Assembly (NCBI RefSeq): GCF_019659805.1
Contig: NZ_JAIFRO010000002.1
Location: 1 to 64,000, forward strand
From: Bartonella raoultii
GTDB lineage: Bacteria > Pseudomonadota > Alphaproteobacteria > Rhizobiales > Rhizobiaceae
Reading direction: 5' to 3'
DNA length: 64,000 nt
Shown piece after piece: positions 1-64,000 of the stretch. Position 1 is the first letter of the stretch; every line of letters begins with the position of its first letter. A model generated the notes under the pieces. That model searched no databases. It was given only the letters and a program-made list of their open reading frames with translations, and had not been told where the DNA came from. Position numbers and translations under genes: made by a program.

Positions 1-246
1 ATACAAATTAAAATCATTTATAAAACAGGTTTTAAATAAGAATTATTTATAATCTTTTAAAGAACTTATGTAACATATCATATTGAATAAAAAAATACGA
101 GTCTAAGTTATAATGTTTGTAAATTAATATTCAAAAAAATTATATTTTTCAGGATTTTTAATAAATAAATTTAAAAGAGAAAGATTCTTCTTATTTAAAA
201 CTGTGTTTAATGTGGATTATTTTTTATACTTTATTCATCCTCAATT

Positions 247-255
247 TTATCCACA
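247..255 (+). promoter_or_regulatory. DnaA box (perfect consensus)
   Basis: TTATCCACA is an exact match to the DnaA binding consensus. It lies in AT-rich gene-free DNA, with further box-like sites at 211-219, 353-361 and 410-418. Binding itself is not shown by sequence. Confidence 0.5.
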
Positions 256-352
256 AAAATGAAGGAAAAAAAACAAAGTATAACATTCTTTTAGAAGCAT
301 TATCCCCGTTCTTTTCTCATAAGAGAAAAAAATTGATCACAATTGTTTAATT

Positions 353-361
353 TGTGCATAA
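353..361 (-). promoter_or_regulatory. DnaA box (TTATGCACA)
   Basis: The minus strand reads TTATGCACA, matching the relaxed consensus TTATNCACA. It is 106 bases from the perfect box and in the opposite orientation. Confidence 0.45.
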
Positions 362-421
362 TAATGGAGAATTTTTAAAGAATTTCACTTTATAAGAAAA
401 ATGCAGAGTATATACACATTT

Positions 422-437
422 GTTAACAGGGAGTTAA
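422..437 (-). promoter_or_regulatory. CtrA binding motif TTAA-N7-TTAAC
   Basis: On the minus strand the bases read TTAA, seven bases (CTCCCTG), TTAAC, which is the full consensus for the cell-cycle regulator CtrA. On the plus strand it is also TTAA-N7-TTAA. It sits 7 bases before the ppsR GTG start and inside the candidate origin. CtrA sites of this form silence the Caulobacter origin. Occupancy here is inferred. Confidence 0.45.
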
Positions 438-444
438 AATTTTT

Positions 445-1296
445 GTGACAATAAAAAAAAAATCCTTTCATTTACATATGCTTTCTGACGCAACAGGAGA
501 AACATTAATTGCTGTGGGAAGAGCAGTAGCATCACAATATACGATGTTTCAGGCAATAGAGCATATCTACCCAATGATTCGTAATGAAACACAATTACAA
601 AGAGCTCTTGATGAGATAGAACAAGAACCAGGTATTGTTCTTTACACGACCATCGATAAAAAAATCAGACTGCTTTTGAAAAAAAAATGTGAAAAAATAA
701 AAGTTCCCTGTATTGATATACTACATCCTGTTTTAGATGCATTTCAAACTTACCTTGGAATGCCTATAAATTTACGTGCGAGTGCACAACATGATCTTAA
801 TGTAGATTATTTTCGTCGTATTGAAGCATTAGATTTTACAATAGAACACGATGATGGACAGTCTCCTAATAGCTTACCAAATGCAGATGTAATTCTTGTA
901 GGAATTTCAAGAACTTCTAAAACACCGACAAGTATATATTTAGCAAATCGTGGAATCAAAGCGGCTAATGTTCCTCTTATTCCGGGGATTGATTTACCAG
1001 AAACACTTTTGGAAGCAAAAAATGCTTTAATCATTGGTTTAATTGCTTCAGCAGAACGAATTTCACATATTCGTCAGAATCGAGATTTTGGAGAGGGTTT
1101 TTCCATTGAAAGTTATATAAATCGCACCAATATAGCGGAAGAGTTAACTTATGCAAAACGCATTTGTGAACGTTTTGATTGGCCTATTATTGATGTCACA
1201 AGGCGCTCTATAGAAGAAACCGCTGCGGTAATATTTAAACTTTTATCACAATTTCGTGATAAAAAAATGAAAGAAAATCTTTATGGTAGCGGGTAA
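445..1296 (+). CDS. ppsR: Pyruvate, phosphate dikinase regulatory protein (PPDK kinase/phosphorylase, DUF299)
   Basis: This is a bifunctional serine/threonine kinase and Pi-dependent phosphorylase of the PSRP/DUF299 family (the RP001 homologue). It is expected to switch pyruvate phosphate dikinase or PEP synthase on and off by reversible phosphorylation. The protein is 283 residues, normal for the family. It opens with the characteristic FHLH-SDATGET segment and has the P-loop-like GISRTSKTPTS at residues 153-163. The start is GTG at 445; the family's conserved N-terminus begins within the first residues, so the ATG at 478 would cut it. It heads a plus-strand cluster and overlaps maf by 14 bases. 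The CtrA-like site 7 bases upstream may affect its promoter. Confidence 0.93.
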   Translation: MTIKKKSFHLHMLSDATGETLIAVGRAVASQYTMFQAIEHIYPMIRNETQLQRALDEIEQEPGIVLYTTIDKKIRLLLKKKCEKIKVPCIDILHPVLDAFQTYLGMPINLRASAQHDLNVDYFRRIEALDFTIEHDDGQSPNSLPNADVILVGISRTSKTPTSIYLANRGIKAANVPLIPGIDLPETLLEAKNALIIGLIASAERISHIRQNRDFGEGFSIESYINRTNIAEELTYAKRICERFDWPIIDVTRRSIEETAAVIFKLLSQFRDKKMKENLYGSG

Positions 1297-1879
1297 TTTA
1301 ATATTAGCATCTCTCAGTTTTTATCGTGCACAGTTATTAAAAAAAGCAGGTTTGAATTTTTTAGTTGAAGGTGCTTCTTGTGATGAGAGAGAAATAGAAA
1401 AAACAGGAAAAACAAAAACACCTAAAGAACTCAGTTGTTTTCTTGCCAGTGCAAAAGCAAAAAATGTTTCTGATCGTTTTCCACATGACTTTGTGATTGG
1501 CTGTGATCAAGTCCTTGATTTAGAAGGTAAAATTTTTCATAAAGTGACCAATAACAAAGAGGCATATCAGCGTTTGTGCGCTTTGTCTGGAAAGACACAT
1601 TCTCTTCATAGTGCTGTGGCGTTATTTCAAAATGGACAAAAAATTTGGGCGGAAGTTTTTAGCGCACATATGACTGTACGCCCTCTTTCATCTGAGTTTA
1701 TTAAGCGTTATTTATCACGTGTAGGAAAAGATGTTTTTAATAGTGTCGGGGTATATCAAATTGAAGGAGAAGGAATACATCTTTTTGAAAAAATTGATGG
1801 AGATTTTTTTACCATTATTGGTTTACCTTTATTACCTTTATTAATAAAATTACGTCATTTAGGGGTCATTGATGGTTAA
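1283..1879 (+). CDS. maf: Maf family nucleoside triphosphate pyrophosphatase
   Basis: Maf-family house-cleaning pyrophosphatase of 198 residues, hydrolysing non-canonical or modified NTPs in the cytoplasm. The N-terminal LILAS segment with the conserved arginine (residue 15) is present, as are the DERE segment (34-37), the lysine in the SAKAK stretch and the catalytic aspartate in IGCDQV (residue 75). The usual S-P-x-R-R motif is altered to S-F-Y-R-A, so proline and the second arginine are missing; activity should be compared with relatives. Subtype (dTTP/UTP or m7GTP) cannot be told here. It overlaps ppsR by 14 bases and aroE by 8, which indicates translational coupling. Confidence 0.85.
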
Positions 1880-2753
1880 TCCAATAATAAAGCACAAAAA
1901 AAATATTTTTCCTCGTGCCTTTGTTGTTGGCAGCCCTATTCATCATTCAAAATCACCTAAAATACACAATTTTTGGCTGAAGCAATATGATTTAGAAGGC
2001 GAATATATTGCACAGGAAATAACATCTGAAAAATTTAGAGATTTTTTCACATCTATAAAAGAAAGGGGTTTTTGTGGAGGAAATATCACTTTACCCCATA
2101 AACAAGAAGCTTTTCAGTTAGCAAATTATAAAGATGAAGTAGCAACAATGATTGGGGCCGTTAATACGCTATGGTATGAAGGAAATAAACTTTGTGCTAC
2201 AAATACTGATGCCTATGGTTTTAGTGCTAACCTTGATGATTTTATGCCTGATTGGGTAGGAGAAACAGCACTCGTTTTTGGTGCAGGTGGTGCTGCTCGT
2301 GCTATCCTATATGCCTTAAAAAAACGCGGGTTTGAACGCATTATTTTGCTTAACCGTACAAAAAAACGTGCTGATAATTTAGCTGAACACTTTGGAAAAC
2401 CTGTTGAAGTACATGATTGGCATTACGCTGGTGAAATACTTCATAAGGCTGATTTGATTGTTAATACAACTTCTATAGGTATAACAAATTCCTATAAGGA
2501 GAAAAGTGATTCTTTCTTTTGCGATTTTTCTAAAGCAAAGACAACAGCATTGGTAACAGATATTGTTTATACACCTTTGATAACACCTTTTTTACAACAA
2601 GCAAAAATGCATGGCTTAAGGACTGTTGATGGCCTTGGTATGCTTTTACATCAAGCTGTTTTTGGATTTGAGCAATGGTTTGGAAGAAGACCACAAGTGA
2701 CAAAGGCGTTAAGAACAACGATTTTAGAGGATATGGGTGAAAAGAGAGAATGA
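1872..2753 (+). CDS. aroE: Shikimate dehydrogenase (NADP+)
   Basis: It reduces 3-dehydroshikimate to shikimate with NADPH in the chorismate pathway. From the ATG at 1872 the protein is 293 residues; a TTG three bases earlier is also open but less likely. The substrate site is seen in [10 protein letters not shown] (20-29) and in K77 of NITLPHK, with NTDAYG at 111-116. The Rossmann motif GAGGAAR is at 137-143, followed by NRTKKR (161-166), typical of NADP preference. It overlaps maf by 8 bases and coaE by 4 (ATGA). Confidence 0.95.
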
Positions 2754-3337
2754 AAATCATAGGGCTGACCGGATCAATCGCTATGGGGAAATCAACAGTC
2801 GCTCATTTTTTTAAACAAGCGGGAATTTGCGTTTTTAACGCTGATGAAGTGGTACACAAACTCTATAATAGCGAACCAACTTTATCTTTTATAGAACGCA
2901 TTTTTCCAAGTGTTGTTGAAGATGGTAAGGTTAATCGTTCAAAACTTTCTGAAATTTTAATCAATGATAATAAAAAGTTACGAATATTAGAAGAAATGAT
3001 TCATCCTTTGGTGCAAGAAGAAGAAAAAGAATTTATCAATATAGCACGTCAAAAGGGGGAAAAATTAGTTGTTCTTGATATTCCACTTCTTTTTGAAACA
3101 AAAAGTGAAAGTCGTGTAGATTATGTTGTTGTTGTTTCTGCTCCATTGGACATACAAAAAGACCGTGCAATGATTCGCAAAGATATGAATGAAGAAAAAT
3201 TTAATTTTATTAATGCTCGGCAAATATCTGATGAAAAAAAACGAAAGCGTGCTGACTTTATTATTGATACAGGAAAAGATTTAGAGAATACACGTCAGCA
3301 AGTTTTAAATGTGATAAAAAGTTTGCTAAAGAATTAA
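2750..3337 (+). CDS. coaE: Dephospho-CoA kinase
   Basis: It phosphorylates the 3'-hydroxyl of dephospho-CoA, the last step of coenzyme A synthesis. The 195 residues contain the P-loop GSIAMGKS at 8-15, the [10 protein letters not shown] substrate segment near residue 30, and the DIPLLFE lid motif near residue 104. The start overlaps the aroE stop (ATGA at 2750-2753). CoaBC, which acts two steps earlier, is encoded at 43.1-44.5 kb. Confidence 0.95.
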
Positions 3338-3341
3338 AATT

Positions 3342-4049
3342 ATGCGTGAGATTATTTTTGATACAGAAACAACAGGTTTAGATAAAGAAAAAGACCGTAT
3401 AATTGAAATCGGTTGTGTGGAGATGGTAAATCGTTATCTTACAGGACGCCGATTTCATGTTTATTTGAATCCACAAGGTGTTGTGATTCCTGATGAAGTT
3501 GTAGCAATTCATGGATTAACCAATGAACGCTTAAAAAATGAGAAAAGCTTTAGTGAGATTGTTGATGCGTTTTTAGAATTTATCAATGGTGCAACAATGG
3601 TTGCCCATAATGCAAGTTTTGATATTGGTTTTCTTAATGCAGAGTTAGGACGAGTAAATAAGCCGCTTATCAGTGTTGATAATATTCTTGATACATTAGC
3701 TATGGCACGTCGTAAATTTCCTATGGGTCCTAATTCTCTTGATGTTTTATGTAAGCGTTTTGGAATTGATAATAGTCACCGTGTTCTTCATGGTGCTTTG
3801 CTGGATGCAGAGATTCTTGCTGATGTTTATATCGAGCTTATTGGTGGAAAGCAGGGCGTATTAGTTTTTAACAATAATGATAACATTGATGGAGGTATGC
3901 AAAATGGTAAAGATGCTCTTTATGCAATTAAACAGCGCCCACAAATACTTCCTTCAAGATTAACTATGCAAGAAAAAAATATGCATGACGATTTTATCAA
4001 TAAAATGGGCGAAAAAGCTTTGTGGAATCACTTCAAAGTGCCGCAATAA
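3342..4049 (+). CDS. dnaQ: DNA polymerase III epsilon subunit (3'-5' proofreading exonuclease)
   Basis: DEDDh proofreading exonuclease of the replicative polymerase, 235 residues. ExoI is DTETTG at 7-12, ExoII is AHNASFD at 88-94, and ExoIII has H150 and D155 (HGALLDAE). A C-terminal tail of about 60 residues after the nuclease fold should contact the alpha subunit. It starts 4 bases after coaE and ends the five-gene cluster; the coaE-dnaQ pairing is usual in Rhizobiales. Confidence 0.95.
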   Translation: MREIIFDTETTGLDKEKDRIIEIGCVEMVNRYLTGRRFHVYLNPQGVVIPDEVVAIHGLTNERLKNEKSFSEIVDAFLEFINGATMVAHNASFDIGFLNAELGRVNKPLISVDNILDTLAMARRKFPMGPNSLDVLCKRFGIDNSHRVLHGALLDAEILADVYIELIGGKQGVLVFNNNDNIDGGMQNGKDALYAIKQRPQILPSRLTMQEKNMHDDFINKMGEKALWNHFKVPQ

Positions 4050-4102
4050 TTTACGCATTACTCTTTAAAAGATTATTTTGCAATTTATCGTGAGTTTCTT
4101 AC

Positions 4103-4145
4103 AAAAAAAAATGGTCGTTGTGGGGAGGGGAACACCACAACGACC
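4103..4145 (-). terminator. Rho-independent terminator of the minus-strand RNA
   Basis: On the minus strand GGTCGTTGTGG (4145-4135) pairs perfectly with CCACAACGACC (4123-4113) across an 11-base C-rich loop, and a run of eight or more T follows. No U-run exists on the plus strand, so it does not terminate dnaQ. Confidence 0.7.
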
Positions 4146-4252
4146 CTGTCGTTACATAGTACCTTAGCTATCATAGGAGGAGCAAAATGAAAGCTATTAT
4201 ATCCTGTAACAGCAAAGAAAAGCTCTAGGTACTAACTACAAAGTGCAACGAC
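4103..4252 (-). ncRNA. Candidate minus-strand small RNA with anti-Shine-Dalgarno loops
   Basis: Between dnaQ and polA the minus strand looks like an independent RNA gene. It ends in an 11-bp GC-rich hairpin followed by a U-run. Upstream, two nested perfect helices can form: GUCGUU (4252-4247) with AACGAC (4153-4148), and UAGUACCU (4234-4227) with AGGUACUA (4164-4157). The RNA exposes two C-rich stretches, GCUCCUCCUA (near 4175-4184) and UUCCCCUCCCC (terminator loop), which resemble the anti-Shine-Dalgarno loops of rhizobial trans-acting sRNAs such as the alpha-r14 class. A shorter form of about 87 bases could start near 4189, after TATAAT at 4201-4196. A longer form could start near 4253, after CATAAT at 4265-4260. 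Family membership and 5' end are uncertain. Confidence 0.45.
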
Positions 4253-4373
4253 TTTATGTATTATGAAAAGAAAAAATGGCTTTTTAGAGGCATTTTTATA
4301 AATTTAAAAATAAAAATAAAAAAATATGTAAAAGTAAGTTATTTTTTGACTGAAATGGAGAAATTAAACTGTC

Positions 4374-7280
4374 ATGAAAGCAACAGATCACCTTTTTTTG
4401 GTTGATGGATCAGGATATATTTTTCGTGCTTATTATGCTTTACCATCTTTAAAACGTAAAAGGGATGGACTCCCTGTAGGAGCTGTAGCGGGCTTTTGTA
4501 ATATGTTGTGGAAATTGCTCTGTGATGCACGCAATACAGCTACAGGCGTTGTTCCAACACATTTTGCCGTTATTTTTGATTATTCATCGGATACATTTCG
4601 AAAAAAAATTTATCCACAATATAAAGCTAATCGTGCAACTCCTCCTGAAGATCTTATACCTCAATTTTCTCTCATACGCCAAGCAACAAAGGCTTTTAAT
4701 TTGCCTTGTATAGAAAAGGAAGGATTTGAAGCAGATGATTTAATTGCAACTTATGCACAATTGGCAACAAAAGTTGGGGCAAAAACAACAATTATCTCTT
4801 CTGATAAAGATCTGATGCAATTGGTGAATACGCATGTGTCCTTATATGATGGAATGAAAGATAAACATATAGGCATTTCTGAAGTAATAGAAAAATGGGG
4901 CGTGACACCTGAAAAAATGATTGATTTACAAGCTTTGATTGGAGATACAACAGATAATGTACCAGGTATTCCAGGTATTGGTCCAAAAACTGCAGCGCAA
5001 TTGCTCAATCAATTTGGCTCTCTTGACCTTTTATTACAGCATGTAACAGAAGTGAAACAAACAAAGAGACGTGAAAATATTCAAGCTTACAGTGAACAGG
5101 TAAAAATTTCTCGCAAACTTGTTCAACTTAAAACGGATGTACCAGTAGATGATCATTTAGATGATTTTATTTTGGAATCACAAGATGGTCCACGCTTAAT
5201 TGCTTTTCTAAAGGCAATGGAGTTTTCGACATTGACACGTCGTGTGGCAGAAGCAACAGCATGTGATGCAACAGCAATTGATGCACTTGATATAAATGTC
5301 GAATGGGAAGAATCTATCTATGTTCATGGCCCTGATACTAAAAAAATTGAAAAAGTATTGTCGCATGATTTTTCTGAAAATTCTCCACAAGCTTTGGCAC
5401 AAAAGCGTAAAGATCAAGCTTTTATCCAAAAAATTACAAGGGATGCTTATACAACCATTCTTGACGAGATAATTTTGAAAGAATGGTTATTACAAGCACA
5501 AGAGCAAGGTTTTTTTGCTTTTGATACTGAAACAACCTCTCTTGATCCACTACAGGCAAAGCTTGTTGGTTTTTCAATAGCATTACAGCCAGGAAAGGCA
5601 GCTTATGTACCGCTTGAACATATTGAAGGAGGAGATGATCTTTTGGGAGGGGGACGTATTGCCTCACAGATTGAGAAGCAAAAGGCTTTAGAACTTTTAA
5701 AGCCACTATTAGAAAATCAAGCAATATTAAAAATTGGGCAGAATATAAAATATGATTGGTTGGTGATGAAGCAATATGGCATTGTGATGCGCTCGTTTGA
5801 TGACACCATGCTTTTATCATATGCTTTAGATGCTGGAGCTTTAACACATAATATGGATGATTTGTCTGAGCGTTGGCTTGGGCACAAACCGATTGCTTAT
5901 AAAGATTTAACATATAACGGAAAGAAGATTTCTTCTTTTGTTCAAGTGGATTTGAAACAAGCAACCTATTATGCTGCGGAGGATGCTGATATAACGCTCC
6001 GCCTTTGGCAGGTTTTAAAACCGCAACTTGTAGCGCAGGGAATGACAAAAATTTATGAGCGTCTTGATCGACCATTGATAGATGTTTTAGCAAGAATGGA
6101 AGAACGCGGAATTCTCGTTGATCGACAAATTTTAACGCGTCTTTCAGGAGAATTGGCACAAGCTGCTTCGATTTTAGAAGAGGAAATTTATCAACTTGCT
6201 GATGAAAAATTTAATATTGCTTCACCAAAACAATTAGGTGATATCCTTTTTAGTAAAATGGGATTACCTGGAGGTGCAAAGACCAAGGGTGGACAGTGGT
6301 CAACTTCTGCACAAACTTTAGAAGAGTTAGCGGTTGAAGGTCATATTTTACCGCGTAAAGTTATTGATTGGCGTCAACTTACAAAATTAAAATCTACTTA
6401 TGCAGATGCTTTACCTTCTTATATTTCACCAAAAACAGGGCGTGTTCACACAAATTATTCTTTAGCAATAACTTCAACAGGACGGTTATCATCATCAGAT
6501 CCCAATTTGCAAAATATTCCAATAAGAACCACTGAGGGGCGTAAAATTCGAACAGCTTTTATAGCTCCAAAAGGACATATTCTCTTATCAGCTGATTATA
6601 GTCAGATTGAATTACGTGTTCTTGCACATATTGCCGATATTAAAGCATTAAAAGAAGCTTTTGCTAAGGGGCAAGATATTCATGCTATGACAGCATCACA
6701 AATGTTTGGAGTAGCGATAGAAGGGATGCCATCAGATATACGACGGCGTGCGAAAGCGATTAATTTTGGTATTATTTACGGTATTTCCGCTTTTGGATTA
6801 GCCAATCAATTGGGCTTGTCACGTCAGGAAGCAAGTCGTTATATTCAACTTTATTTTGAAAGATTTCCGGGGATTAAAGATTATATGGAAAAGACGAAGA
6901 TCTTTGCACGTCAAAATAGTTATGTAGAGACAATTTTTGGACGTCGTATCCATTATCCAGAAATAAAAGCAGCAAATATACAAATTCGTTCCTTTAATGA
7001 GCGTGCTGCTATCAACGCTCCAATTCAGGGATCAGCAGCAGATATTATTCGCCGCGCTATGATTCAAATGGAAGATGCTTTGCAAAAAGAAAAACTGTCA
7101 GCAAAAATGTTGTTACAAGTGCATGATGAACTCATTTTTGAGGTACCAGAAGAGGAGGGAGATAAAACCATGGCTGTTGTCAAAAACATTATGGAAAATG
7201 CGACAATGCCAGTTCTTTCTTTATCTGTACCACTTGAAGTAAAAGTTATGACTGCAAAAAATTGGGAAGAGGCGCATTAG
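4374..7280 (+). CDS. polA: DNA polymerase I
   Basis: Repair and Okazaki-fragment-processing polymerase of 968 residues, with all three domains. The N-terminal 5'-nuclease occupies about 1-300 (LVDGSGYIFRAYYA start, SDKDLMQL, GIPGIGPKTA helix-hairpin-helix). The 3'-5' exonuclease is at about 350-560 and keeps its acidic residues (FDTETTSLD, IGQNIKYDW, YAAEDADITLR), so proofreading should be active. The polymerase has motif A (DYSQIELR), motif B (RRRAKAINFGIIYG) and motif C (QVHDELIFEV). It starts at ATG 4374; its stop overlaps the convergent downstream gene by 4 bases. Confidence 0.97.
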   Translation: MKATDHLFLVDGSGYIFRAYYALPSLKRKRDGLPVGAVAGFCNMLWKLLCDARNTATGVVPTHFAVIFDYSSDTFRKKIYPQYKANRATPPEDLIPQFSLIRQATKAFNLPCIEKEGFEADDLIATYAQLATKVGAKTTIISSDKDLMQLVNTHVSLYDGMKDKHIGISEVIEKWGVTPEKMIDLQALIGDTTDNVPGIPGIGPKTAAQLLNQFGSLDLLLQHVTEVKQTKRRENIQAYSEQVKISRKLVQLKTDVPVDDHLDDFILESQDGPRLIAFLKAMEFSTLTRRVAEATACDATAIDALDINVEWEESIYVHGPDTKKIEKVLSHDFSENSPQALAQKRKDQAFIQKITRDAYTTILDEIILKEWLLQAQEQGFFAFDTETTSLDPLQAKLVGFSIALQPGKAAYVPLEHIEGGDDLLGGGRIASQIEKQKALELLKPLLENQAILKIGQNIKYDWLVMKQYGIVMRSFDDTMLLSYALDAGALTHNMDDLSERWLGHKPIAYKDLTYNGKKISSFVQVDLKQATYYAAEDADITLRLWQVLKPQLVAQGMTKIYERLDRPLIDVLARMEERGILVDRQILTRLSGELAQAASILEEEIYQLADEKFNIASPKQLGDILFSKMGLPGGAKTKGGQWSTSAQTLEELAVEGHILPRKVIDWRQLTKLKSTYADALPSYISPKTGRVHTNYSLAITSTGRLSSSDPNLQNIPIRTTEGRKIRTAFIAPKGHILLSADYSQIELRVLAHIADIKALKEAFAKGQDIHAMTASQMFGVAIEGMPSDIRRRAKAINFGIIYGISAFGLANQLGLSRQEASRYIQLYFERFPGIKDYMEKTKIFARQNSYVETIFGRRIHYPEIKAANIQIRSFNERAAINAPIQGSAADIIRRAMIQMEDALQKEKLSAKMLLQVHDELIFEVPEEEGDKTMAVVKNIMENATMPVLSLSVPLEVKVMTAKNWEEAH

Positions 7281-8164
7281 CTTTTTTCAATTATTTGGTC
7301 TTTAAGAAGTGTTATTGCATTGGAAAGATCAAGATAAGCTTTGATAGGTAAATGATCTGAAGCAATACGCGCAAGCGGTGAACGATGATTTTCAATATTT
7401 TTTATCAATTGATGAGGAAAAGCAAAAATTCTGTCAAGAGCTAAAAAAGGAAAACGAGAAGGAAAGCTTGGTACAGTTCCAAGTGTGCTATCAAAATAAG
7501 GGGCAAAATGGTTGAGAGATGAGCCTTTTCCTATTCGCCATTCATTAAAATCGCCAATAAGGAGTGTGGGCATGAGAGAATACTTTTGCAAAAGCGCAAG
7601 AAGCATTTTTGTTTGCTGATTACGAGAATGACGTAATAAACCAAAATGAGCTGCAATAATACGAAGAGGACCTGATTCCATTTCCAATTCTACAATTACA
7701 GCACCACGCGGTTCAATACCAGGAAGAGTAACTTGTAGAATATCGCGTATATTCCCTTTTCGCAAAAAGAGAGCGTTGCCATGCCAACCATGACCGTAAG
7801 GTGACATAGTATTCAGAGGCACAGGAATGAGGCCTGTTTCAGCTTTTAACATATTAAGATCAATTAAACCAATGCGTTCACCAAAACGTTTATCTGCTTC
7901 TTGAAGAGCGAGAATATCAACTTGTAATTCCATAATCACACGTACAATTCGTGCCGGATTAAAAACTTTATCAATACCTACGCATTTATGTACATTATAG
8001 GAAGCAATGGTAAGATCGTAACGATCATTGTTATTGATTATATTTGATTGATAATCAGAATAGTTACGAACTGCCTTTAAAAGAGGGTTATGAAGCTTTT
8101 TTTGAACAAAGGTAGCAAAAGCAGGAAATTTTTTCTGAAAAGGTTTCTTTATCATTTTGTGCAT
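7277..8164 (-). CDS. Endonuclease/exonuclease/phosphatase family protein
   Basis: A 295-residue protein of the EEP (DNase I/AP endonuclease/sphingomyelinase) fold. The metal and catalytic residues are visible: the asparagine of ASYNVHK near residue 55, the glutamate of LQEAD near 92, GDFNEW near 203, and the C-terminal SDHLPI near 269. The substrate cannot be told; relatives include phosphodiesterases and nucleases. There is no clear signal peptide, only a basic N-terminus. It is convergent with polA and overlaps its stop by 4 bases. Confidence 0.8.
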   Translation of the reverse strand: MHKMIKKPFQKKFPAFATFVQKKLHNPLLKAVRNYSDYQSNIINNNDRYDLTIASYNVHKCVGIDKVFNPARIVRVIMELQVDILALQEADKRFGERIGLIDLNMLKAETGLIPVPLNTMSPYGHGWHGNALFLRKGNIRDILQVTLPGIEPRGAVIVELEMESGPLRIIAAHFGLLRHSRNQQTKMLLALLQKYSLMPTLLIGDFNEWRIGKGSSLNHFAPYFDSTLGTVPSFPSRFPFLALDRIFAFPHQLIKNIENHRSPLARIASDHLPIKAYLDLSNAITLLKDQIIEKS

Positions 8165-8211
8165 ATACTATGCTAAAGGGGAAGAGGAGGAGGCGCTTGC
8201 ACCAAAGAATA

Positions 8212-8247
8212 AAAAAACCCTGCTTCTTAAGAGAAACAAGGTTTTTT
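8212..8247 (-). terminator. Rho-independent terminator downstream of the BI-1 gene
   Basis: The minus strand forms a 12-bp stem (AACCTTGTTTCT with AGAAGCAGGGTT, two G-U pairs) closing a CTTA loop, followed by seven T. It lies 20 bases after the Bax-inhibitor-1 stop codon and before the EEP-family gene. Confidence 0.75.
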
Positions 8248-8267
8248 ATAAAGCGCTGATATTACAA

Positions 8268-9041
8268 TCAATCACGATTTGAGCCAAGAAATTGTAGCAA
8301 GAAAACAAACATATTGATAAAATCAAGATAAAGGCTCAACGCACCCATAATAACTTTGCGTCCTTTGGTATCATATCCATCATTTTCATAATACATCAGT
8401 TTAATGTTTTGCGTATCATAAGCTGTTAAACCAGCAAAAATAAAAACACCAATTACAGAGATAGCAAATTGTAAGGCACTTGATCCAAGAAAGATGTTAA
8501 CAATCATGGAAAGCATCAAACCAATTAAACCTATAAAAAAGAAAGATCCCATCGCTGTGAGATCGCGCTTTGTTGTATAACCATAAAGTGAAAGAGAACC
8601 AAAAGCTGCTGCGGTAATAACAAAAGTTTGTACAACACTTTCTGTAGTATACCGTAAGATAATTGAAGACAATGAAAGCCCCACGAGAGCAGCATAACCA
8701 AAGAAAAGGCTTCGCGCTGCACTTGTAGTCAATGTATTGATTTTAAAACTGAGGAATAAGACCGCTACAAGTGGTGCAAACATAACAATATAAGAGAGTG
8801 GCGATGTGTAGAATGTCACTCCGAATGAGGTTAAGTAAACACTACTATTGATTCGAGCGGCTGCTTGGCTCATATCTGTTGTTGTTGCTAATGATACAAC
8901 TGCATAAGCAGCAACGGCTGTAATAAGTAAACCAACAGCCATTGTATTATAGACGCCTAGCATATAACTACGCAATCCTTGATCAATAGATGCATCGGCA
9001 TGAGAGACAGACGCCGAACGTAAATTTTTAAAATCAGCCAT
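8268..9041 (-). CDS. Bax inhibitor-1/YccA family membrane protein
   Basis: A polytopic inner-membrane protein of 257 residues with about seven hydrophobic segments and the family's C-terminal signature (GLTAYDTQNIK, then GALSLYLDFINMF). Members of the BI-1/YccA family are linked to calcium leak or FtsH modulation; the bacterial role is poorly defined. It starts at ATG 9041 with AAAGGA upstream and has its own terminator, so it is probably monocistronic. A TATAAT on the minus strand at 9103-9098 is a plausible -10 element, but no good -35 is visible. Confidence 0.88.
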   Translation of the reverse strand: MADFKNLRSASVSHADASIDQGLRSYMLGVYNTMAVGLLITAVAAYAVVSLATTTDMSQAAARINSSVYLTSFGVTFYTSPLSYIVMFAPLVAVLFLSFKINTLTTSAARSLFFGYAALVGLSLSSIILRYTTESVVQTFVITAAAFGSLSLYGYTTKRDLTAMGSFFFIGLIGLMLSMIVNIFLGSSALQFAISVIGVFIFAGLTAYDTQNIKLMYYENDGYDTKGRKVIMGALSLYLDFINMFVFLLQFLGSNRD

Positions 9042-9642
9042 AATTAAATTCCTTTAGCATATGTTCCGTCAGATGTTGGGGGTTAATAACTTCTGCCATT
9101 ATAACAAAAGCCTTGTATAAGCTTTACAAAAGCAAATACAAACAACTCCGAGCATAGCTGGCGGAATTCCAGCATACCTCCCTTTATTATGGAGATTTAT
9201 AAAAAAATTACAAGAGACTTCTATGACAAGAAAACCTTACAAATTTGTAAGGAAAAGGTCCCTTTAAAGCAAAAATATTTAGTTTTTTAAAATGTCCTGC
9301 GTAAGATAAAAGCTGTGTAAGCATCACGTTTTTTCAAGAAGCATTTTCATTTATTATTGAATATTTTTTCATAAAAAGCGAAAAATTTTGAAAAATGACA
9401 TGTAATAATATCAAATTGTTACTTAATAAGAGCAGTATTCATCAAAAAAGTGATACTAAAACAAGAAAGTAAAAAGTATTAATTAAACCTATAGAAGTTT
9501 TATTTGGCTTGTTAAAAGGAGAAAAGAGAATTTAATAAATCGCACGAAGAGTAATAAAAATGCTCTGCAAAATTAAGAATAAAGGTACTATGTCACATAA
9601 ATATGCTGTATGAAGCGCAATTTTTTTAGAAGTAAACAGATT
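9042..9642. other. Gene-free region between the BI-1 gene and lspA
   Basis: No coding region can be supported. It contains a perfect 18-bp palindrome at 9235-9252. A short hairpin GCTGG-N7-CCAGC sits at 9157-9173 and is bracketed by two direct copies of AGCATA (9151-9156, 9171-9176). Promoter elements of the BI-1 gene should lie near its upper end. The rest is AT-rich without recognisable structure. Confidence 0.5.
9235..9252. repeat. Perfect 18-bp palindrome
   Basis: CCTTACAAATTTGTAAGG is two 9-base arms with no spacer, flanked on both sides by AAAA. Its form suits a dimeric regulator binding site rather than a terminator, because there is no loop and no T-run. It lies about 190 bases upstream of the BI-1 start. 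Confidence 0.4.
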
Positions 9643-10146
9643 CTATCGAGACAAGGTATGGTTGGAGTGGTGCTTTTCTTTTATCCAGAGACGAATTTCT
9701 TCAAGAAGAAGAGCAATAACACCAAGAGTGATGAAGCTATCCGCAAGATTAAAAATAGCAAAATAAAAGATATCACCAATATGAAAGAGTATGTAATCAA
9801 TAACGTGATGGAAACGAATACGATCAATAAGATTACCAATTGCTCCACCAATGATAAAGGTAAGACCAAATTGTTTTAAAAACTTATTATATTCCGTATT
9901 TTTCTTTAACCATAAAAGAGAAACAATAATAATGAGCGTGATAGTAATAAGGCCCCAATGTGAAAAGGAAGAAAGAAATGAAAATGCAATACCAGAATTA
10001 CGCACATGGTAGAGGGAAAGAAAAGAAAAGAGAGGGATTTCTGTTTCTAAAGGTATATTGTTTATAACCCAATATTTAACGGCTTGATCTATCCCTATTG
10101 TAAGAGTTAAACCCAAAAGAAAAAGAAGCAGTGATTTTCGTATCAT
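9643..10146 (-). CDS. lspA: Lipoprotein signal peptidase (signal peptidase II)
   Basis: Inner-membrane aspartyl protease that cleaves prolipoprotein signal peptides after lipidation. The 167 residues contain four hydrophobic segments, the N-terminal DQAVKYW motif, VRNSGIAFS, and the two catalytic aspartates in GNLIDRIR and FNLADSFI. It overlaps the upstream methyltransferase gene by 4 bases (ATGA), so the two are probably co-translated. Confidence 0.95.
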   Translation of the reverse strand: MIRKSLLLFLLGLTLTIGIDQAVKYWVINNIPLETEIPLFSFLSLYHVRNSGIAFSFLSSFSHWGLITITLIIIVSLLWLKKNTEYNKFLKQFGLTFIIGGAIGNLIDRIRFHHVIDYILFHIGDIFYFAIFNLADSFITLGVIALLLEEIRLWIKEKHHSNHTLSR

Positions 10147-10991
10147 GTTCTATCCTTGCATGGTTCTAATGTTAAATAAGGACGGCGGATTTCATAAAGC
10201 ATGATAGCTGTTGCAACCGCCAAGTTGAGTGAATCGGCCCGTCCAGTTTGTGGAATCCGCGCGAGTTTATCACAACGATTTGCAAGAATTTCTGATAAAC
10301 CTTGTTTTTCATTTCCCATTAAAAGTACAATGGGACCGTTTTTAAAATCAATTTTACGATAGTCTTTAGATCCTTTAAGATGCGTACCAACAATCATAGC
10401 TTTAAAGTTTTTTGACCAGTTTAAAAAGGTATTTTCATCACAGTGATAAAGAGGTATAGAAAAAATTGATCCCATTGTAGCGCGAACTGTTTCAGGTGAA
10501 AAAGGATCTGTTGTTTCACCAATTAAAATAACACCTTTAGCACCTACTGCATCAGCAGTACGAATGATAGTACCGAGATTCCCTGGATCACGCACACGAT
10601 CAAGAGCGATATAAACGTCTTTTTCTTGTTCTTTTATCGTTTTCAGTGATTGCCATTGTTGTTTAAAAATCCCAACAACTGTTTGTGGATTATCGCGGCG
10701 AGTAAGTGATTCCATAACTTTTTGTGAGGCTTTAATAACAAAACCACCATGTGCTATTGTATATGCAGCAGCATTTTCTGTAGCGGCATTTCCAATTTTG
10801 CTCTTAGAAAAAATAAGTGTTTGGATTGTCCATCCGAGATTGAGAGCATCAATCACCAGTTTTAATCCTTCTGCCATGAAAAGCCCTTCTCGATTACGGT
10901 TTTTCTTTTGGCTAAGTGCTTTAAGACTTTTGATGATAGGATTACTAAGGGAAGTAATTTCTTTAACTTTAGCGGTTTGGGATACACACAT
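10143..10991 (-). CDS. TrmH/SpoU family RNA 2'-O-methyltransferase
   Basis: A SPOUT-class methyltransferase of 282 residues. The N-terminal substrate-binding domain (about 1-110) has the NREGLFMAEGLK motif typical of RlmB/TsnR-like enzymes. The C-terminal trefoil-knot domain carries DPGNLGTIIRTADA, GNEKQGLS and SLNLAVATAI, which form the S-adenosylmethionine site. The likely target is a ribose in rRNA or tRNA; the exact base cannot be assigned. It lies 3 bases downstream of another RNA methyltransferase gene and overlaps lspA. Confidence 0.87.
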   Translation of the reverse strand: MCVSQTAKVKEITSLSNPIIKSLKALSQKKNRNREGLFMAEGLKLVIDALNLGWTIQTLIFSKSKIGNAATENAAAYTIAHGGFVIKASQKVMESLTRRDNPQTVVGIFKQQWQSLKTIKEQEKDVYIALDRVRDPGNLGTIIRTADAVGAKGVILIGETTDPFSPETVRATMGSIFSIPLYHCDENTFLNWSKNFKAMIVGTHLKGSKDYRKIDFKNGPIVLLMGNEKQGLSEILANRCDKLARIPQTGRADSLNLAVATAIMLYEIRRPYLTLEPCKDRT

Positions 10992-10994
10992 AAT

Positions 10995-11990
10995 TTAAGC
11001 AATCCAACGGCTGAAAAGAGAAGTAGAAAGGGCCCGTTTAGCAGATTCTTCACGCAAAATCAGTTCTCCTGATTCGATTGTTCCACCAAGATTTATGAAT
11101 GTATCACGCATTAAAGTGTGAAGTACATAAAAAGACGCACGAATAGAATAAGCTGTGAGCACAACAGCAAGTGGTTTGTTAGAGAGAAGTTTACGACAGT
11201 TTGTAATCATATTTGGTAAATGATCAAACAGTTGCCAAATTTCACCATGAGGTCCACGTCCATAAGCAGGGGGATCAAGGAGAATCATATCATAGTTTTT
11301 TTTACGGCGTAGTTCGCGTTCGACGAATTTTACAGCATCATCGCAGATCCAACGAATAGAGTGATCTGGTAACCCTGCTCTTTCTTGGTTGGCTTTTGCC
11401 CAGGCGATAGCTTTTTTAGAAGCATCAACATGTGTCACATTCGCTCCTGCGCGCGCGCCGATCAAAGATGCAATACCCGTATAACCAAAAAGATTGAGCA
11501 ATTTGATAGGGCGTGAGGCGTTAAGAATATGTTCTTCCATAAAGCGCCAATGGGCATCTTGTTCAGGAAAAACACCTACATGACGAAAAGAAGTAAAACG
11601 TCCTAGAAAAGATAATCCGTTCCAAGAAAGAGGCCACGTCTCACTAAGCTTTTTCTTGGGAAAGTGCCAACGGCCAACACCTTCTTCATCACGGTTTCCT
11701 GTGAAAAGAGCATCAACATCAGCCCACTGTTTTTGTGATAAGGTAGGTTTCCATAATGCTTGACCTTCTGGACGAATAATACGATAGGCGCCATAACGTT
11801 CTAATTTGCGTCCATGGCCAGAATCAATAAGAGCATAATCGGTACTCGCATTTGTTTCTAAAATAAGAGGTAACTTCTCTTTTGGGGAGATATTATTGTG
11901 GTATGATTGAAAACATTGTGCGGGCATATCTGTTGCTACTATACAGGTATTTGAAAGTTTTATATTAAAAGATTTTTTTAATTTCTGCAA
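10995..11990 (-). CDS. Class I SAM-dependent methyltransferase, RlmI/RlmK-like
   Basis: A Rossmann-fold methyltransferase of 331 residues resembling 23S rRNA cytosine or guanine methyltransferases. Motif I is LFGYTGIASL near residue 160, the acidic SAM-binding residue is in THVDASK, and the catalytic DPPAYGRG is near residue 246. The open frame begins with TTG at 11990 and no start has a strong ribosome site; an ATG at 11927 is an alternative that keeps the whole fold. It probably forms an operon with the TrmH-family gene and lspA. Confidence 0.78.
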   Translation of the reverse strand: MQKLKKSFNIKLSNTCIVATDMPAQCFQSYHNNISPKEKLPLILETNASTDYALIDSGHGRKLERYGAYRIIRPEGQALWKPTLSQKQWADVDALFTGNRDEEGVGRWHFPKKKLSETWPLSWNGLSFLGRFTSFRHVGVFPEQDAHWRFMEEHILNASRPIKLLNLFGYTGIASLIGARAGANVTHVDASKKAIAWAKANQERAGLPDHSIRWICDDAVKFVERELRRKKNYDMILLDPPAYGRGPHGEIWQLFDHLPNMITNCRKLLSNKPLAVVLTAYSIRASFYVLHTLMRDTFINLGGTIESGELILREESAKRALSTSLFSRWIA

Positions 11991-12079
11991 AAGAGTAAAG
12001 TATACTAAAGCATGTATAAAAAAGAATAACTTTAATTCCTGTATTTTAAAAATGAAAGAAAGCTTTGGCGAAAGTGCTC

Positions 12080-12376
12080 TTATGTCATATTAGCAATCGA
12101 CATTTTTAATTTTTCGAGTTCTGCTTTGCTTTTTTTAAGTGCTTTTTTGCATTTATGGTATGTGAGCCAATGAATTACGCTTCCCAATAAAATACCAAGT
12201 CCTAAAAAAATGAAAAGCCATATAAAGAAAGGGGCTTGATAAGTAAAATGTTCAGATTTTGTTTGAAAAGGATCAAGTGTCAATGTAACCATTTGACGAT
12301 TAGCAATGATAAAGGCAATCAAAAATGCTGTAGGAAATACCAAAATAATTGCAAAAAGAATACGTTTAAGTGCCAT
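12080..12376 (-). CDS. lapA: LapA domain (DUF1049) membrane protein
   Basis: A small inner-membrane protein of 98 residues with two hydrophobic segments (about 5-25 and 47-68) and a charged C-terminal tail with coiled-coil character (residues 75-95). This matches the LapA domain of the lipopolysaccharide assembly protein LapA. It follows ihfB by 9 bases, the usual Rhizobiales arrangement, and has GAGGAAA before its ATG. Confidence 0.85.
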   Translation of the reverse strand: MALKRILFAIILVFPTAFLIAFIIANRQMVTLTLDPFQTKSEHFTYQAPFFIWLFIFLGLGILLGSVIHWLTYHKCKKALKKSKAELEKLKMSIANMT

Positions 12377-12385
12377 AAAATTTCC

Positions 12386-12664
12386 TCATTGATTAAGCCG
12401 ATCACGCAAATCTTTACCAGTTTTGAAAAAAGGAATCCATTTTTCTTCAACAGCAACGGCTTCACCTGTTCGTGGATTACGACCGTTACGAGCTGAACGG
12501 CTTTTTACAGAAAAAGCTCCAAAACCGCGAAGTTCAACACGATTTCCATTAGCAAGTGCTGCTGAAATTTCTTCAAAAATAGCATTAACAATATTTTCTA
12601 CATCACGTTGAAAAAGATGCGGATTATGACGTGCAATAATTTGCACAAGCTCTGATTTAACCAA
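12386..12664 (-). CDS. ihfB: Integration host factor beta subunit
   Basis: DNA-bending nucleoid protein of 92 residues that pairs with IHF alpha. It shows the HU/IHF signature GRNPRTGE followed by the beta-arm, with the family's VELRGFGAF segment. The start codon is TTG at 12664, supported by GCGAGGA just upstream and by the conserved first residues. lapA is co-transcribed downstream. An inverted repeat at 12699-12712 lies in its promoter region. Confidence 0.95.
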
Positions 12665-12698
12665 AATATCCTCGCTTTCACAAAAAAAGACTTTTATA

Positions 12699-12712
12699 GT
12701 ATGATTTCATAC
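12699..12712. promoter_or_regulatory. Inverted repeat in the ihfB upstream region
   Basis: GTATGA-TT-TCATAC is a perfect 6+6 dyad, 35 bases before the ihfB start. It abuts a TATAAA on the minus strand (12697-12692) that could be a -10 element. This could be an operator; no regulator can be named. Confidence 0.3.
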
Positions 12713-12849
12713 GTACATATTATATACATAAATGCGTGAAAGCAAAATAAAACCAAGAAAAAACAAATTGCAAGAAGCAAAATTTGAAAATACATCCTAT
12801 AGGGTTTATAAAAGTAAAAAATATAGAATCTTTAAAAGATTAGGATAAT

Positions 12850-13494
12850 ATGTCCATACATAGCCATCATAAATTTTTTTTAACAAATTCTTCCTTTGGG
12901 GATGTTTTTAAAAAAGCTTCTCGTCATTCGCGTTGTATTAGTATATTGAAAATTTTTTTACCTCTTTGCGCATTGATTTTAGCGCTTGTTTTTTGCTGGT
13001 TTACATTTTTCTTTATACCAAGTACTTCCGATTCCCTAATCTTGAAAAATGAAGAAGAGGGGGGAACGAAATTGACAATGCTTCATCCAAAATTAGAAGG
13101 GTACACACGTTCTCATAATCCTTATTGGCTCAAAGCGGAAAAAGCATTTCAAGATCGTACACATGCTGGAGTGATTGGACTACAAAACATTACAGCTGAG
13201 GCACTTATAGGCAAACAAAGACGAGTCCTTCTTGATGCACGAGGAGGTATTTATAATAATATAAATGGTTCTTTGCAGTTGGATAAACCATTTAAAATTA
13301 CAACAAATGACGGAATGACAGCACAATTTATGGCAGCAAATATTGATTTATCTAAAGGACAATTAAGTACGAATCAGCCTGTTAATATTCAGCATGCTGG
13401 CTTGTACCTTGCGGCCAATGCTTTGCAAATTCGAGAAAAGGGAGAAAAAATGTATTTTCATGGTGGAGTACATTTGGTGATTGATAACAAATGA
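12850..13494 (+). CDS. lptC: LPS export ABC transporter periplasmic protein LptC
   Basis: Bitopic protein of 214 residues that links the LptBFG transporter to the LptA bridge. A single hydrophobic segment at about 32-55 follows a short cytoplasmic N-terminus, and the remainder is the periplasmic beta-jellyroll typical of LptC. Sequence similarity in the family is low, so the assignment rests on topology and its place before lptA-lptB. It starts the operon and is divergent from ihfB. Confidence 0.85.
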   Translation: MSIHSHHKFFLTNSSFGDVFKKASRHSRCISILKIFLPLCALILALVFCWFTFFFIPSTSDSLILKNEEEGGTKLTMLHPKLEGYTRSHNPYWLKAEKAFQDRTHAGVIGLQNITAEALIGKQRRVLLDARGGIYNNINGSLQLDKPFKITTNDGMTAQFMAANIDLSKGQLSTNQPVNIQHAGLYLAANALQIREKGEKMYFHGGVHLVIDNK

Positions 13495-13513
13495 AAGAAG
13501 ATAAAGACGAATC

Positions 13514-14176
13514 TTGAGTAATTTTTACGAAAAATATGTATATATGGAAACAATTAAGAATGATGAAATGAAGTCGCAAAGATCATACAAAAAGTGGATA
13601 GGTATGACTTTAGCGTTGAGCTTAGGAATATTAGGGTTTGAAGTAGCTCTTGGATATGCTGAAGTGACGCATTTTGGAATAAATCTCTCAAGCGGGAAGG
13701 AGCCAGTGGAGTTTTATGCAGATTCTTTAGAGATACATGATAAAGAAGGAATAGCGCTTTTCAATGGTGATGTTTCAGTAATTCAAGGTAAACGTCTTTT
13801 GCGAACAGCAAAATTGGTTGTTTACTATGATAAAGCTCGTAAAGTAGCAGATGAGGATCAAAAAGATCTGAAGACAACATCATCTGTCTTATTTGGTTCT
13901 ACAGGTATAAAAAAAATGGAAGCTTTAGGAAAAGTTTATATAAAAGTTGCCACACAAATTGCTACAGGTGATAAAGGTGTTTTTGATGGAAAATCAAAAA
14001 TACTAAGCTTGACAGGGAATAATGTTGTTTTAATTGATGGTGATAATGTGGCAAAGGGATGTAAATTGACGGCAGATATGAAAAGTGGAAAGGCTTTTCT
14101 AGAAGGTTGTGAGAGGACTGATAAAAAGGGCCGTGTTTCTATCATTTTTAAACAAAGTCAAAAGAGTAGCCATTAA
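13514..14176 (+). CDS. lptA: LPS transport periplasmic protein LptA (OstA-like)
   Basis: Periplasmic LPS-bridge protein with an N-terminal signal sequence and an OstA/LptA beta-jellyroll (PVEFYADSLEIHDKEGIALFNGDV and following repeats). The open frame starts with TTG at 13514 (220 residues). ATG at 13544 or 13568 are alternatives; the one at 13568 gives a more typical signal peptide (MKSQRSYKKWIGMTLALS start). None has a decisive ribosome site. The gene lies between lptC and lptB. Confidence 0.87.
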   Translation: MSNFYEKYVYMETIKNDEMKSQRSYKKWIGMTLALSLGILGFEVALGYAEVTHFGINLSSGKEPVEFYADSLEIHDKEGIALFNGDVSVIQGKRLLRTAKLVVYYDKARKVADEDQKDLKTTSSVLFGSTGIKKMEALGKVYIKVATQIATGDKGVFDGKSKILSLTGNNVVLIDGDNVAKGCKLTADMKSGKAFLEGCERTDKKGRVSIIFKQSQKSSH

Positions 14177-14182
14177 GATTTC

Positions 14183-14977
14183 ATGTTTGGAATCAAAAGA
14201 GAAAAACAGACTGACAGACATGATCTTGCAAATGAGACTTTAAGAAAGCGCTTAAAGGGAACCTTAGTTGCTAGCCATTTGGTGAAAGTTTATCGAGGAA
14301 GACAGGTTGTTAATGGTGTTTCTTTTGGTGTTCGCACCGGAGAAGCTGTTGGTATTTTAGGTCCTAATGGAGCGGGAAAAACAACATGTTTTTATATGGT
14401 AACAGGGCTTGTTAAGTCTGACGGAGGGAGCATTCGAGTTGATGGATTTGACATTACACATTTGCCAATGTACCGACGTTCTCGTTTAGGTATTGGTTAC
14501 CTTCCACAAGAAGCATCAATTTTTCGTGGTCTTTCTGTAGAAAACAATATTAAAGCTGTTTTGGAGGTGGTTGAAAAAGACCATCTGAAAAGGCGCGAAG
14601 AGCTGGACGCCCTTTTACATGAATTTAAAATTGATCATTTACGCAAAATGTCTGCTCTCGCTTTATCAGGAGGTGAACGTCGGCGGCTTGAAATTGCGCG
14701 TGCTTTAGCTTCTCGTCCCAATTTTATGTTACTTGATGAACCCTTTGCAGGAATTGATCCTATCGCTATTTTTGATATTCAGCAGCTTATTCGTTATTTA
14801 ACACAGCGCGGAATTGGTGTTTTGATCACTGATCATAATGTGCGTGAGACATTGGGGCTTATTGATCGTGCATATATTATTCACGCAGGAAAAGTGTTAG
14901 TGCACGGTTGTCCTAACGACATTATTAATAATCCTGATGTGCGTAGAATTTATTTAGGAAATCAATTTTCTCTTTAA
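14183..14977 (+). CDS. lptB: LPS export ABC transporter ATP-binding protein LptB
   Basis: Cytoplasmic ATPase powering LPS extraction by LptFG, 264 residues. Walker A is GPNGAGKTT near residue 59, the ABC signature is LSGGERRR, Walker B is FMLLDEPFAGIDP, and the switch histidine is in ITDHNVRE. It is the last gene of the lptC-lptA-lptB operon, 6 bases after lptA. An N-terminal extension of about 20 residues precedes the fold. A hairpin 83 bases downstream can serve as terminator. Confidence 0.95.
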   Translation: MFGIKREKQTDRHDLANETLRKRLKGTLVASHLVKVYRGRQVVNGVSFGVRTGEAVGILGPNGAGKTTCFYMVTGLVKSDGGSIRVDGFDITHLPMYRRSRLGIGYLPQEASIFRGLSVENNIKAVLEVVEKDHLKRREELDALLHEFKIDHLRKMSALALSGGERRRLEIARALASRPNFMLLDEPFAGIDPIAIFDIQQLIRYLTQRGIGVLITDHNVRETLGLIDRAYIIHAGKVLVHGCPNDIINNPDVRRIYLGNQFSL

Positions 14978-16102
14978 TTTTATGCGTGTTATAAGTTTGC
15001 ATTTCAATCAAATCTATATATGCCTGAAGCTATATACATAAACTATAACTCAATGAATGTATGGCATATAAGAAAATGAAATTTTATTGCCATATCTTTT
15101 TATGCTAAACTAAGAATAATTTTTTTTGTGTTGCAGAAATCATAATAATATCATGAAGAACTTATAATAAACAAATAACATGCACTTTTTTGAAAAAAGG
15201 AGATGAATTAATTTATAAGTCAAAGACTTCTATAATGTTTGGATTGGTCCTATGTTCTTGAAAAGCTCCTTATTTGTACCAAAACTACGCTTATGACTAT
15301 CATTTAAAAGAGTATTTTTCTGAGTGATAAAAAGATGTCATAAATGACAGAGATTCATTATTTCATTAATTTAATTTTTTGATGATAGCACAGAAGAGAT
15401 ATCGCTAGATTAGCTTATAGTGAATGATGAACGAGCTTAGCAATAAATGTAATGTTGCTGAAAGATGTATAGCTCTTGAAAAAGATTTTTCTTTGTCGAA
15501 TTAGACGCTGTGTAAGTAATCTATCTAAGATATTTTGATAATAATTCTATGGGTTAGAGTGATTACGAGAGAATTTGTGTTTTTTGTTGTACATTTACAA
15601 TATGTGTATGGTTAAGGATATAAATGTATATCTGTGTATTTCTTAAAAAAAAATTATTGAAACGACTTAAAGCGTGTTGAGATCATTATCCTCAAGCATT
15701 ATTTAGGCTAAACAATAACCATAAAAGTGGAGTTCTGTTGATCTGTGCGTTTCATATTTTATGAGAACTGGTTTTTAACAGAAAGAGGAAGATGTGATAA
15801 AGAATTGTACACAAGCTTTTATAAAAAGAGAATGATAAATTTATAAATAAGTAATCACTTTTCATATTATAGGAAAATGCATTTTATGGATAATTTTATT
15901 TCTTTTTTCCTATGCTGTTAAGGGAGGAGCGAAAACCTATTTATTGTTGTGCTAATAGTGATATGAAGCGAGCTATCCATTATAAATTGAACAGTAAAAT
16001 CACATGCAATAATGATGCAAGAAACAAACAGAATTTTAAATATTCATACCAATTTATGCGTTTGTATGAGTAAGCATTAGCATGTAAAAGGAAAATTAAA
16101 GT
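14978..16102. other. Gene-free 1.1-kb region where relatives carry rpoN and hpf
   Basis: No open frame with coding character was found. In most Rhizobiales the order is lptB-rpoN-hpf-ptsN; here sigma-54 and the hibernation factor are missing while lptB and ptsN remain. The stretch is AT-rich, has stops in all frames, and holds the lptB terminator at 15060-15102. No remnant of RpoN or HPF could be recognised by eye. It is probably a decayed or deleted segment. Confidence 0.55.
15060..15102 (+). terminator. Probable lptB terminator hairpin
   Basis: TATGGCA (15060-15066) pairs with TGCCATA (15088-15094), with further AAAAT/ATTTT pairing inside, and a T-rich run (TCTTTTTAT) follows. It is AT-rich and of moderate strength. 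Confidence 0.5.
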
Positions 16103-16567
16103 ATGAATTTGAGTGAGTTAATTACACCGGAAGCAATTATTCCGGCTCTTAAGGCGAATTCGAAAAAACAAGTTTTGCAAATTTTAGCTGAAAAAGCTGC
16201 AGATCTTACAGGCCTTAATGAAAATGTAATTTTTGAGGTTATTTTACAACGTGAAAAGTTAGGGTCAACAGGTTTAGGTAGTGGAATTGCGATTCCGCAT
16301 GGAAAATTATCTGATATCCATCGGATTATTGGTATCTTTGCGCGTCTTGAAAATCCTATTGATTTTGAAGCTCTTGATGATGAACCTATAGATCTTGTAT
16401 TTCTTCTTTTAGCACCTGAGAATGCTGGTGCAGATCACTTGAAAGCTTTATCGCAGATTGCGCGTGTTTTACGCCATTCTGATGTTGTTCAAAAATTGCG
16501 TAATACCTATGATGCTAATACACTTTATGCTTTATTAATCCAAAACGCATCATCAAATGCAGCTTAA
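16103..16567 (+). CDS. ptsN: PTS IIA-like nitrogen-regulatory protein (EIIA-Ntr)
   Basis: Terminal phosphoacceptor of the nitrogen-related PTS phosphorelay, 154 residues. The phosphorylated histidine lies in GIAIPHGK near residue 66. EIIA-Ntr proteins regulate potassium transport, stringent response and other targets rather than sugar uptake. The RpoN gene that normally lies upstream is absent, so sigma-54-linked roles are unlikely here. It has a reasonable ribosome site (AAAAGGAAAA) and large gaps on both sides. Confidence 0.93.
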   Translation: MNLSELITPEAIIPALKANSKKQVLQILAEKAADLTGLNENVIFEVILQREKLGSTGLGSGIAIPHGKLSDIHRIIGIFARLENPIDFEALDDEPIDLVFLLLAPENAGADHLKALSQIARVLRHSDVVQKLRNTYDANTLYALLIQNASSNAA

Positions 16568-17394
16568 AAGAAGATATGACCTAGATTGCGGATAACATAC
16601 CATAAAGAAGCGATGAAAAATGATATCATTTGGCTGAAAGAGCTTAAAATTTCAGATTATATTATACAATGTTAAAAAATTGCTTCCAAAAGGATTTTCG
16701 TTTTTAAGAGTCAAAAATAGATGAAACTTTTGATTTTTATTATTTTTTTGTATGAGACACTCATGATAATATTTAAATTTATGAACTTAAAAAAGTATCA
16801 ATATATTGAAGTTTTTTGCAGATGAGGAAAGCCTTAGCTATTCTATCATAAACATATTGAGTCTATTTAGTCATTTTTTGCAACATAATTTTTAGATTAT
16901 AAAAATATGGTGTCTAGGCACTATTGAATGCAGAGTATGGACAGGTTATAATCAATCAAGGAGAGAGTATTTTGTTCTTTTTATTAACACAATACGATAT
17001 TTGATGAGCTATGAAATCTAAAATATTTTTTATATAGAAAATTTTTCAATACATTGTTAGCGATTAAGAGAGTACCATTTGCATCTTAACAGAGTGATGA
17101 TATGTTTATGATCGGGGATGGAGTTTAATTGCTTAAAGAGATAAGTTTTTATATAAAGAATGTCATAAATAGCATAAAGTGAAACAATTGTTTTTAAAAT
17201 CTGGTTATTAAATAAAAAAATTTATGTTTTAGTAATAACTGAAAGGGCACAATTGAAAGATAACAATCTATCTTGGTGAGCGCGAAGATATATCATTTGT
17301 TAAAAAAATAAGAACGACAATATTAGAATATTAAGGCGTTTTGTTGTGCTTTTTTATAAAGATAATCTTGTAAAAGAAATGGGTTAAGAGACTA
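16568..17394. other. Gene-free 0.8-kb AT-rich region
   Basis: No gene, RNA or strong repeat was recognised between ptsN and the IalB-family gene. A weak 6-bp hairpin (CTGAAA/TTTCAG) occurs shortly after ptsN without a T-run. The promoter of the following gene must lie at its right end. It looks like degraded sequence. Confidence 0.45.
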
Positions 17395-17904
17395 ATGAAA
17401 ATTTTTGAAAAGACTGTTATTGCTGCATCTGTAATGTTTTTGGCTACCACCGGAGCAGAGAGTGCACAAGTACCAAGCCGCTTAAATCAGTTTGAGGCAT
17501 GGGGAGCTTATTCTTATAAAGCGCCTCAAAATACGATTTGCTATGTATTATCAGTACCTATACAGTCTCTTCCAACGACGGTTAAGCATGGTGATAATTT
17601 CTTTTTAGTTACCAAGCGCTCCCATTCACCTACTTCGTTTGAACCACAATTCATGGCTGGTTATCCACTTAAAGAAGGATCAAGAGTCACCGTGACAATT
17701 GAAAATAAGGATTTTGATTTTTTCACGAAAGGTTCGTCAGCTTGGTTGGCATCATCTGCTCTAGAAAAGCAGCTTGTTTCGGCTATGCGTGCTGGATTAA
17801 AAATGACAGTGAAAGCGTTTTCAAAACGGGGGACACATACAACTTATACTTATTCCTTAAGGGGGGTCACGGCCGCATTAAATGCTGCAGAGAAATGCCA
17901 TTAA
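17395..17904 (+). CDS. Invasion-associated locus B (IalB) family protein
   Basis: A small exported protein of 169 residues with a signal peptide (cleavage probably after residues 20-24, around AESA) and a mature part matching the IalB family: FEAWGAYSYK, the VTVTIENKDFDFF segment, and a C-terminal TYTYSLRGVTAALNAAEKC. Two cysteines (in NTICYV and EKCH) could form a disulfide in the periplasm. IalB itself is tied to erythrocyte invasion in Bartonella, but this paralogue next to rlmN occurs widely in Rhizobiales, so a direct virulence role is not implied. Confidence 0.82.
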   Translation: MKIFEKTVIAASVMFLATTGAESAQVPSRLNQFEAWGAYSYKAPQNTICYVLSVPIQSLPTTVKHGDNFFLVTKRSHSPTSFEPQFMAGYPLKEGSRVTVTIENKDFDFFTKGSSAWLASSALEKQLVSAMRAGLKMTVKAFSKRGTHTTYTYSLRGVTAALNAAEKCH

Positions 17905-17939
17905 GGTTTTTGTAACTCTAAAATATAAATTGGAAAGCG

Positions 17940-19169
17940 ATGGCCGTTTCATATGATCTTAGACCAGTTGGTTCATGTTCGCCACGGGAGACAAATAGTC
18001 TTTTCGTGAAGGAGAGTGCTAAACCTTCTTTAATTGGTTTATCGCAAGATGAAATGATGCAAGCTTTAAGAACAGTTGGTATACCAGAGCGTCAAATACG
18101 TATGCGTGTACGTCAGCTTTGGCATTGGCTTTATGTCCGTGGTGTTTCAAATTTTAACGAAATGCTCAATATTTCTAAACCAATGCAAGAAATGCTAAAA
18201 AGCCATTTTTCGATTGCGCGTCCGGAAATTGTGAGAGAACAAATATCAAAAGATGGTACACGTAAATGGCTTTTACGTTTTCCAGCACGTGGAGCGGGGA
18301 GACCTGTTGAAATTGAAACGGTTTATATCCCAGAAGAAGGGCGAGGAACTCTATGTCTTTCATCACAGGTAGGATGTACATTAACTTGTTCTTTTTGCCA
18401 TACAGGAACGCAGGTTCTTGTTCGTAATCTAACTGCAGAAGAAATTTTAGCACAGTTGTTGGTAGCGCGTGATTGTTTGGGTGATTTTCCTGACAAAAAT
18501 ACGCCTGATGGGGCAATTATTCCTGTTGAAGGACGTAAAATTACCAATATCGTAATGATGGGAATGGGAGAACCACTTTATAATTTTGAAGCAGTTAAAA
18601 AAGCTTTATTAATTGCTTCTGATGGGGATGGATTGTCTTTATCAAAACGTCGGATTACGCTTTCAACCAGTGGAATTGTTCCTGGAATTATCAAAACTGG
18701 AGAAGAAATTGGTGTTATGTTGGCGATTTCACTCCATGCAGTGCATGATACGCTACGGGATATACTTGTTCCAATCAATAAAAAATATCCACTTGCTTTA
18801 TTAATGGATGCCTGCCGTAATTATCCTGGTCTTTCTAATGCCAAGCGAATTACATTTGAATATGTGATGTTAAAAGATATCAATGATAGTTTGGAAGATG
18901 CGAAACGATTGGTTCAATTACTAAAAGGGATTCCAGCGAAAATCAATTTGATACCTTTTAATCCATGGCCAGGAAGTAATTATCAATGCTCTGATTGGGA
19001 ACAAATTGAGCGTTTTGCTGATGTGATAAATCAAGCCGGTTATGCTTCTCCTATTCGCGTACCACGTGGACGCGATATTTTAGCGGCATGTGGGCAGCTT
19101 AAATCAGTTTCAGAGCGCTTGCGTAAATCAGAGCGTTTGCGGTTTGAAAATACAGTTGGAAATGAATAG
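17940..19169 (+). CDS. rlmN: 23S rRNA (adenine2503-C2)/tRNA(A37) methyltransferase RlmN
   Basis: Radical-SAM methyltransferase of 409 residues acting on A2503 of 23S rRNA and A37 of some tRNAs. The iron-sulfur motif CxxxCxxC is CTLTCSFC near residue 145, preceded by [13 protein letters not shown] and the conserved C-terminal cysteine in AACGQL (methyl-carrying) are present. It follows the IalB-family gene by 35 bases and is convergent with the LysE-family gene, with 2 bases between stops. Confidence 0.96.
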
Positions 19170-19171
19170 GC

Positions 19172-19810
19172 TTAATTTTCAGCGATAAGCAGATGGAAGG
19201 CGAAACTCGTAAATGTACCTGCTATAAGCCAGTCAAGAAAGCGTAGATAAAAAGGGTTCTTCTTGAGATTTTTAAAAATTTTATGGGCCATAAAAACAAT
19301 AGAAATTGTAATAGGAAGAGAAATAGGGATATAAGAAAATCCTAAAATAAGTAGCTTTTGTGTTGCCATAGGATCATTTGCATTAATAAATTGCGGCAAA
19401 AAAGTTACATTAAAAAGTATAACTTTAGGATTTAAAAGATTAATTCCAATACCAGCCAAATAATTACGTTTAGAGCTTTGGTATTTTAATGATGCTTCTT
19501 CAAAGGAAAATGTTGAGCGTTTATATAATGCTTGGAAGGCAAACCATAAAAGATAACAAGCGCCGGCAATTTTAAGAAGAGCAAAACTATGTGGTGAAGC
19601 GAAGATAAGAGCTGATAAACCAAGTGCTACAGCAATAACCTGAATAGCAAAACCTGTTGCACTTCCTAAAGCGCACATAATCCCAGCTTTTTTGCTTTGC
19701 GTAATAGTTCGCCCTACAGAAAGCATCATATCAGGTCCTGGAATAAGCGCTAAGACCAATGATGCTACAGAAAATTGTATTAAAATAGGCCATTCAGGAA
19801 AAAGTGACAT
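19172..19810 (-). CDS. LysE/RhtB family amino-acid exporter
   Basis: Inner-membrane exporter of 212 residues with about six hydrophobic segments and the N-terminal family motif VLALIPGPDMMLSVGRT. Members export lysine, homoserine, threonine or related amino acids; the substrate cannot be read from the sequence. It is divergent from argG across 136 bases. Confidence 0.85.
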   Translation of the reverse strand: MSLFPEWPILIQFSVASLVLALIPGPDMMLSVGRTITQSKKAGIMCALGSATGFAIQVIAVALGLSALIFASPHSFALLKIAGACYLLWFAFQALYKRSTFSFEEASLKYQSSKRNYLAGIGINLLNPKVILFNVTFLPQFINANDPMATQKLLILGFSYIPISLPITISIVFMAHKIFKNLKKNPFYLRFLDWLIAGTFTSFAFHLLIAEN

Positions 19811-19946
19811 TTAAACCTCTCACAAAATGTGCTTTTCTACACTTTATTGTATCTTTTTGCATCTTTAAAATGTTATTTAAAAGGAGTTTATTTACATAAT
19901 TTTTAATCTTTAAATTCAAATAAAATAAACATAATGGGATTTTAAA

Positions 19947-21176
19947 ATGAAAAAGTGGCAAAAGATTAAAAAAGTTGTTTTGGCTTATTCAGGGGGATTA
20001 GATACGTCGATTATTCTCAAATGGTTACAAAATACGTTAGGTGTTGAAGTTGTAACTTTTACAGCAGATTTAGGACAAGGGGAAGAATTAGCATTTGTGC
20101 GTCATAAAGCTGAAATGTTGGGTGTTAAAGAAATCTATATTGAAGATTTACGTGAAGAGTTTGTGCGTAATTTTGTTTTTCCGATGTTTCGAGCTAATGC
20201 AGTTTATGAAGGAAGCTATCTTTTAGGCACCTCCATTGCCCGTCCGCTTATTGCAAAACGTTTAATTGAAATTGCTAAAGAAACAGGAGCAGATTCTATT
20301 GCGCATGGGGCAACAGGAAAGGGTAATGATCAAATACGTTTTGAGCTTTCTGCTTATGCTCTTAATCCTAATATTAAGATTATTGCACCATGGCGTGATT
20401 GGGATTTGAAGAGTCGAACAGATCTCATCGAATTTGCACACTTACATAAAATTCCAATAACAAGGGATAAGCAGGGCGAAATACCTTTTTCAGTGGATGC
20501 AAATTTATTACATTCGTCATCGGAAGGAAAAGTTTTAGAAGATCCAGCTACTCCTGCTCCTGAATATGTGCATCTACGGACTCTTTCGCCAGAAACAGCT
20601 CCAGATAAAGTAACTATTATAACTATTGGTTTTAAAAAAGGGGATGCTATTTCATTAAATGGGGAAGATTTATCTCCAGCCACTTTACTTTCTAAACTCA
20701 ATAATTATGGGCATGATAACGGTATTGGTCGGTTAGATTTAGTAGAAAATCGTTTTGTGGGGATGAAGTCGCGGGGTATTTATGAAACACCAGGTGGAAC
20801 TATTCTTTTAGCTGCTCATAGAGCGATGGAATCTCTAACATTGGATCGTGGTGCAGCACATTTGAAGGATGAATTGATGCCACGTTACGCAGAGCTCATT
20901 TATAATGGCTTTTGGTTTTCACCAGAGCGTAAGATGTTGCAGGCGGCTATTGATTTTTCTCAAGAACATGTTGAAGGTGAAGTTACATTAAAGCTCTATA
21001 AAGGAAACGTAATTGTTGAAGGACGTGAAAGTAAAAAGTCACTTTATTCCAGTCAATTAGTAACTTTTGAGGATGATCAGGGCGCTTATGATCAACAAGA
21101 TGCAACAGGTTTCATTAAGTTAAATGCACTACGCTTACGCACATTAGCAATGCGTCATAAAAATTATCAAAAATAA
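19947..21176 (+). CDS. argG: Argininosuccinate synthase
   Basis: It joins citrulline and aspartate with ATP in arginine synthesis. The protein is 409 residues with the PP-loop [11 protein letters not shown] at 12-22, the [13 protein letters not shown] citrulline/ATP region near 117, and RFELSAYAL. Nothing is missing. A moderate hairpin at 21271-21290 may terminate it. No argH lies beside it, which is normal for this group. Confidence 0.96.
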
Positions 21177-21536
21177 AAAATGTGCTGTGACAGATTTAAT
21201 ATAGAGAAAAGCCCTTATACTTAATGTTGAATGAGGTTTTTATAGGTTTATTTTTATTTATCACCAGTTCAATGCTAGAAAATTAGCATTTTGTTTATAT
21301 AAGAAAGGCTCAGGACAATAATCATGAGGCTTCAATCATGAACATAAATAAATTTTGGTTCATAATATTCCAAGATTTTTCATTTATATCAAGATAAAAC
21401 TTTTCTCAAGCGAAAGTGTATGGCTATATCTTGACAAAGGTATAATAGGATTATGCAACTTTTCGCTTGCTTTTATTGACGAATAAACTCAAGAACCATA
21501 CACCATACCGTTAAAGTTTAATTTTTTAGGATAGAA
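21177..21536. other. Intergenic region between argG and lysS
   Basis: It contains a probable argG terminator (21271-21296). Several TTGAC-like -35 candidates for lysS (21431-21436 and 21476-21481) lack a convincing -10 at the right distance. No small gene was recognised. Confidence 0.4.
21271..21296 (+). terminator. Probable argG terminator
   Basis: AATGCTA (21271-21277) pairs with TAGCATT (21284-21290) around a 6-base loop and is followed by TTGTTT. The stem is short and AT-rich, 94 bases after the argG stop. Confidence 0.4.
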
Positions 21537-23201
21537 ATGATGATGCGTAATCAATGTGATGCCCTTAGCCTTAGTCCTGAATTGAGTGATGCGGCTGTTC
21601 AATCAAAAACTTGGCCCTTTGAAGAAGCACGTAAAATTATTAAACGGTATGAAAAAACGGGTTATCCAGAGAGCATTTTGTTTGAAACCGGTTATGGACC
21701 ATCTGGTTTACCGCATATTGGAACTTTTGGCGAAGTTGCACGTACAACAATGGTACGTCATGCATTTCATATTCTCACGGACAATAAAGTGAAAACAAAA
21801 CTACTTTGTTTTTCTGATGATATGGATGGTTTACGTAAAGTCCCAGAGAATGTACCTGATCGAGAAAAAATGGAAAGTTATCTTGGTCAACCTCTCAGCC
21901 GCATACCAGATCCTTTTGGAGATGTGTATCCTTCCTTTGGAGCTGCAAATAACGCGCGTTTACGGGCGTTTCTTGATCGTTTTGGTTTTGACTATGAATT
22001 TGCTAGTGCTACAGATTATTACAACTCTGGTCGTTTTGATGAAACTCTTTTAAGAATACTTGCTTGTTATGATAAAGTGATGTCTATTATTTTACCAACG
22101 TTGGGTGAAGAAAGACGGGCTACTTATTCACTCTTTTTGCCTATTTCTCCCTTTTCTGGAAAAGTATTACAGGTGCCAATGGTTGCACGTAATGTTGAAA
22201 AAGGTACGGTCACCTATATTGAGCCAGAAACAGGAGAAACCATTGAAACGGAGGTGACAGGGGGAAAAGTTAAATGTCAGTGGAAAGTGGATTGGGCAAT
22301 GCGTTGGACAGCGCTTAGTGTTGATTATGAAATGGCGGGAAAAGATCTGATTGATTCCACAAACCTTTCTTCTAAAATTTGTAAAGTGCTTGGTGGAAAG
22401 CCACCAGAAGGATTTAATTATGAGCTTTTTTTGGATGAAAAGGGTCAGAAAATTTCTAAATCTAAAGGAAATGGCTTAACCATTGATGAGTGGTTAGCAT
22501 ATGCTCCAACAGAGAGTTTAGGGCTTTATATGTTTGCAAAGCCAAAAACAGCAAAAAGGCTTTATTTTGATGTAATCCCTAAAGCTGTTGATGAATATTA
22601 TGCGCATCTTTCAGCTTATGGTCGTCAGGAATGGAAAGAGCGGCTTAGCAATCCTGTATGGCATATCCATAATGGTAATCCTCCGCAAGTGGATTTACCC
22701 GTACCTTTTGCTCTGCTTCTAAATTTGGTAAGTGCTTCCAATGCGGAGAATAAAGAAGTCCTTTGGGGGTTTATTTCTCGCTATGCTAAAGGTGCGAATG
22801 CACAAACTTATCCAGAACTTGATCAATTGGTACAATTTGCTCTTAAATATTTTGATATTTTCGTTAAACCGAACAAAAAGTTTCGTATGCCAGATGACAG
22901 TGAGCGGATAACATTACAACGAATTGATGCAAAATTAGCCAGTTTGCCTGAAACTGTTGATGGCAACATAATTCAAAATGCACTTCTTGATATTGCGCGT
23001 TCAATAGAATGTTATCAAGATCATAGCAAAAAAAGCCCTGAAGGGGGGCCAGGTGTTTCAAATGCCTTTTTTCAAATGCTCTATGAAGTTCTTTTGGGAC
23101 AGGAACGAGGACCACGATGGGGTTCATTTATAGCACTTTATGGAATTGATGAAATGCGTGGGCTCATTGCTGAAGCACTTGCACGGCCTGTGGGGGAATA
23201 A
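21537..23201 (+). CDS. lysS: Lysyl-tRNA synthetase, class I
   Basis: Class I LysRS (archaeal and alphaproteobacterial type), 554 residues, unrelated to the class II LysRS of most bacteria. The HIGH-like motif is [12 protein letters not shown] near residue 57, the KMSKS loop is KISKSKG near residue 303, and the family's [11 protein letters not shown] segment is present. It begins with three ATG codons in tandem; the first is used here. Its TAA overlaps the prfC ATG by one base. Confidence 0.95.
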
Positions 23202-24778
23202 TGGAACAAAGAGTGCAAGAAGTAAAACGGCGAAGAACATTTGCAATCATTGCGCATCCTGATGCAGGAAAGACAACGCTTACAGAAAAGCTTTTATTAT
23301 TCGGGGGAGCTATTCAACTTGCTGGTGAGGTAAAAGCAAAAAAAGATCGTATTCAAACTCGTTCTGATTGGATGAATATTGAGCGAGACCGCGGTATTTC
23401 GGTTGTAACATCAGTGATGACGTTTGAATATGCAGAACATATCTTTAATCTGTTAGACACTCCAGGTCATGAAGATTTTGCCGACGATACATATCGTACT
23501 CTTACGGCTGTTGATAGTGCTATCATGGTTTTAGATGGGGCGCGCGGAATTGAACCTAGAACCTTAAAACTCTTTGAAGTGTGTAGGATGCGCGATATTC
23601 CTATTGTCACTTTTGTCAACAAAATGGATCGTGAGGCGCGTGATCCTATAGAACTGTTAGATGAAATTGAAGAAAAGCTGGCTCTTGATACTGCACCAAT
23701 AACTTGGCCAATTGGTACAGGGAAAGATTTTATTGGAACATTTGATCTTCATTATAATCGGTTTCGCAAAAAAGATGATGAGATAACACAACAAGTCGTT
23801 TCTGGACCCGATGAGATTACAAATTTACTTCCTGATCATCAGCGTTTGTCTTTTATTGAAGGTGTAGAACTTGCGCGAAATGCTTGCAAGAGTTTTAATC
23901 TTCAAGCTTTCCAAGAAGGGCATATGACACCAGTTTATTTTGGTTCGGCTTTACGAAATTTTGGTGTGCGTGATTTGATCGATGCATTGGTCACTTTCGG
24001 TCCAAGTCCGCGTGATCAGGCTGCAGATCAACGCACTGTAAAAGCTATGGAGCCTCAAATGACGGGATTTGTATTTAAAATTCAAGCGAATATGGATCCC
24101 AATCATCGTGATCGTATTGCGTTTTTTCGGGTATGCTCAGGGACGCTTGAACGTGGTATGAAGACAAAGTTGGTACGGACAGGAAAATCGATAACACTTT
24201 CAGCACCACAATTTTTCTTTGCACGTTCGCGTCAAATTGCAGATCAAGCTTATGCTGGTGATATTGTAGGGATTCCTAATCATGGAACGTTGCGTATTGG
24301 TGATACCTTGACAGAAGGAGACAATATTCTTTTTAAGGGAGTTCCTAATTTTGCACCAGAAATTTTGCGTCGTGTTTGTTTAGGCGATCCGATGAAAGCA
24401 AAAAAATTGAAAGAAGCTTTGCAACAAATGGCTGAAGAAGGAGTCGTACAATTATTTATTCCTGATGATGGTTCTCCTTCTCTCATTGGTGTGATTGGCG
24501 CTTTGCAAATTGATGTTTTAAAAGAACGACTTAAAATAGAATATGGTTTGCCGGTAAATTTTGAACCAGCACGCTTTAATATATGCCGTTGGATTTCAGC
24601 AGAAAGTAAAGATGAGATGCAGAAATTTCTCACAAATCACCGTTCGGCAATTGCCTATGACCTAGAAGGTGATCCAGTTTTTTTAGCAGAAAACCATTTT
24701 TCATTGAATTATGAAGCTGACAGAGCACCGAAAATAAAATTTGCAACTTTTAAAGATTATCAAATACGCACTGAATAA
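23201..24778 (+). CDS. prfC: Peptide chain release factor 3
   Basis: Ribosome-bound translational GTPase that releases RF1/RF2 after termination, 525 residues. The G1 motif is AHPDAGKTTLTEKLL (18-32) followed by the RF3-specific GGAIQLAGEVK. G3 is DTPGHEDFADDTYR and G4 is NKMDRE. The C-terminal half contains the RF3-type domains II and III. Its ATG overlaps the lysS stop. It is convergent with trxA across a shared terminator. Confidence 0.96.
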   Translation: MEQRVQEVKRRRTFAIIAHPDAGKTTLTEKLLLFGGAIQLAGEVKAKKDRIQTRSDWMNIERDRGISVVTSVMTFEYAEHIFNLLDTPGHEDFADDTYRTLTAVDSAIMVLDGARGIEPRTLKLFEVCRMRDIPIVTFVNKMDREARDPIELLDEIEEKLALDTAPITWPIGTGKDFIGTFDLHYNRFRKKDDEITQQVVSGPDEITNLLPDHQRLSFIEGVELARNACKSFNLQAFQEGHMTPVYFGSALRNFGVRDLIDALVTFGPSPRDQAADQRTVKAMEPQMTGFVFKIQANMDPNHRDRIAFFRVCSGTLERGMKTKLVRTGKSITLSAPQFFFARSRQIADQAYAGDIVGIPNHGTLRIGDTLTEGDNILFKGVPNFAPEILRRVCLGDPMKAKKLKEALQQMAEEGVVQLFIPDDGSPSLIGVIGALQIDVLKERLKIEYGLPVNFEPARFNICRWISAESKDEMQKFLTNHRSAIAYDLEGDPVFLAENHFSLNYEADRAPKIKFATFKDYQIRTE

Positions 24779-24812
24779 ACTTCGTAAAGGTATTGTTCTT
24801 AAAAAAATAAAC

Positions 24813-24843
24813 AAAAAGAAGAGAAAAAATCTCTCTTCTTTTT
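24813..24843. terminator. Bidirectional terminator between prfC and trxA
   Basis: AAAAAGAAGAGA (24813-24824) pairs perfectly with TCTCTTCTTTTT (24832-24843) across a 7-base loop. It has A-run and T-run tails on both strands, so it can serve both convergent genes. Confidence 0.65.
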
Positions 24844-24865
24844 AGTAAAATGATTATATGTAAAC

Positions 24866-25189
24866 TTAATGAAGTCCTTCTTTAATCCATTCAGAAAGAC
24901 GTCCTTTAGACGTTGCCCCAACCATATTCGATGAGACATTTCCACCTTTAAACATTAACAAGGTAGGAATAGAGCGAACTCCATATTGAGTAGCCAGTTC
25001 GGGATTTTCATCTATATTTACTTTAGCAATTTTGACTTGATTTTGCATTTCTGTTGAAATCTCGTCTAAAATTGGAGCGATCATTTTGCAAGGACCACAC
25101 CACTCTGCCCAAAAATCAACTACAACAGGTGTGGAAGAGGCGAGAACTTCATTTTTAAAATTGCTGTTATCAACTTTTATACACGTCAT
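24866..25189 (-). CDS. trxA: Thioredoxin
   Basis: Cytoplasmic thiol-disulfide reductase of 107 residues from the ATG at 25189, with the active site [11 protein letters not shown] near residue 29 and the cis-proline loop SIPTLLMF. A further in-frame ATG at 25210 would add seven residues but does not match the usual thioredoxin N-terminus. It lies about 110 bases after addA on the same strand; addA-trxA linkage is conserved in Rhizobiales. Confidence 0.93.
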
Positions 25190-25299
25190 TGATTTATCCT
25201 TTATATACACTTTTATAGATTGGTATGATAACGCTTCATATCAAGTTATTTGCAAAGATAAATTATAAGGAGCTTTGTGAAAAAGTTTTTTTTGATTTA

Positions 25300-28200
25300 T
25301 CAGGAAATTTTTTCAAGAAGCGCTTCGAGTTTTTCTGGAGGAATTTTAAAAATTTTTATTTCTTTACTATAGATAAGAAGCGCTTGAATATCTTTGTTGG
25401 GATGAATAGTTTGCAACAATTTTCGGTAAAGAGCCATTTGTAACAAATGATGTGGAGCAATAGAAGCTTCATCTGCAGGTGAATTCCCTGTTTTAAAATC
25501 TGCAAAAATAATGCTATTTTCTGCGATATATAATCGATCAATTTGGCCGGAAACTGCTTGTTCTTTTCCATGAATTTTTACCATACCCATTAAGGGAACT
25601 TCAGCACGTGCGTGGTTAGAAAAGAGGGGTTTGAGATAGGAATGATCTAAAATTTTCCAAACATGAGAAAGCGCCTTTTCTCTTTGACTTTCAAGCCAAT
25701 GAGAAGCTTTCGTATTGAGATAATGTCGGGCGTAATCTTGGCGTTTTGGGGAAGGACAATGAGGCAGATATTGCAGTAATCGGTGAACAACATTACCATA
25801 TTCAATGAAAAAAGCTCTGTTGCTATTTGTTTCTCCTAAGACAGGTGAAATAGTCAGATATTTTGGATTTGCGGAAAATTCAGGATCCGTTTCGATAGAA
25901 AGGCTAGCAACAGAGGGCCTCAACGGTTTGGGTAGAAGAGGCTCTTCTGATACTTTATGGGAAAAAAAAGCAGGTAGAGGTGGTAATGTTTGGTGTTCAG
26001 TGGAAGGAAGCTCTTTGTTTATAGGAGCACAAGAAAAGGGTGTAATACAATAGCGCCAAGCTGCAATATCTTCTTCTGGATTATTTATAGCAACCGCATG
26101 TGGCATGAGCGCCTCTTTTACTAATTGTAGCCATGTATGAGACGAGGTTTGTTCACTGCTATATCCGCAAATAAATAAACGATCTTCAGCGCGTGTCATT
26201 CCTACATAAAGAAGACGTCTATATTCTTCTGAGGCACGCTCCTTTAAGGATGAAAGTGCTTTTTTAGAAGGTTTTGTATCAAATTTTGCATTGGGATGCC
26301 AAATAAACCCTTGTTTATCATTTTCTTGGGCATTATTTAAGGGAACTTTAAGTAAGTGGGGAGCGTGCTGAGAGTGCCAAATTGCACTTCCTGGATCAAC
26401 AAGAAAGACAACAGCAGATTCAAGCCCTTTTGCAGCGTGAATAGTCATGATGCGAATTTCTTCATGGTTTTGATCAAATTCACGCTTAATTTCTGGATCG
26501 TTTTCAGTGAGTGTTTCCAAAAAAGCTTGTAATCCTGGCAACCCTGTTTTTTGAATAGTAAGTGTATAATCCATGAAAGCATCAAGCACATCATTTGCTT
26601 CAGACCCTAAATGGGCTAAAATTTTTTGGCGTCCTTTATCATTGTTTAAAATATGGCTATAGAATTCAAAAACGGGTATTTTATCTACTAAACTGCGATA
26701 ATTATTCAAATTTTCAAAAGCTTTTTTAAAAGATACCTGTGATGAGCTATGCGTACAAAGGTTTTGCCATAAAGAACCTTTACGATGAGCGGCGAGCTGA
26801 AAAAGTTCCTCTTCACTCAGAGCAAAAAGTGGACTTTTTAAAACACAAGCAAGAGAGAGGTCATCTTGTGGTTGTAGGACAAAACGCGCAAGCGCCATTA
26901 AATCACGTACACTAATATGGTTGAGTAATTGTAAGCGATCTGCACCCGCTACAGGAATATTGCGCTGTTTAAGAGCGCGGGAAAGTGCAGAAACAAAGTG
27001 ATCCCGTTTACGAACCAAGATCATAATATCACTTGCACGCATTAAGCGCCCTTTTGCTGGAAGTTTTTCTCCTTTGTGTAACCATCCAGCAATGGTTTCA
27101 GCAATTTTTTCAGCTAAACGTATTTCAGGCGTGTCTAAATAGTCAACAGTTGCAGACCAATCATTTGGCAATACACTTTTTTCTTTGGGAAATGCATCCC
27201 ATAAAATAACCTCACCTGGGCTATGAACACGAATAGCTTCATGAACTGTTTTTGTGTTTTCTGCTGAAAGCCCTTTGTAGTTTTCTGGTGTTGCAAAAAC
27301 AAGATCAACACTTTTAAGAACATCGGCTGTGGAGCGAAAAGAATAATTCAGTTGTATTTTTTCAAATTTTTGTTGTGCTTTTTGTGCTTTTTTTTGAATA
27401 ATCTGTCCATTTGCAGCAAAATTTTCTGGTGCAGCGCCCTGAAAAGAATAGATAGATTGCTTTTCATCTCCAACAGCAAAAAGAGTACGTATATTGGTGC
27501 GTTGACTATGACCTGTAAAAAATTCTTGTGACAACAGTTGAATAATTTGCCATTGTTCAGGGTTTGTATCTTGTGCTTCATCAAGCAAAATATGGTCAAG
27601 ACCACGATCCAGTTTATAATGCACCCATTGGCTTGCACCGTTTCGTTGCAACAAATGAAGTGTGCGTTCAATGAGATCATCAAAATCTAAAAATCCATTG
27701 GATTTTTTTAAATTTTCATAGATTTTAAGATATATGGCACAAAGTTTAAAAGCAGTCATATTGAATGTAATGTTTTTAGAACATTGATATTTTTCTAGAA
27801 GAACAGAAAGCTCTCTTTGTTTTTCTTCGATTGTTTGTTGAATGAAGGGCCAAATTTCATCTGATTTTTTACCAGAAAAATGACGAGGATCACCGGTTGT
27901 TTTAAAATAAATATCGGAAATAATATTAATAATGTTTGTTTCATCACAAGTGTCTTTTAATTGGGAAAATTTCGCGATCATATCCTTAAGGCTCTTATTA
28001 CCATTGGTTTGGCAATGTGTAAGAACATAAAGAGGCAGGCGTGCAGTTTGTTGAATTTTTTCCAACAGTTGTTGGCATGTTTCATTGGGCGCTAAGTGAA
28101 AGAGTGCATACAACTGTTCTTCTCCATTTTTAGAGAGAACAGAGGATAAAAAGTCAGATAATTTGTGTCGCTTTTCAGTTGCTTCATAGAGCAATTGATT

Positions 28201-28764
28201 AAAAGCGCGTTCATTAACCACTTCAAGTAATTTTTTTAAAGCTGGTTGTGCATCATGGTGTGCTAAAAGTTGGGAGCGCGCTTCTTGGAGTAATTTTTTC
28301 CGATTAGTATCGTCAAGTAATTCAAAATGTCCAGCAATATTCGCTTCTAACATAAATTGGTGCAAAAGAGATTCACAAAATGCATGAATAGTTTGAATTT
28401 TTAAACCACCAGGTGTCTCTAAGGCACGAGCAAAAAGCTGGCGTGCATAGGTTAATTTTTGTGCAGTAACAGTTTTCTTTTCAAGCTGTGTTAAGACGAT
28501 TTTAAGCTGAGCATCATCAAGTTCATTCCAGCTAGAAAGCGTACGAAAAATTCGCGATTGCATAACAGCAGCAGCAGCTCTTGTATAAGTTAGGCATAAA
28601 ATACGTCCTGGAGGGGTACCGTTTAAAAGTAAGCGAATGACACGTTCACTTAAGACGTGGGTTTTTCCAGATCCAGCATTTGCAGAAACCCACACGTTTA
28701 TTTTTGGATGTGTTGCCGTTGCTTGTGCATCAAGAGCGGCTTCAGGAATAGAAAAAAGAGTCAT
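25300..28764 (-). CDS. addA: Double-strand break repair helicase-nuclease AddA
   Basis: Alphaproteobacterial AddA of 1154 residues, the UvrD-type helicase and nuclease subunit of AddAB that resects DNA ends for RecA. Helicase motif I is SANAGSGKTHVL (27-38), motif II is ILLDEAQDTNP, and GDEKQSIYSFQGA is motif III. The C-terminal RecB-like nuclease keeps GQIDRL and FADFKTG with the catalytic aspartates and lysine, so nuclease activity is expected. It begins 2 bases after the addB stop. Confidence 0.95.
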   Translation of the reverse strand: MTLFSIPEAALDAQATATHPKINVWVSANAGSGKTHVLSERVIRLLLNGTPPGRILCLTYTRAAAAVMQSRIFRTLSSWNELDDAQLKIVLTQLEKKTVTAQKLTYARQLFARALETPGGLKIQTIHAFCESLLHQFMLEANIAGHFELLDDTNRKKLLQEARSQLLAHHDAQPALKKLLEVVNERAFNQLLYEATEKRHKLSDFLSSVLSKNGEEQLYALFHLAPNETCQQLLEKIQQTARLPLYVLTHCQTNGNKSLKDMIAKFSQLKDTCDETNIINIISDIYFKTTGDPRHFSGKKSDEIWPFIQQTIEEKQRELSVLLEKYQCSKNITFNMTAFKLCAIYLKIYENLKKSNGFLDFDDLIERTLHLLQRNGASQWVHYKLDRGLDHILLDEAQDTNPEQWQIIQLLSQEFFTGHSQRTNIRTLFAVGDEKQSIYSFQGAAPENFAANGQIIQKKAQKAQQKFEKIQLNYSFRSTADVLKSVDLVFATPENYKGLSAENTKTVHEAIRVHSPGEVILWDAFPKEKSVLPNDWSATVDYLDTPEIRLAEKIAETIAGWLHKGEKLPAKGRLMRASDIMILVRKRDHFVSALSRALKQRNIPVAGADRLQLLNHISVRDLMALARFVLQPQDDLSLACVLKSPLFALSEEELFQLAAHRKGSLWQNLCTHSSSQVSFKKAFENLNNYRSLVDKIPVFEFYSHILNNDKGRQKILAHLGSEANDVLDAFMDYTLTIQKTGLPGLQAFLETLTENDPEIKREFDQNHEEIRIMTIHAAKGLESAVVFLVDPGSAIWHSQHAPHLLKVPLNNAQENDKQGFIWHPNAKFDTKPSKKALSSLKERASEEYRRLLYVGMTRAEDRLFICGYSSEQTSSHTWLQLVKEALMPHAVAINNPEEDIAAWRYCITPFSCAPINKELPSTEHQTLPPLPAFFSHKVSEEPLLPKPLRPSVASLSIETDPEFSANPKYLTISPVLGETNSNRAFFIEYGNVVHRLLQYLPHCPSPKRQDYARHYLNTKASHWLESQREKALSHVWKILDHSYLKPLFSNHARAEVPLMGMVKIHGKEQAVSGQIDRLYIAENSIIFADFKTGNSPADEASIAPHHLLQMALYRKLLQTIHPNKDIQALLIYSKEIKIFKIPPEKLEALLEKIS

Positions 28765-28766
28765 GA

Positions 28767-31700
28767 TTAATCTGCTTTATCAAATTCATTTGACCACTCC
28801 CATAAGCGTGCCAAATGATCATAGTCACCTTCATATTCTTTTTTTAAAGGGACAGCATGTGAAAGATAGCCTTGTTGTGGATTTTGGTAATAATTCATTA
28901 ATGCAATAAGACGTTTCCATACTGTTTCACCAAGATGAATTGCACTTTGGTTATCTTTTTCTCCTTTCTTTAAAAGAATTGATTGGGGGATGATTTTCCC
29001 TTTTTTATTGAGGGGAATATAAAATAAATTTACAGGAGTGAGATTTTGAAAATCTGGAAAGGCGCCTTGCATAAATAAAGCTGTTTCCAGTGCTAATTGT
29101 GGAAATAATAATTCACGAACTTGTTTTGAGGAAGGGGGAGTACTGGTTTTAAAATCTAAAATTTCAACCATTTTGTTTGGCAAGACATCAATACGATCAG
29201 CACGCCCTGAAAGGGTTACACCTGTTGTACCGATAGGTATTTTCTGCGATACCACTTCGGCATATCGTTCTCGAGGTCCTAGACTTTGTTCCCATTGGAG
29301 TAAAAATGGAGCAAGATTTTCAAAATTGCTCCACCAAATTGTTTTGATATCAGCAGGCAAATTGAATTTATCAAATTCTTGACGGGCAAGAGTAAGGAGT
29401 ATATCCAGTGCATTTGCGGCATTTGGGTTTTTTACTTTGGTACAAAAAGTAGCAAGAATAGCATGATAAAGTATTCCGCGTTCAGCGGCACTAGGATTAT
29501 AGACGAGTGCTTTAAGCGGTTTAAGGCGCAAGATTTTTTTAGCATAAATGGCATAAGGATCAAATCGTAACGTTGCTATTTCAGTAACGGAAAAATGGCG
29601 TGGACGCATGTCAAGGGGGGGCACAGGACAAGGACGTTTTGTGCTAGAAATCATCTTTGTGTTGTTTAGCATTTTTGCCCAATGAAGAAATATGTCACCT
29701 CGTGCACGAATTTGTTGCCAAACTTTTTTTCCTATAACTGTTTCTAAGCGTTGTAACCAGCGTGAAGGAAGTGAAGGAACATGATTAACCCGCAATGCTC
29801 GGCTCATCACAACGTTATTCATTCCCATAGCCCATTGAAAGTCATGTGCGGAAAGACCAATACGTTGCTCAGGCGGTTCAAGGGTTAATATCATCTTCAT
29901 CGGCCGCGATAAAAAAGCATCATTACGGGTTGTAATTGGCCATGATCCTTCATTAAGACCACCGATAACCACAGTATCCACCGTTTGTAAACGTGATTCC
30001 AAAGTACCCCAAATAAATAAACGGGGATGTCCGCCAGGAGGAGGTGTTACAGAGCGGTTTGCTATTAAAGCAGAAAAAAGAGCAGGCCATTCACAAAGGT
30101 GAAATTTTAATCCTGATTGATCACTTATCAGCTCACGCAAAAAATTTGCTAAAGCTTGTCCTGCTTCATGTTGATAAAGATGGGCAAGAGAATTATCTTC
30201 ATCACGCCCAAAATTTTCAAAAACTTCAACTGTTGCTATTGCTGCTTCATTGATAGTGCATTCTTTCTCTTGTTTCATAAGAGATAGGAAAGGTTCAACA
30301 GCTTTAACGAAAAGATTACAAAGCAGACGTGCTTCTTCACATTTTTGTTGATCAAGAGCATCTCTTTGAGAAGTTGTGTGAGAATAGGTTTCAATCCACT
30401 TTTCAAGAAATTTGTCACATTCGCAAAAGTTTATACGACCAATATTTCCTCGAAGAACAAAGAGTTCAAAATTTTCTGCCATTTCGCGTAAGCGAGAATG
30501 ATTTTGTCCAAGTGTTGTAAGGGGATGTTTGAGAAGGGAAAGAAAAACAATAGGATCATGAGGTTGAAAGATATTTTCTAAAAGAAGCCGTAAAAGCGTT
30601 ACAGGAAGTGTTTGCGCAAGTGGTATTCCTCCTGAATCATTCGCTTCAATTCCAAAGCGTTGTAACTCAGTGGCAACACGGCGTGCTAAATTACGGTCAT
30701 TTGTAATAAGGGCTGCAGTTTTTTGAGGGTCTTCAATAGCATTGCGTAAAGTCACAGCAATAGCGAGAGCTTCTTCGCGCTCATTTATAGTTTCAATAAA
30801 TGACCAATTTTCACAAAGATTTTCATAATCATCGCGAATAATATGGGCCCATCGATCTGTTGTAGAGGCAGGTCGCAATACTTCTGATAAAAGAGCTGCA
30901 CGTTTTTTCTTTTTTGCACTTTGTTGACCGATTTCACGTACATGAATGCGGTGGCATTTCATGAGAGAGAGAAGTTTTTTTAAATGATATTGAGGGTGGC
31001 TCACAGCATTTTCTGCGTAATCACAAAAATCATAAGTTGTTTTTTCGCCATGAGGCATGCTTAATGCTTCCCATTGTTCTTCATCCATGTGAAGATCAAG
31101 TCCAGGAAGAACAACAGCGCCTTTGGGAAGGTGAGAAATAACTTTTAACAGATGAGAAACTGCGGGAATAGAACCTGCTACACCAGCTGCAATTATAGGT
31201 TTATCAGGGTTTGTACGGTATAAAGTCTCTGCATGTATTGTGAGTGCTTTATTGCGCCATTCAGCAGGATTACTTCGCCCTCTTTCTTGTAAAATTTGTG
31301 GCCAACTTTGTGTAACGATAGTGAGGAAATTGAGAGTTATTTGCCACCATTCTGCGACCATATCAGGTGCAATATCTTTAAGCTTTGACCAATCTGCCCC
31401 TTCAGTTTCTATTTCATCCATTAAATGTGCCAAATCTTGTGCAAGCCAAATTGCATCGGCAGTATGGGCAGGGATAAGTACATCTTCTGTACCAAACAGG
31501 GCGCGTAGATGAGAAGGCAAGTTTTCCCGCCAAGGACGAATAAGGTGCGCTAAAAGGAGAAGGCGTTCGCTTTCTCCAATGGGAGGGTTAAGAATATTGT
31601 TGTGGTCTTCATTAAAAAGAAAACTATCTTCATCCGTATCTCCTAAAGCGCGAATGGTGGGTAAAAGGGTTGATTGCGTATTGCTCCTTTCAACAAAAGC

Positions 31701-31883
31701 TATACGTAAAGCACGGGCAGCACGGCGTGTTGGCACATAAATAAGGGTATCAGCAAGGGCAGCTTGGATATCTCCATTTGGTGCAAAATTGTCAATAAGA
31801 ACACCTGAGAGCAATGCATCAACAAAATGCGGTAGAAAAGAAGTTCCAGAAGAAATAGAAAAAACACGTGGTTTATGGGTCAT
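28767..31883 (-). CDS. addB: Double-strand break repair protein AddB
   Basis: Alphaproteobacterial AddB of 1038 residues, the partner of AddA. The N-terminal helicase-like part lacks a readable Walker A motif, as expected for this inactive-helicase subunit. The C-terminal RecB-like nuclease carries ERGILYHAIL, GRADRIDV, EILDFKTS and the downstream glutamine of PQLALE. It is translationally coupled to addA. The MurU-type nucleotidyltransferase usually found just upstream is absent. Confidence 0.93.
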   Translation of the reverse strand: MTHKPRVFSISSGTSFLPHFVDALLSGVLIDNFAPNGDIQAALADTLIYVPTRRAARALRIAFVERSNTQSTLLPTIRALGDTDEDSFLFNEDHNNILNPPIGESERLLLLAHLIRPWRENLPSHLRALFGTEDVLIPAHTADAIWLAQDLAHLMDEIETEGADWSKLKDIAPDMVAEWWQITLNFLTIVTQSWPQILQERGRSNPAEWRNKALTIHAETLYRTNPDKPIIAAGVAGSIPAVSHLLKVISHLPKGAVVLPGLDLHMDEEQWEALSMPHGEKTTYDFCDYAENAVSHPQYHLKKLLSLMKCHRIHVREIGQQSAKKKKRAALLSEVLRPASTTDRWAHIIRDDYENLCENWSFIETINEREEALAIAVTLRNAIEDPQKTAALITNDRNLARRVATELQRFGIEANDSGGIPLAQTLPVTLLRLLLENIFQPHDPIVFLSLLKHPLTTLGQNHSRLREMAENFELFVLRGNIGRINFCECDKFLEKWIETYSHTTSQRDALDQQKCEEARLLCNLFVKAVEPFLSLMKQEKECTINEAAIATVEVFENFGRDEDNSLAHLYQHEAGQALANFLRELISDQSGLKFHLCEWPALFSALIANRSVTPPPGGHPRLFIWGTLESRLQTVDTVVIGGLNEGSWPITTRNDAFLSRPMKMILTLEPPEQRIGLSAHDFQWAMGMNNVVMSRALRVNHVPSLPSRWLQRLETVIGKKVWQQIRARGDIFLHWAKMLNNTKMISSTKRPCPVPPLDMRPRHFSVTEIATLRFDPYAIYAKKILRLKPLKALVYNPSAAERGILYHAILATFCTKVKNPNAANALDILLTLARQEFDKFNLPADIKTIWWSNFENLAPFLLQWEQSLGPRERYAEVVSQKIPIGTTGVTLSGRADRIDVLPNKMVEILDFKTSTPPSSKQVRELLFPQLALETALFMQGAFPDFQNLTPVNLFYIPLNKKGKIIPQSILLKKGEKDNQSAIHLGETVWKRLIALMNYYQNPQQGYLSHAVPLKKEYEGDYDHLARLWEWSNEFDKAD

Positions 31884-32139
31884 GTGATCTCGTTTGAGAT
31901 GTGTAGAAAATGTTTTATTTTATTCATTATTATTTGCATAATTTTTACTGTATACAATTTCTTTATAGAGAAAAACTGAAAAGCTGCATCTATACAAAAG
32001 ATTATGAATTTGGGATCAAAAATTCTAATAAAAATATTTGTTTCTTTTCATAAAAAATATGAGAAATGGAAGTGAATATATTGTTTATCACATTTCAGAA
32101 TCAAAATGGCTTATTTGTATGGAAATAATTTTATACAAG

Positions 32140-33660
32140 TTAAGAATAAAGGTCTTTATCATATTTTAAAGTAAGACCTATTTCTTGATAAATTTGTTTC
32201 AAAGGTGCAAGAGTTGGGTGTGAAAGATTGCGGGCAAGATAATCCTGTATCTGCGGGAGATGTTTAAGATAGGATGATTTGCCATCACGCTGGTGAAGGC
32301 GAACAAAAATACCTAAAATTTTTGAAGTGCGTTGGGCACCTGCAAATGCATAAAGCTTACGCAGTTCACTTTCATTAAAAGGGCGTGGTGCTTTATGACG
32401 TGCATTGCAATAGGTATCGAGAATTTTTGCTTCTAGGGTTGGGGAAATCAATAGACGTGCATCTTGTGCTAAAGAGACAAGATCATAGGCCGTTGGACCT
32501 TGTAAGCCATCTTGAAAGTCAATCAGTCCAATGCGGGCAATTCCTTCTTTATGTGCACGCCAAAGGATATTAGGTGAATGATAATCACGCATAACCAAGG
32601 TCTTTTCTCCTTGGGTGAGATGATCGAGATAAGGTTGCCAACAGGTAAAAAAGGCCTTACGTTGTTTTTGATTTAAGGTTTTTTTTGTGTGAAAGGGCAA
32701 ATACCAGTCCAGCAATAAGGAGAGCTCTGTCTGTAGTGCTTGGCAATCATAGGAGGGAATTTGCAATAAAAATGTTGGAAATTGTTTTTTTGAAGGCCAT
32801 GATTTTTGATGGAAAGAAGCAAGTAATTCGCTACAGGCTATATAACGCTCTTCTATAGGGTTTCCGCTTTTATCTAAAAGTCCTTCATTTCCAAGATTTT
32901 CTAGAATCAAAAGACCTTTTTTAAAATCTTCAACAAAGATACGAGGAGCAGAAAATCCGTTCTCTAAAATAAGTTGATTAATTCCTATAAATTGGCGGAT
33001 GTCTTTTGCAAGATGCGCCATTGTTATGAAAGAAGAATCAGTATCTTGTTTCATCTGCATGGTTAATGCATTCATAAGGACTTCTTGATGTTGTCCGTTA
33101 TCTAAGAGTTCATAGATGCGTCCTGAGGCATCCCCAGCCAAAAAATAGCGGTGAACGTGACCACGTCCATGCATTTTTAAAAATGTGCGAATTGCAAAAG
33201 ACCGTTTTAATCGTTCGGTAGAATGTTGTGCTGATGTAAGCGTTACATGGCGTCCATGGTCTTTATATTGTAAAGTAATCGCAAAAGTAGATGGTCCTAA
33301 AAGATCTGCACCTTTTTCTGGCCATTCAATGAATAAAAGCCTTTGTTCACGCATTTCATGAAGCCCTAATTCATCAATTTCTTCTGCCATAGAAAGACGG
33401 TAAAGATCAGCGTGAATAATTTCGAATTGTGGAAGCTGATAGTTTTGAACAAGAGTGAAAGTTGGGCTTGGAACATCCAATGTATTGTTGTTGGCAAGAG
33501 TATGGATGAGTGTCCGTGCGATGGTTGATTTTCCTGTCCCGAGATCGCCCTGTAGGGTTACAAGATCACCAGGTTTTAAAGCGAGAGCGAGATCTTGTGC
33601 AAAAAGCTTTGTTGCTTCTTCATTTTCAAGAAAAAAATTAAAATGCATAAACACTTCCAT
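32140..33660 (-). CDS. tsaE: TsaE ATPase fused to an aminoglycoside-phosphotransferase-fold (AmgK-like) kinase
   Basis: A two-domain fusion of 506 residues. Residues 1-150 are TsaE, the ATPase of the t6A37 tRNA complex (GDLGTGKST near 39-47, SPTFTLVQ, HADLYRL, FIEWPEKG). Residues from about 165 are an APH-fold kinase with the Brenner-type MRDYHSPNILW and the metal-binding LIDFQDG; this resembles AmgK, the N-acetylmuramate/N-acetylglucosamine anomeric kinase of peptidoglycan recycling. The fusion is known in Rhizobiales. An ATG four codons inside (33648) is a possible start. It lies 33 bases downstream of divL. Confidence 0.88.
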   Translation of the reverse strand: MEVFMHFNFFLENEEATKLFAQDLALALKPGDLVTLQGDLGTGKSTIARTLIHTLANNNTLDVPSPTFTLVQNYQLPQFEIIHADLYRLSMAEEIDELGLHEMREQRLLFIEWPEKGADLLGPSTFAITLQYKDHGRHVTLTSAQHSTERLKRSFAIRTFLKMHGRGHVHRYFLAGDASGRIYELLDNGQHQEVLMNALTMQMKQDTDSSFITMAHLAKDIRQFIGINQLILENGFSAPRIFVEDFKKGLLILENLGNEGLLDKSGNPIEERYIACSELLASFHQKSWPSKKQFPTFLLQIPSYDCQALQTELSLLLDWYLPFHTKKTLNQKQRKAFFTCWQPYLDHLTQGEKTLVMRDYHSPNILWRAHKEGIARIGLIDFQDGLQGPTAYDLVSLAQDARLLISPTLEAKILDTYCNARHKAPRPFNESELRKLYAFAGAQRTSKILGIFVRLHQRDGKSSYLKHLPQIQDYLARNLSHPTLAPLKQIYQEIGLTLKYDKDLYS

Positions 33661-33693
33661 AAAATGGATGAAAAACTTTATAATAAGATAGGA

Positions 33694-36159
33694 TTAAAAG
33701 AACTTATCTCCTTTAGAAAGTGGGAAAAAACATTTCACTGTTGTTCCTTGTCCAGTACCAGTAAGAATTTCAACGTGTCCACCGTGAAGTTCAACGAAGC
33801 TTTTAACGAGGGATAGACCAAGACCTGCTCCCGCACGCCCGCCGTGATGCGAATGGGAAGAAAAGCGTTTAAAAATACGATCAAGAATATCTTTTGGAAT
33901 ATCAGATCCCTCATTGTGAACACTGAAAACGATATTATCATCTTGTTCGTCGGCACAAAACTCGATTATACTTGCTTCTGTTGCAAAATTAATGGCGTTA
34001 CTGAGAATATTCACAAATATTTGATGTAAACGTGTTGCATCAGCAAAAATAAAATTTAAGGAAGGAGAAATTTGCTGTACAAGCGTGATATAACGTCCGT
34101 TAAGGCGCTCTTCAACGCGTGTTACAGCGTGTACCATAGCATCGGCAATATTAACTGGCTGCCTATCAAGTTCCATGATACCGGCGTCAAGGGTTGCAAG
34201 ATCAAGGATATCATTCACAATATTTAAAAGAGTACCTGATTCTGAATGAATATGTCCAAGATATTCTTTCTGTCGTTCATTGATAGAGCCAAAAATTTGA
34301 TCACGTAAAATATCGGAAAATCCAATAATATTGGTGAGAGGTGTGCGCAATTCATAGGAAACATGCTGAACGAATTTATTACGTAGACGATCAGCACTTT
34401 CTAAGGCTTCATTTTTTTCTTGTAGAGCACGCGCGACATGGACAGTATCTGTAACATTCACGAAAGTAAGCATTGTTTCACCATTAGGAAGCGGAACTAA
34501 TGTATAGTCAATAATCATTCCATTTGTGAGGTCCATACGGCCTGAAAAGGTATCACGTTTTTCAGCAAAACCAGTAATGAATTTATGAAATTGTTCCCAT
34601 TCTTGTCCCAAGGTTAAGGTCGAACAATGATTTTGTAATTGTGTAATATGTGTACCTTCTACCAATAAGTTATAAGGGAGTGACCACAACTTTGATAAAG
34701 CTGGGTTCGATAAACGCAGGCGTCCATCAGTACCAAAAACGACCACACCTTCTGAAAGTTTATCAAGTGTTTCTCCTTGTATTTTAATGAGTGTATTATA
34801 GCGTCGTTCAAGATCAATTTTTTCTGTCAAATTTTCGTACAGCCAAGTAACGCCTCCTCGTGGATGAGGGTTAGAAATAACACGTATTGTACGTCCATCA
34901 GGAAGATTCCAAATTTGTTGGGTTGATTCTGTTTGTCTGTAGGCTTTGAAAAGTTCTTCTTTCCATGCGCGCCAATTGGGATGTTCAGCAAGGAGCCCTT
35001 TTTCACGCAAATGTTCTAAGAGCAATGTATGGCTTGGCTCACTTTCTAGAAAAGCACTTTCCAATGGCCATAAAATTTTAAAAGCATGATTACAGAATTT
35101 TAATTTTTGGTTTTTATCAAAAATGGCGACTGCTGTTGAAATTTGATCAAGTGTTTCACAATGACTTTGAAGAACATATTTAAGTTCATGAGTAAGATTT
35201 TCACATGCACTATCATCACGTGCAAAAGCGGCCATTCCTTCAGGTGTCGTAAGACGTGTAAGATGAAAATAATAGCGTTCTCCATCAATGACTGTATGAA
35301 CATGTTCTTGAAAAATTGTTTCTTTCTCATTTGTTGTGCGTTGTGTTGTTTCATTGAAAAGATCAACGATTTCGTGACTGCCTTCTCGAAAGTTTGTCAT
35401 TTCTTTAAAGGCGCGATTGATAAAATAAATTTTTCCTTCACCATTTTTTATCCATACAGGCTCTTGAATAAGATCAAAGAGATTGCGTTGCATTCTTAAT
35501 TCAGTGAGAATTTGAGTAAGATCTTCTCGTAAGCGAGCATTTTCATTCTGTTGTTTTGAAATATCCTGAAAGCGTGCAATAGCTACTGTTCCTGCTATAA
35601 TTCCTGTAACTTGAAACTGCGTATTGTTTATGGCGGTAAGAGAAAGTTCAAAAGGGTGACATTTATAACGTAATTGAGTTAACGCATAATCAAGTTCTCG
35701 ATTTGAAGTTTCTTCAAGCCAGAGCTCAAAGCGCTGAAAATCTTGTTTTTGAATTCCTATTTTTTGCAATGCAGGAAGAGTACCAATTACACGGGGTAAG
35801 GCTGTTGGATTTTCCCAAATAAGAAGGGACTGTTCCGTTTCTTCTAAAAACCATTCATAATATTTAAGTTTTTCATAAAACTCTGTTTGAATTTTTTGCA
35901 AAGGCTTTTGTAAAGATCTTTTTGCATGCATCATAACAATTATACAGGTGAAAAATGAAGCGCAAGAAAGACCTCCACAAAGAGCTAAAAGAAGCCATGG
36001 GCCTTCTAGCCAAGTGGAGTCAAAAGACACATAGGACTGCCATGACTGAGCGGCAGCACATGTTGGAGAAAGAAGGAAAAGAAGACAAAAAATATAAATC
36101 CAATTTTGAATCATTTTTTGAGCTTTTTCTTTGGGGGCATAGTCACCAAAGCTGAGCAC
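33694..36159 (-). CDS. divL: DivL-like PAS-domain pseudo-histidine kinase (tyrosine in the H-box)
   Basis: A membrane sensor kinase homologue of 821 residues: signal/hydrophobic segment near 20-38, a transmembrane segment near 55-75, several PAS-like regions (about 90-570), then a DHp and HATPase module. The phosphoacceptor box reads HVSYELRTPLT, with tyrosine 602 (codon TAT at 34356-34354) where histidine is expected. This is the hallmark of DivL, the Caulobacter cell-fate protein that controls CckA and thereby CtrA. The N-box (LSNAINFA) and G-box (GAGLGLSLVKS) are intact. The GTG start at 36159 has AAGGAA eight bases upstream. It sits between ahcY and tsaE. Confidence 0.82.
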   Translation of the reverse strand: MLSFGDYAPKEKAQKMIQNWIYIFCLLFLLSPTCAAAQSWQSYVSFDSTWLEGPWLLLALCGGLSCASFFTCIIVMMHAKRSLQKPLQKIQTEFYEKLKYYEWFLEETEQSLLIWENPTALPRVIGTLPALQKIGIQKQDFQRFELWLEETSNRELDYALTQLRYKCHPFELSLTAINNTQFQVTGIIAGTVAIARFQDISKQQNENARLREDLTQILTELRMQRNLFDLIQEPVWIKNGEGKIYFINRAFKEMTNFREGSHEIVDLFNETTQRTTNEKETIFQEHVHTVIDGERYYFHLTRLTTPEGMAAFARDDSACENLTHELKYVLQSHCETLDQISTAVAIFDKNQKLKFCNHAFKILWPLESAFLESEPSHTLLLEHLREKGLLAEHPNWRAWKEELFKAYRQTESTQQIWNLPDGRTIRVISNPHPRGGVTWLYENLTEKIDLERRYNTLIKIQGETLDKLSEGVVVFGTDGRLRLSNPALSKLWSLPYNLLVEGTHITQLQNHCSTLTLGQEWEQFHKFITGFAEKRDTFSGRMDLTNGMIIDYTLVPLPNGETMLTFVNVTDTVHVARALQEKNEALESADRLRNKFVQHVSYELRTPLTNIIGFSDILRDQIFGSINERQKEYLGHIHSESGTLLNIVNDILDLATLDAGIMELDRQPVNIADAMVHAVTRVEERLNGRYITLVQQISPSLNFIFADATRLHQIFVNILSNAINFATEASIIEFCADEQDDNIVFSVHNEGSDIPKDILDRIFKRFSSHSHHGGRAGAGLGLSLVKSFVELHGGHVEILTGTGQGTTVKCFFPLSKGDKFF

Positions 36160-36198
36160 GATGCAATTTCCTTTTTTCTTTCACCTCAAGGAAACGTT

Positions 36199-37596
36199 TT
36201 AGTAACGATAATGGTTTGGTTTATAAGGTCCTTGTGGTGTAACTCCAATATAAGCGGCTTGTTCTTCTGATAAAACACTTAGTTTTATTCCTAACCGATC
36301 AAGGTGTAGGCGCGCAACTTTTTCATCAAGGTGTTTTGGCAAAATAGCGACTTCATTTTTATAATGTTCTGCGCGCGTGAAGAGTTCAATTTGTGCCAAG
36401 ACTTGATTGGTAAATGAAGCTGACATAACAAAAGAAGGATGCCCTGTAGCATTACCGAGGTTTAATAAACGTCCCTCAGAAAGCAAAATGATGCGTTTTC
36501 CATCGGGAAAGGTAATCATATCCACTTGTGGTTTTATATTTGTCCATGACAAATTTCTCAAAGCCGATACTTGGATTTCATTATCAAAATGACCAATATT
36601 TCCAAGAATACACATATCTTTTACTTTTCTCATATGGTCGAGACGAACAACATCTTTGTTACCTGTTGTTGTTATGATAATATCGGCCTGAGAGGCTGCA
36701 TCATCTAAATGAACAACTTCATAACCATCCATAGCAGCTTGAAGGGCGCAAATTGGATCAATTTCTGTTACTTTAACGCGGGCTCCAGCACCTGAAAGAG
36801 ATGCTGCTGAGCCTTTTCCCACATCACCATAACCACAAACAATAGCGGTTTTACCAGCTATCATTACATCTGTTCCACGTCGAATACCATCAACAAGTGA
36901 TTCTCTACATCCATATTTATTATCAAATTTTGATTTTGTAACGCTATCATTGACGTTAATAGCAGGAAAAGGCAAAAGTCCTTTCTTTTGTAAGTGATAA
37001 AGACGGTTTACCCCCGTTGTTGTTTCTTCACTTACGCCTTTTATTGCGCTACATTGACGTGTAAAGAAACCTGGTGTTGCATCCATACGCTTTTGAATTT
37101 GTTTGAAAAAAAATGCTTCTTCTTCTGTTTTTGGGTTGGAAAGAAGGTCTTTATTTTTTTCTGCACAGCTTCCCATTAAAATATAATTTGTAGCATCAGC
37201 TCCATCATCTAAAATAAGATTGGAAAGGTGACCATCAGGCCATTGGAAAATAGCATCTATATAAGTCCAATATTCTTCCAGTGTTTCACCTTTTACTGCG
37301 AAGACAGGAGTACCAGTTGCTGCAATAGCTGCTGCTGCGTGATCTTGTGTAGAAAAAATATTACTAGAACTCCATCGTACATCAGCTCCTAGAGCTTTTA
37401 GTGTTTCAATCAAAACGGCTGTTTGTATGGTCATATGCAATGAACCAGAAAGTCGTGCTCCACGCAAAGGTTGGCTGGAAGCAAATTCTTCACGACAAGC
37501 CATTAAACCAGGCATTTCAGTTTCAGCGATATCAAGTTCTTTACGGCCATAGGCTGCAAGTGTAATATCTTTGACAACATAATTTTTAGCTGTCAT
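36199..37596 (-). CDS. ahcY: Adenosylhomocysteinase
   Basis: NAD-dependent SAH hydrolase of 465 residues that clears the product of SAM-dependent methylation. Visible are the N-terminal [10 protein letters not shown], the NAD-binding [10 protein letters not shown], the [12 protein letters not shown] catalytic segment, and the C-terminal PYKPNHYRY with the lysine and tyrosine that reach into the partner subunit. It has GAAGGA before its ATG. No SAH riboswitch was recognised in the 5' region. divL follows 39 bases downstream. Confidence 0.97.
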
Positions 37597-38140
37597 TTTT
37601 TATTCCTTCAAAAACATTTTTTAGAAACGGTAGGAGAAATTAAAAAAAAATGCAAGCCAATAGAAAGACTTCTTTATGTGAAAAATCTTTTTGAATCCCC
37701 TGTAAGTTTATGCATAAATATATATTTATTATTCTAAATAATAATATTTCTCACATAGGATAAAAGATTCTATAAAAAGTTTTTTATGAATGAACAAAAC
37801 TTATCAACATGCGTTCTTTTTTGATTTTATTGTGAAAGACAAAGTTACAAGTTTATTGGGGGATATTATTTTTAAGAGAGGAATAGAGCAAACAAGAAGC
37901 ATAATGATATTTTTGCTTTTTAATATTTTTCTAGCTCTTTTATGAAGACAATTTATAGGAGATAGTGCGTGTCTTTTCTGTAATGTTTTTTCTTTATGCC
38001 TTTATTTTCCTTATGATTTGATGATTCTCAATATGAGAGCTTGGAAATAAGACAATTTTCTCTTCTCATTTTTTATAGCAAAAAAATAAGTCACCATTAT
38101 AAATCAACGTTTTGATCAATTTATTGATTAAGACTATACT
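37597..38140. other. Intergenic region upstream of ahcY
   Basis: It holds the ahcY leader and the 3' flank of the NDUFA9-like gene. I see AT-rich sequence and no gene, riboswitch motif or strong terminator. A small inverted repeat (ATCAAT-TT-ATTGAT, near 38115-38128) has no T-run. Confidence 0.4.
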
Positions 38141-39139
38141 TTAGGCTAACAAATTTTGGGAAAATTGGCCGTGAGGGCGAAAACGCCATAGATAATTTGG
38201 TAAGAGAGTAGCCATGGCTCTAGGAGTAATGCCTACACCTTCTAAAGTATAGCTATTTTTTAAAGCTTCCTGAGAAACGATATTATCCACTTGTAGGAAA
38301 CGTATCTGATCGGCGGTTACCAGTTTTGGTACAAGGGGTAATTTACCAAGGGTTCCTAAAATACCCCCAATTAATAGGCCAATAGAAAGAGGCATGGAGA
38401 GAGTTGTTTTTTTACGGCGAATAACTTTGAATATTTTTTCAAGCGCATCTTGAAATGTGATAATCTGAGGACCACCAAGATCATAATCTTTTCCAGAGAT
38501 AACGCGTCCTTCTAAAGCGCGTGCAACAAATTCAGCAATATCACCAACATATACAGGCTGCAATTTACTTTGTCCTCCTCCAAAAAGAGGTATGATCGGT
38601 AAAAAACACGATAAATTTGCTAGAGTATTAAAGAAACAATCTTCTGGCCCAAAGATAACGGATGGGCGCATAATAATTGCTTGAGGATGTGTGTCATGAA
38701 CGATTTTCTCCCCCATAGATTTAATGCGTGCATAAAGAAAAGAAGCATTTTGGTCGGCAACAAGTGCTGACATATATATGAGAGGAATACCCGCTTGAGC
38801 TGCTAATTCAGAAACATTTTTCGTGCCATCAATTTGTGTTTTTTTAAAATTTGATTGATCTGCTTGTGTCAAACTACCAGGAAGAAATACAGCACCATCT
38901 GCTCCAAGCAACGCACGTACAACAGAAGCACGATGCTTGATATCTGTTTTAAGCATTTGGGTTTGTCCTACGTCTCCTACTTGGAGCATATAATAAGCTT
39001 TTTGTGGATGACGCACAGCAATACGAACACGATATCCCCGTTTGGTTAAAGTTTCAACGACGTGTCGTCCTACAAAACCAGATCCGCCAAAAACAGTAAT
39101 AAGTTTAGGATGTTGGTAAAGTGCATAATCAGATTGCAT
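38141..39139 (-). CDS. NDUFA9-like NAD(P)-binding oxidoreductase
   Basis: An atypical short-chain dehydrogenase of 332 residues, related to the complex I NDUFA9 subunit family. The dinucleotide motif is TVFGGSGFVGRHV (15-27); the YARIKSMGE segment holds the usual tyrosine/lysine region. Alphaproteobacterial members are often linked to complex I assembly or quinone metabolism, but the reaction is unknown. It lies 45 bases after folC on the same strand. Confidence 0.82.
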   Translation of the reverse strand: MQSDYALYQHPKLITVFGGSGFVGRHVVETLTKRGYRVRIAVRHPQKAYYMLQVGDVGQTQMLKTDIKHRASVVRALLGADGAVFLPGSLTQADQSNFKKTQIDGTKNVSELAAQAGIPLIYMSALVADQNASFLYARIKSMGEKIVHDTHPQAIIMRPSVIFGPEDCFFNTLANLSCFLPIIPLFGGGQSKLQPVYVGDIAEFVARALEGRVISGKDYDLGGPQIITFQDALEKIFKVIRRKKTTLSMPLSIGLLIGGILGTLGKLPLVPKLVTADQIRFLQVDNIVSQEALKNSYTLEGVGITPRAMATLLPNYLWRFRPHGQFSQNLLA

Positions 39140-39184
39140 GATTAAAAAGTCTATCTTTCAAAAGCTCAACAAATAATCTAATTT

Positions 39185-40504
39185 CTAACATGGTGGTGTT
39201 TTATTGTCACGTAAAATATCGCCAGCAAGGTAAAGAGATCCACCAATAAAGAGGGTTGCTTCTTTATATTCTGTATTAATTTTACGGAGGGCATCTTGTA
39301 AGTTAGTTTGGGGGATGGCGGAAAGTCCCGCTTTTTGGGCAGATTGTGCTAAAATTTTTGGACAAACTCCTGCTTTATTATTCGTCAAAGGTATCGTGTA
39401 CACTTTATCTACAAGGTTTGCTAAGGAGCGAAAATAACCAACAGTATCTTTTGTATTGAGCATACCGGCAATCATAATAAGAGGACGGCTTGTTTTTTTT
39501 CTCCATTGTGCAAGTTCTGCTGCAACAGCTTTTCCAGCTGCGGGGTTATGCCCCCCATCGAGCCATAAGTCAATATCAGGAGATAATTGATCAATTAAAT
39601 GTCCATGGGTAAGATGTTGCATGCGTGCTGGCCAATAAATATTTTGTAAAGCGTGACTTATTGCTTGTTCTGAAATTTGAAATCCTGCTTGATAGACAGC
39701 TTCAATAGAAGCTCCTGCATTGGCAATTTGATGAGCTCCAACAAGGTTAGGAAGTGGAAGATCCATAAGACCACAATTGTTTTGAAAGACCATACGTCCA
39801 TATTCTACATAGCTTTGATAATCTTGATCAAATAGGAAACAAGGTGCATTATTTTTATCGGCAAGTGCTGTTAAAACACAAAGGGTCTCTTCATGGTTTT
39901 GCTTACCGATAACGACTGGAACTCTTGGTTTAATAATTCCTCCCTTTTGAGAAGCAATTTGTGCAATTGTTTTTCCAAGAAAGATTTCATGATCATAATC
40001 AATAGGCATAATAAGCGATACAGCGGGCTTTTTAATGACATTTGTTGCATCAAAACATCCTCCTAATCCGACTTCTAAAATTATTGCGTCAGCTGGATGT
40101 GTACTAAACAGCATAAAAGCAGCAGCGGTAAGAATTTCAAAAATAGTAATTGGTTTTTGATGATTCACTTTTATAATTTCATGAATTGTTTCAGCCAATT
40201 GGTTTTCTCTAACAAGTTGTCCACTTCCTTTTTGTCCCAATCGAAAACGTTCATTCCAGTTGACAAGATGAGGTGAGCTATAAACATGAACAAGATAACC
40301 TGCACTTTCCAAAAGAGCACGGCAAATAGCTGAAGCAGAGCCTTTACCATTTGTTCCAGCAATATGAAGAATAGGCGGAAGCTTTAAATGTGGATTACCA
40401 AGACACTCTAAAATACGAAAAATACGTTCTAAAGAAAGATCAAATTTTTTAGGATAATTTTTTAATAAATCATCTATTATCCTTTGCACAGGGCCTTCTT
40501 GCAT
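39185..40504 (-). CDS. folC: Bifunctional dihydrofolate/folylpolyglutamate synthase
   Basis: Mur-ligase-family enzyme of 439 residues that adds glutamate to dihydropteroate and to folates. The P-loop is IAGTNGKGSASA (near 48-59), followed by the SPHLVNWNERF omega-loop region, the EVGLGGCFDATN metal site and the C-terminal WLDGGHNPAAGK. It starts 4 bases after the accD stop; accD-folC is a conserved pair. Confidence 0.95.
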   Translation of the reverse strand: MQEGPVQRIIDDLLKNYPKKFDLSLERIFRILECLGNPHLKLPPILHIAGTNGKGSASAICRALLESAGYLVHVYSSPHLVNWNERFRLGQKGSGQLVRENQLAETIHEIIKVNHQKPITIFEILTAAAFMLFSTHPADAIILEVGLGGCFDATNVIKKPAVSLIMPIDYDHEIFLGKTIAQIASQKGGIIKPRVPVVIGKQNHEETLCVLTALADKNNAPCFLFDQDYQSYVEYGRMVFQNNCGLMDLPLPNLVGAHQIANAGASIEAVYQAGFQISEQAISHALQNIYWPARMQHLTHGHLIDQLSPDIDLWLDGGHNPAAGKAVAAELAQWRKKTSRPLIMIAGMLNTKDTVGYFRSLANLVDKVYTIPLTNNKAGVCPKILAQSAQKAGLSAIPQTNLQDALRKINTEYKEATLFIGGSLYLAGDILRDNKTPPC

Positions 40505-40508
40505 GAAA

Positions 40509-41429
40509 TTAAGCTGCTTTTGTTTTAGAAAGAGATGTTTGAGAACCTGCGGGTGATGGATGAGGAGAAGGAAGAGTTGCGGGACGTTTCATCATTAAAC
40601 GTAAAAGGCGTGCAATTGTTGTTTTCATTTCTAAACGCGATACGACCATGTCGATCATGCCATGTTCAAGGAGATATTCACTACTTTGAAAACCTTCTGG
40701 GAGGGTTTCGCGTATGGTTTGTTGAATAACACGTGGTCCGGCAAAGCCAATCATAGCACCAGGTTCAGCAATGTGGATATCACCGAGCATGGCGTAAGAA
40801 GCAGTAACACCACCAGTTGTTGGATTTGTAAGAACAACAATATAGGGAAGTTTTGCTTCTTTTATCATTTCAATTGCAACCGTTGTACGGGGCATTTGCA
40901 TCAGTGAAAGTGTTCCTTCTTGCATACGCGCTCCGCCGGAAGCAGAAAAAAGAACCAAAGGACATTTATCTGCAATAGCAGTATGAAAGGCTTTAATAAT
41001 AGCTTCTCCTGAAGCCATACCAAGAGATCCTCCCATAAAGGCGAAATCTTGAACAGTTGCAACAATCGGTAAGCCTTCAATAGTACCGCGCGCACTTAAA
41101 ATATTATCATCAACACCAAGTTTAGAGCGATATTCTTTGAGTCTGTCAATATAGCGCTTTTCATCGCGAAATTTTAAAGGATCTGTTACAACTTTTGGAT
41201 TTTCAAGAGGTGTATAAACGCCATTATCAAAAAAATGCATGAGACGATTTTTAGCACTAATGCGCATATGATAGCCAGAACGTGGTATCACATATTGATT
41301 TACTTCGAGGTCTTTATGAAAGACCATTTCACCACTGGTAGGATCTTTGATCCATAGATTATCTGGAATTTCACGGCGTCTCAATATAGAGTTAATTTTA
41401 GGACGAACATAATTCGTAATCCAGTTCAT
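40509..41429 (-). CDS. accD: Acetyl-CoA carboxylase carboxyltransferase beta subunit, without zinc-ribbon cysteines
   Basis: Beta subunit of the carboxyltransferase that makes malonyl-CoA, 306 residues. The crotonase-fold core is intact ([38 protein letters not shown]). The N-terminal zinc ribbon of E. coli AccD (two CxxC pairs) is replaced: [10 protein letters not shown] and [10 protein letters not shown] have no cysteine, and none occurs in the first 80 residues. A good ribosome site (GGAGAGG) precedes the ATG. The trpFBA genes that relatives carry upstream are missing. Confidence 0.95.
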
Positions 41430-41989
41430 CTTTGTAACCTCTCCTTGAAATATAATACAATGAAATACAATATAATTTTTGCATGATTTAAGAAAATAGA
41501 ATAAAATTTAAATTAACTTAGCTTTTTTAGCTAAATAAGCGGATTAATTAAAAATTTTTTCAGTATATTTATAGCGTTTATCCCATTATCCTTTCTCTAT
41601 AACAGTAATATTTCCGCCTGAATAGAACATTTCTTACGATAAGTCACGCAGCAGTTTTTATAATCTGCATCATCTATTTCTTTGCTTTGATATTAAATAT
41701 CATTGTCTGCATTGGCTAGCAACTTCCTCATTATTTTATGATAGGAGATCAACATTTAGTAAACCATAATGCTTATGATGCAAGCTTAAAGAGAAAATAC
41801 CATATAAACTTTAATAGGAATCTTATCGTCCATAGAAAACAATGGATACAAATAACATTATGTTATAAAATTGCGCGCATAAGAGCAAGATTTTCTTTAA
41901 TGAACAAAAATAAAAGAGATTGCTTAAAGCAGGATTCTTTCTTTATATGCTTTGTTAATTGTCCGTGCAATGCATACTGTATGTTTTTA
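41430..41989. other. Gene-free region upstream of accD
   Basis: No convincing gene is present; a 99-codon plus-strand open frame at 41738 shows no family features. In Rhizobiales trpF, trpB and trpA normally precede accD, so this gap may be the scar of their loss. No trp remnant could be recognised by eye. Confidence 0.4.
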
Positions 41990-42706
41990 TTACGGTGTAA
42001 TGTTTATGGCGGTCTTTTGGGAAAGCATTTTATGTAAGTGTGTCATGAGGGCCGCTGCAAATAGCGGCGTTGTTAAGTTAAGAAAAGGAATCGAAACAAA
42101 AAGCGCTATCAATAATCCTGCACCAAAAACTGTTGCGTAATGAATTCGTAAAAAAGCACGCGCCTCTTGCTCAGAGCGAAAACGGTAAGCAGCAAACAAA
42201 AAATACTCACGACCAAACAAATAGCCATTAATCATATAAAAGGCAATCAAATTCACTCCTGGTACAAAAAACAAAATAAAAGCAATTCCATTACCAAGGA
42301 GGCTTAAAACAACAAACTTCAAAGAAAGAATAAGAGAACGTCCAAATGATAAAGCATGTCCAAGAGGCTCATTTGGATAAGCTTCTTTTTCAATAATTTC
42401 AGCTGCATCATCAATGAAAAAGCCACCAATCATAGCCGTAATTGGGGCAATCCAAAAAGCCATAAGCCAAGCTAAACCAAGATTAAAAATAATAAGTATG
42501 CTCAGTTCTAACCATCCTCTCCAATTTGATAATTCGGGAAAAAAATGGAGAAGCCATAATGCAAAATAAGAAAGAAAGAGATGACGTAAAAACAACCATA
42601 AAATAGCAAGAATAATAAAAGTCAGCCCCAAAGCTTTCATTATCAAAATTCGATATTGCGGGGTAAAAAGATATTGAAGAGCACGGTAAGCAGCAGTAAA
42701 AATCAT
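41990..42706 (-). CDS. EI24 domain (CysZ-like) membrane protein
   Basis: A polytopic inner-membrane protein of 238 residues with at least four long hydrophobic segments, matching the EI24/CysZ family. The conserved central part includes LAWLMAFWIAPITAMIGGFFIDD and the later FFVPGVNLIAFYMINGYLFGREYF. CysZ is a sulfate channel; rhizobial members are usually only called EI24-domain proteins, so sulfate uptake is not certain. Confidence 0.82.
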   Translation of the reverse strand: MIFTAAYRALQYLFTPQYRILIMKALGLTFIILAILWLFLRHLFLSYFALWLLHFFPELSNWRGWLELSILIIFNLGLAWLMAFWIAPITAMIGGFFIDDAAEIIEKEAYPNEPLGHALSFGRSLILSLKFVVLSLLGNGIAFILFFVPGVNLIAFYMINGYLFGREYFLFAAYRFRSEQEARAFLRIHYATVFGAGLLIALFVSIPFLNLTTPLFAAALMTHLHKMLSQKTAINITP

Positions 42707-43120
42707 AAAGAATACATTAAGGAAGAAAAGAAAAAAGACAAGAAATATATTATATACATTTTTAGTTAAGATTTCATTTCAATAAAAATGAGAAAAGTAA
42801 TATTGTTTTTAAAGGGAACAGATTTTTATTTTATGCGATAAAGGGTTATTTTTTCTATAGAGTTTTGTGCATGAAGTAAGATAGTCACGCACAGAAAAAA
42901 GAGCAAGAACGAAGCACTTTAAAATGAAGTGAGAGAAAATCTTTATATTCAATGTTGGCACATTATAGATGTGGGCTAATGTGTAAATAAAAGCGATCTT
43001 AAAAGGTAATAAAAATGCCGTTGTACCTTTCAATAAACAACACTTGGTAGGCGGAATGATAGCTTTGGCTTTATAAAGAGATCCTATTTTTATGTTATTT
43101 TATAATAAAAAATTTGTGTT
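42707..43120. other. Intergenic region between the EI24-family gene and coaBC
   Basis: AT-rich. A 74-codon minus-strand open frame (42809-43033) has no recognisable features and is not called. No RNA gene or terminator was recognised. Confidence 0.35.
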
Positions 43121-44518
43121 TCATGAATGTGCAGAGGTATGGGAGTTAAAAAATGATATGATAACGTTTGCTAATTTTTGTGCCACTTGTTCTTTATGCA
43201 TATATGGCCATTTTTCAACATTTTCTTTACTAACGAGATAAACTTGGTTTGTATCAGCACCCATAACACTTGTCCCATCAGGAAGAAGAGAAATATTATT
43301 AGCAAGGATAAAGTTTGCCCCTTTTTTGATACATTTTTTTTGCGCATTGGCAATGATATCACAGGATTCAGCAGCAAAACCAATTACTAATGGAGGGCGA
43401 TTGGGAGCATGTCCGATTGTTGCTAAAATATCAGGATTTTCAACCATATGTAGGGATGGTGGTATTTTATAGGTACTTTTTTTGATTTTATGGGAAGATT
43501 GTGTTTGGCTGCGCCAATCACAAACGGCAGCGACAAAAAGAGCACCATCGGCAGGCAATGCGTCTTGAACAGCTTGTAACATCTGTTGTGCTGTTTCTAC
43601 ATGAATGGTTTTTACGCCTTGTGGGTCGGCAAGATTAACAGGGCCGCAAATAAGTGTCACTTTAGCGCCCAGATTTGCAAGAACTGCTGCAATGGCATGG
43701 CCCTGTTTACCTGAAGAACGATTAGCAAGATAACGTACAGGATCAATAGGTTCATAGGTAGGACCAGAGGTAACAATGAAATGACGACCAGACAGAGGCT
43801 TCTCATATACATTTAAAAGAGTTTCTATTGCTGCTACAATGGTTAGGGGTTCACTCATGCGTCCACATCCTATTTCGTCGCGTTCAGCCATTGTACCTAT
43901 TTCTGGTCCAATAATATGAATGCCATCTGCGCGTAGTTGTGTGATATTACGAACAGTGGCTGGATGAGTCCACATAGCTGGATTCATAGCTGGTGCAATT
44001 AAAAGTGGACAGCGTGCAGCTAAAAGCACACAGTTGGCTAAGTCATCTCCTATGCCATTAGCGATTTTGGCAATGCGATTCGCTGTAGCAGGCGCTAAAA
44101 TAATTAAGTCAGCATTACGTGCTAACCGGATATGTCCGATATCATGTTCTTCTTCGCGTGAAAATAAATTACTATATACCGTACCAGCGCTTAAAGCTTC
44201 AGCAGCCAAAGGCGTTATAAATTTTTGTGCTGCTTTTGTCATAATAATGTTTAAATGTGCTCCACGTTCTTGCAAACGGCGAATGAGATCAAGTGCTTTA
44301 TAAGCAGCAATACTTCCACCAATAATAAGAAGGAGAGATTTTGATTGCAGTGATTTCTCTTCAACAGGACTGGTTTGAGAAGTATGTATGGCTGAAGTTA
44401 GAGGGTTACTTAAAAGGCGCCGTGCTTCTTCTTCCATAGAAACGCCATTTCGCGCAGCACGTATACGCAAAGCTTCTTTAGCTTCAGGAGAAAGATTACG
44501 AATTGTAATACTAGCCAT
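43121..44518 (-). CDS. coaBC: Phosphopantothenoylcysteine decarboxylase/synthetase CoaBC with an N-terminal FitA-like ribbon-helix-helix domain
   Basis: A 465-residue fusion. Residues 1-40 (MASITIRNLSPEAKEALRIR start, then RNGVSMEEEARRLL) closely resemble the FitA/VapB-type ribbon-helix-helix antitoxin domain. A linker of about 20 residues follows. Residues about 61-240 are the FMN decarboxylase CoaC (IIGGSIAAYKAL, GHIRLARNADLIILAPATAN, PAMNPAMW). Residues about 245-460 are the CTP-dependent ligase CoaB (VTSGPTYEPIDPVRYLANRS, SGKQG). The E. coli ACGD loop reads AERDEIGCGRM here. No alternative start with a ribosome site lies between the domains, so the fusion is genuine in this frame. It makes 4'-phosphopantetheine for CoA. 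Confidence 0.9.
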   Translation of the reverse strand: MASITIRNLSPEAKEALRIRAARNGVSMEEEARRLLSNPLTSAIHTSQTSPVEEKSLQSKSLLLIIGGSIAAYKALDLIRRLQERGAHLNIIMTKAAQKFITPLAAEALSAGTVYSNLFSREEEHDIGHIRLARNADLIILAPATANRIAKIANGIGDDLANCVLLAARCPLLIAPAMNPAMWTHPATVRNITQLRADGIHIIGPEIGTMAERDEIGCGRMSEPLTIVAAIETLLNVYEKPLSGRHFIVTSGPTYEPIDPVRYLANRSSGKQGHAIAAVLANLGAKVTLICGPVNLADPQGVKTIHVETAQQMLQAVQDALPADGALFVAAVCDWRSQTQSSHKIKKSTYKIPPSLHMVENPDILATIGHAPNRPPLVIGFAAESCDIIANAQKKCIKKGANFILANNISLLPDGTSVMGADTNQVYLVSKENVEKWPYMHKEQVAQKLANVIISFFNSHTSAHS

Positions 44519-44586
44519 AAAATATATCCAACAAATAAAATGATATCAATGATTTCATTATTAATGTTTTTAGCATATTGAGCAGA

Positions 44587-46173
44587 TTAAAAAAGATGCA
44601 AAAGATAAAAAGTAAGACAAACACAACAAAGAGCAATAATAAAAAGGCTATAACGTCCATAACGGTTTGTACGGCTTTGTTCGACAGCAAGTTTTTTAAG
44701 GGTCGTAGGAGAAAGATTAAATCCTGTTTTTATTATTTGGTTAAGATCTTCTTCCATACGTTGAAAGTTTTGTATCAATTGCGGTGTTTTACGTGCAAGT
44801 GAAAGCAGTACTTGTGTTCCTTCACTAAAGTCTTTTGCAACTCCTATAGGTCCTAAATTTTTGCTAATCCATTCTTTAACAATGGGTTCAGAAGCTTTCC
44901 ACATATTAAAATGAGGATCTAATGTGCGAGCAACACCTTCTACGACAACCATTGTTTTTTGTAAGAGCAAAAGTTCAGGTCTTGTTTGCATATCAAACAA
45001 TTCAGTAACTTCAAATAACAGTGTGAGCAGTTTAGCCATAGAAATGCTTTGTGCTGATTGTCCATGGATTGGTTCCCCGATAGCGCGATTGGCTTGAGCA
45101 AAATTTTCAATATTGTGGTGTGGAGGGACATATCCAGCTTCAAAATGAGCACGTGCTACACGGTGGTAATCGCGGGTAATAAAGCCATAGAGGATTTCAG
45201 CAAGAAAATGTTTTTCTTTTTTTCCCAGTCGTCCTGTAATTCCTAGGTCAACAGCAACAATACATCCCTTTTTATCAACAAATAAATTACCAGGATGCAT
45301 ATCGGCATGAAAAAAGCCATCACGCAATGTATGACGAAGGAAAGATTGAATAAGCGTAATTGCAAGAGTTTTTAAATCGAATCCAGCTTCTTTGAGTGCA
45401 GAAACTTCAGATATTCTTATCCCGTCAATCCATTCCATTGTAAGAACATTTCGTCCTGTACGTTCCCAATCGATATGTGGAACCCGAAAACCTGTATCAT
45501 GTTGAATATTTTCTGCCATTTCAGATATAGCAGATGCTTCTAAACGCAAATCCATTTCAAGGCGTGTTGTTTGTGCCAAAGTGTCGACGACACAAACAGG
45601 ACGAAGCCTTCGAGAAGCAGGAATATAACGCTCTTGTAAATGAGCAATAAGATAGAAACTTCTTAGGTCTTTAGCAAAACGTGTTCTGATATCAGGACGT
45701 ATGACTTTAACAGCACATTTTTTTATATGACCGCTCTCATCATAATATTCTGCTGGATGAACTTGAGCAATAGAAGCAGCAGCAATAGGAGGATAAAAGT
45801 TTACGAATAAATCATTGAGAGGGCGGCCAAGAGAGTTTTCAATTTGAGCAATCGCGGCGGTACAAGAAAATGTCTGAACACGATCTTGTAATTGGACTAA
45901 ATCATCTGCAACATCACGTCCTACAATATCTGGTCTAGTAGCAAGAAATTGGCCAAGTTTTATGTAAGAAGGGCCCAATTTATTAATAGCATAGGAAATA
46001 TTTTCAGAACGTCGCTTTTTTTTTGTTTTGCGTCGCGCTAATACTCCTGCCATACGGTGACAGAATGCTGGAAACCCTCTAAGATCTTCGTGAGGAAGGG
46101 CACTTAAGACACCTTCACGCGCTAAAACCCATCCAGCACGTATTAATTGAAAATAAGTGGAAATTTGTACCAT
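44587..46173 (-). CDS. ubiB: UbiB-type ubiquinone biosynthesis ATPase/kinase
   Basis: Atypical kinase-like (ADCK/UbiB) protein needed for ubiquinone synthesis, about 528 residues from the ATG at 46173. The family KxGQ motif is in LGPSYIKLGQFLATRPD, the lysine in CAVKVIRPDI, and the metal site in FFHADMHPGNLFV and AVDLGITGR. Two C-terminal hydrophobic stretches (YSLFIIALCCVC and following) anchor it in the inner membrane. A TTG at 46188 is also in frame and would overlap ubiE by 13 bases; the ATG 2 bases after the ubiE stop is preferred. Confidence 0.93.
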   Translation of the reverse strand: MVQISTYFQLIRAGWVLAREGVLSALPHEDLRGFPAFCHRMAGVLARRKTKKKRRSENISYAINKLGPSYIKLGQFLATRPDIVGRDVADDLVQLQDRVQTFSCTAAIAQIENSLGRPLNDLFVNFYPPIAAASIAQVHPAEYYDESGHIKKCAVKVIRPDIRTRFAKDLRSFYLIAHLQERYIPASRRLRPVCVVDTLAQTTRLEMDLRLEASAISEMAENIQHDTGFRVPHIDWERTGRNVLTMEWIDGIRISEVSALKEAGFDLKTLAITLIQSFLRHTLRDGFFHADMHPGNLFVDKKGCIVAVDLGITGRLGKKEKHFLAEILYGFITRDYHRVARAHFEAGYVPPHHNIENFAQANRAIGEPIHGQSAQSISMAKLLTLLFEVTELFDMQTRPELLLLQKTMVVVEGVARTLDPHFNMWKASEPIVKEWISKNLGPIGVAKDFSEGTQVLLSLARKTPQLIQNFQRMEEDLNQIIKTGFNLSPTTLKKLAVEQSRTNRYGRYSLFIIALCCVCLTFYLLHLF

Positions 46174-46175
46174 TT

Positions 46176-46958
46176 TTAAATTTTCCAACCTGAATGTAAT
46201 GCTGCGATAGCACCAGTAAGATTGCGGTACGAGACTCGCGAAAAACCAGCATAATTGATCATATGGGCAAAATCATCCTGTTTAGGAAATTTACGAATAG
46301 ATTCAACCAAATAACGATAAGCATCACGATCATTTGCAATGAGTTGCCCAAGTTTTGGAATAGCATGAAAGGACCACAGGTCATAGATTTTGTCTAGAAA
46401 AGGCATTTCAACATTTGAAAATTCTAAACATAAGAAACGTCCTCCTGGCTTTAAAACACGAAAAGCTTCCCTCAAAGCTTTATCGATATGAGGTACATTG
46501 CGAATTCCAAAGGCAATCGTGTAAGCATCAAAGCTTTGATCTTCAAAAGGCAAATTTTCTGCATTGGCTTCAACAAAGTCAACCAGATGGGTCAGACCAT
46601 TTTTTTGTGCCCGCTTTTTGCCAATACTGAGCATTGAGCCATTAATATCTAAGACTGTAGCATGGGCTTTTTTGCGTGAAGCATTAAGAATACGAAAAGC
46701 AATATCTCCAGTACCACCTGCTACATCAAGAACTTTCCAATGGGTAAGGGCTGGTGGAGAAAGCCATGCAACCATGGAATTTTTCCACACTCGGTGCAAT
46801 CCTAATGATAAGATATCGTTCATCTTGTCATAATTTTCAGCAACAGAGTGAAATACACCGTCAACCATGGACTGTTTTTGTGCTTCATCAATTTTTGTAA
46901 AGCCAAAAGAGGACTCCATACCACCCTTGGCTCCTACGCGTTCTGTTTCAGCTGTCAT
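46176..46958 (-). CDS. ubiE: Ubiquinone/menaquinone biosynthesis C-methyltransferase
   Basis: SAM-dependent C-methyltransferase of the ubiquinone pathway, 260 residues from the ATG at 46958, which has AAGAAGG at good spacing. An upstream ATG (46994) lacks a ribosome site. Motif I is [14 protein letters not shown]; the UbiE signatures [17 protein letters not shown] and the C-terminal [18 protein letters not shown] are intact. ubiB follows directly, so the two form an operon. Confidence 0.95.
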
Positions 46959-47077
46959 ATACGTAACCTTCTTTTTTTTGCTTTTATCGTACATGAAAGA
47001 GAAAAAGAATACTTACATACGAAAAAGCGACATATAAAACCGCGACGTTTATACAGCTAGAAACACAAAAAGTATCT

Positions 47078-50184
<3,107 letters not shown>

Positions 50185-50253
50185 ATGAGAGTACCTGATA
50201 TTTCAGTAAAATGCATTAGATACTACGACAAAGAAAAGTTTTATTGTAGTTGA
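50185..50253 (+). pseudogene. 22-codon fragment resembling a MerR-family N-terminus
   Basis: An ATG with AGGAG nine bases upstream opens a 22-codon frame, MRVPDISVKCIRYYDKEKFY and two more residues, then TGA. The segment DISVKCIRYYDKEK resembles the second helix and wing of MerR-type regulators (V-S-x-x-T-I-R-Y-Y-E). It may be the stump of a lost regulator or a chance leader peptide before the next gene. Confidence 0.35.
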
Positions 50254-50270
50254 TAAATGGGGGAAAGACT

Positions 50271-51140
50271 TTGCAAAGAGCGAAATCTATAAATGCGTTC
50301 AATCTTTTTATGGGAGCTTTCTTTATAGCGTGGGGATTTTTATTTTCTCCTCTCACTATGGCTGAAACCGCTGGAAGATTGCCTTCTTTTTTTAATTCAC
50401 AAAAATCTTTTATACAACCTGATGTAACAGGGATAACGCGTTTGCGTTTTGTGACAACTTTTGATTTTCCTCCTTTTAATTTTCTTGACCAAACAGGGCA
50501 TCTTGCCGGCTATAATATCGATTTATTGCGTGCTATTTGCGTAAAATTAAATTTAGAGAAATTCTGTGAGGTAGAGGTTGTTCCTTGGGAAGAGCTCATA
50601 AAGCATGTTAAAAACGGTGATGCAGAGGTTATTATTGCAGGTTTGAAAGAAACAGGTAAGACTCAACAAGACCTTGTTTTTACGAAATCTTATTTGCGTT
50701 TTCCAGCGCGTTTTGTTGCTTCTCAATTTATAAATCTTAATGAACCAATAAATGAAAAGTTGGCATATTTAAACAGTGGGCTTTTGCTCAAGAGTACGCA
50801 TGAAAAGCTTTTTCATACTTATTTTCCTGAAGCAAAATGGCAGGGATTTCAGAAGAGATCAGAGCTTTATAAAGCGCTACAGGATCATAAAATTGATCTT
50901 ATTTTTGATGATGGGTTTGCTTTATCTTTATGGTTAAATGATAGTAAATCTGTTCATTGTTGTCATTTTGTTGGGGGGGCATATATGGCTCCACAATTAT
51001 TAGGGCAAGGAATGCGGCTTGCTGTTGCAAAAAAGAATGAAAAATTGATTGATATACTCAATTATGCTTTGAGATCTCTAGAAAGCGATGGTAAGCTTAC
51101 AGAACTTTATCTACGTTATTTTCCAATCAGTTTTTATTGA
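50271..51140 (+). CDS. Family 3 extracellular solute-binding protein (polar amino-acid ABC type)
   Basis: A periplasmic binding protein of about 289 residues with a signal peptide (hydrophobic core FNLFMGAFFIAWGFLF, cleavage near AET) and a family 3 fold: LRFVTTFDFPPFNFLDQTG, GYNIDLLRAI, GDAEVIIAGL and a C-terminal LRSLESDGKLTELYLRYF. The TTG at 50271 follows GGGGGAAAG and is preferred; another TTG at 50250 is in frame. No permease or ATPase gene lies nearby, so it is either an orphan receptor or uses a distant transporter. It is convergent with comM. Confidence 0.82.
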   Translation: MQRAKSINAFNLFMGAFFIAWGFLFSPLTMAETAGRLPSFFNSQKSFIQPDVTGITRLRFVTTFDFPPFNFLDQTGHLAGYNIDLLRAICVKLNLEKFCEVEVVPWEELIKHVKNGDAEVIIAGLKETGKTQQDLVFTKSYLRFPARFVASQFINLNEPINEKLAYLNSGLLLKSTHEKLFHTYFPEAKWQGFQKRSELYKALQDHKIDLIFDDGFALSLWLNDSKSVHCCHFVGGAYMAPQLLGQGMRLAVAKKNEKLIDILNYALRSLESDGKLTELYLRYFPISFY

Positions 51141-51150
51141 TATAAGCGTT

Positions 51151-52683
51151 CTAGGTAAGGGCAGTTAATCTTTCCGTACCTAATCGATAAGAAAGCGCTT
51201 CTGCAAGATGATGGCGTGAAAGATGGTCTGCTTCATCAAGATCTGCAATAGTGCGTGCAACTTTCAGAATACGATGATAGGCACGTGCAGAGAGATGCAT
51301 TTTTTCACTCACGCTTCGTAAGAGGGTAGCAGCATTTTTATCAGGAATAGCAATTTGTTCGATAATTTTTGCCGGACAATCACCGTTGGTACGAATATGG
51401 TCTAATCCCAGTTTAGTAAAACGTTTAATTTGAATATCACGACACCGCGCAACACGTTTTGCAACATCACAACTTTTTTCGGATTGTTCTGGTTGCATAA
51501 GATCCATAGCCGTTAAAGCAGGGACATCAATCCGTAGATCAATTCGATCAAGCAGAGGTCCAGAAATACGGGATTGATAATCGATTTGACAACGTATTCC
51601 TTTTGCACAAACATAGTCTTTTTCTCCAGCCATACCACATCGACAAGGGTTCATTGCAGCAATAAGTTGGATGCGGGCAGGATAGCTAATATGATGATTA
51701 GCGCGGGCAATAACACATTCGCCGCTTTCTAAAGGTTGACGAAGAGAATCCAGAACTTGTGGAGAGAATTCAGGCAATTCATCAAGAAATAAAACACCAT
51801 TATGTGCAAGTGAGACTTCCCCCGGCCGTCCTTTAAGTCCTCCACCGATCATTGCAGCCATGGAAGCAGAATGATGGGGAGCACGAAAAGGACAGTGGAG
51901 TGAAAGAGTATTATGGAGTGTTCCCCCTGTAATAGAAGCGATCAAAGACACATCTAATAGTTCACGGCTATCCAAAGGAGGCAAAATGGAGGGTAAGCGT
52001 TGTGCTAACATAGATTTTCCTGCACCAGGAGGACCGACAAACAAAAGGTTGTGCCGTCCAGCAGCGCAAACTTCTAATGCACGTTTAGCGGTTTTTTGTC
52101 CTTTAATTTCGCAAAGATCTGGAAGTTCAGTTTGTACTGTATATTGGCGTGGTTGTGGACGTTTTTGAATTTGAGTTCCTTTAAAGTGATTAACCATGGT
52201 GAGAAGTGTCTCAGGTGCAAGAATATTCATTTCTGGGCTTGCCCATGCCGCTTCAGGCCCGCATTGAGAGGGACAAATGAGTCCTTTATCAAGTGATAAA
52301 GCGGTTATTGCAGCTGGTAAAACACCATTGACGGCAGCAAGTGACCCATCTAGTGATAATTCACCTAAAATAATAAAGTCTTGCGCGACTTCTGAAGGAA
52401 GAACACCCATAGAAAGCATTAATCCGACAGCAATTGGCAAATCATAATGTGATCCCTCTTTAGGTAAATCAGCTGGCGCAAGATTAATGGTAACCCGTTT
52501 AGTGGGCATAGAAAGGCCGCAAGCATGAAGAGCTGCTTGCACGCGTTCACGGCTTTCTGCTATTGCTTTATCCGCTAATCCAACAATAGCCATTCCTATT
52601 TTACCGGAGGAAATCATAACCTGCACATCAACAGGAACAGCCTCTAAACCACGAAAAGCAACAGTTGTAACACGTGCAATCAT
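51151..52683 (-). CDS. comM: YifB/ComM family Mg-chelatase-like AAA+ ATPase
   Basis: AAA+ hexameric helicase family of 510 residues; ComM supports branch migration during natural transformation in other bacteria. The N-terminal Lon-like domain (ELSLDGSLAAVNGVLPAA) is followed by Walker A FVGPPGAGKSMLAQRLP near residue 215, Walker B VLFLDELPEF, and a cysteine set (NPCRCGMAGEKDYVCAKGIRC is split across 21 residues) that may bind metal. Whether the organism is naturally competent cannot be told. Confidence 0.93.
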   Translation of the reverse strand: MIARVTTVAFRGLEAVPVDVQVMISSGKIGMAIVGLADKAIAESRERVQAALHACGLSMPTKRVTINLAPADLPKEGSHYDLPIAVGLMLSMGVLPSEVAQDFIILGELSLDGSLAAVNGVLPAAITALSLDKGLICPSQCGPEAAWASPEMNILAPETLLTMVNHFKGTQIQKRPQPRQYTVQTELPDLCEIKGQKTAKRALEVCAAGRHNLLFVGPPGAGKSMLAQRLPSILPPLDSRELLDVSLIASITGGTLHNTLSLHCPFRAPHHSASMAAMIGGGLKGRPGEVSLAHNGVLFLDELPEFSPQVLDSLRQPLESGECVIARANHHISYPARIQLIAAMNPCRCGMAGEKDYVCAKGIRCQIDYQSRISGPLLDRIDLRIDVPALTAMDLMQPEQSEKSCDVAKRVARCRDIQIKRFTKLGLDHIRTNGDCPAKIIEQIAIPDKNAATLLRSVSEKMHLSARAYHRILKVARTIADLDEADHLSRHHLAEALSYRLGTERLTALT

Positions 52684-53097
52684 CGGTTTACTTTCCCCCC
52701 TTTAACTTTAAAGAAACAATCATATCTGTACATAAAAATCAAGAAGTGTCTCTTTGGTTTTTTAAAAGAGAAAATTTATATACCTGCATGAGATTTCTAC
52801 ACTTTCATGGAGAGTAATTTGCACAAATTTAACCATGATTAAATGTGATATAATAAAAACTTATAATGCGCTAAATGAATATGTTAGAGAAAAAGGAGTG
52901 AAATTATTTATTGATATGCACAGTAGTGCAAGATTGCGTGAATGTTGGGGGAGGGTAATGTAGAGTGTCTTCATCAAAGAATGTGATTTGATATAATCAA
53001 ACGTGAAAATATGAGCAATAAGCATCTTTATCTTTTTTGTTCGATGTTATTTATAATAAAAGTAATTTAGTGTAGTGTATTAAAGGTATCTGATTTA
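52684..53097. other. Intergenic region between comM and tamA
   Basis: Divergent promoter region. A TTAACCAT half-site followed by TTAA (52829-52842) resembles a CtrA site but with a 6-base spacer. A TATAAT occurs close by at 52849-52854. No gene was recognised. Confidence 0.35.
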
Positions 53098-55056
53098 ATG
53101 GTACACCAGGCAAGAGTTTTGTTAAAGTCAGGAACCATATTTAGTGTAATTATAGGCGTGTGTTCTGTCTTTTCTTTTCCACAGTCACTTGCAGCATTTG
53201 AGATTTTCGGTATTCCTTTTGGTCAAAAGAAAACAAATACTTCTTCACATAAAGGTGGTAGAGAAAAATTTTATAAAGTTGATGTTGTTACACCACGGGG
53301 TGCACCATCAGAAGGTATTAAAATCGTTAAGTCTGCATCTTCTCTTGTTGCTGATCAGGATAAAGCATTATCGAGCTCTTCTGGTTTATTGGCTAAAGCC
53401 CGTTCAGATTATAGGGCAATTCTTTCTGCTCTTTATGCTGATGGGCGCTATGGGAGTGTTATTAGTATTAAGATTAATGGTTTAGAAGTTGCGGATTTAA
53501 GTCCTGTAACACAACTTCCAGCCCAATCTCATATTGTTATTACGATTGATGCTGGCCCGCAATATGTTTTTAATATTGCAGATATTAATAAAGTTGCCCC
53601 TTCAGTCAAATCTAAAACGCATAGAATGCCTACAATTGAAGAATTAGGTTATAAAGTTGGGGATGTTGCCAAATCTGAAACTATTTTGAAAGCAGAAAAA
53701 TGGGCGCTTGAAGGATGGCGGCGGCAAGGTTATGCTAAAGCTAAAATTATGAAAAGTGAGATGATTGCTGATCATGCAAGGCGCATTGTCGATGGGAATA
53801 TTATAGTTGATCTTGGGCAAAAAGCCTATTACGGCCCTGTAAATGTGCGCAATATCAGTAAAAAACCACATGTAGATTCAGCATATATTGCTTGGATGAC
53901 AGGATTGCAACCAGGTCAAAAATATAACCCTGATTCATTGGCTAAGGCAAGTGAAAGACTTGCTCGGCTTAATGTTTTTCGTGCTATCAATATACGTGAG
54001 GATGATAAAATTAAACCAGATGGCAGTTTACCACTTACATTTATTGTAGAGGAACGTAAGCCACGTCGTTTTGGTATAGGTGGTAGTTATTCAACATTAG
54101 ATGGTGCAGGTTTTGAAACTTATTGGATGCATAACAATCTTTTTGGTCATGCAGAACACTTGAAAATTGAAGCAAAAATAAGCGATATTGGTAGCCGTAA
54201 AAAGCAATCCTATAATTTTAAAAATTTTAATTATCTTTTAGGCAGCACATTTATAAAACCGGGGATATTCACACCTGATACAGATTTTAGAGCTGAGTTG
54301 AAAATGCAACAAGATGTTCTAGACAATTATACAATAAAAGCCATAAGAGGAAAATTAGGCGTTACGCATATCTTCAATAATAATCTATCAGGACAAGTTT
54401 CTGTAGAAGTTTCTAATGGTTATTCGCACGATATTTATTTTGGAAATCGTAAATTCACAACAATTGGATTTCCCAGTCATTTAATTTACGATAGTCGTGA
54501 TAATAAATTTAATGCGACGAAAGGTTTGTATGGTAAAGCGGTTATTGAGCCTTTTTATGAAATGCGTTTTAATAATTTCGTTGAAAAAATGACTGTAGAA
54601 GGCTCTTCTTATTGGGCACTGGATGAAAAGAATCGTTTTATTTTTGCAGCACGGGCAAAACTTGGTGCAATTTTGGGGAGTGAAGCAGCACAAGTTCCTT
54701 CAGATATGCTTTTTTTTGCGGGTGGCGGTGGATCTGTTCGCGGTTATGCTTATCGCAATATTGGTATCAAAACAGAAAATAATACAGTTGTTGGTGGGCG
54801 ATCACTTGTTGAAGGTGCTGCAGAATTACGTTTTGCTTTAAATGATAAAATAGGAGTTGTCGGTTTTATTGATGGAGGCGTTGTAGGGAAAAAGGTACGT
54901 TTTGATTTTTCTCAAAAAGTAAAATGGGGCGCTGGTATTGGGGGGCGCTATATGACAGGTCTTGGTCCTTTACGGGTTGATTTAGCTTTTCCTCTTAAAC
55001 GGCAAAAGGGTGATCCTCGTATTGGATTTTATGTGGGTATAGGGCAAGCGTTTTAA
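53098..55056 (+). CDS. tamA: Translocation and assembly module TamA (Omp85 family)
   Basis: Outer-membrane Omp85-family protein of 652 residues. A signal peptide covers about residues 1-33 (hydrophobic core SVIIGVCSVFSF). POTRA-type repeats occupy about 90-320 and the C-terminal 16-strand barrel ends in phenylalanine (GIGQAF). The VRGY motif of lid loop 6 is seen as GSVRGYAYRN near residue 545. With TamB it forms a bridge for insertion of autotransporters or for lipid transport to the outer membrane. Its stop overlaps the tamB start by one base. Confidence 0.92.
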   Translation: MVHQARVLLKSGTIFSVIIGVCSVFSFPQSLAAFEIFGIPFGQKKTNTSSHKGGREKFYKVDVVTPRGAPSEGIKIVKSASSLVADQDKALSSSSGLLAKARSDYRAILSALYADGRYGSVISIKINGLEVADLSPVTQLPAQSHIVITIDAGPQYVFNIADINKVAPSVKSKTHRMPTIEELGYKVGDVAKSETILKAEKWALEGWRRQGYAKAKIMKSEMIADHARRIVDGNIIVDLGQKAYYGPVNVRNISKKPHVDSAYIAWMTGLQPGQKYNPDSLAKASERLARLNVFRAINIREDDKIKPDGSLPLTFIVEERKPRRFGIGGSYSTLDGAGFETYWMHNNLFGHAEHLKIEAKISDIGSRKKQSYNFKNFNYLLGSTFIKPGIFTPDTDFRAELKMQQDVLDNYTIKAIRGKLGVTHIFNNNLSGQVSVEVSNGYSHDIYFGNRKFTTIGFPSHLIYDSRDNKFNATKGLYGKAVIEPFYEMRFNNFVEKMTVEGSSYWALDEKNRFIFAARAKLGAILGSEAAQVPSDMLFFAGGGGSVRGYAYRNIGIKTENNTVVGGRSLVEGAAELRFALNDKIGVVGFIDGGVVGKKVRFDFSQKVKWGAGIGGRYMTGLGPLRVDLAFPLKRQKGDPRIGFYVGIGQAF

Positions 55057-58000
55057 TGACAAAGATTATGCGTTTATTGGCTTTCTTTTTTGGATTCTTT
55101 TTTCTTTTTGTAAGTGCTTTTGTTTTTGCACAAAAAGAAGGTCTTTCTTCTAAGGAAGGAATGACAAATACCCATTCATGGTTTGTTGCTTTAATTGAAC
55201 GTAAACTTTCAACGCCAAGTCATCAGGTTCGTTTATATAATGTGCAAGGAGCGCTATCTTCTCAAATGTCAATAGATGCCATCACTGTCAGTGATAAAAA
55301 AGGTGTTTGGCTGAAAATGACCAATGCTAAAATGGATTGGAATCGCTTAGCATTGCTAAGAGGGCGCATGGATATTAATCACCTTTCGGTAGAACAAGTT
55401 ACGTTTTTACGCAAACCACAGGGTGATTCCTCTCTTAGAAGTTCTCTTGAAGAGGGTAAATTTTCTTTACCAAAACTACCACTTGCCATTTCTATAAAAA
55501 TGCTTGAAGCGCAACATATTGCTTTTGAAGAACAGCTCTTAGATTTCTCTGCTGATGTGTCTTTAAAGGGACGTCTCACTTTGGCGCATGATGATGTTGA
55601 TATTGATGTAGAAGCACATCGCTTAGATGCACAAGGCTCTTTTTCTATTTTAACAAAGATCTCCAAGAGCAATCGTACAGCTAAAATTGACATTCTTGCT
55701 GATGAACCGCAAAACGGTGTTTTGGCGCATATTTTAAACATTGAAAAGCATCCTTCGTTAAACCTTTCTATTAAAGGGGAGGGTACTTTTGATAATTTGG
55801 TTGTTAAGCTTTCTTTAGAAGCTGATCGCCACTCTGTTTTAAATGGAAGCGTTGTTTTTGCCAGTATTTCAGAAGGATACAGTTTTTCTACGAAACTGAT
55901 GGGCACACTTAGCTCTTTAATACCTCTTCAATATCGTAGCTTTTTCGAATCGGATATAAAGCTGGAAACAGATGCAAGGATAACAAAAGAAGGTATAACA
56001 TATGTCGATCGTGTGGTCCTTCAAGGTAAAGAAATCAATGTTGTTGCTAATGCTGAAATAACAGCGGATAAATTTTTGCGCCGGCTTTTTGTTGATGGCC
56101 AAATGGCTTTTGATAAAGAAAAGGAAGCTGTTCATTTATCACAATCAAAAGCACCAATTCGTGTAGATAATCTTACTTTAACTATTGACTATGGACGTGA
56201 AGGACAACAGTCTTGGAAGGGGCGGCTTGTTGCTCATCATTTGAGCAATAAAAATATGCATATTCGTGATGCAGTCTTTGATATGGGGGGAGTGAGTGAA
56301 AATCTTGATAATGCAGCTTCTCGTCATGTTGGTATCCAAGTGAAAGGAATGTTGCAGGGATTTAGAAAGACGAAAGACGCAGTAGAAAAAAATTTAAATC
56401 AAACAGTTCATGTACATTTGGATTCGGATATTGTTTCTAGTAAACCAATTTTAATTCATGATTTTAGTGTTACAGCGCAGGGGTTTTCTGCTTGGTTAAA
56501 AGGAAAAATAGAGCATTTTATTTTTAAAGGTAATCTTGGCTTAAAAGCACAGACCTTGGCGCCTTTAGAGCTCTTTAGTAAACAACCGCTTTCTGGTAGT
56601 GCAGATCTTAAAGCGAAAGGGAAAATCGGGTTAATAAGTGGCATTTTTGATCTCGAATTATCAGGAATAGCTGATAATATAAAATTAGGCCCACAACCTT
56701 TCAATCATCTATTCAAAGGCAATCTTATTCTTTCAGGTGGTGCTGCTTGGAATAGAGAAGATTTGATTTTGCGTCATATTGATTTAAAAAATCAATATGT
56801 ACAGATAAAAGCAGATGGCCATTTTTCAGGTGAAAAAGCTAAAATGGATTTATATGCTCAAATATCTGATCTTGCCAAATTGGATCCGCGATTAAAGGGT
56901 GCGCTTACAATTCGAAGTATTGCAAGAGGACATAATAGCCTTATAAAATTAAATACACGTGCTCATGTCGCTGAGGCGTTTTTAGTAGGAAAAAAATTAC
57001 AAAATACAACATTTACGATTCAATCACTTATGGATAATACTACACCTGTTATGTCTTTAACGGGTTCTATAGAAGGTGAAGGAACTTTTGCTAAAAAGCC
57101 ATTACATTTATTTGCATCTTTTAAAAATTCTAATGAGCTTCGAAAGATTAAAGATATCGATATAAAAGGGGGAGATGCAAAAATAACGGGCAATCTTTCT
57201 CAAACACTTGGGGGTAGGATAAAAGGCGCTTTGCATATTGATGCTGATGATATTTCAGTACTTTCTGCATTATTGTTACAAAATGGTAGTGGAAAAATAA
57301 AAGGAGATTTTGTTTTTGATGAACAAAATGGCAAACAAAAAACGAATGTGAAAGCGCATATTGACCATTTGAATTTTGCAAAGAATAAAATTAAAAAGTT
57401 GACAATAGAAGCTGATATATTTGACCCTTTTGGTGTGATACAGTTTGAGGGTGTAATCAATGCAGAGCATATCCAAACACCTTTAATGATGATTAATCAT
57501 TTAAATGCTCAGCTGAAAAATGATCATGGACAAACGGGTTTTTCTGTCCAAGCGATGTTGCATAATAATACAAATGCACAGCTTTCAGGTCATGTAAAGG
57601 TAGTAGAGCTCCCAGAAGGTATCAAGAGAGAAGTACAGATTGAAACTGTAGATATTAAACAAGATAATTTTCATGCGACATTGCCTAAATGGGCAACACT
57701 TGTTTTTGATAAAAATGGACTGACAATTAATGCATTAGACGTTGCGGTTAATGGGGGTAGGATTATGCTTGCCGGAAACGTTAAAGATACTCTTAATCTA
57801 CATCTTACAATGAATGCTTTTCCTGCTGCTTTAGCCAATCTATGGAAGCCTAATCTTGGTGTTTCCGGTACTTTAACAGGACAAGTTATGATTGGCGGTC
57901 ATTTAAAAAACCCCAATGTTACTTATGATATAAAGGGCGAGAATGTAACAAGCATTGCTCTTCAAGATAAAAAAATAATGCCTTTTTTACTTTCTGCAAC

Positions 58001-59705
58001 AGGCAAAACGGTAAATCAAACTCTTACTTTGGATGCAGATTTAATAGGTGAAGGAGTCCATGCGCAAGCAAAGGGTAATATCTCTTTGGATAAAAACAAA
58101 CTTGATTTGCACGTTAATGTACAGAATTTATCTGCGCATTTGGTCAATAATTTGATTGATGGAAAAGTGCTTGAAGGAATGGTAAGAGGCAAAATTGATG
58201 TTGGTGGAACAGTAAAAGATCCTTCTGCTCATTTTACACTTTTAAGTCAAAATCTTACGGTTATGACATATAAAGGGCTTATGCCAGTTGATATGAATGC
58301 GCGCGGTTTTTACAAAAATTCGACATTGCATATTGAGCATATGATAGCAACAGGAGATAAAGGCTTAAATTTCTCTATAAATGGGCCTATTTCTTTAAAA
58401 AGCTCAGAGGTTAAGCTAAACTTAAAAGGGACAATGCCTCTTGTATTTGTTGATCTTTTATTAGCAAAGCGTGGGGCACATATAACAGGTACAGCAAACA
58501 TTGATACTGCTCTTAATGGTCCATTATCTCAACCACAGTTAACAGGGAATTTTTCTATAAACAATGGCAGTTTTTTTGATTCAAAAACAAATTTGGGATT
58601 AAATAATATAACGCTTGAGGGCAAACTAAATGGCGACCATATTTTTATAGAGCGTGCTTCTGCTTCTTCATCAAATGGGGGGGCTCTGTCTGCTGAGGGG
58701 CGCATTACCAATGATCTACAGGCAGATTTAGTCCTTCATCTTGATCATGCCAATTATAATGATGGATCAATGATTTTTGCAACATTGTCAGGGGATATGA
58801 CAATGGAGGGTTCTTTTTTGAATGATCTTGTTATTGGTGGTAATATCCTCGTTGAAAAAGCTGAAATTTTTGTTCCTAATCATTTTCAAAATACAAAATT
58901 TCTTGATATTAAAAATAAAAATTTAACCAAATCGATTCAAAAGACACTTGAACGTGCTGAGGTTAAAAAGTCTTATCAAAATCGTAGTGTTTCTCAAAAG
59001 CCTTCTTCTATTGTACGGTTTGATATGCGTATTACTGCGCATAATCAGTTTTTTGTACGTGGTCGTGGTTTAGATGCTGAGTTGGGAGGGCGCATTAACC
59101 TCACAGGACCATGGAATGATGTTCATCCAGTTGGTGAGTTTGAGATGATTCGTGGACGTTTTGATATTCTTTCACAACGTCTTAATTTTGATCAAGGACA
59201 GGCAAGTTTTAGCGGTAATCTTAATCCTACAGTTTATTTTGTAACGCACAATAACAGTGGCGATATTCATGTTACGGTAACTGTCAGTGGAACAATTGAT
59301 AATCTAGATGTTAATTTTTCTTCACAGCCAAAGTTACCACAGGATGAGGTTTTGGCGCGTTTGATTTTTAATCGCTCTCTTAATGAGTTGTCACCATTTC
59401 AAATTGCACAGCTTGCAGCAGCAGTAGCAGATCTTGCAGGCGCTCCTAATACATCTTTGTTAAATACTTTACGGACTAAAATTGGTCTTGATGATCTTGA
59501 TGTTATTGTTGATGAAAAGGGTAATACGGGTTTACGCGTTGGACGTTATATACGTAACAATATTTATTTAGGTTTCGAAGCAGGATCAGATGGAACGACA
59601 AAAGGAACAATTAATTTGGATGTTTCACGTCATCTTAAAGCTAAAGGTGCCATAGGAAATGAAAAAAACTCTAGTATTGGCCTCTTTTATGAAAGAGACT
59701 ATTAA
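55056..59705 (+). CDS. tamB: Translocation and assembly module TamB (AsmA-like/DUF490)
   Basis: A very large periplasm-spanning protein of 1549 residues, anchored by an N-terminal hydrophobic segment (residues 5-25). It is built of repeated beta-strand segments forming the hydrophobic groove typical of TamB and other bridge-like lipid carriers. The DUF490 domain covers roughly the last 350 residues (RGRGLDAELGGRINLTGPW, FDILSQRLNFDQGQASFSG, LARLIFNRSLNELSPFQIAQ). It ends in an aromatic residue (FYERDY), as known TamB proteins do. Coupled to tamA. Confidence 0.92.
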   Translation: MTKIMRLLAFFFGFFFLFVSAFVFAQKEGLSSKEGMTNTHSWFVALIERKLSTPSHQVRLYNVQGALSSQMSIDAITVSDKKGVWLKMTNAKMDWNRLALLRGRMDINHLSVEQVTFLRKPQGDSSLRSSLEEGKFSLPKLPLAISIKMLEAQHIAFEEQLLDFSADVSLKGRLTLAHDDVDIDVEAHRLDAQGSFSILTKISKSNRTAKIDILADEPQNGVLAHILNIEKHPSLNLSIKGEGTFDNLVVKLSLEADRHSVLNGSVVFASISEGYSFSTKLMGTLSSLIPLQYRSFFESDIKLETDARITKEGITYVDRVVLQGKEINVVANAEITADKFLRRLFVDGQMAFDKEKEAVHLSQSKAPIRVDNLTLTIDYGREGQQSWKGRLVAHHLSNKNMHIRDAVFDMGGVSENLDNAASRHVGIQVKGMLQGFRKTKDAVEKNLNQTVHVHLDSDIVSSKPILIHDFSVTAQGFSAWLKGKIEHFIFKGNLGLKAQTLAPLELFSKQPLSGSADLKAKGKIGLISGIFDLELSGIADNIKLGPQPFNHLFKGNLILSGGAAWNREDLILRHIDLKNQYVQIKADGHFSGEKAKMDLYAQISDLAKLDPRLKGALTIRSIARGHNSLIKLNTRAHVAEAFLVGKKLQNTTFTIQSLMDNTTPVMSLTGSIEGEGTFAKKPLHLFASFKNSNELRKIKDIDIKGGDAKITGNLSQTLGGRIKGALHIDADDISVLSALLLQNGSGKIKGDFVFDEQNGKQKTNVKAHIDHLNFAKNKIKKLTIEADIFDPFGVIQFEGVINAEHIQTPLMMINHLNAQLKNDHGQTGFSVQAMLHNNTNAQLSGHVKVVELPEGIKREVQIETVDIKQDNFHATLPKWATLVFDKNGLTINALDVAVNGGRIMLAGNVKDTLNLHLTMNAFPAALANLWKPNLGVSGTLTGQVMIGGHLKNPNVTYDIKGENVTSIALQDKKIMPFLLSATGKTVNQTLTLDADLIGEGVHAQAKGNISLDKNKLDLHVNVQNLSAHLVNNLIDGKVLEGMVRGKIDVGGTVKDPSAHFTLLSQNLTVMTYKGLMPVDMNARGFYKNSTLHIEHMIATGDKGLNFSINGPISLKSSEVKLNLKGTMPLVFVDLLLAKRGAHITGTANIDTALNGPLSQPQLTGNFSINNGSFFDSKTNLGLNNITLEGKLNGDHIFIERASASSSNGGALSAEGRITNDLQADLVLHLDHANYNDGSMIFATLSGDMTMEGSFLNDLVIGGNILVEKAEIFVPNHFQNTKFLDIKNKNLTKSIQKTLERAEVKKSYQNRSVSQKPSSIVRFDMRITAHNQFFVRGRGLDAELGGRINLTGPWNDVHPVGEFEMIRGRFDILSQRLNFDQGQASFSGNLNPTVYFVTHNNSGDIHVTVTVSGTIDNLDVNFSSQPKLPQDEVLARLIFNRSLNELSPFQIAQLAAAVADLAGAPNTSLLNTLRTKIGLDDLDVIVDEKGNTGLRVGRYIRNNIYLGFEAGSDGTTKGTINLDVSRHLKAKGAIGNEKNSSIGLFYERDY

Positions 59706-59732
59706 GGGTTAAAGTTTTTAAGTTCTCATTGT

Positions 59733-61499
59733 TTAAGATGTGTGCTTTTTAAATTGGAGATTATGCAGTTTTTTGTAAAAACTATTTTCCTTTTCTAACA
59801 ATTCTTTTTGGGTGCCTTGTTCAATTAATTGACCATTTTTTATGACCACAATTTTATGTGCACGTGCAATTGTTGAAAGTCGATGCGCAATGACAATAGT
59901 TGTACGTCCTTTTGTGAGGTGATGAAGGGCTTCATTAATTTGTTCTTCTGTGTGTGAATCTAAGGCACTTGTTGCTTCATCAAGGATGAGAATTTCACTG
60001 TCATGAATCATTGCTCTTGCGATAGCAAGCCGTTGTTTTTGTCCACCTGAAAGATTATTACCATTGTCACCTATTTCTGTATTATATCCATTTGGTAAAT
60101 CCATAATAAAGTCATGAGCATTAGCTGCTTTTGCTGCTTTGATGATATCGTTTTGACAGGCATTTTCTTTTCCAAGCCCAATATTATATTGGACGGTTCC
60201 TTGAAAAAGAAAAGTATCTTGCCCTACGTAAGCCATAAGATTTCTAAGAGAGCGAAATGTAATATAGCGGATATCTTGACCATTGATTAAGATACGCCCT
60301 TGTGTTGGGTCATAAAGACGCATAATAAGATTGATAAGAGTTGACTTTCCTGAACCGGATGGTCCTACCAAAGCTGTCATTTTTCCAGGTTCTATTTCGA
60401 AATTGATATCTTTTAATACCATTTGATTGTCTGTATATGCGAAAGAAACATTTTCAAAACAAATAGATCCTTGTGTTTTTTCTAAATCTTTAGCTTCTCC
60501 ATGCTCTATAACTGTGAGGGGACGATCAAGTATTTCAAACATTGTACGGATATTAACTAAACCAGATTCAATTTTAACACGTACATTTGCAAGTCTTTTT
60601 GCAGGCTCATAAGCGAGAAGCAAAGCAACAATAAAGGACATCAATTCACCTTGAGCACCTGCACGTTGGTTTGCAAGGTAGCCGGAAAAGCAAATAATAC
60701 CCGCAATGGCAACACCAGCAAGTGTTTCCATAATCGGACTCGTAATAGCTTCAAGCCTTGCAATATGATTTGCTTGTTTTTCAACATCACAAATGGCTTT
60801 GTCCATACGCTTTTTCATGATTTCTTCTAGTGAAAAAGCTTTGATAACGCGAATCCCAATGGCACTTTCTTGTACAATTTTGATAATTTTACCAAGTGAA
60901 AGAAGCTCTTTTTCCATAAGACGGCGAATACGTTTTAAAGCCATTCGAATGCTTAAAAAAACGAGTGGTCCTACAATTAAGGTAATGATAATTAATGCAA
61001 GATTTTGAATGAACATAACAAGTAACAGACCACTAACAGAGAGTAAGTCACGTACAAAAGTTGTAACAATGGTATCAATAATATTACGGGCTGCTGTGGC
61101 ATTGTGAGTGACGCGGACAAGAAGATCAGATGAGGTGTTATCGTGATAAAAAGAAACACCCTGTTCCATAAGGCGTGCATAAATTTTGCGCTGTTGTTCG
61201 GCAATAATACTGTTACCTGCTTTGCTTAGAAAATAAGTTTGGGAAAAAGTTGCAATTCCTTTGAGAATAAACATGAAAGCAATGATACTTGCAATCAAAA
61301 TAATCATGCCCAAGTTTTGTGCATCAATAATGTAATTGACAACATCACGTATAATCCATGCACTGGCTGCAGTTGTACCAGAAATAATGATCATTGAAAA
61401 AATTGCAGCACTATACCAACGCGCATGTTTGTGAAAATTCTCTCGCAAAAGACGAATAATAAGATGTTTATCAACAGAGGAAATTTGTTTTTTAACCAT
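59733..61499 (-). CDS. MsbA-like ABC exporter (fused permease and ATPase)
   Basis: A half-size exporter of 588 residues: six transmembrane segments in about 1-320, then the ATPase with Walker A GPSGSGKSTL near residue 373, signature LSGGQKQRLAI, Walker B ILILDEATSALD and switch AHRLST. The type fits MsbA-like lipid or multidrug exporters; the substrate cannot be fixed. It is convergent with tamB (27 bases apart) and has GAGGCG before its ATG. Confidence 0.85.
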   Translation of the reverse strand: MVKKQISSVDKHLIIRLLRENFHKHARWYSAAIFSMIIISGTTAASAWIIRDVVNYIIDAQNLGMIILIASIIAFMFILKGIATFSQTYFLSKAGNSIIAEQQRKIYARLMEQGVSFYHDNTSSDLLVRVTHNATAARNIIDTIVTTFVRDLLSVSGLLLVMFIQNLALIIITLIVGPLVFLSIRMALKRIRRLMEKELLSLGKIIKIVQESAIGIRVIKAFSLEEIMKKRMDKAICDVEKQANHIARLEAITSPIMETLAGVAIAGIICFSGYLANQRAGAQGELMSFIVALLLAYEPAKRLANVRVKIESGLVNIRTMFEILDRPLTVIEHGEAKDLEKTQGSICFENVSFAYTDNQMVLKDINFEIEPGKMTALVGPSGSGKSTLINLIMRLYDPTQGRILINGQDIRYITFRSLRNLMAYVGQDTFLFQGTVQYNIGLGKENACQNDIIKAAKAANAHDFIMDLPNGYNTEIGDNGNNLSGGQKQRLAIARAMIHDSEILILDEATSALDSHTEEQINEALHHLTKGRTTIVIAHRLSTIARAHKIVVIKNGQLIEQGTQKELLEKENSFYKKLHNLQFKKHTS

Positions 61500-61622
61500 A
61501 GAGCGCCTCTATATTCTATCATTGTTTTATGCAAGATTGAAGCATTATAATGTTAAAAACATTTAGCTTCTTTATGAAGGACATTTATTTATGAAGAAGA
61601 TAGGGAATATTAATCAACAACT

Positions 61623-61655
61623 AAAAGCACCACAACACTCTATTGTGGTGCTTTT
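61623..61655 (-). terminator. Rho-independent terminator of infC
   Basis: AAAAGCACCACAA (61623-61635) pairs perfectly over 13 bp with TTGTGGTGCTTTT (61643-61655) around a 7-base loop. On the minus strand it lies 60 bases after the infC stop. Confidence 0.75.
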
Positions 61656-61716
61656 AAAAGCATTTATTTCTTTAATTCTATATGAATTGAATACTGTATA
61701 TGCGTGTAATAAAAAA

Positions 61717-62253
61717 CTACTTCGGTGCTATCACCATCATCATTTGACGACCTTCAAGTTTTGGTTCCGATTCGATTTTAGCAATTGCACTTGTATCTTC
61801 TTTCACACGTTGAAGAAGTTTTAAGCCAAGATCTTGGTGTGCCATTTCACGACCACGAAAACGCAAAGTAATTTTTACTTTATCACCATGATCAATAAAA
61901 CGATGAACAGCTTTAAGTTTCACTTCATAATCATGTACATCCACATTTGGACGCATTTTAATCTCTTTAATTTCAATAACTTTTTGTTTTTTACGCGCTT
62001 CAGCTGCTTTTTTTTGGGTTTGATATTTCAATTTTCCCAAATCGATAATTTTACACACCGGCGGATCAGCGTTTGGTACAATTTCAACCAAATCAAGCCC
62101 CACATCTGCAGCCATAGCAAGAGCTTCTTGCGTTGTAACAATCCCCTGATGTTGTCCTTCGTCATTGATAAGTTGAACGCAAGGGACCCGAATATCTTGA
62201 TTTGAACGTGGCCCATCTTTTTGGGTAGATGTCATTTTAAATGGTCTGCGAAT
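61717..62253 (-). CDS. infC: Translation initiation factor IF-3, initiated at an AUU codon
   Basis: IF-3 binds the 30S subunit and polices start-codon choice. The best start is ATT at 62253: it is preceded by AAGGAG with an 8-base spacer and gives the conserved rhizobial N-terminus (M)RRPFK before [16 protein letters not shown], for 178 residues in all. The first ATG (62235) is six codons further in and has no ribosome site. An in-frame TAA lies two codons before the ATT. The N-domain ([12 protein letters not shown]), linker ([11 protein letters not shown]) and C-domain ([16 protein letters not shown]) are complete. In E. coli the AUU start lets IF-3 repress its own synthesis. Confidence 0.93.
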
Positions 62254-62261
62254 GGCTTATG

Positions 62262-62267
62262 CTCCTT
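62262..62267 (-). promoter_or_regulatory. Ribosome binding site that fixes the infC AUU start
   Basis: AAGGAG on the minus strand is 8 bases before ATT (62253) and 26 bases before the first ATG (62235). Only the ATT is at a functional distance. Confidence 0.75.
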
Positions 62268-62424
62268 ATTTTGATTCACTAAAGAACTCATTAATATACA
62301 ATTATGCACAGAAAAACAACTAGAATTCACGTTTTTCATAATTTGCTTTATAACTTTTGAAAGTGATTTGAAGTATAAAAGTTTTTATTTTATAAAAGAG
62401 ATTATTTTATGAAGGAAAAGAAAA

Positions 62425-63207
62425 ATGGACTCAGATATTTCTTGTCAGTTTTTTTCTTTTGAGGATACCGCTCTTGCAGTACGTCATCGTAAAGGTCATT
62501 GCTTTCCTGGTTTAGTATGGCTTTCTGGTTATCAATCTAATATGTTAGGAAACAAAGCGCTACTCGTTGATCATTTTGCTCAAAAAAATGATTTGTCTTG
62601 TTTACGTTTTGATTACTCTGGCCATGGAGAATCGGGAGGTGATTTCTTCCAAGGAACGATTTCACGTTGGGTTAAGGAAAGTTTAGCAGTTTTTGAAACC
62701 TATTGTGAAGGATCACAAGTTTTAATTGCTTCCTCTATGGGGGGGTGGATTGCTTTAAAGCTTGCTATGATGCTTGCACAGAAAAATAAGAAGCTTGCGG
62801 GCATGATTTTAATTGCACCAGCTCCTGATTTTACACAAACATTAGTAGAACCACAGTTAAGGCCGGAAGAACGGAAAATTTTGGAAGAAAAAGGGCGTGT
62901 TGAACGACTTATAGAGCATAATGATGATGAACCGATGCCCTTTACAAAAGCATTTATTGAAGATGGGAGAGATAACTGCGTGATGAAGGGATGCATTGAC
63001 GTTGGCTGTCCTATTCACATTCTCCAAGGGATGGAAGACAATAAGATACCCTATCAGCATACATTAACTTTATTGAATCATTTGCCTTTACATGATGTGA
63101 CATTGACACTCGTTCGTGACGCTGATCATCGTTTTTCGCGTCCACAAGATTTGGAGCTTCTTGAAATGGCTTTGCGGTCATTGATTGACCGAATCCGTGC
63201 AAAATAA
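62425..63207 (+). CDS. Alpha/beta hydrolase
   Basis: A serine hydrolase of 260 residues. The oxyanion region is WLSGYQSNM, the nucleophile elbow is ASSMGGW near residue 98, a likely acid is in GMEDNKIPY, and the histidine is in DADHRFSR near residue 234. The RFDYSGHGESGG segment is typical of the family. It resembles short acyl-thioesterase-type hydrolases (ABHD10-like), but the substrate is unknown. Cytoplasmic; no signal peptide. It is divergent from infC. Confidence 0.83.
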   Translation: MDSDISCQFFSFEDTALAVRHRKGHCFPGLVWLSGYQSNMLGNKALLVDHFAQKNDLSCLRFDYSGHGESGGDFFQGTISRWVKESLAVFETYCEGSQVLIASSMGGWIALKLAMMLAQKNKKLAGMILIAPAPDFTQTLVEPQLRPEERKILEEKGRVERLIEHNDDEPMPFTKAFIEDGRDNCVMKGCIDVGCPIHILQGMEDNKIPYQHTLTLLNHLPLHDVTLTLVRDADHRFSRPQDLELLEMALRSLIDRIRAK

Positions 63208-63240
63208 AGATTAAATTTATAAAAAATAAAGACGTCATAT

Positions 63241-63987
63241 ATGACTGTTTATGAACAGCCTTTTATTTTCTCTAACCACGTTGTACCTTTACGGGTACGG
63301 GAACATAAAAATGCGCGTCGCCTTACATTACGTATTGATGCGCATAAAAGGGAAATTTGTGTAACAACGCCACCAGCAATAAGTTCTTGTTCTGTTCAAA
63401 ATTTTATTGAAAAGCACCGGTCTTGGATTGAGGCACGCCTTTCTCGTATCCAAATTTCTCATGAAGACTTGTATCTCAAAGAGGGAGCGACAATTCCTCT
63501 ATTGGGTGTTGCGCACACCATAAAACATAAAGCAGGACGTGGGATAACAGAAATCGTTGCAGAGAATGTAGGACAAGCGCCTCAAATTATTGTTTATGGT
63601 CAATTAGAATATTTACCAAGACGTGTTGCTGAGGTTTTAAAAAAACAGGCTGCACTCGTTATAACACCGTTGGTGGGATATTATGCAGATAAAGTAGAAC
63701 GTAAGGTAAAATCAATTTGTTATAAAGATACGAAAAGTCGTTGGGGTTCTTGTTCGATATGGGGGCGGCTTTCTTTTTCTTGGCGTCTTGTTATGGCACC
63801 AAAAGAAGTTGTTGAGTATGTTGTAGCACATGAAGTTGCCCACCTTATTGAAATGAATCATGGACCAAAATTTTGGGCTCTTTGTGAAAAACTTTACCCC
63901 AATAGTAAAATGCATCGCACTTGGTTGAAAGAAAATGGTTATAAGTTGCAAGCAATTAATTTTAGCACGTATAAGTTGGAGATATAA
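63241..63987 (+). CDS. YgjP-like (M48/SprT-type) zinc metallopeptidase domain protein
   Basis: A 248-residue protein of the YgjP/DUF45 family. The zinc site is AHEVAHLIEMNHGPKFW near residue 197, with two histidines of HExxH and the third in NHG. The conserved KSRWGSCS lies about 30 residues earlier. The N-terminal half is the family's beta-rich part (RVREHKNARRLTLRID). The substrate is unknown. It starts 33 bases after the hydrolase gene and may be co-transcribed with it. Confidence 0.85.
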   Translation: MTVYEQPFIFSNHVVPLRVREHKNARRLTLRIDAHKREICVTTPPAISSCSVQNFIEKHRSWIEARLSRIQISHEDLYLKEGATIPLLGVAHTIKHKAGRGITEIVAENVGQAPQIIVYGQLEYLPRRVAEVLKKQAALVITPLVGYYADKVERKVKSICYKDTKSRWGSCSIWGRLSFSWRLVMAPKEVVEYVVAHEVAHLIEMNHGPKFWALCEKLYPNSKMHRTWLKENGYKLQAINFSTYKLEI

Positions 63988-64000
63988 AAAGTTTACCATA

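What the first reader, a model, noticed from the sequence alone, without database searches (positions are those of the whole stretch)
43121..44518. FitA-like antitoxin DNA-binding domain fused to CoaBC
The first 40 residues strongly resemble the ribbon-helix-helix domain of FitA/VapB antitoxins, in frame with a complete CoaBC. No separate start exists between the domains and no PIN-domain toxin lies nearby. A metabolic enzyme with its own repressor-type domain could bind its promoter in response to flavin, CTP or CoA state, or use the domain to oligomerise.
Basis: partly seen in the sequence, partly recalled or inferred. Interest (0 to 1): 0.7.

Follow-up and report, generated by a model that had tools for sequence, protein, structure and literature searches.

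The report
Antitoxin domain captured by CoA enzyme
In Bartonella and scattered relatives, an essential coenzyme-A-making enzyme carries the DNA-binding half of a former toxin-antitoxin pair, and the antitoxin's likely DNA target still sits just before the enzyme gene, so the enzyme probably regulates its own production.

Summary
The fusion is real: residues 2-37 are a FitA-like ribbon-helix-helix (RHH; PF22513, 58.7 bits), in frame with a complete CoaBC. It is not unique to Bartonella; it recurs across Rhizobiales. Its origin is visible. In many relatives an intact FitA-type antitoxin plus PIN toxin pair sits between ubiB and coaBC; in a few the toxin gene is a remnant; in others it is gone and the RHH is fused to CoaBC. 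One fusion keeps an antitoxin tail, and its CoaBC is 92% identical to that of a species with the intact pair. A 17-bp site, TGATNNCA-N-TGNNATCA, lies upstream of 84 of 94 distinct fused genes (at most 2 mismatches), of 12 of 18 RHH antitoxin genes not at coaBC, and of 0 of 150 coaBC genes without a detected RHH. In Bartonella the RHH evolves about as slowly as the enzyme (dN/dS 0.15 against 0.13; linker 0.59). In B. bacilliformis the RHH frame is broken and the site has no intact half-site. The window's genome has no detected PIN domain and no other FitA-like RHH. Best reading: a domesticated antitoxin that lets CoaBC repress its own gene, working like PutA. DNA binding and any controlling ligand are untested.

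The parts
43121..44518 (-). RHH-CoaBC fusion gene, 465 aa
44405..44518 (-). FitA-like RHH domain, residues 1-38
   Evidence: PF22513 58.7 bits over residues 2-37; profile match to FitA, E 8e-9; dN/dS 0.150 in Bartonella
44348..44404 (-). linker, residues 39-57, fast-evolving, mostly predicted disordered, no ATG/GTG/TTG
   Evidence: dN/dS 0.592; codons; low pLDDT 40-52
43826..44341 (-). CoaC flavoprotein domain, residues 60-231
   Evidence: PF02441
43232..43795 (-). CoaB (DFP) domain, residues 242-429
   Evidence: PF04127
44541..44557 (-). putative operator TGAAATCATTGATATCA, 1 mismatch of 12 to TGATNNCANTGNNATCA, 39-23 nt before the ATG
   Evidence: better conserved than its flanks in 19 Bartonella
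44521..44549 (-). promoter-like pair TTGATA-17-TATATT overlapping the operator (weak: 3 such sites found, 1.2 expected)
44587..46188 (-). ubiB-like gene upstream on the same strand; the name is from the protein's likeness and gene order, recalled
   Evidence: the same neighbour, found with this protein, lies upstream in fused, paired and plain loci

Best explanation
A FitA/VapB-type toxin-antitoxin pair sits between ubiB and coaBC in many Rhizobiales. In other lineages the PIN toxin gene has been lost and the antitoxin's N-terminal RHH is fused in frame to CoaBC. The RHH keeps its old job: in the CoaBC oligomer it pairs into RHH dimers that bind the inherited operator just upstream of the start codon, so CoaBC limits its own transcription. 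Shown here by sequence: the fusion, intact and decaying arrangements, one linker with an antitoxin remnant, the association of the site with the domain, and purifying selection on the domain. Inferred: the order of events in most lineages, DNA binding, repression rather than activation, and any tuning by CoA, CTP, FMN or substrate.
For: Intact RHH + PIN pairs directly 5' of coaBC on the same strand; 21 of 81 read genera of the family have the pair, 20 are fused, 4 have remnants, 36 neither. L220 linker matches antitoxin tails at E 3e-7 and its CoaBC is 92.4% identical to L221 with the intact pair. Fused state needs 16 changes on a 65-row tree, 10 forced by supported branches. Site at most 2 of 12 mismatches: 36 of 41 Bartonella, 38 of 43 other and 10 of 10 Bradyrhizobium-type fused upstreams, 17 of 26 intact pairs, 0 of 150 without RHH; 12 of 18 RHH antitoxin genes with no CoaBC within the fetched stretch. 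dN/dS of the RHH 0.150, core 0.133, linker 0.592. Own genome: one FitA-like RHH, no PIN; the only intergenic site with at most 2 mismatches is the one at coaBC.
Against: No binding or expression data. 9 of 26 intact pairs and 6 of 18 separate antitoxin genes lack the site at this stringency. The consensus was drawn from fused and paired loci seen first, so those counts are partly circular; the separate antitoxin genes and most Bradyrhizobium-type loci were not used. With relatedness controlled, 7 supported independent pairs gave about 5 concordant and 0 discordant, median p 0.06. B. bacilliformis lives without an intact RHH; its site has 3 mismatches, as do 4 of 41 upstreams of intact fused Bartonella genes.
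Confidence: 0.74

Rival explanations
1. Vestige: the RHH is left over from the lost pair and stays only because coaBC is translated through it; it does nothing.
For: B. bacilliformis has a broken RHH frame and still an open CoaBC; the related L028 has a lower RHH score (profile, 53.6 bits) and 5 mismatches in the site.
Against: RHH dN/dS equals that of the enzyme while the linker beside it drifts; the site is kept with the domain.
Confidence: 0.1
2. Oligomer aid: the RHH is kept only to strengthen CoaBC assembly through RHH dimers.
For: RHHs dimerise; CoaBC of mycobacteria is a dodecamer (PMC7794376, passages).
Against: Does not explain the site upstream, nor the conserved strand residues T5, R7 and N8.
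Confidence: 0.08
3. Working antitoxin: the fused RHH still neutralises a PIN toxin encoded elsewhere.
For: PIN toxins occur in other genomes of the family.
Against: No PIN domain detected in the window's genome; the window linker shows no antitoxin tail: of 107 linkers only L030, L220 and L261 matched any antitoxin at E 0.05 or better, and only L220 clearly.
Confidence: 0.03
4. Regulator of other genes: RHH-CoaBC controls a wider set of promoters.
For: 37 sites with at most 3 mismatches in the genome, both strands and the coaBC site included, against 7 for the pattern read backwards.
Against: The five other places with at most 2 mismatches all lie inside open reading frames. The 3-mismatch sites were not placed.
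Confidence: 0.05

Closest known systems
Trifunctional PutA (proline utilisation A)
   Same: A metabolic flavoenzyme with an N-terminal RHH that represses its own regulon (PMC5293562, abstract).
   Different: Unrelated enzyme; here the RHH is of FitA antitoxin type, the enzyme makes CoA, and repression is not yet shown.
FitAB / VapBC toxin-antitoxin modules
   Same: The same RHH family, the same type of upstream site, and the same place next to coaBC in relatives.
   Different: No toxin gene and no toxin-binding tail in the window; the RHH is part of an enzyme.
BirA biotin ligase-repressor (recalled, no call)
   Same: A cofactor-pathway enzyme that also represses.
   Different: Other folds and pathway; not tested here.

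Membership tests
FitA-like RHH domain (PF22513) | Match over the curated cut-off | tested here: met
   58.7 bits, cut-off 27
CoaBC (TIGR00521) | Full-length match to both domains | tested here: met
   398.4 bits, cut-off 219.7, residues 58-453
FitAB/VapBC toxin-antitoxin module | PIN toxin gene next to the antitoxin | tested here: not met
   0 PIN matches in the genome
FitAB/VapBC toxin-antitoxin module | Antitoxin C-terminal toxin-binding tail | tested here: not met
   window linker has no match to 31 antitoxins of paired loci at E 0.05
FitAB/VapBC toxin-antitoxin module | Operator upstream of the RHH | tested here: met
   1 mismatch of 12; by sequence only
PutA-like enzyme-repressor (works like, not kin) | DNA-binding domain in one chain with an enzyme, with its site at its own gene | tested here: met
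PutA-like enzyme-repressor (works like, not kin) | Measured DNA binding and ligand-dependent repression | not testable with these tools
   needs gel shift and reporter assays

The most novel reading that the evidence does not exclude
CoaBC here is a metabolite-responsive autorepressor that arose over and over by one route: a toxin-antitoxin pair settles upstream of an essential gene, the toxin dies, and the antitoxin is welded to the enzyme. An unrelated DNA-binding domain (Cro/C1-type HTH) was welded to CoaBC in another family, which suggests recurrent selection for a CoaBC that reads its own promoter.
Probability: 0.45. Interest if true: 0.85.

Novelty: new variant of a known kind. Interest (0 to 1): 0.77.

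Why it matters
It would give a step-by-step case of how a selfish toxin-antitoxin pair becomes part of a housekeeping enzyme, with living intermediates, and would name a direct transcriptional control of coenzyme A synthesis. It is testable in harmless soil bacteria, because closely related species differ in whether the toxin gene is present or the fusion has formed.

Tried and rejected
A start between the domains: none in codons 37-66 of the window; 8 of 30 Bartonella have Met at position 54, near the ancestral CoaBC start, so a shorter second product there is not excluded. Further targets of the operator: the five other places with at most 2 mismatches are in open frames. HTH-CoaBC in the class: of 385 genomes searched with L246, no listed row began in the HTH before residue 29, but the list was cut short. 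Operators of the HTH fusions are only suggestive: an inverted repeat with 10-bp arms and one mismatch (L246) and a 14-bp palindrome (L083); L243, L334 and L071 gave none by the same rule. The fold search of the 60-residue model gave no significant match. PADLOC gave nothing. The number of separate fusions stays open: supported branches force at least 10 changes in a 65-row tree whose rows I chose and whose bootstrap had not settled, at least 8 in a 108-row tree; gain and loss cannot be told apart. Counts of intact pairs are lower bounds, since divergent PIN genes can escape two home-made profiles.

Full report
What is there. Window 43121-44518 on the minus strand encodes a 465-residue protein. 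Residues 2-37 are a FitA-like RHH (PF22513, 58.7 bits), followed by a linker and a full CoaBC (TIGR00521, residues 58-453). A profile of the domain from 15 sequences finds FitA of the FitAB crystals at E 8e-9 and the Mnt repressor at E 1e-4. The held genome (1.95 Mb, 30 contigs) gave one PF22513 match, this one, and no PIN match. The genus is Bartonella, judged by the named relatives.

How common it is. CoaBC was found in 60 of 61 relatives and 198 of 199 family genomes. I read the upstream DNA of one locus for each of 81 of the family's 108 other genera: 20 fused, 21 with an intact RHH + PIN pair, 4 with remnants, 36 with neither. The 27 genera not read are mostly those whose rows fell off the capped list. 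Of 38 Bartonella genomes met were read: 30 fused, and one broken, G009, which is B. bacilliformis by its match to the named locus L048. One f16 locus is fused (L224) and one has the pair (L353). In f34, 4 of 10 read loci have the pair (L338, L340, L346; L299). One locus from each of 19 families of the order, f16 among them, had neither. Of the 80 named loci, which were chosen by likeness to the window protein, 24 are fused, 3 have the pair and 53 neither, counting L048 among the last.

Where it comes from. In the paired loci the order is ubiB, RHH antitoxin, PIN toxin, coaBC on one strand; ubiB was found upstream in 31 of 31 paired and 98 of 107 fused loci, counting repeats of the same genome. 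A sample of both pair members passes Pfam (PF22513 and PF01850). The PIN stop overlaps the assigned coaBC start in 15 of 26 paired loci, in 11 of them by 4 nt. Four loci look like decay: L132 has an RHH and a 23-residue PIN tail, L182 an RHH and the first residues of a PIN, L154 and L193 a PIN tail alone. L220 is the clearest link: a fused gene whose linker matches antitoxin tails (E 3e-7 in a set of 31), with a CoaBC 92.4% identical to that of L221, a genome of the same genus with the pair intact. On a 65-row CoaBC tree the fused state needs 16 changes, supported branches force at least 10, and none of 200 bootstrap trees makes the fused rows one clade. In 61 family genomes at least 26 of 62 PF22513 matches over the cut-off sit at coaBC: 23 by coordinates and L321, L324 and L331; the place of several others relative to coaBC is not known.

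The operator. Upstream of fused starts I saw repeats of TGATTGCA/TGCAATCA. The half-site TGATNNCA within 150 nt occurs in 39 of 41 Bartonella, 42 of 43 other and 10 of 10 Bradyrhizobium-type fused upstreams, 8 of 26 paired loci, and 6 of 150 without RHH, where shuffles give 7.3. The 17-mer TGATNNCANTGNNATCA with at most 2 of 12 mismatches occurs in 36 of 41, 38 of 43, 10 of 10, 17 of 26 and 0 of 150; shuffles of these groups reach it in 0 to 1.2%. Antitoxin genes not at coaBC were not used to draw the consensus; 12 of 18 have it, and a PIN match lies downstream in 17 of 18, one of them weak. None of these 18 stretches contains CoaBC. So the site goes with the RHH, not with coaBC. With relatedness controlled on the 108-row tree, 7 supported independent pairs gave about 5 concordant, 0 discordant, median p 0.06. 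In the window the site is TGAAATCATTGATATCA at 44541-44557, 39 to 23 nt before the ATG, in the 68-nt gap after ubiB. In 19 Bartonella it is better conserved than its flanks (0.954 against 0.845, p 0.004), a set of related sequences. It overlaps a promoter-like pair, which alone proves nothing. That the gonococcal FitA operator has TGATAGCA-like half-sites is recalled, not looked up.

Selection and natural loss. In 30 distinct Bartonella genes (all pairs pooled) dN/dS is 0.150 for the RHH, 0.133 for the enzyme and 0.592 for the linker; for 74 close pairs 0.070, 0.107 and 0.738. T5, R7 and N8 are invariant in these 30. In B. bacilliformis the RHH frame is broken; its upstream has no TGATNNCA half-site and 3 mismatches to the 17-mer, and L028, its sister in the tree, has 5. 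Four of 41 fused Bartonella upstreams also have 3 mismatches, so the drift in B. bacilliformis is suggestive only.

How it likely works. In FitAB, antitoxin dimers bind DNA through the RHH, and the toxin helps by holding the assembly together (review passages, PMC3920265). CoaBC of mycobacteria is a dodecamer regulated by CoA thioesters (PMC7794376, passages), so the enzyme oligomer could take the toxin's place. When CoaBC is plentiful it would occupy the operator and lower its own transcription. Whether CoA, CTP or flavin tunes this is open. PutA is the working model: a flavoenzyme with an N-terminal RHH that represses its own regulon; grafting that RHH onto a bifunctional PutA gave it the DNA-binding properties (PMC5293562, abstract).

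A parallel. In family f31 three loci of two genera or more (L243, L246, L334) carry an HTH domain fused to CoaBC at the same end; HTH_3 scores 35.2 bits in L246 and 26.8 in L243 against a cut-off of 23; L334 was found with a home-made profile of those two. This hints independently that CoaBC gains from a DNA-binding domain; their operators are not established.

What is not shown. No binding, no expression, no ligand. Four literature searches returned no paper and two returned one each; in the passages I saw of these two no such fusion is mentioned, and the Brucella ovis CoaBC in PMC9045290 is listed without an N-terminal domain. In PMC2701414, a survey of toxin-antitoxin systems, the terms Dfp, CoaBC and pantothen do not occur in the main text (passages seen).

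Noticed in passing
L243, L246, L334 (family f31): A Cro/C1-type HTH domain is fused in frame to the N-terminus of CoaBC, an independent case of a DNA-binding domain on this enzyme.
   Followed up: partly
L071 (Bauldia MAG; the same sequence as L351), L083 (alphaproteobacterial MAG): Other N-terminal extensions on CoaBC that look HTH-like: no Pfam match for L071, only sub-threshold matches for L083, which has a 14-bp palindrome upstream.
   Followed up: partly
family f1, 61 genomes: At least 26 of 62 FitA-like RHH matches lie at coaBC, as if the ubiB-coaBC gap were a preferred site for this toxin-antitoxin type.
   Followed up: partly
L228-L235 upstreams (family f35): Several of these fused genes have two neighbouring palindromes, such as TGATTGCACTGCAATCA and TGATAGCATCGCTATCA, room for four RHH half-sites.
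   Followed up: no
L114, L117, L119, L121, L251 and others: A further half-site TGCAATCA overlaps the region just before the start codon of some fused genes, which could also affect translation.
   Followed up: no
genus g98: L138/L221, L219, L220, L222, L223: One genus holds the intact pair and differently linked fusions, a good place to date the transition.
   Followed up: partly
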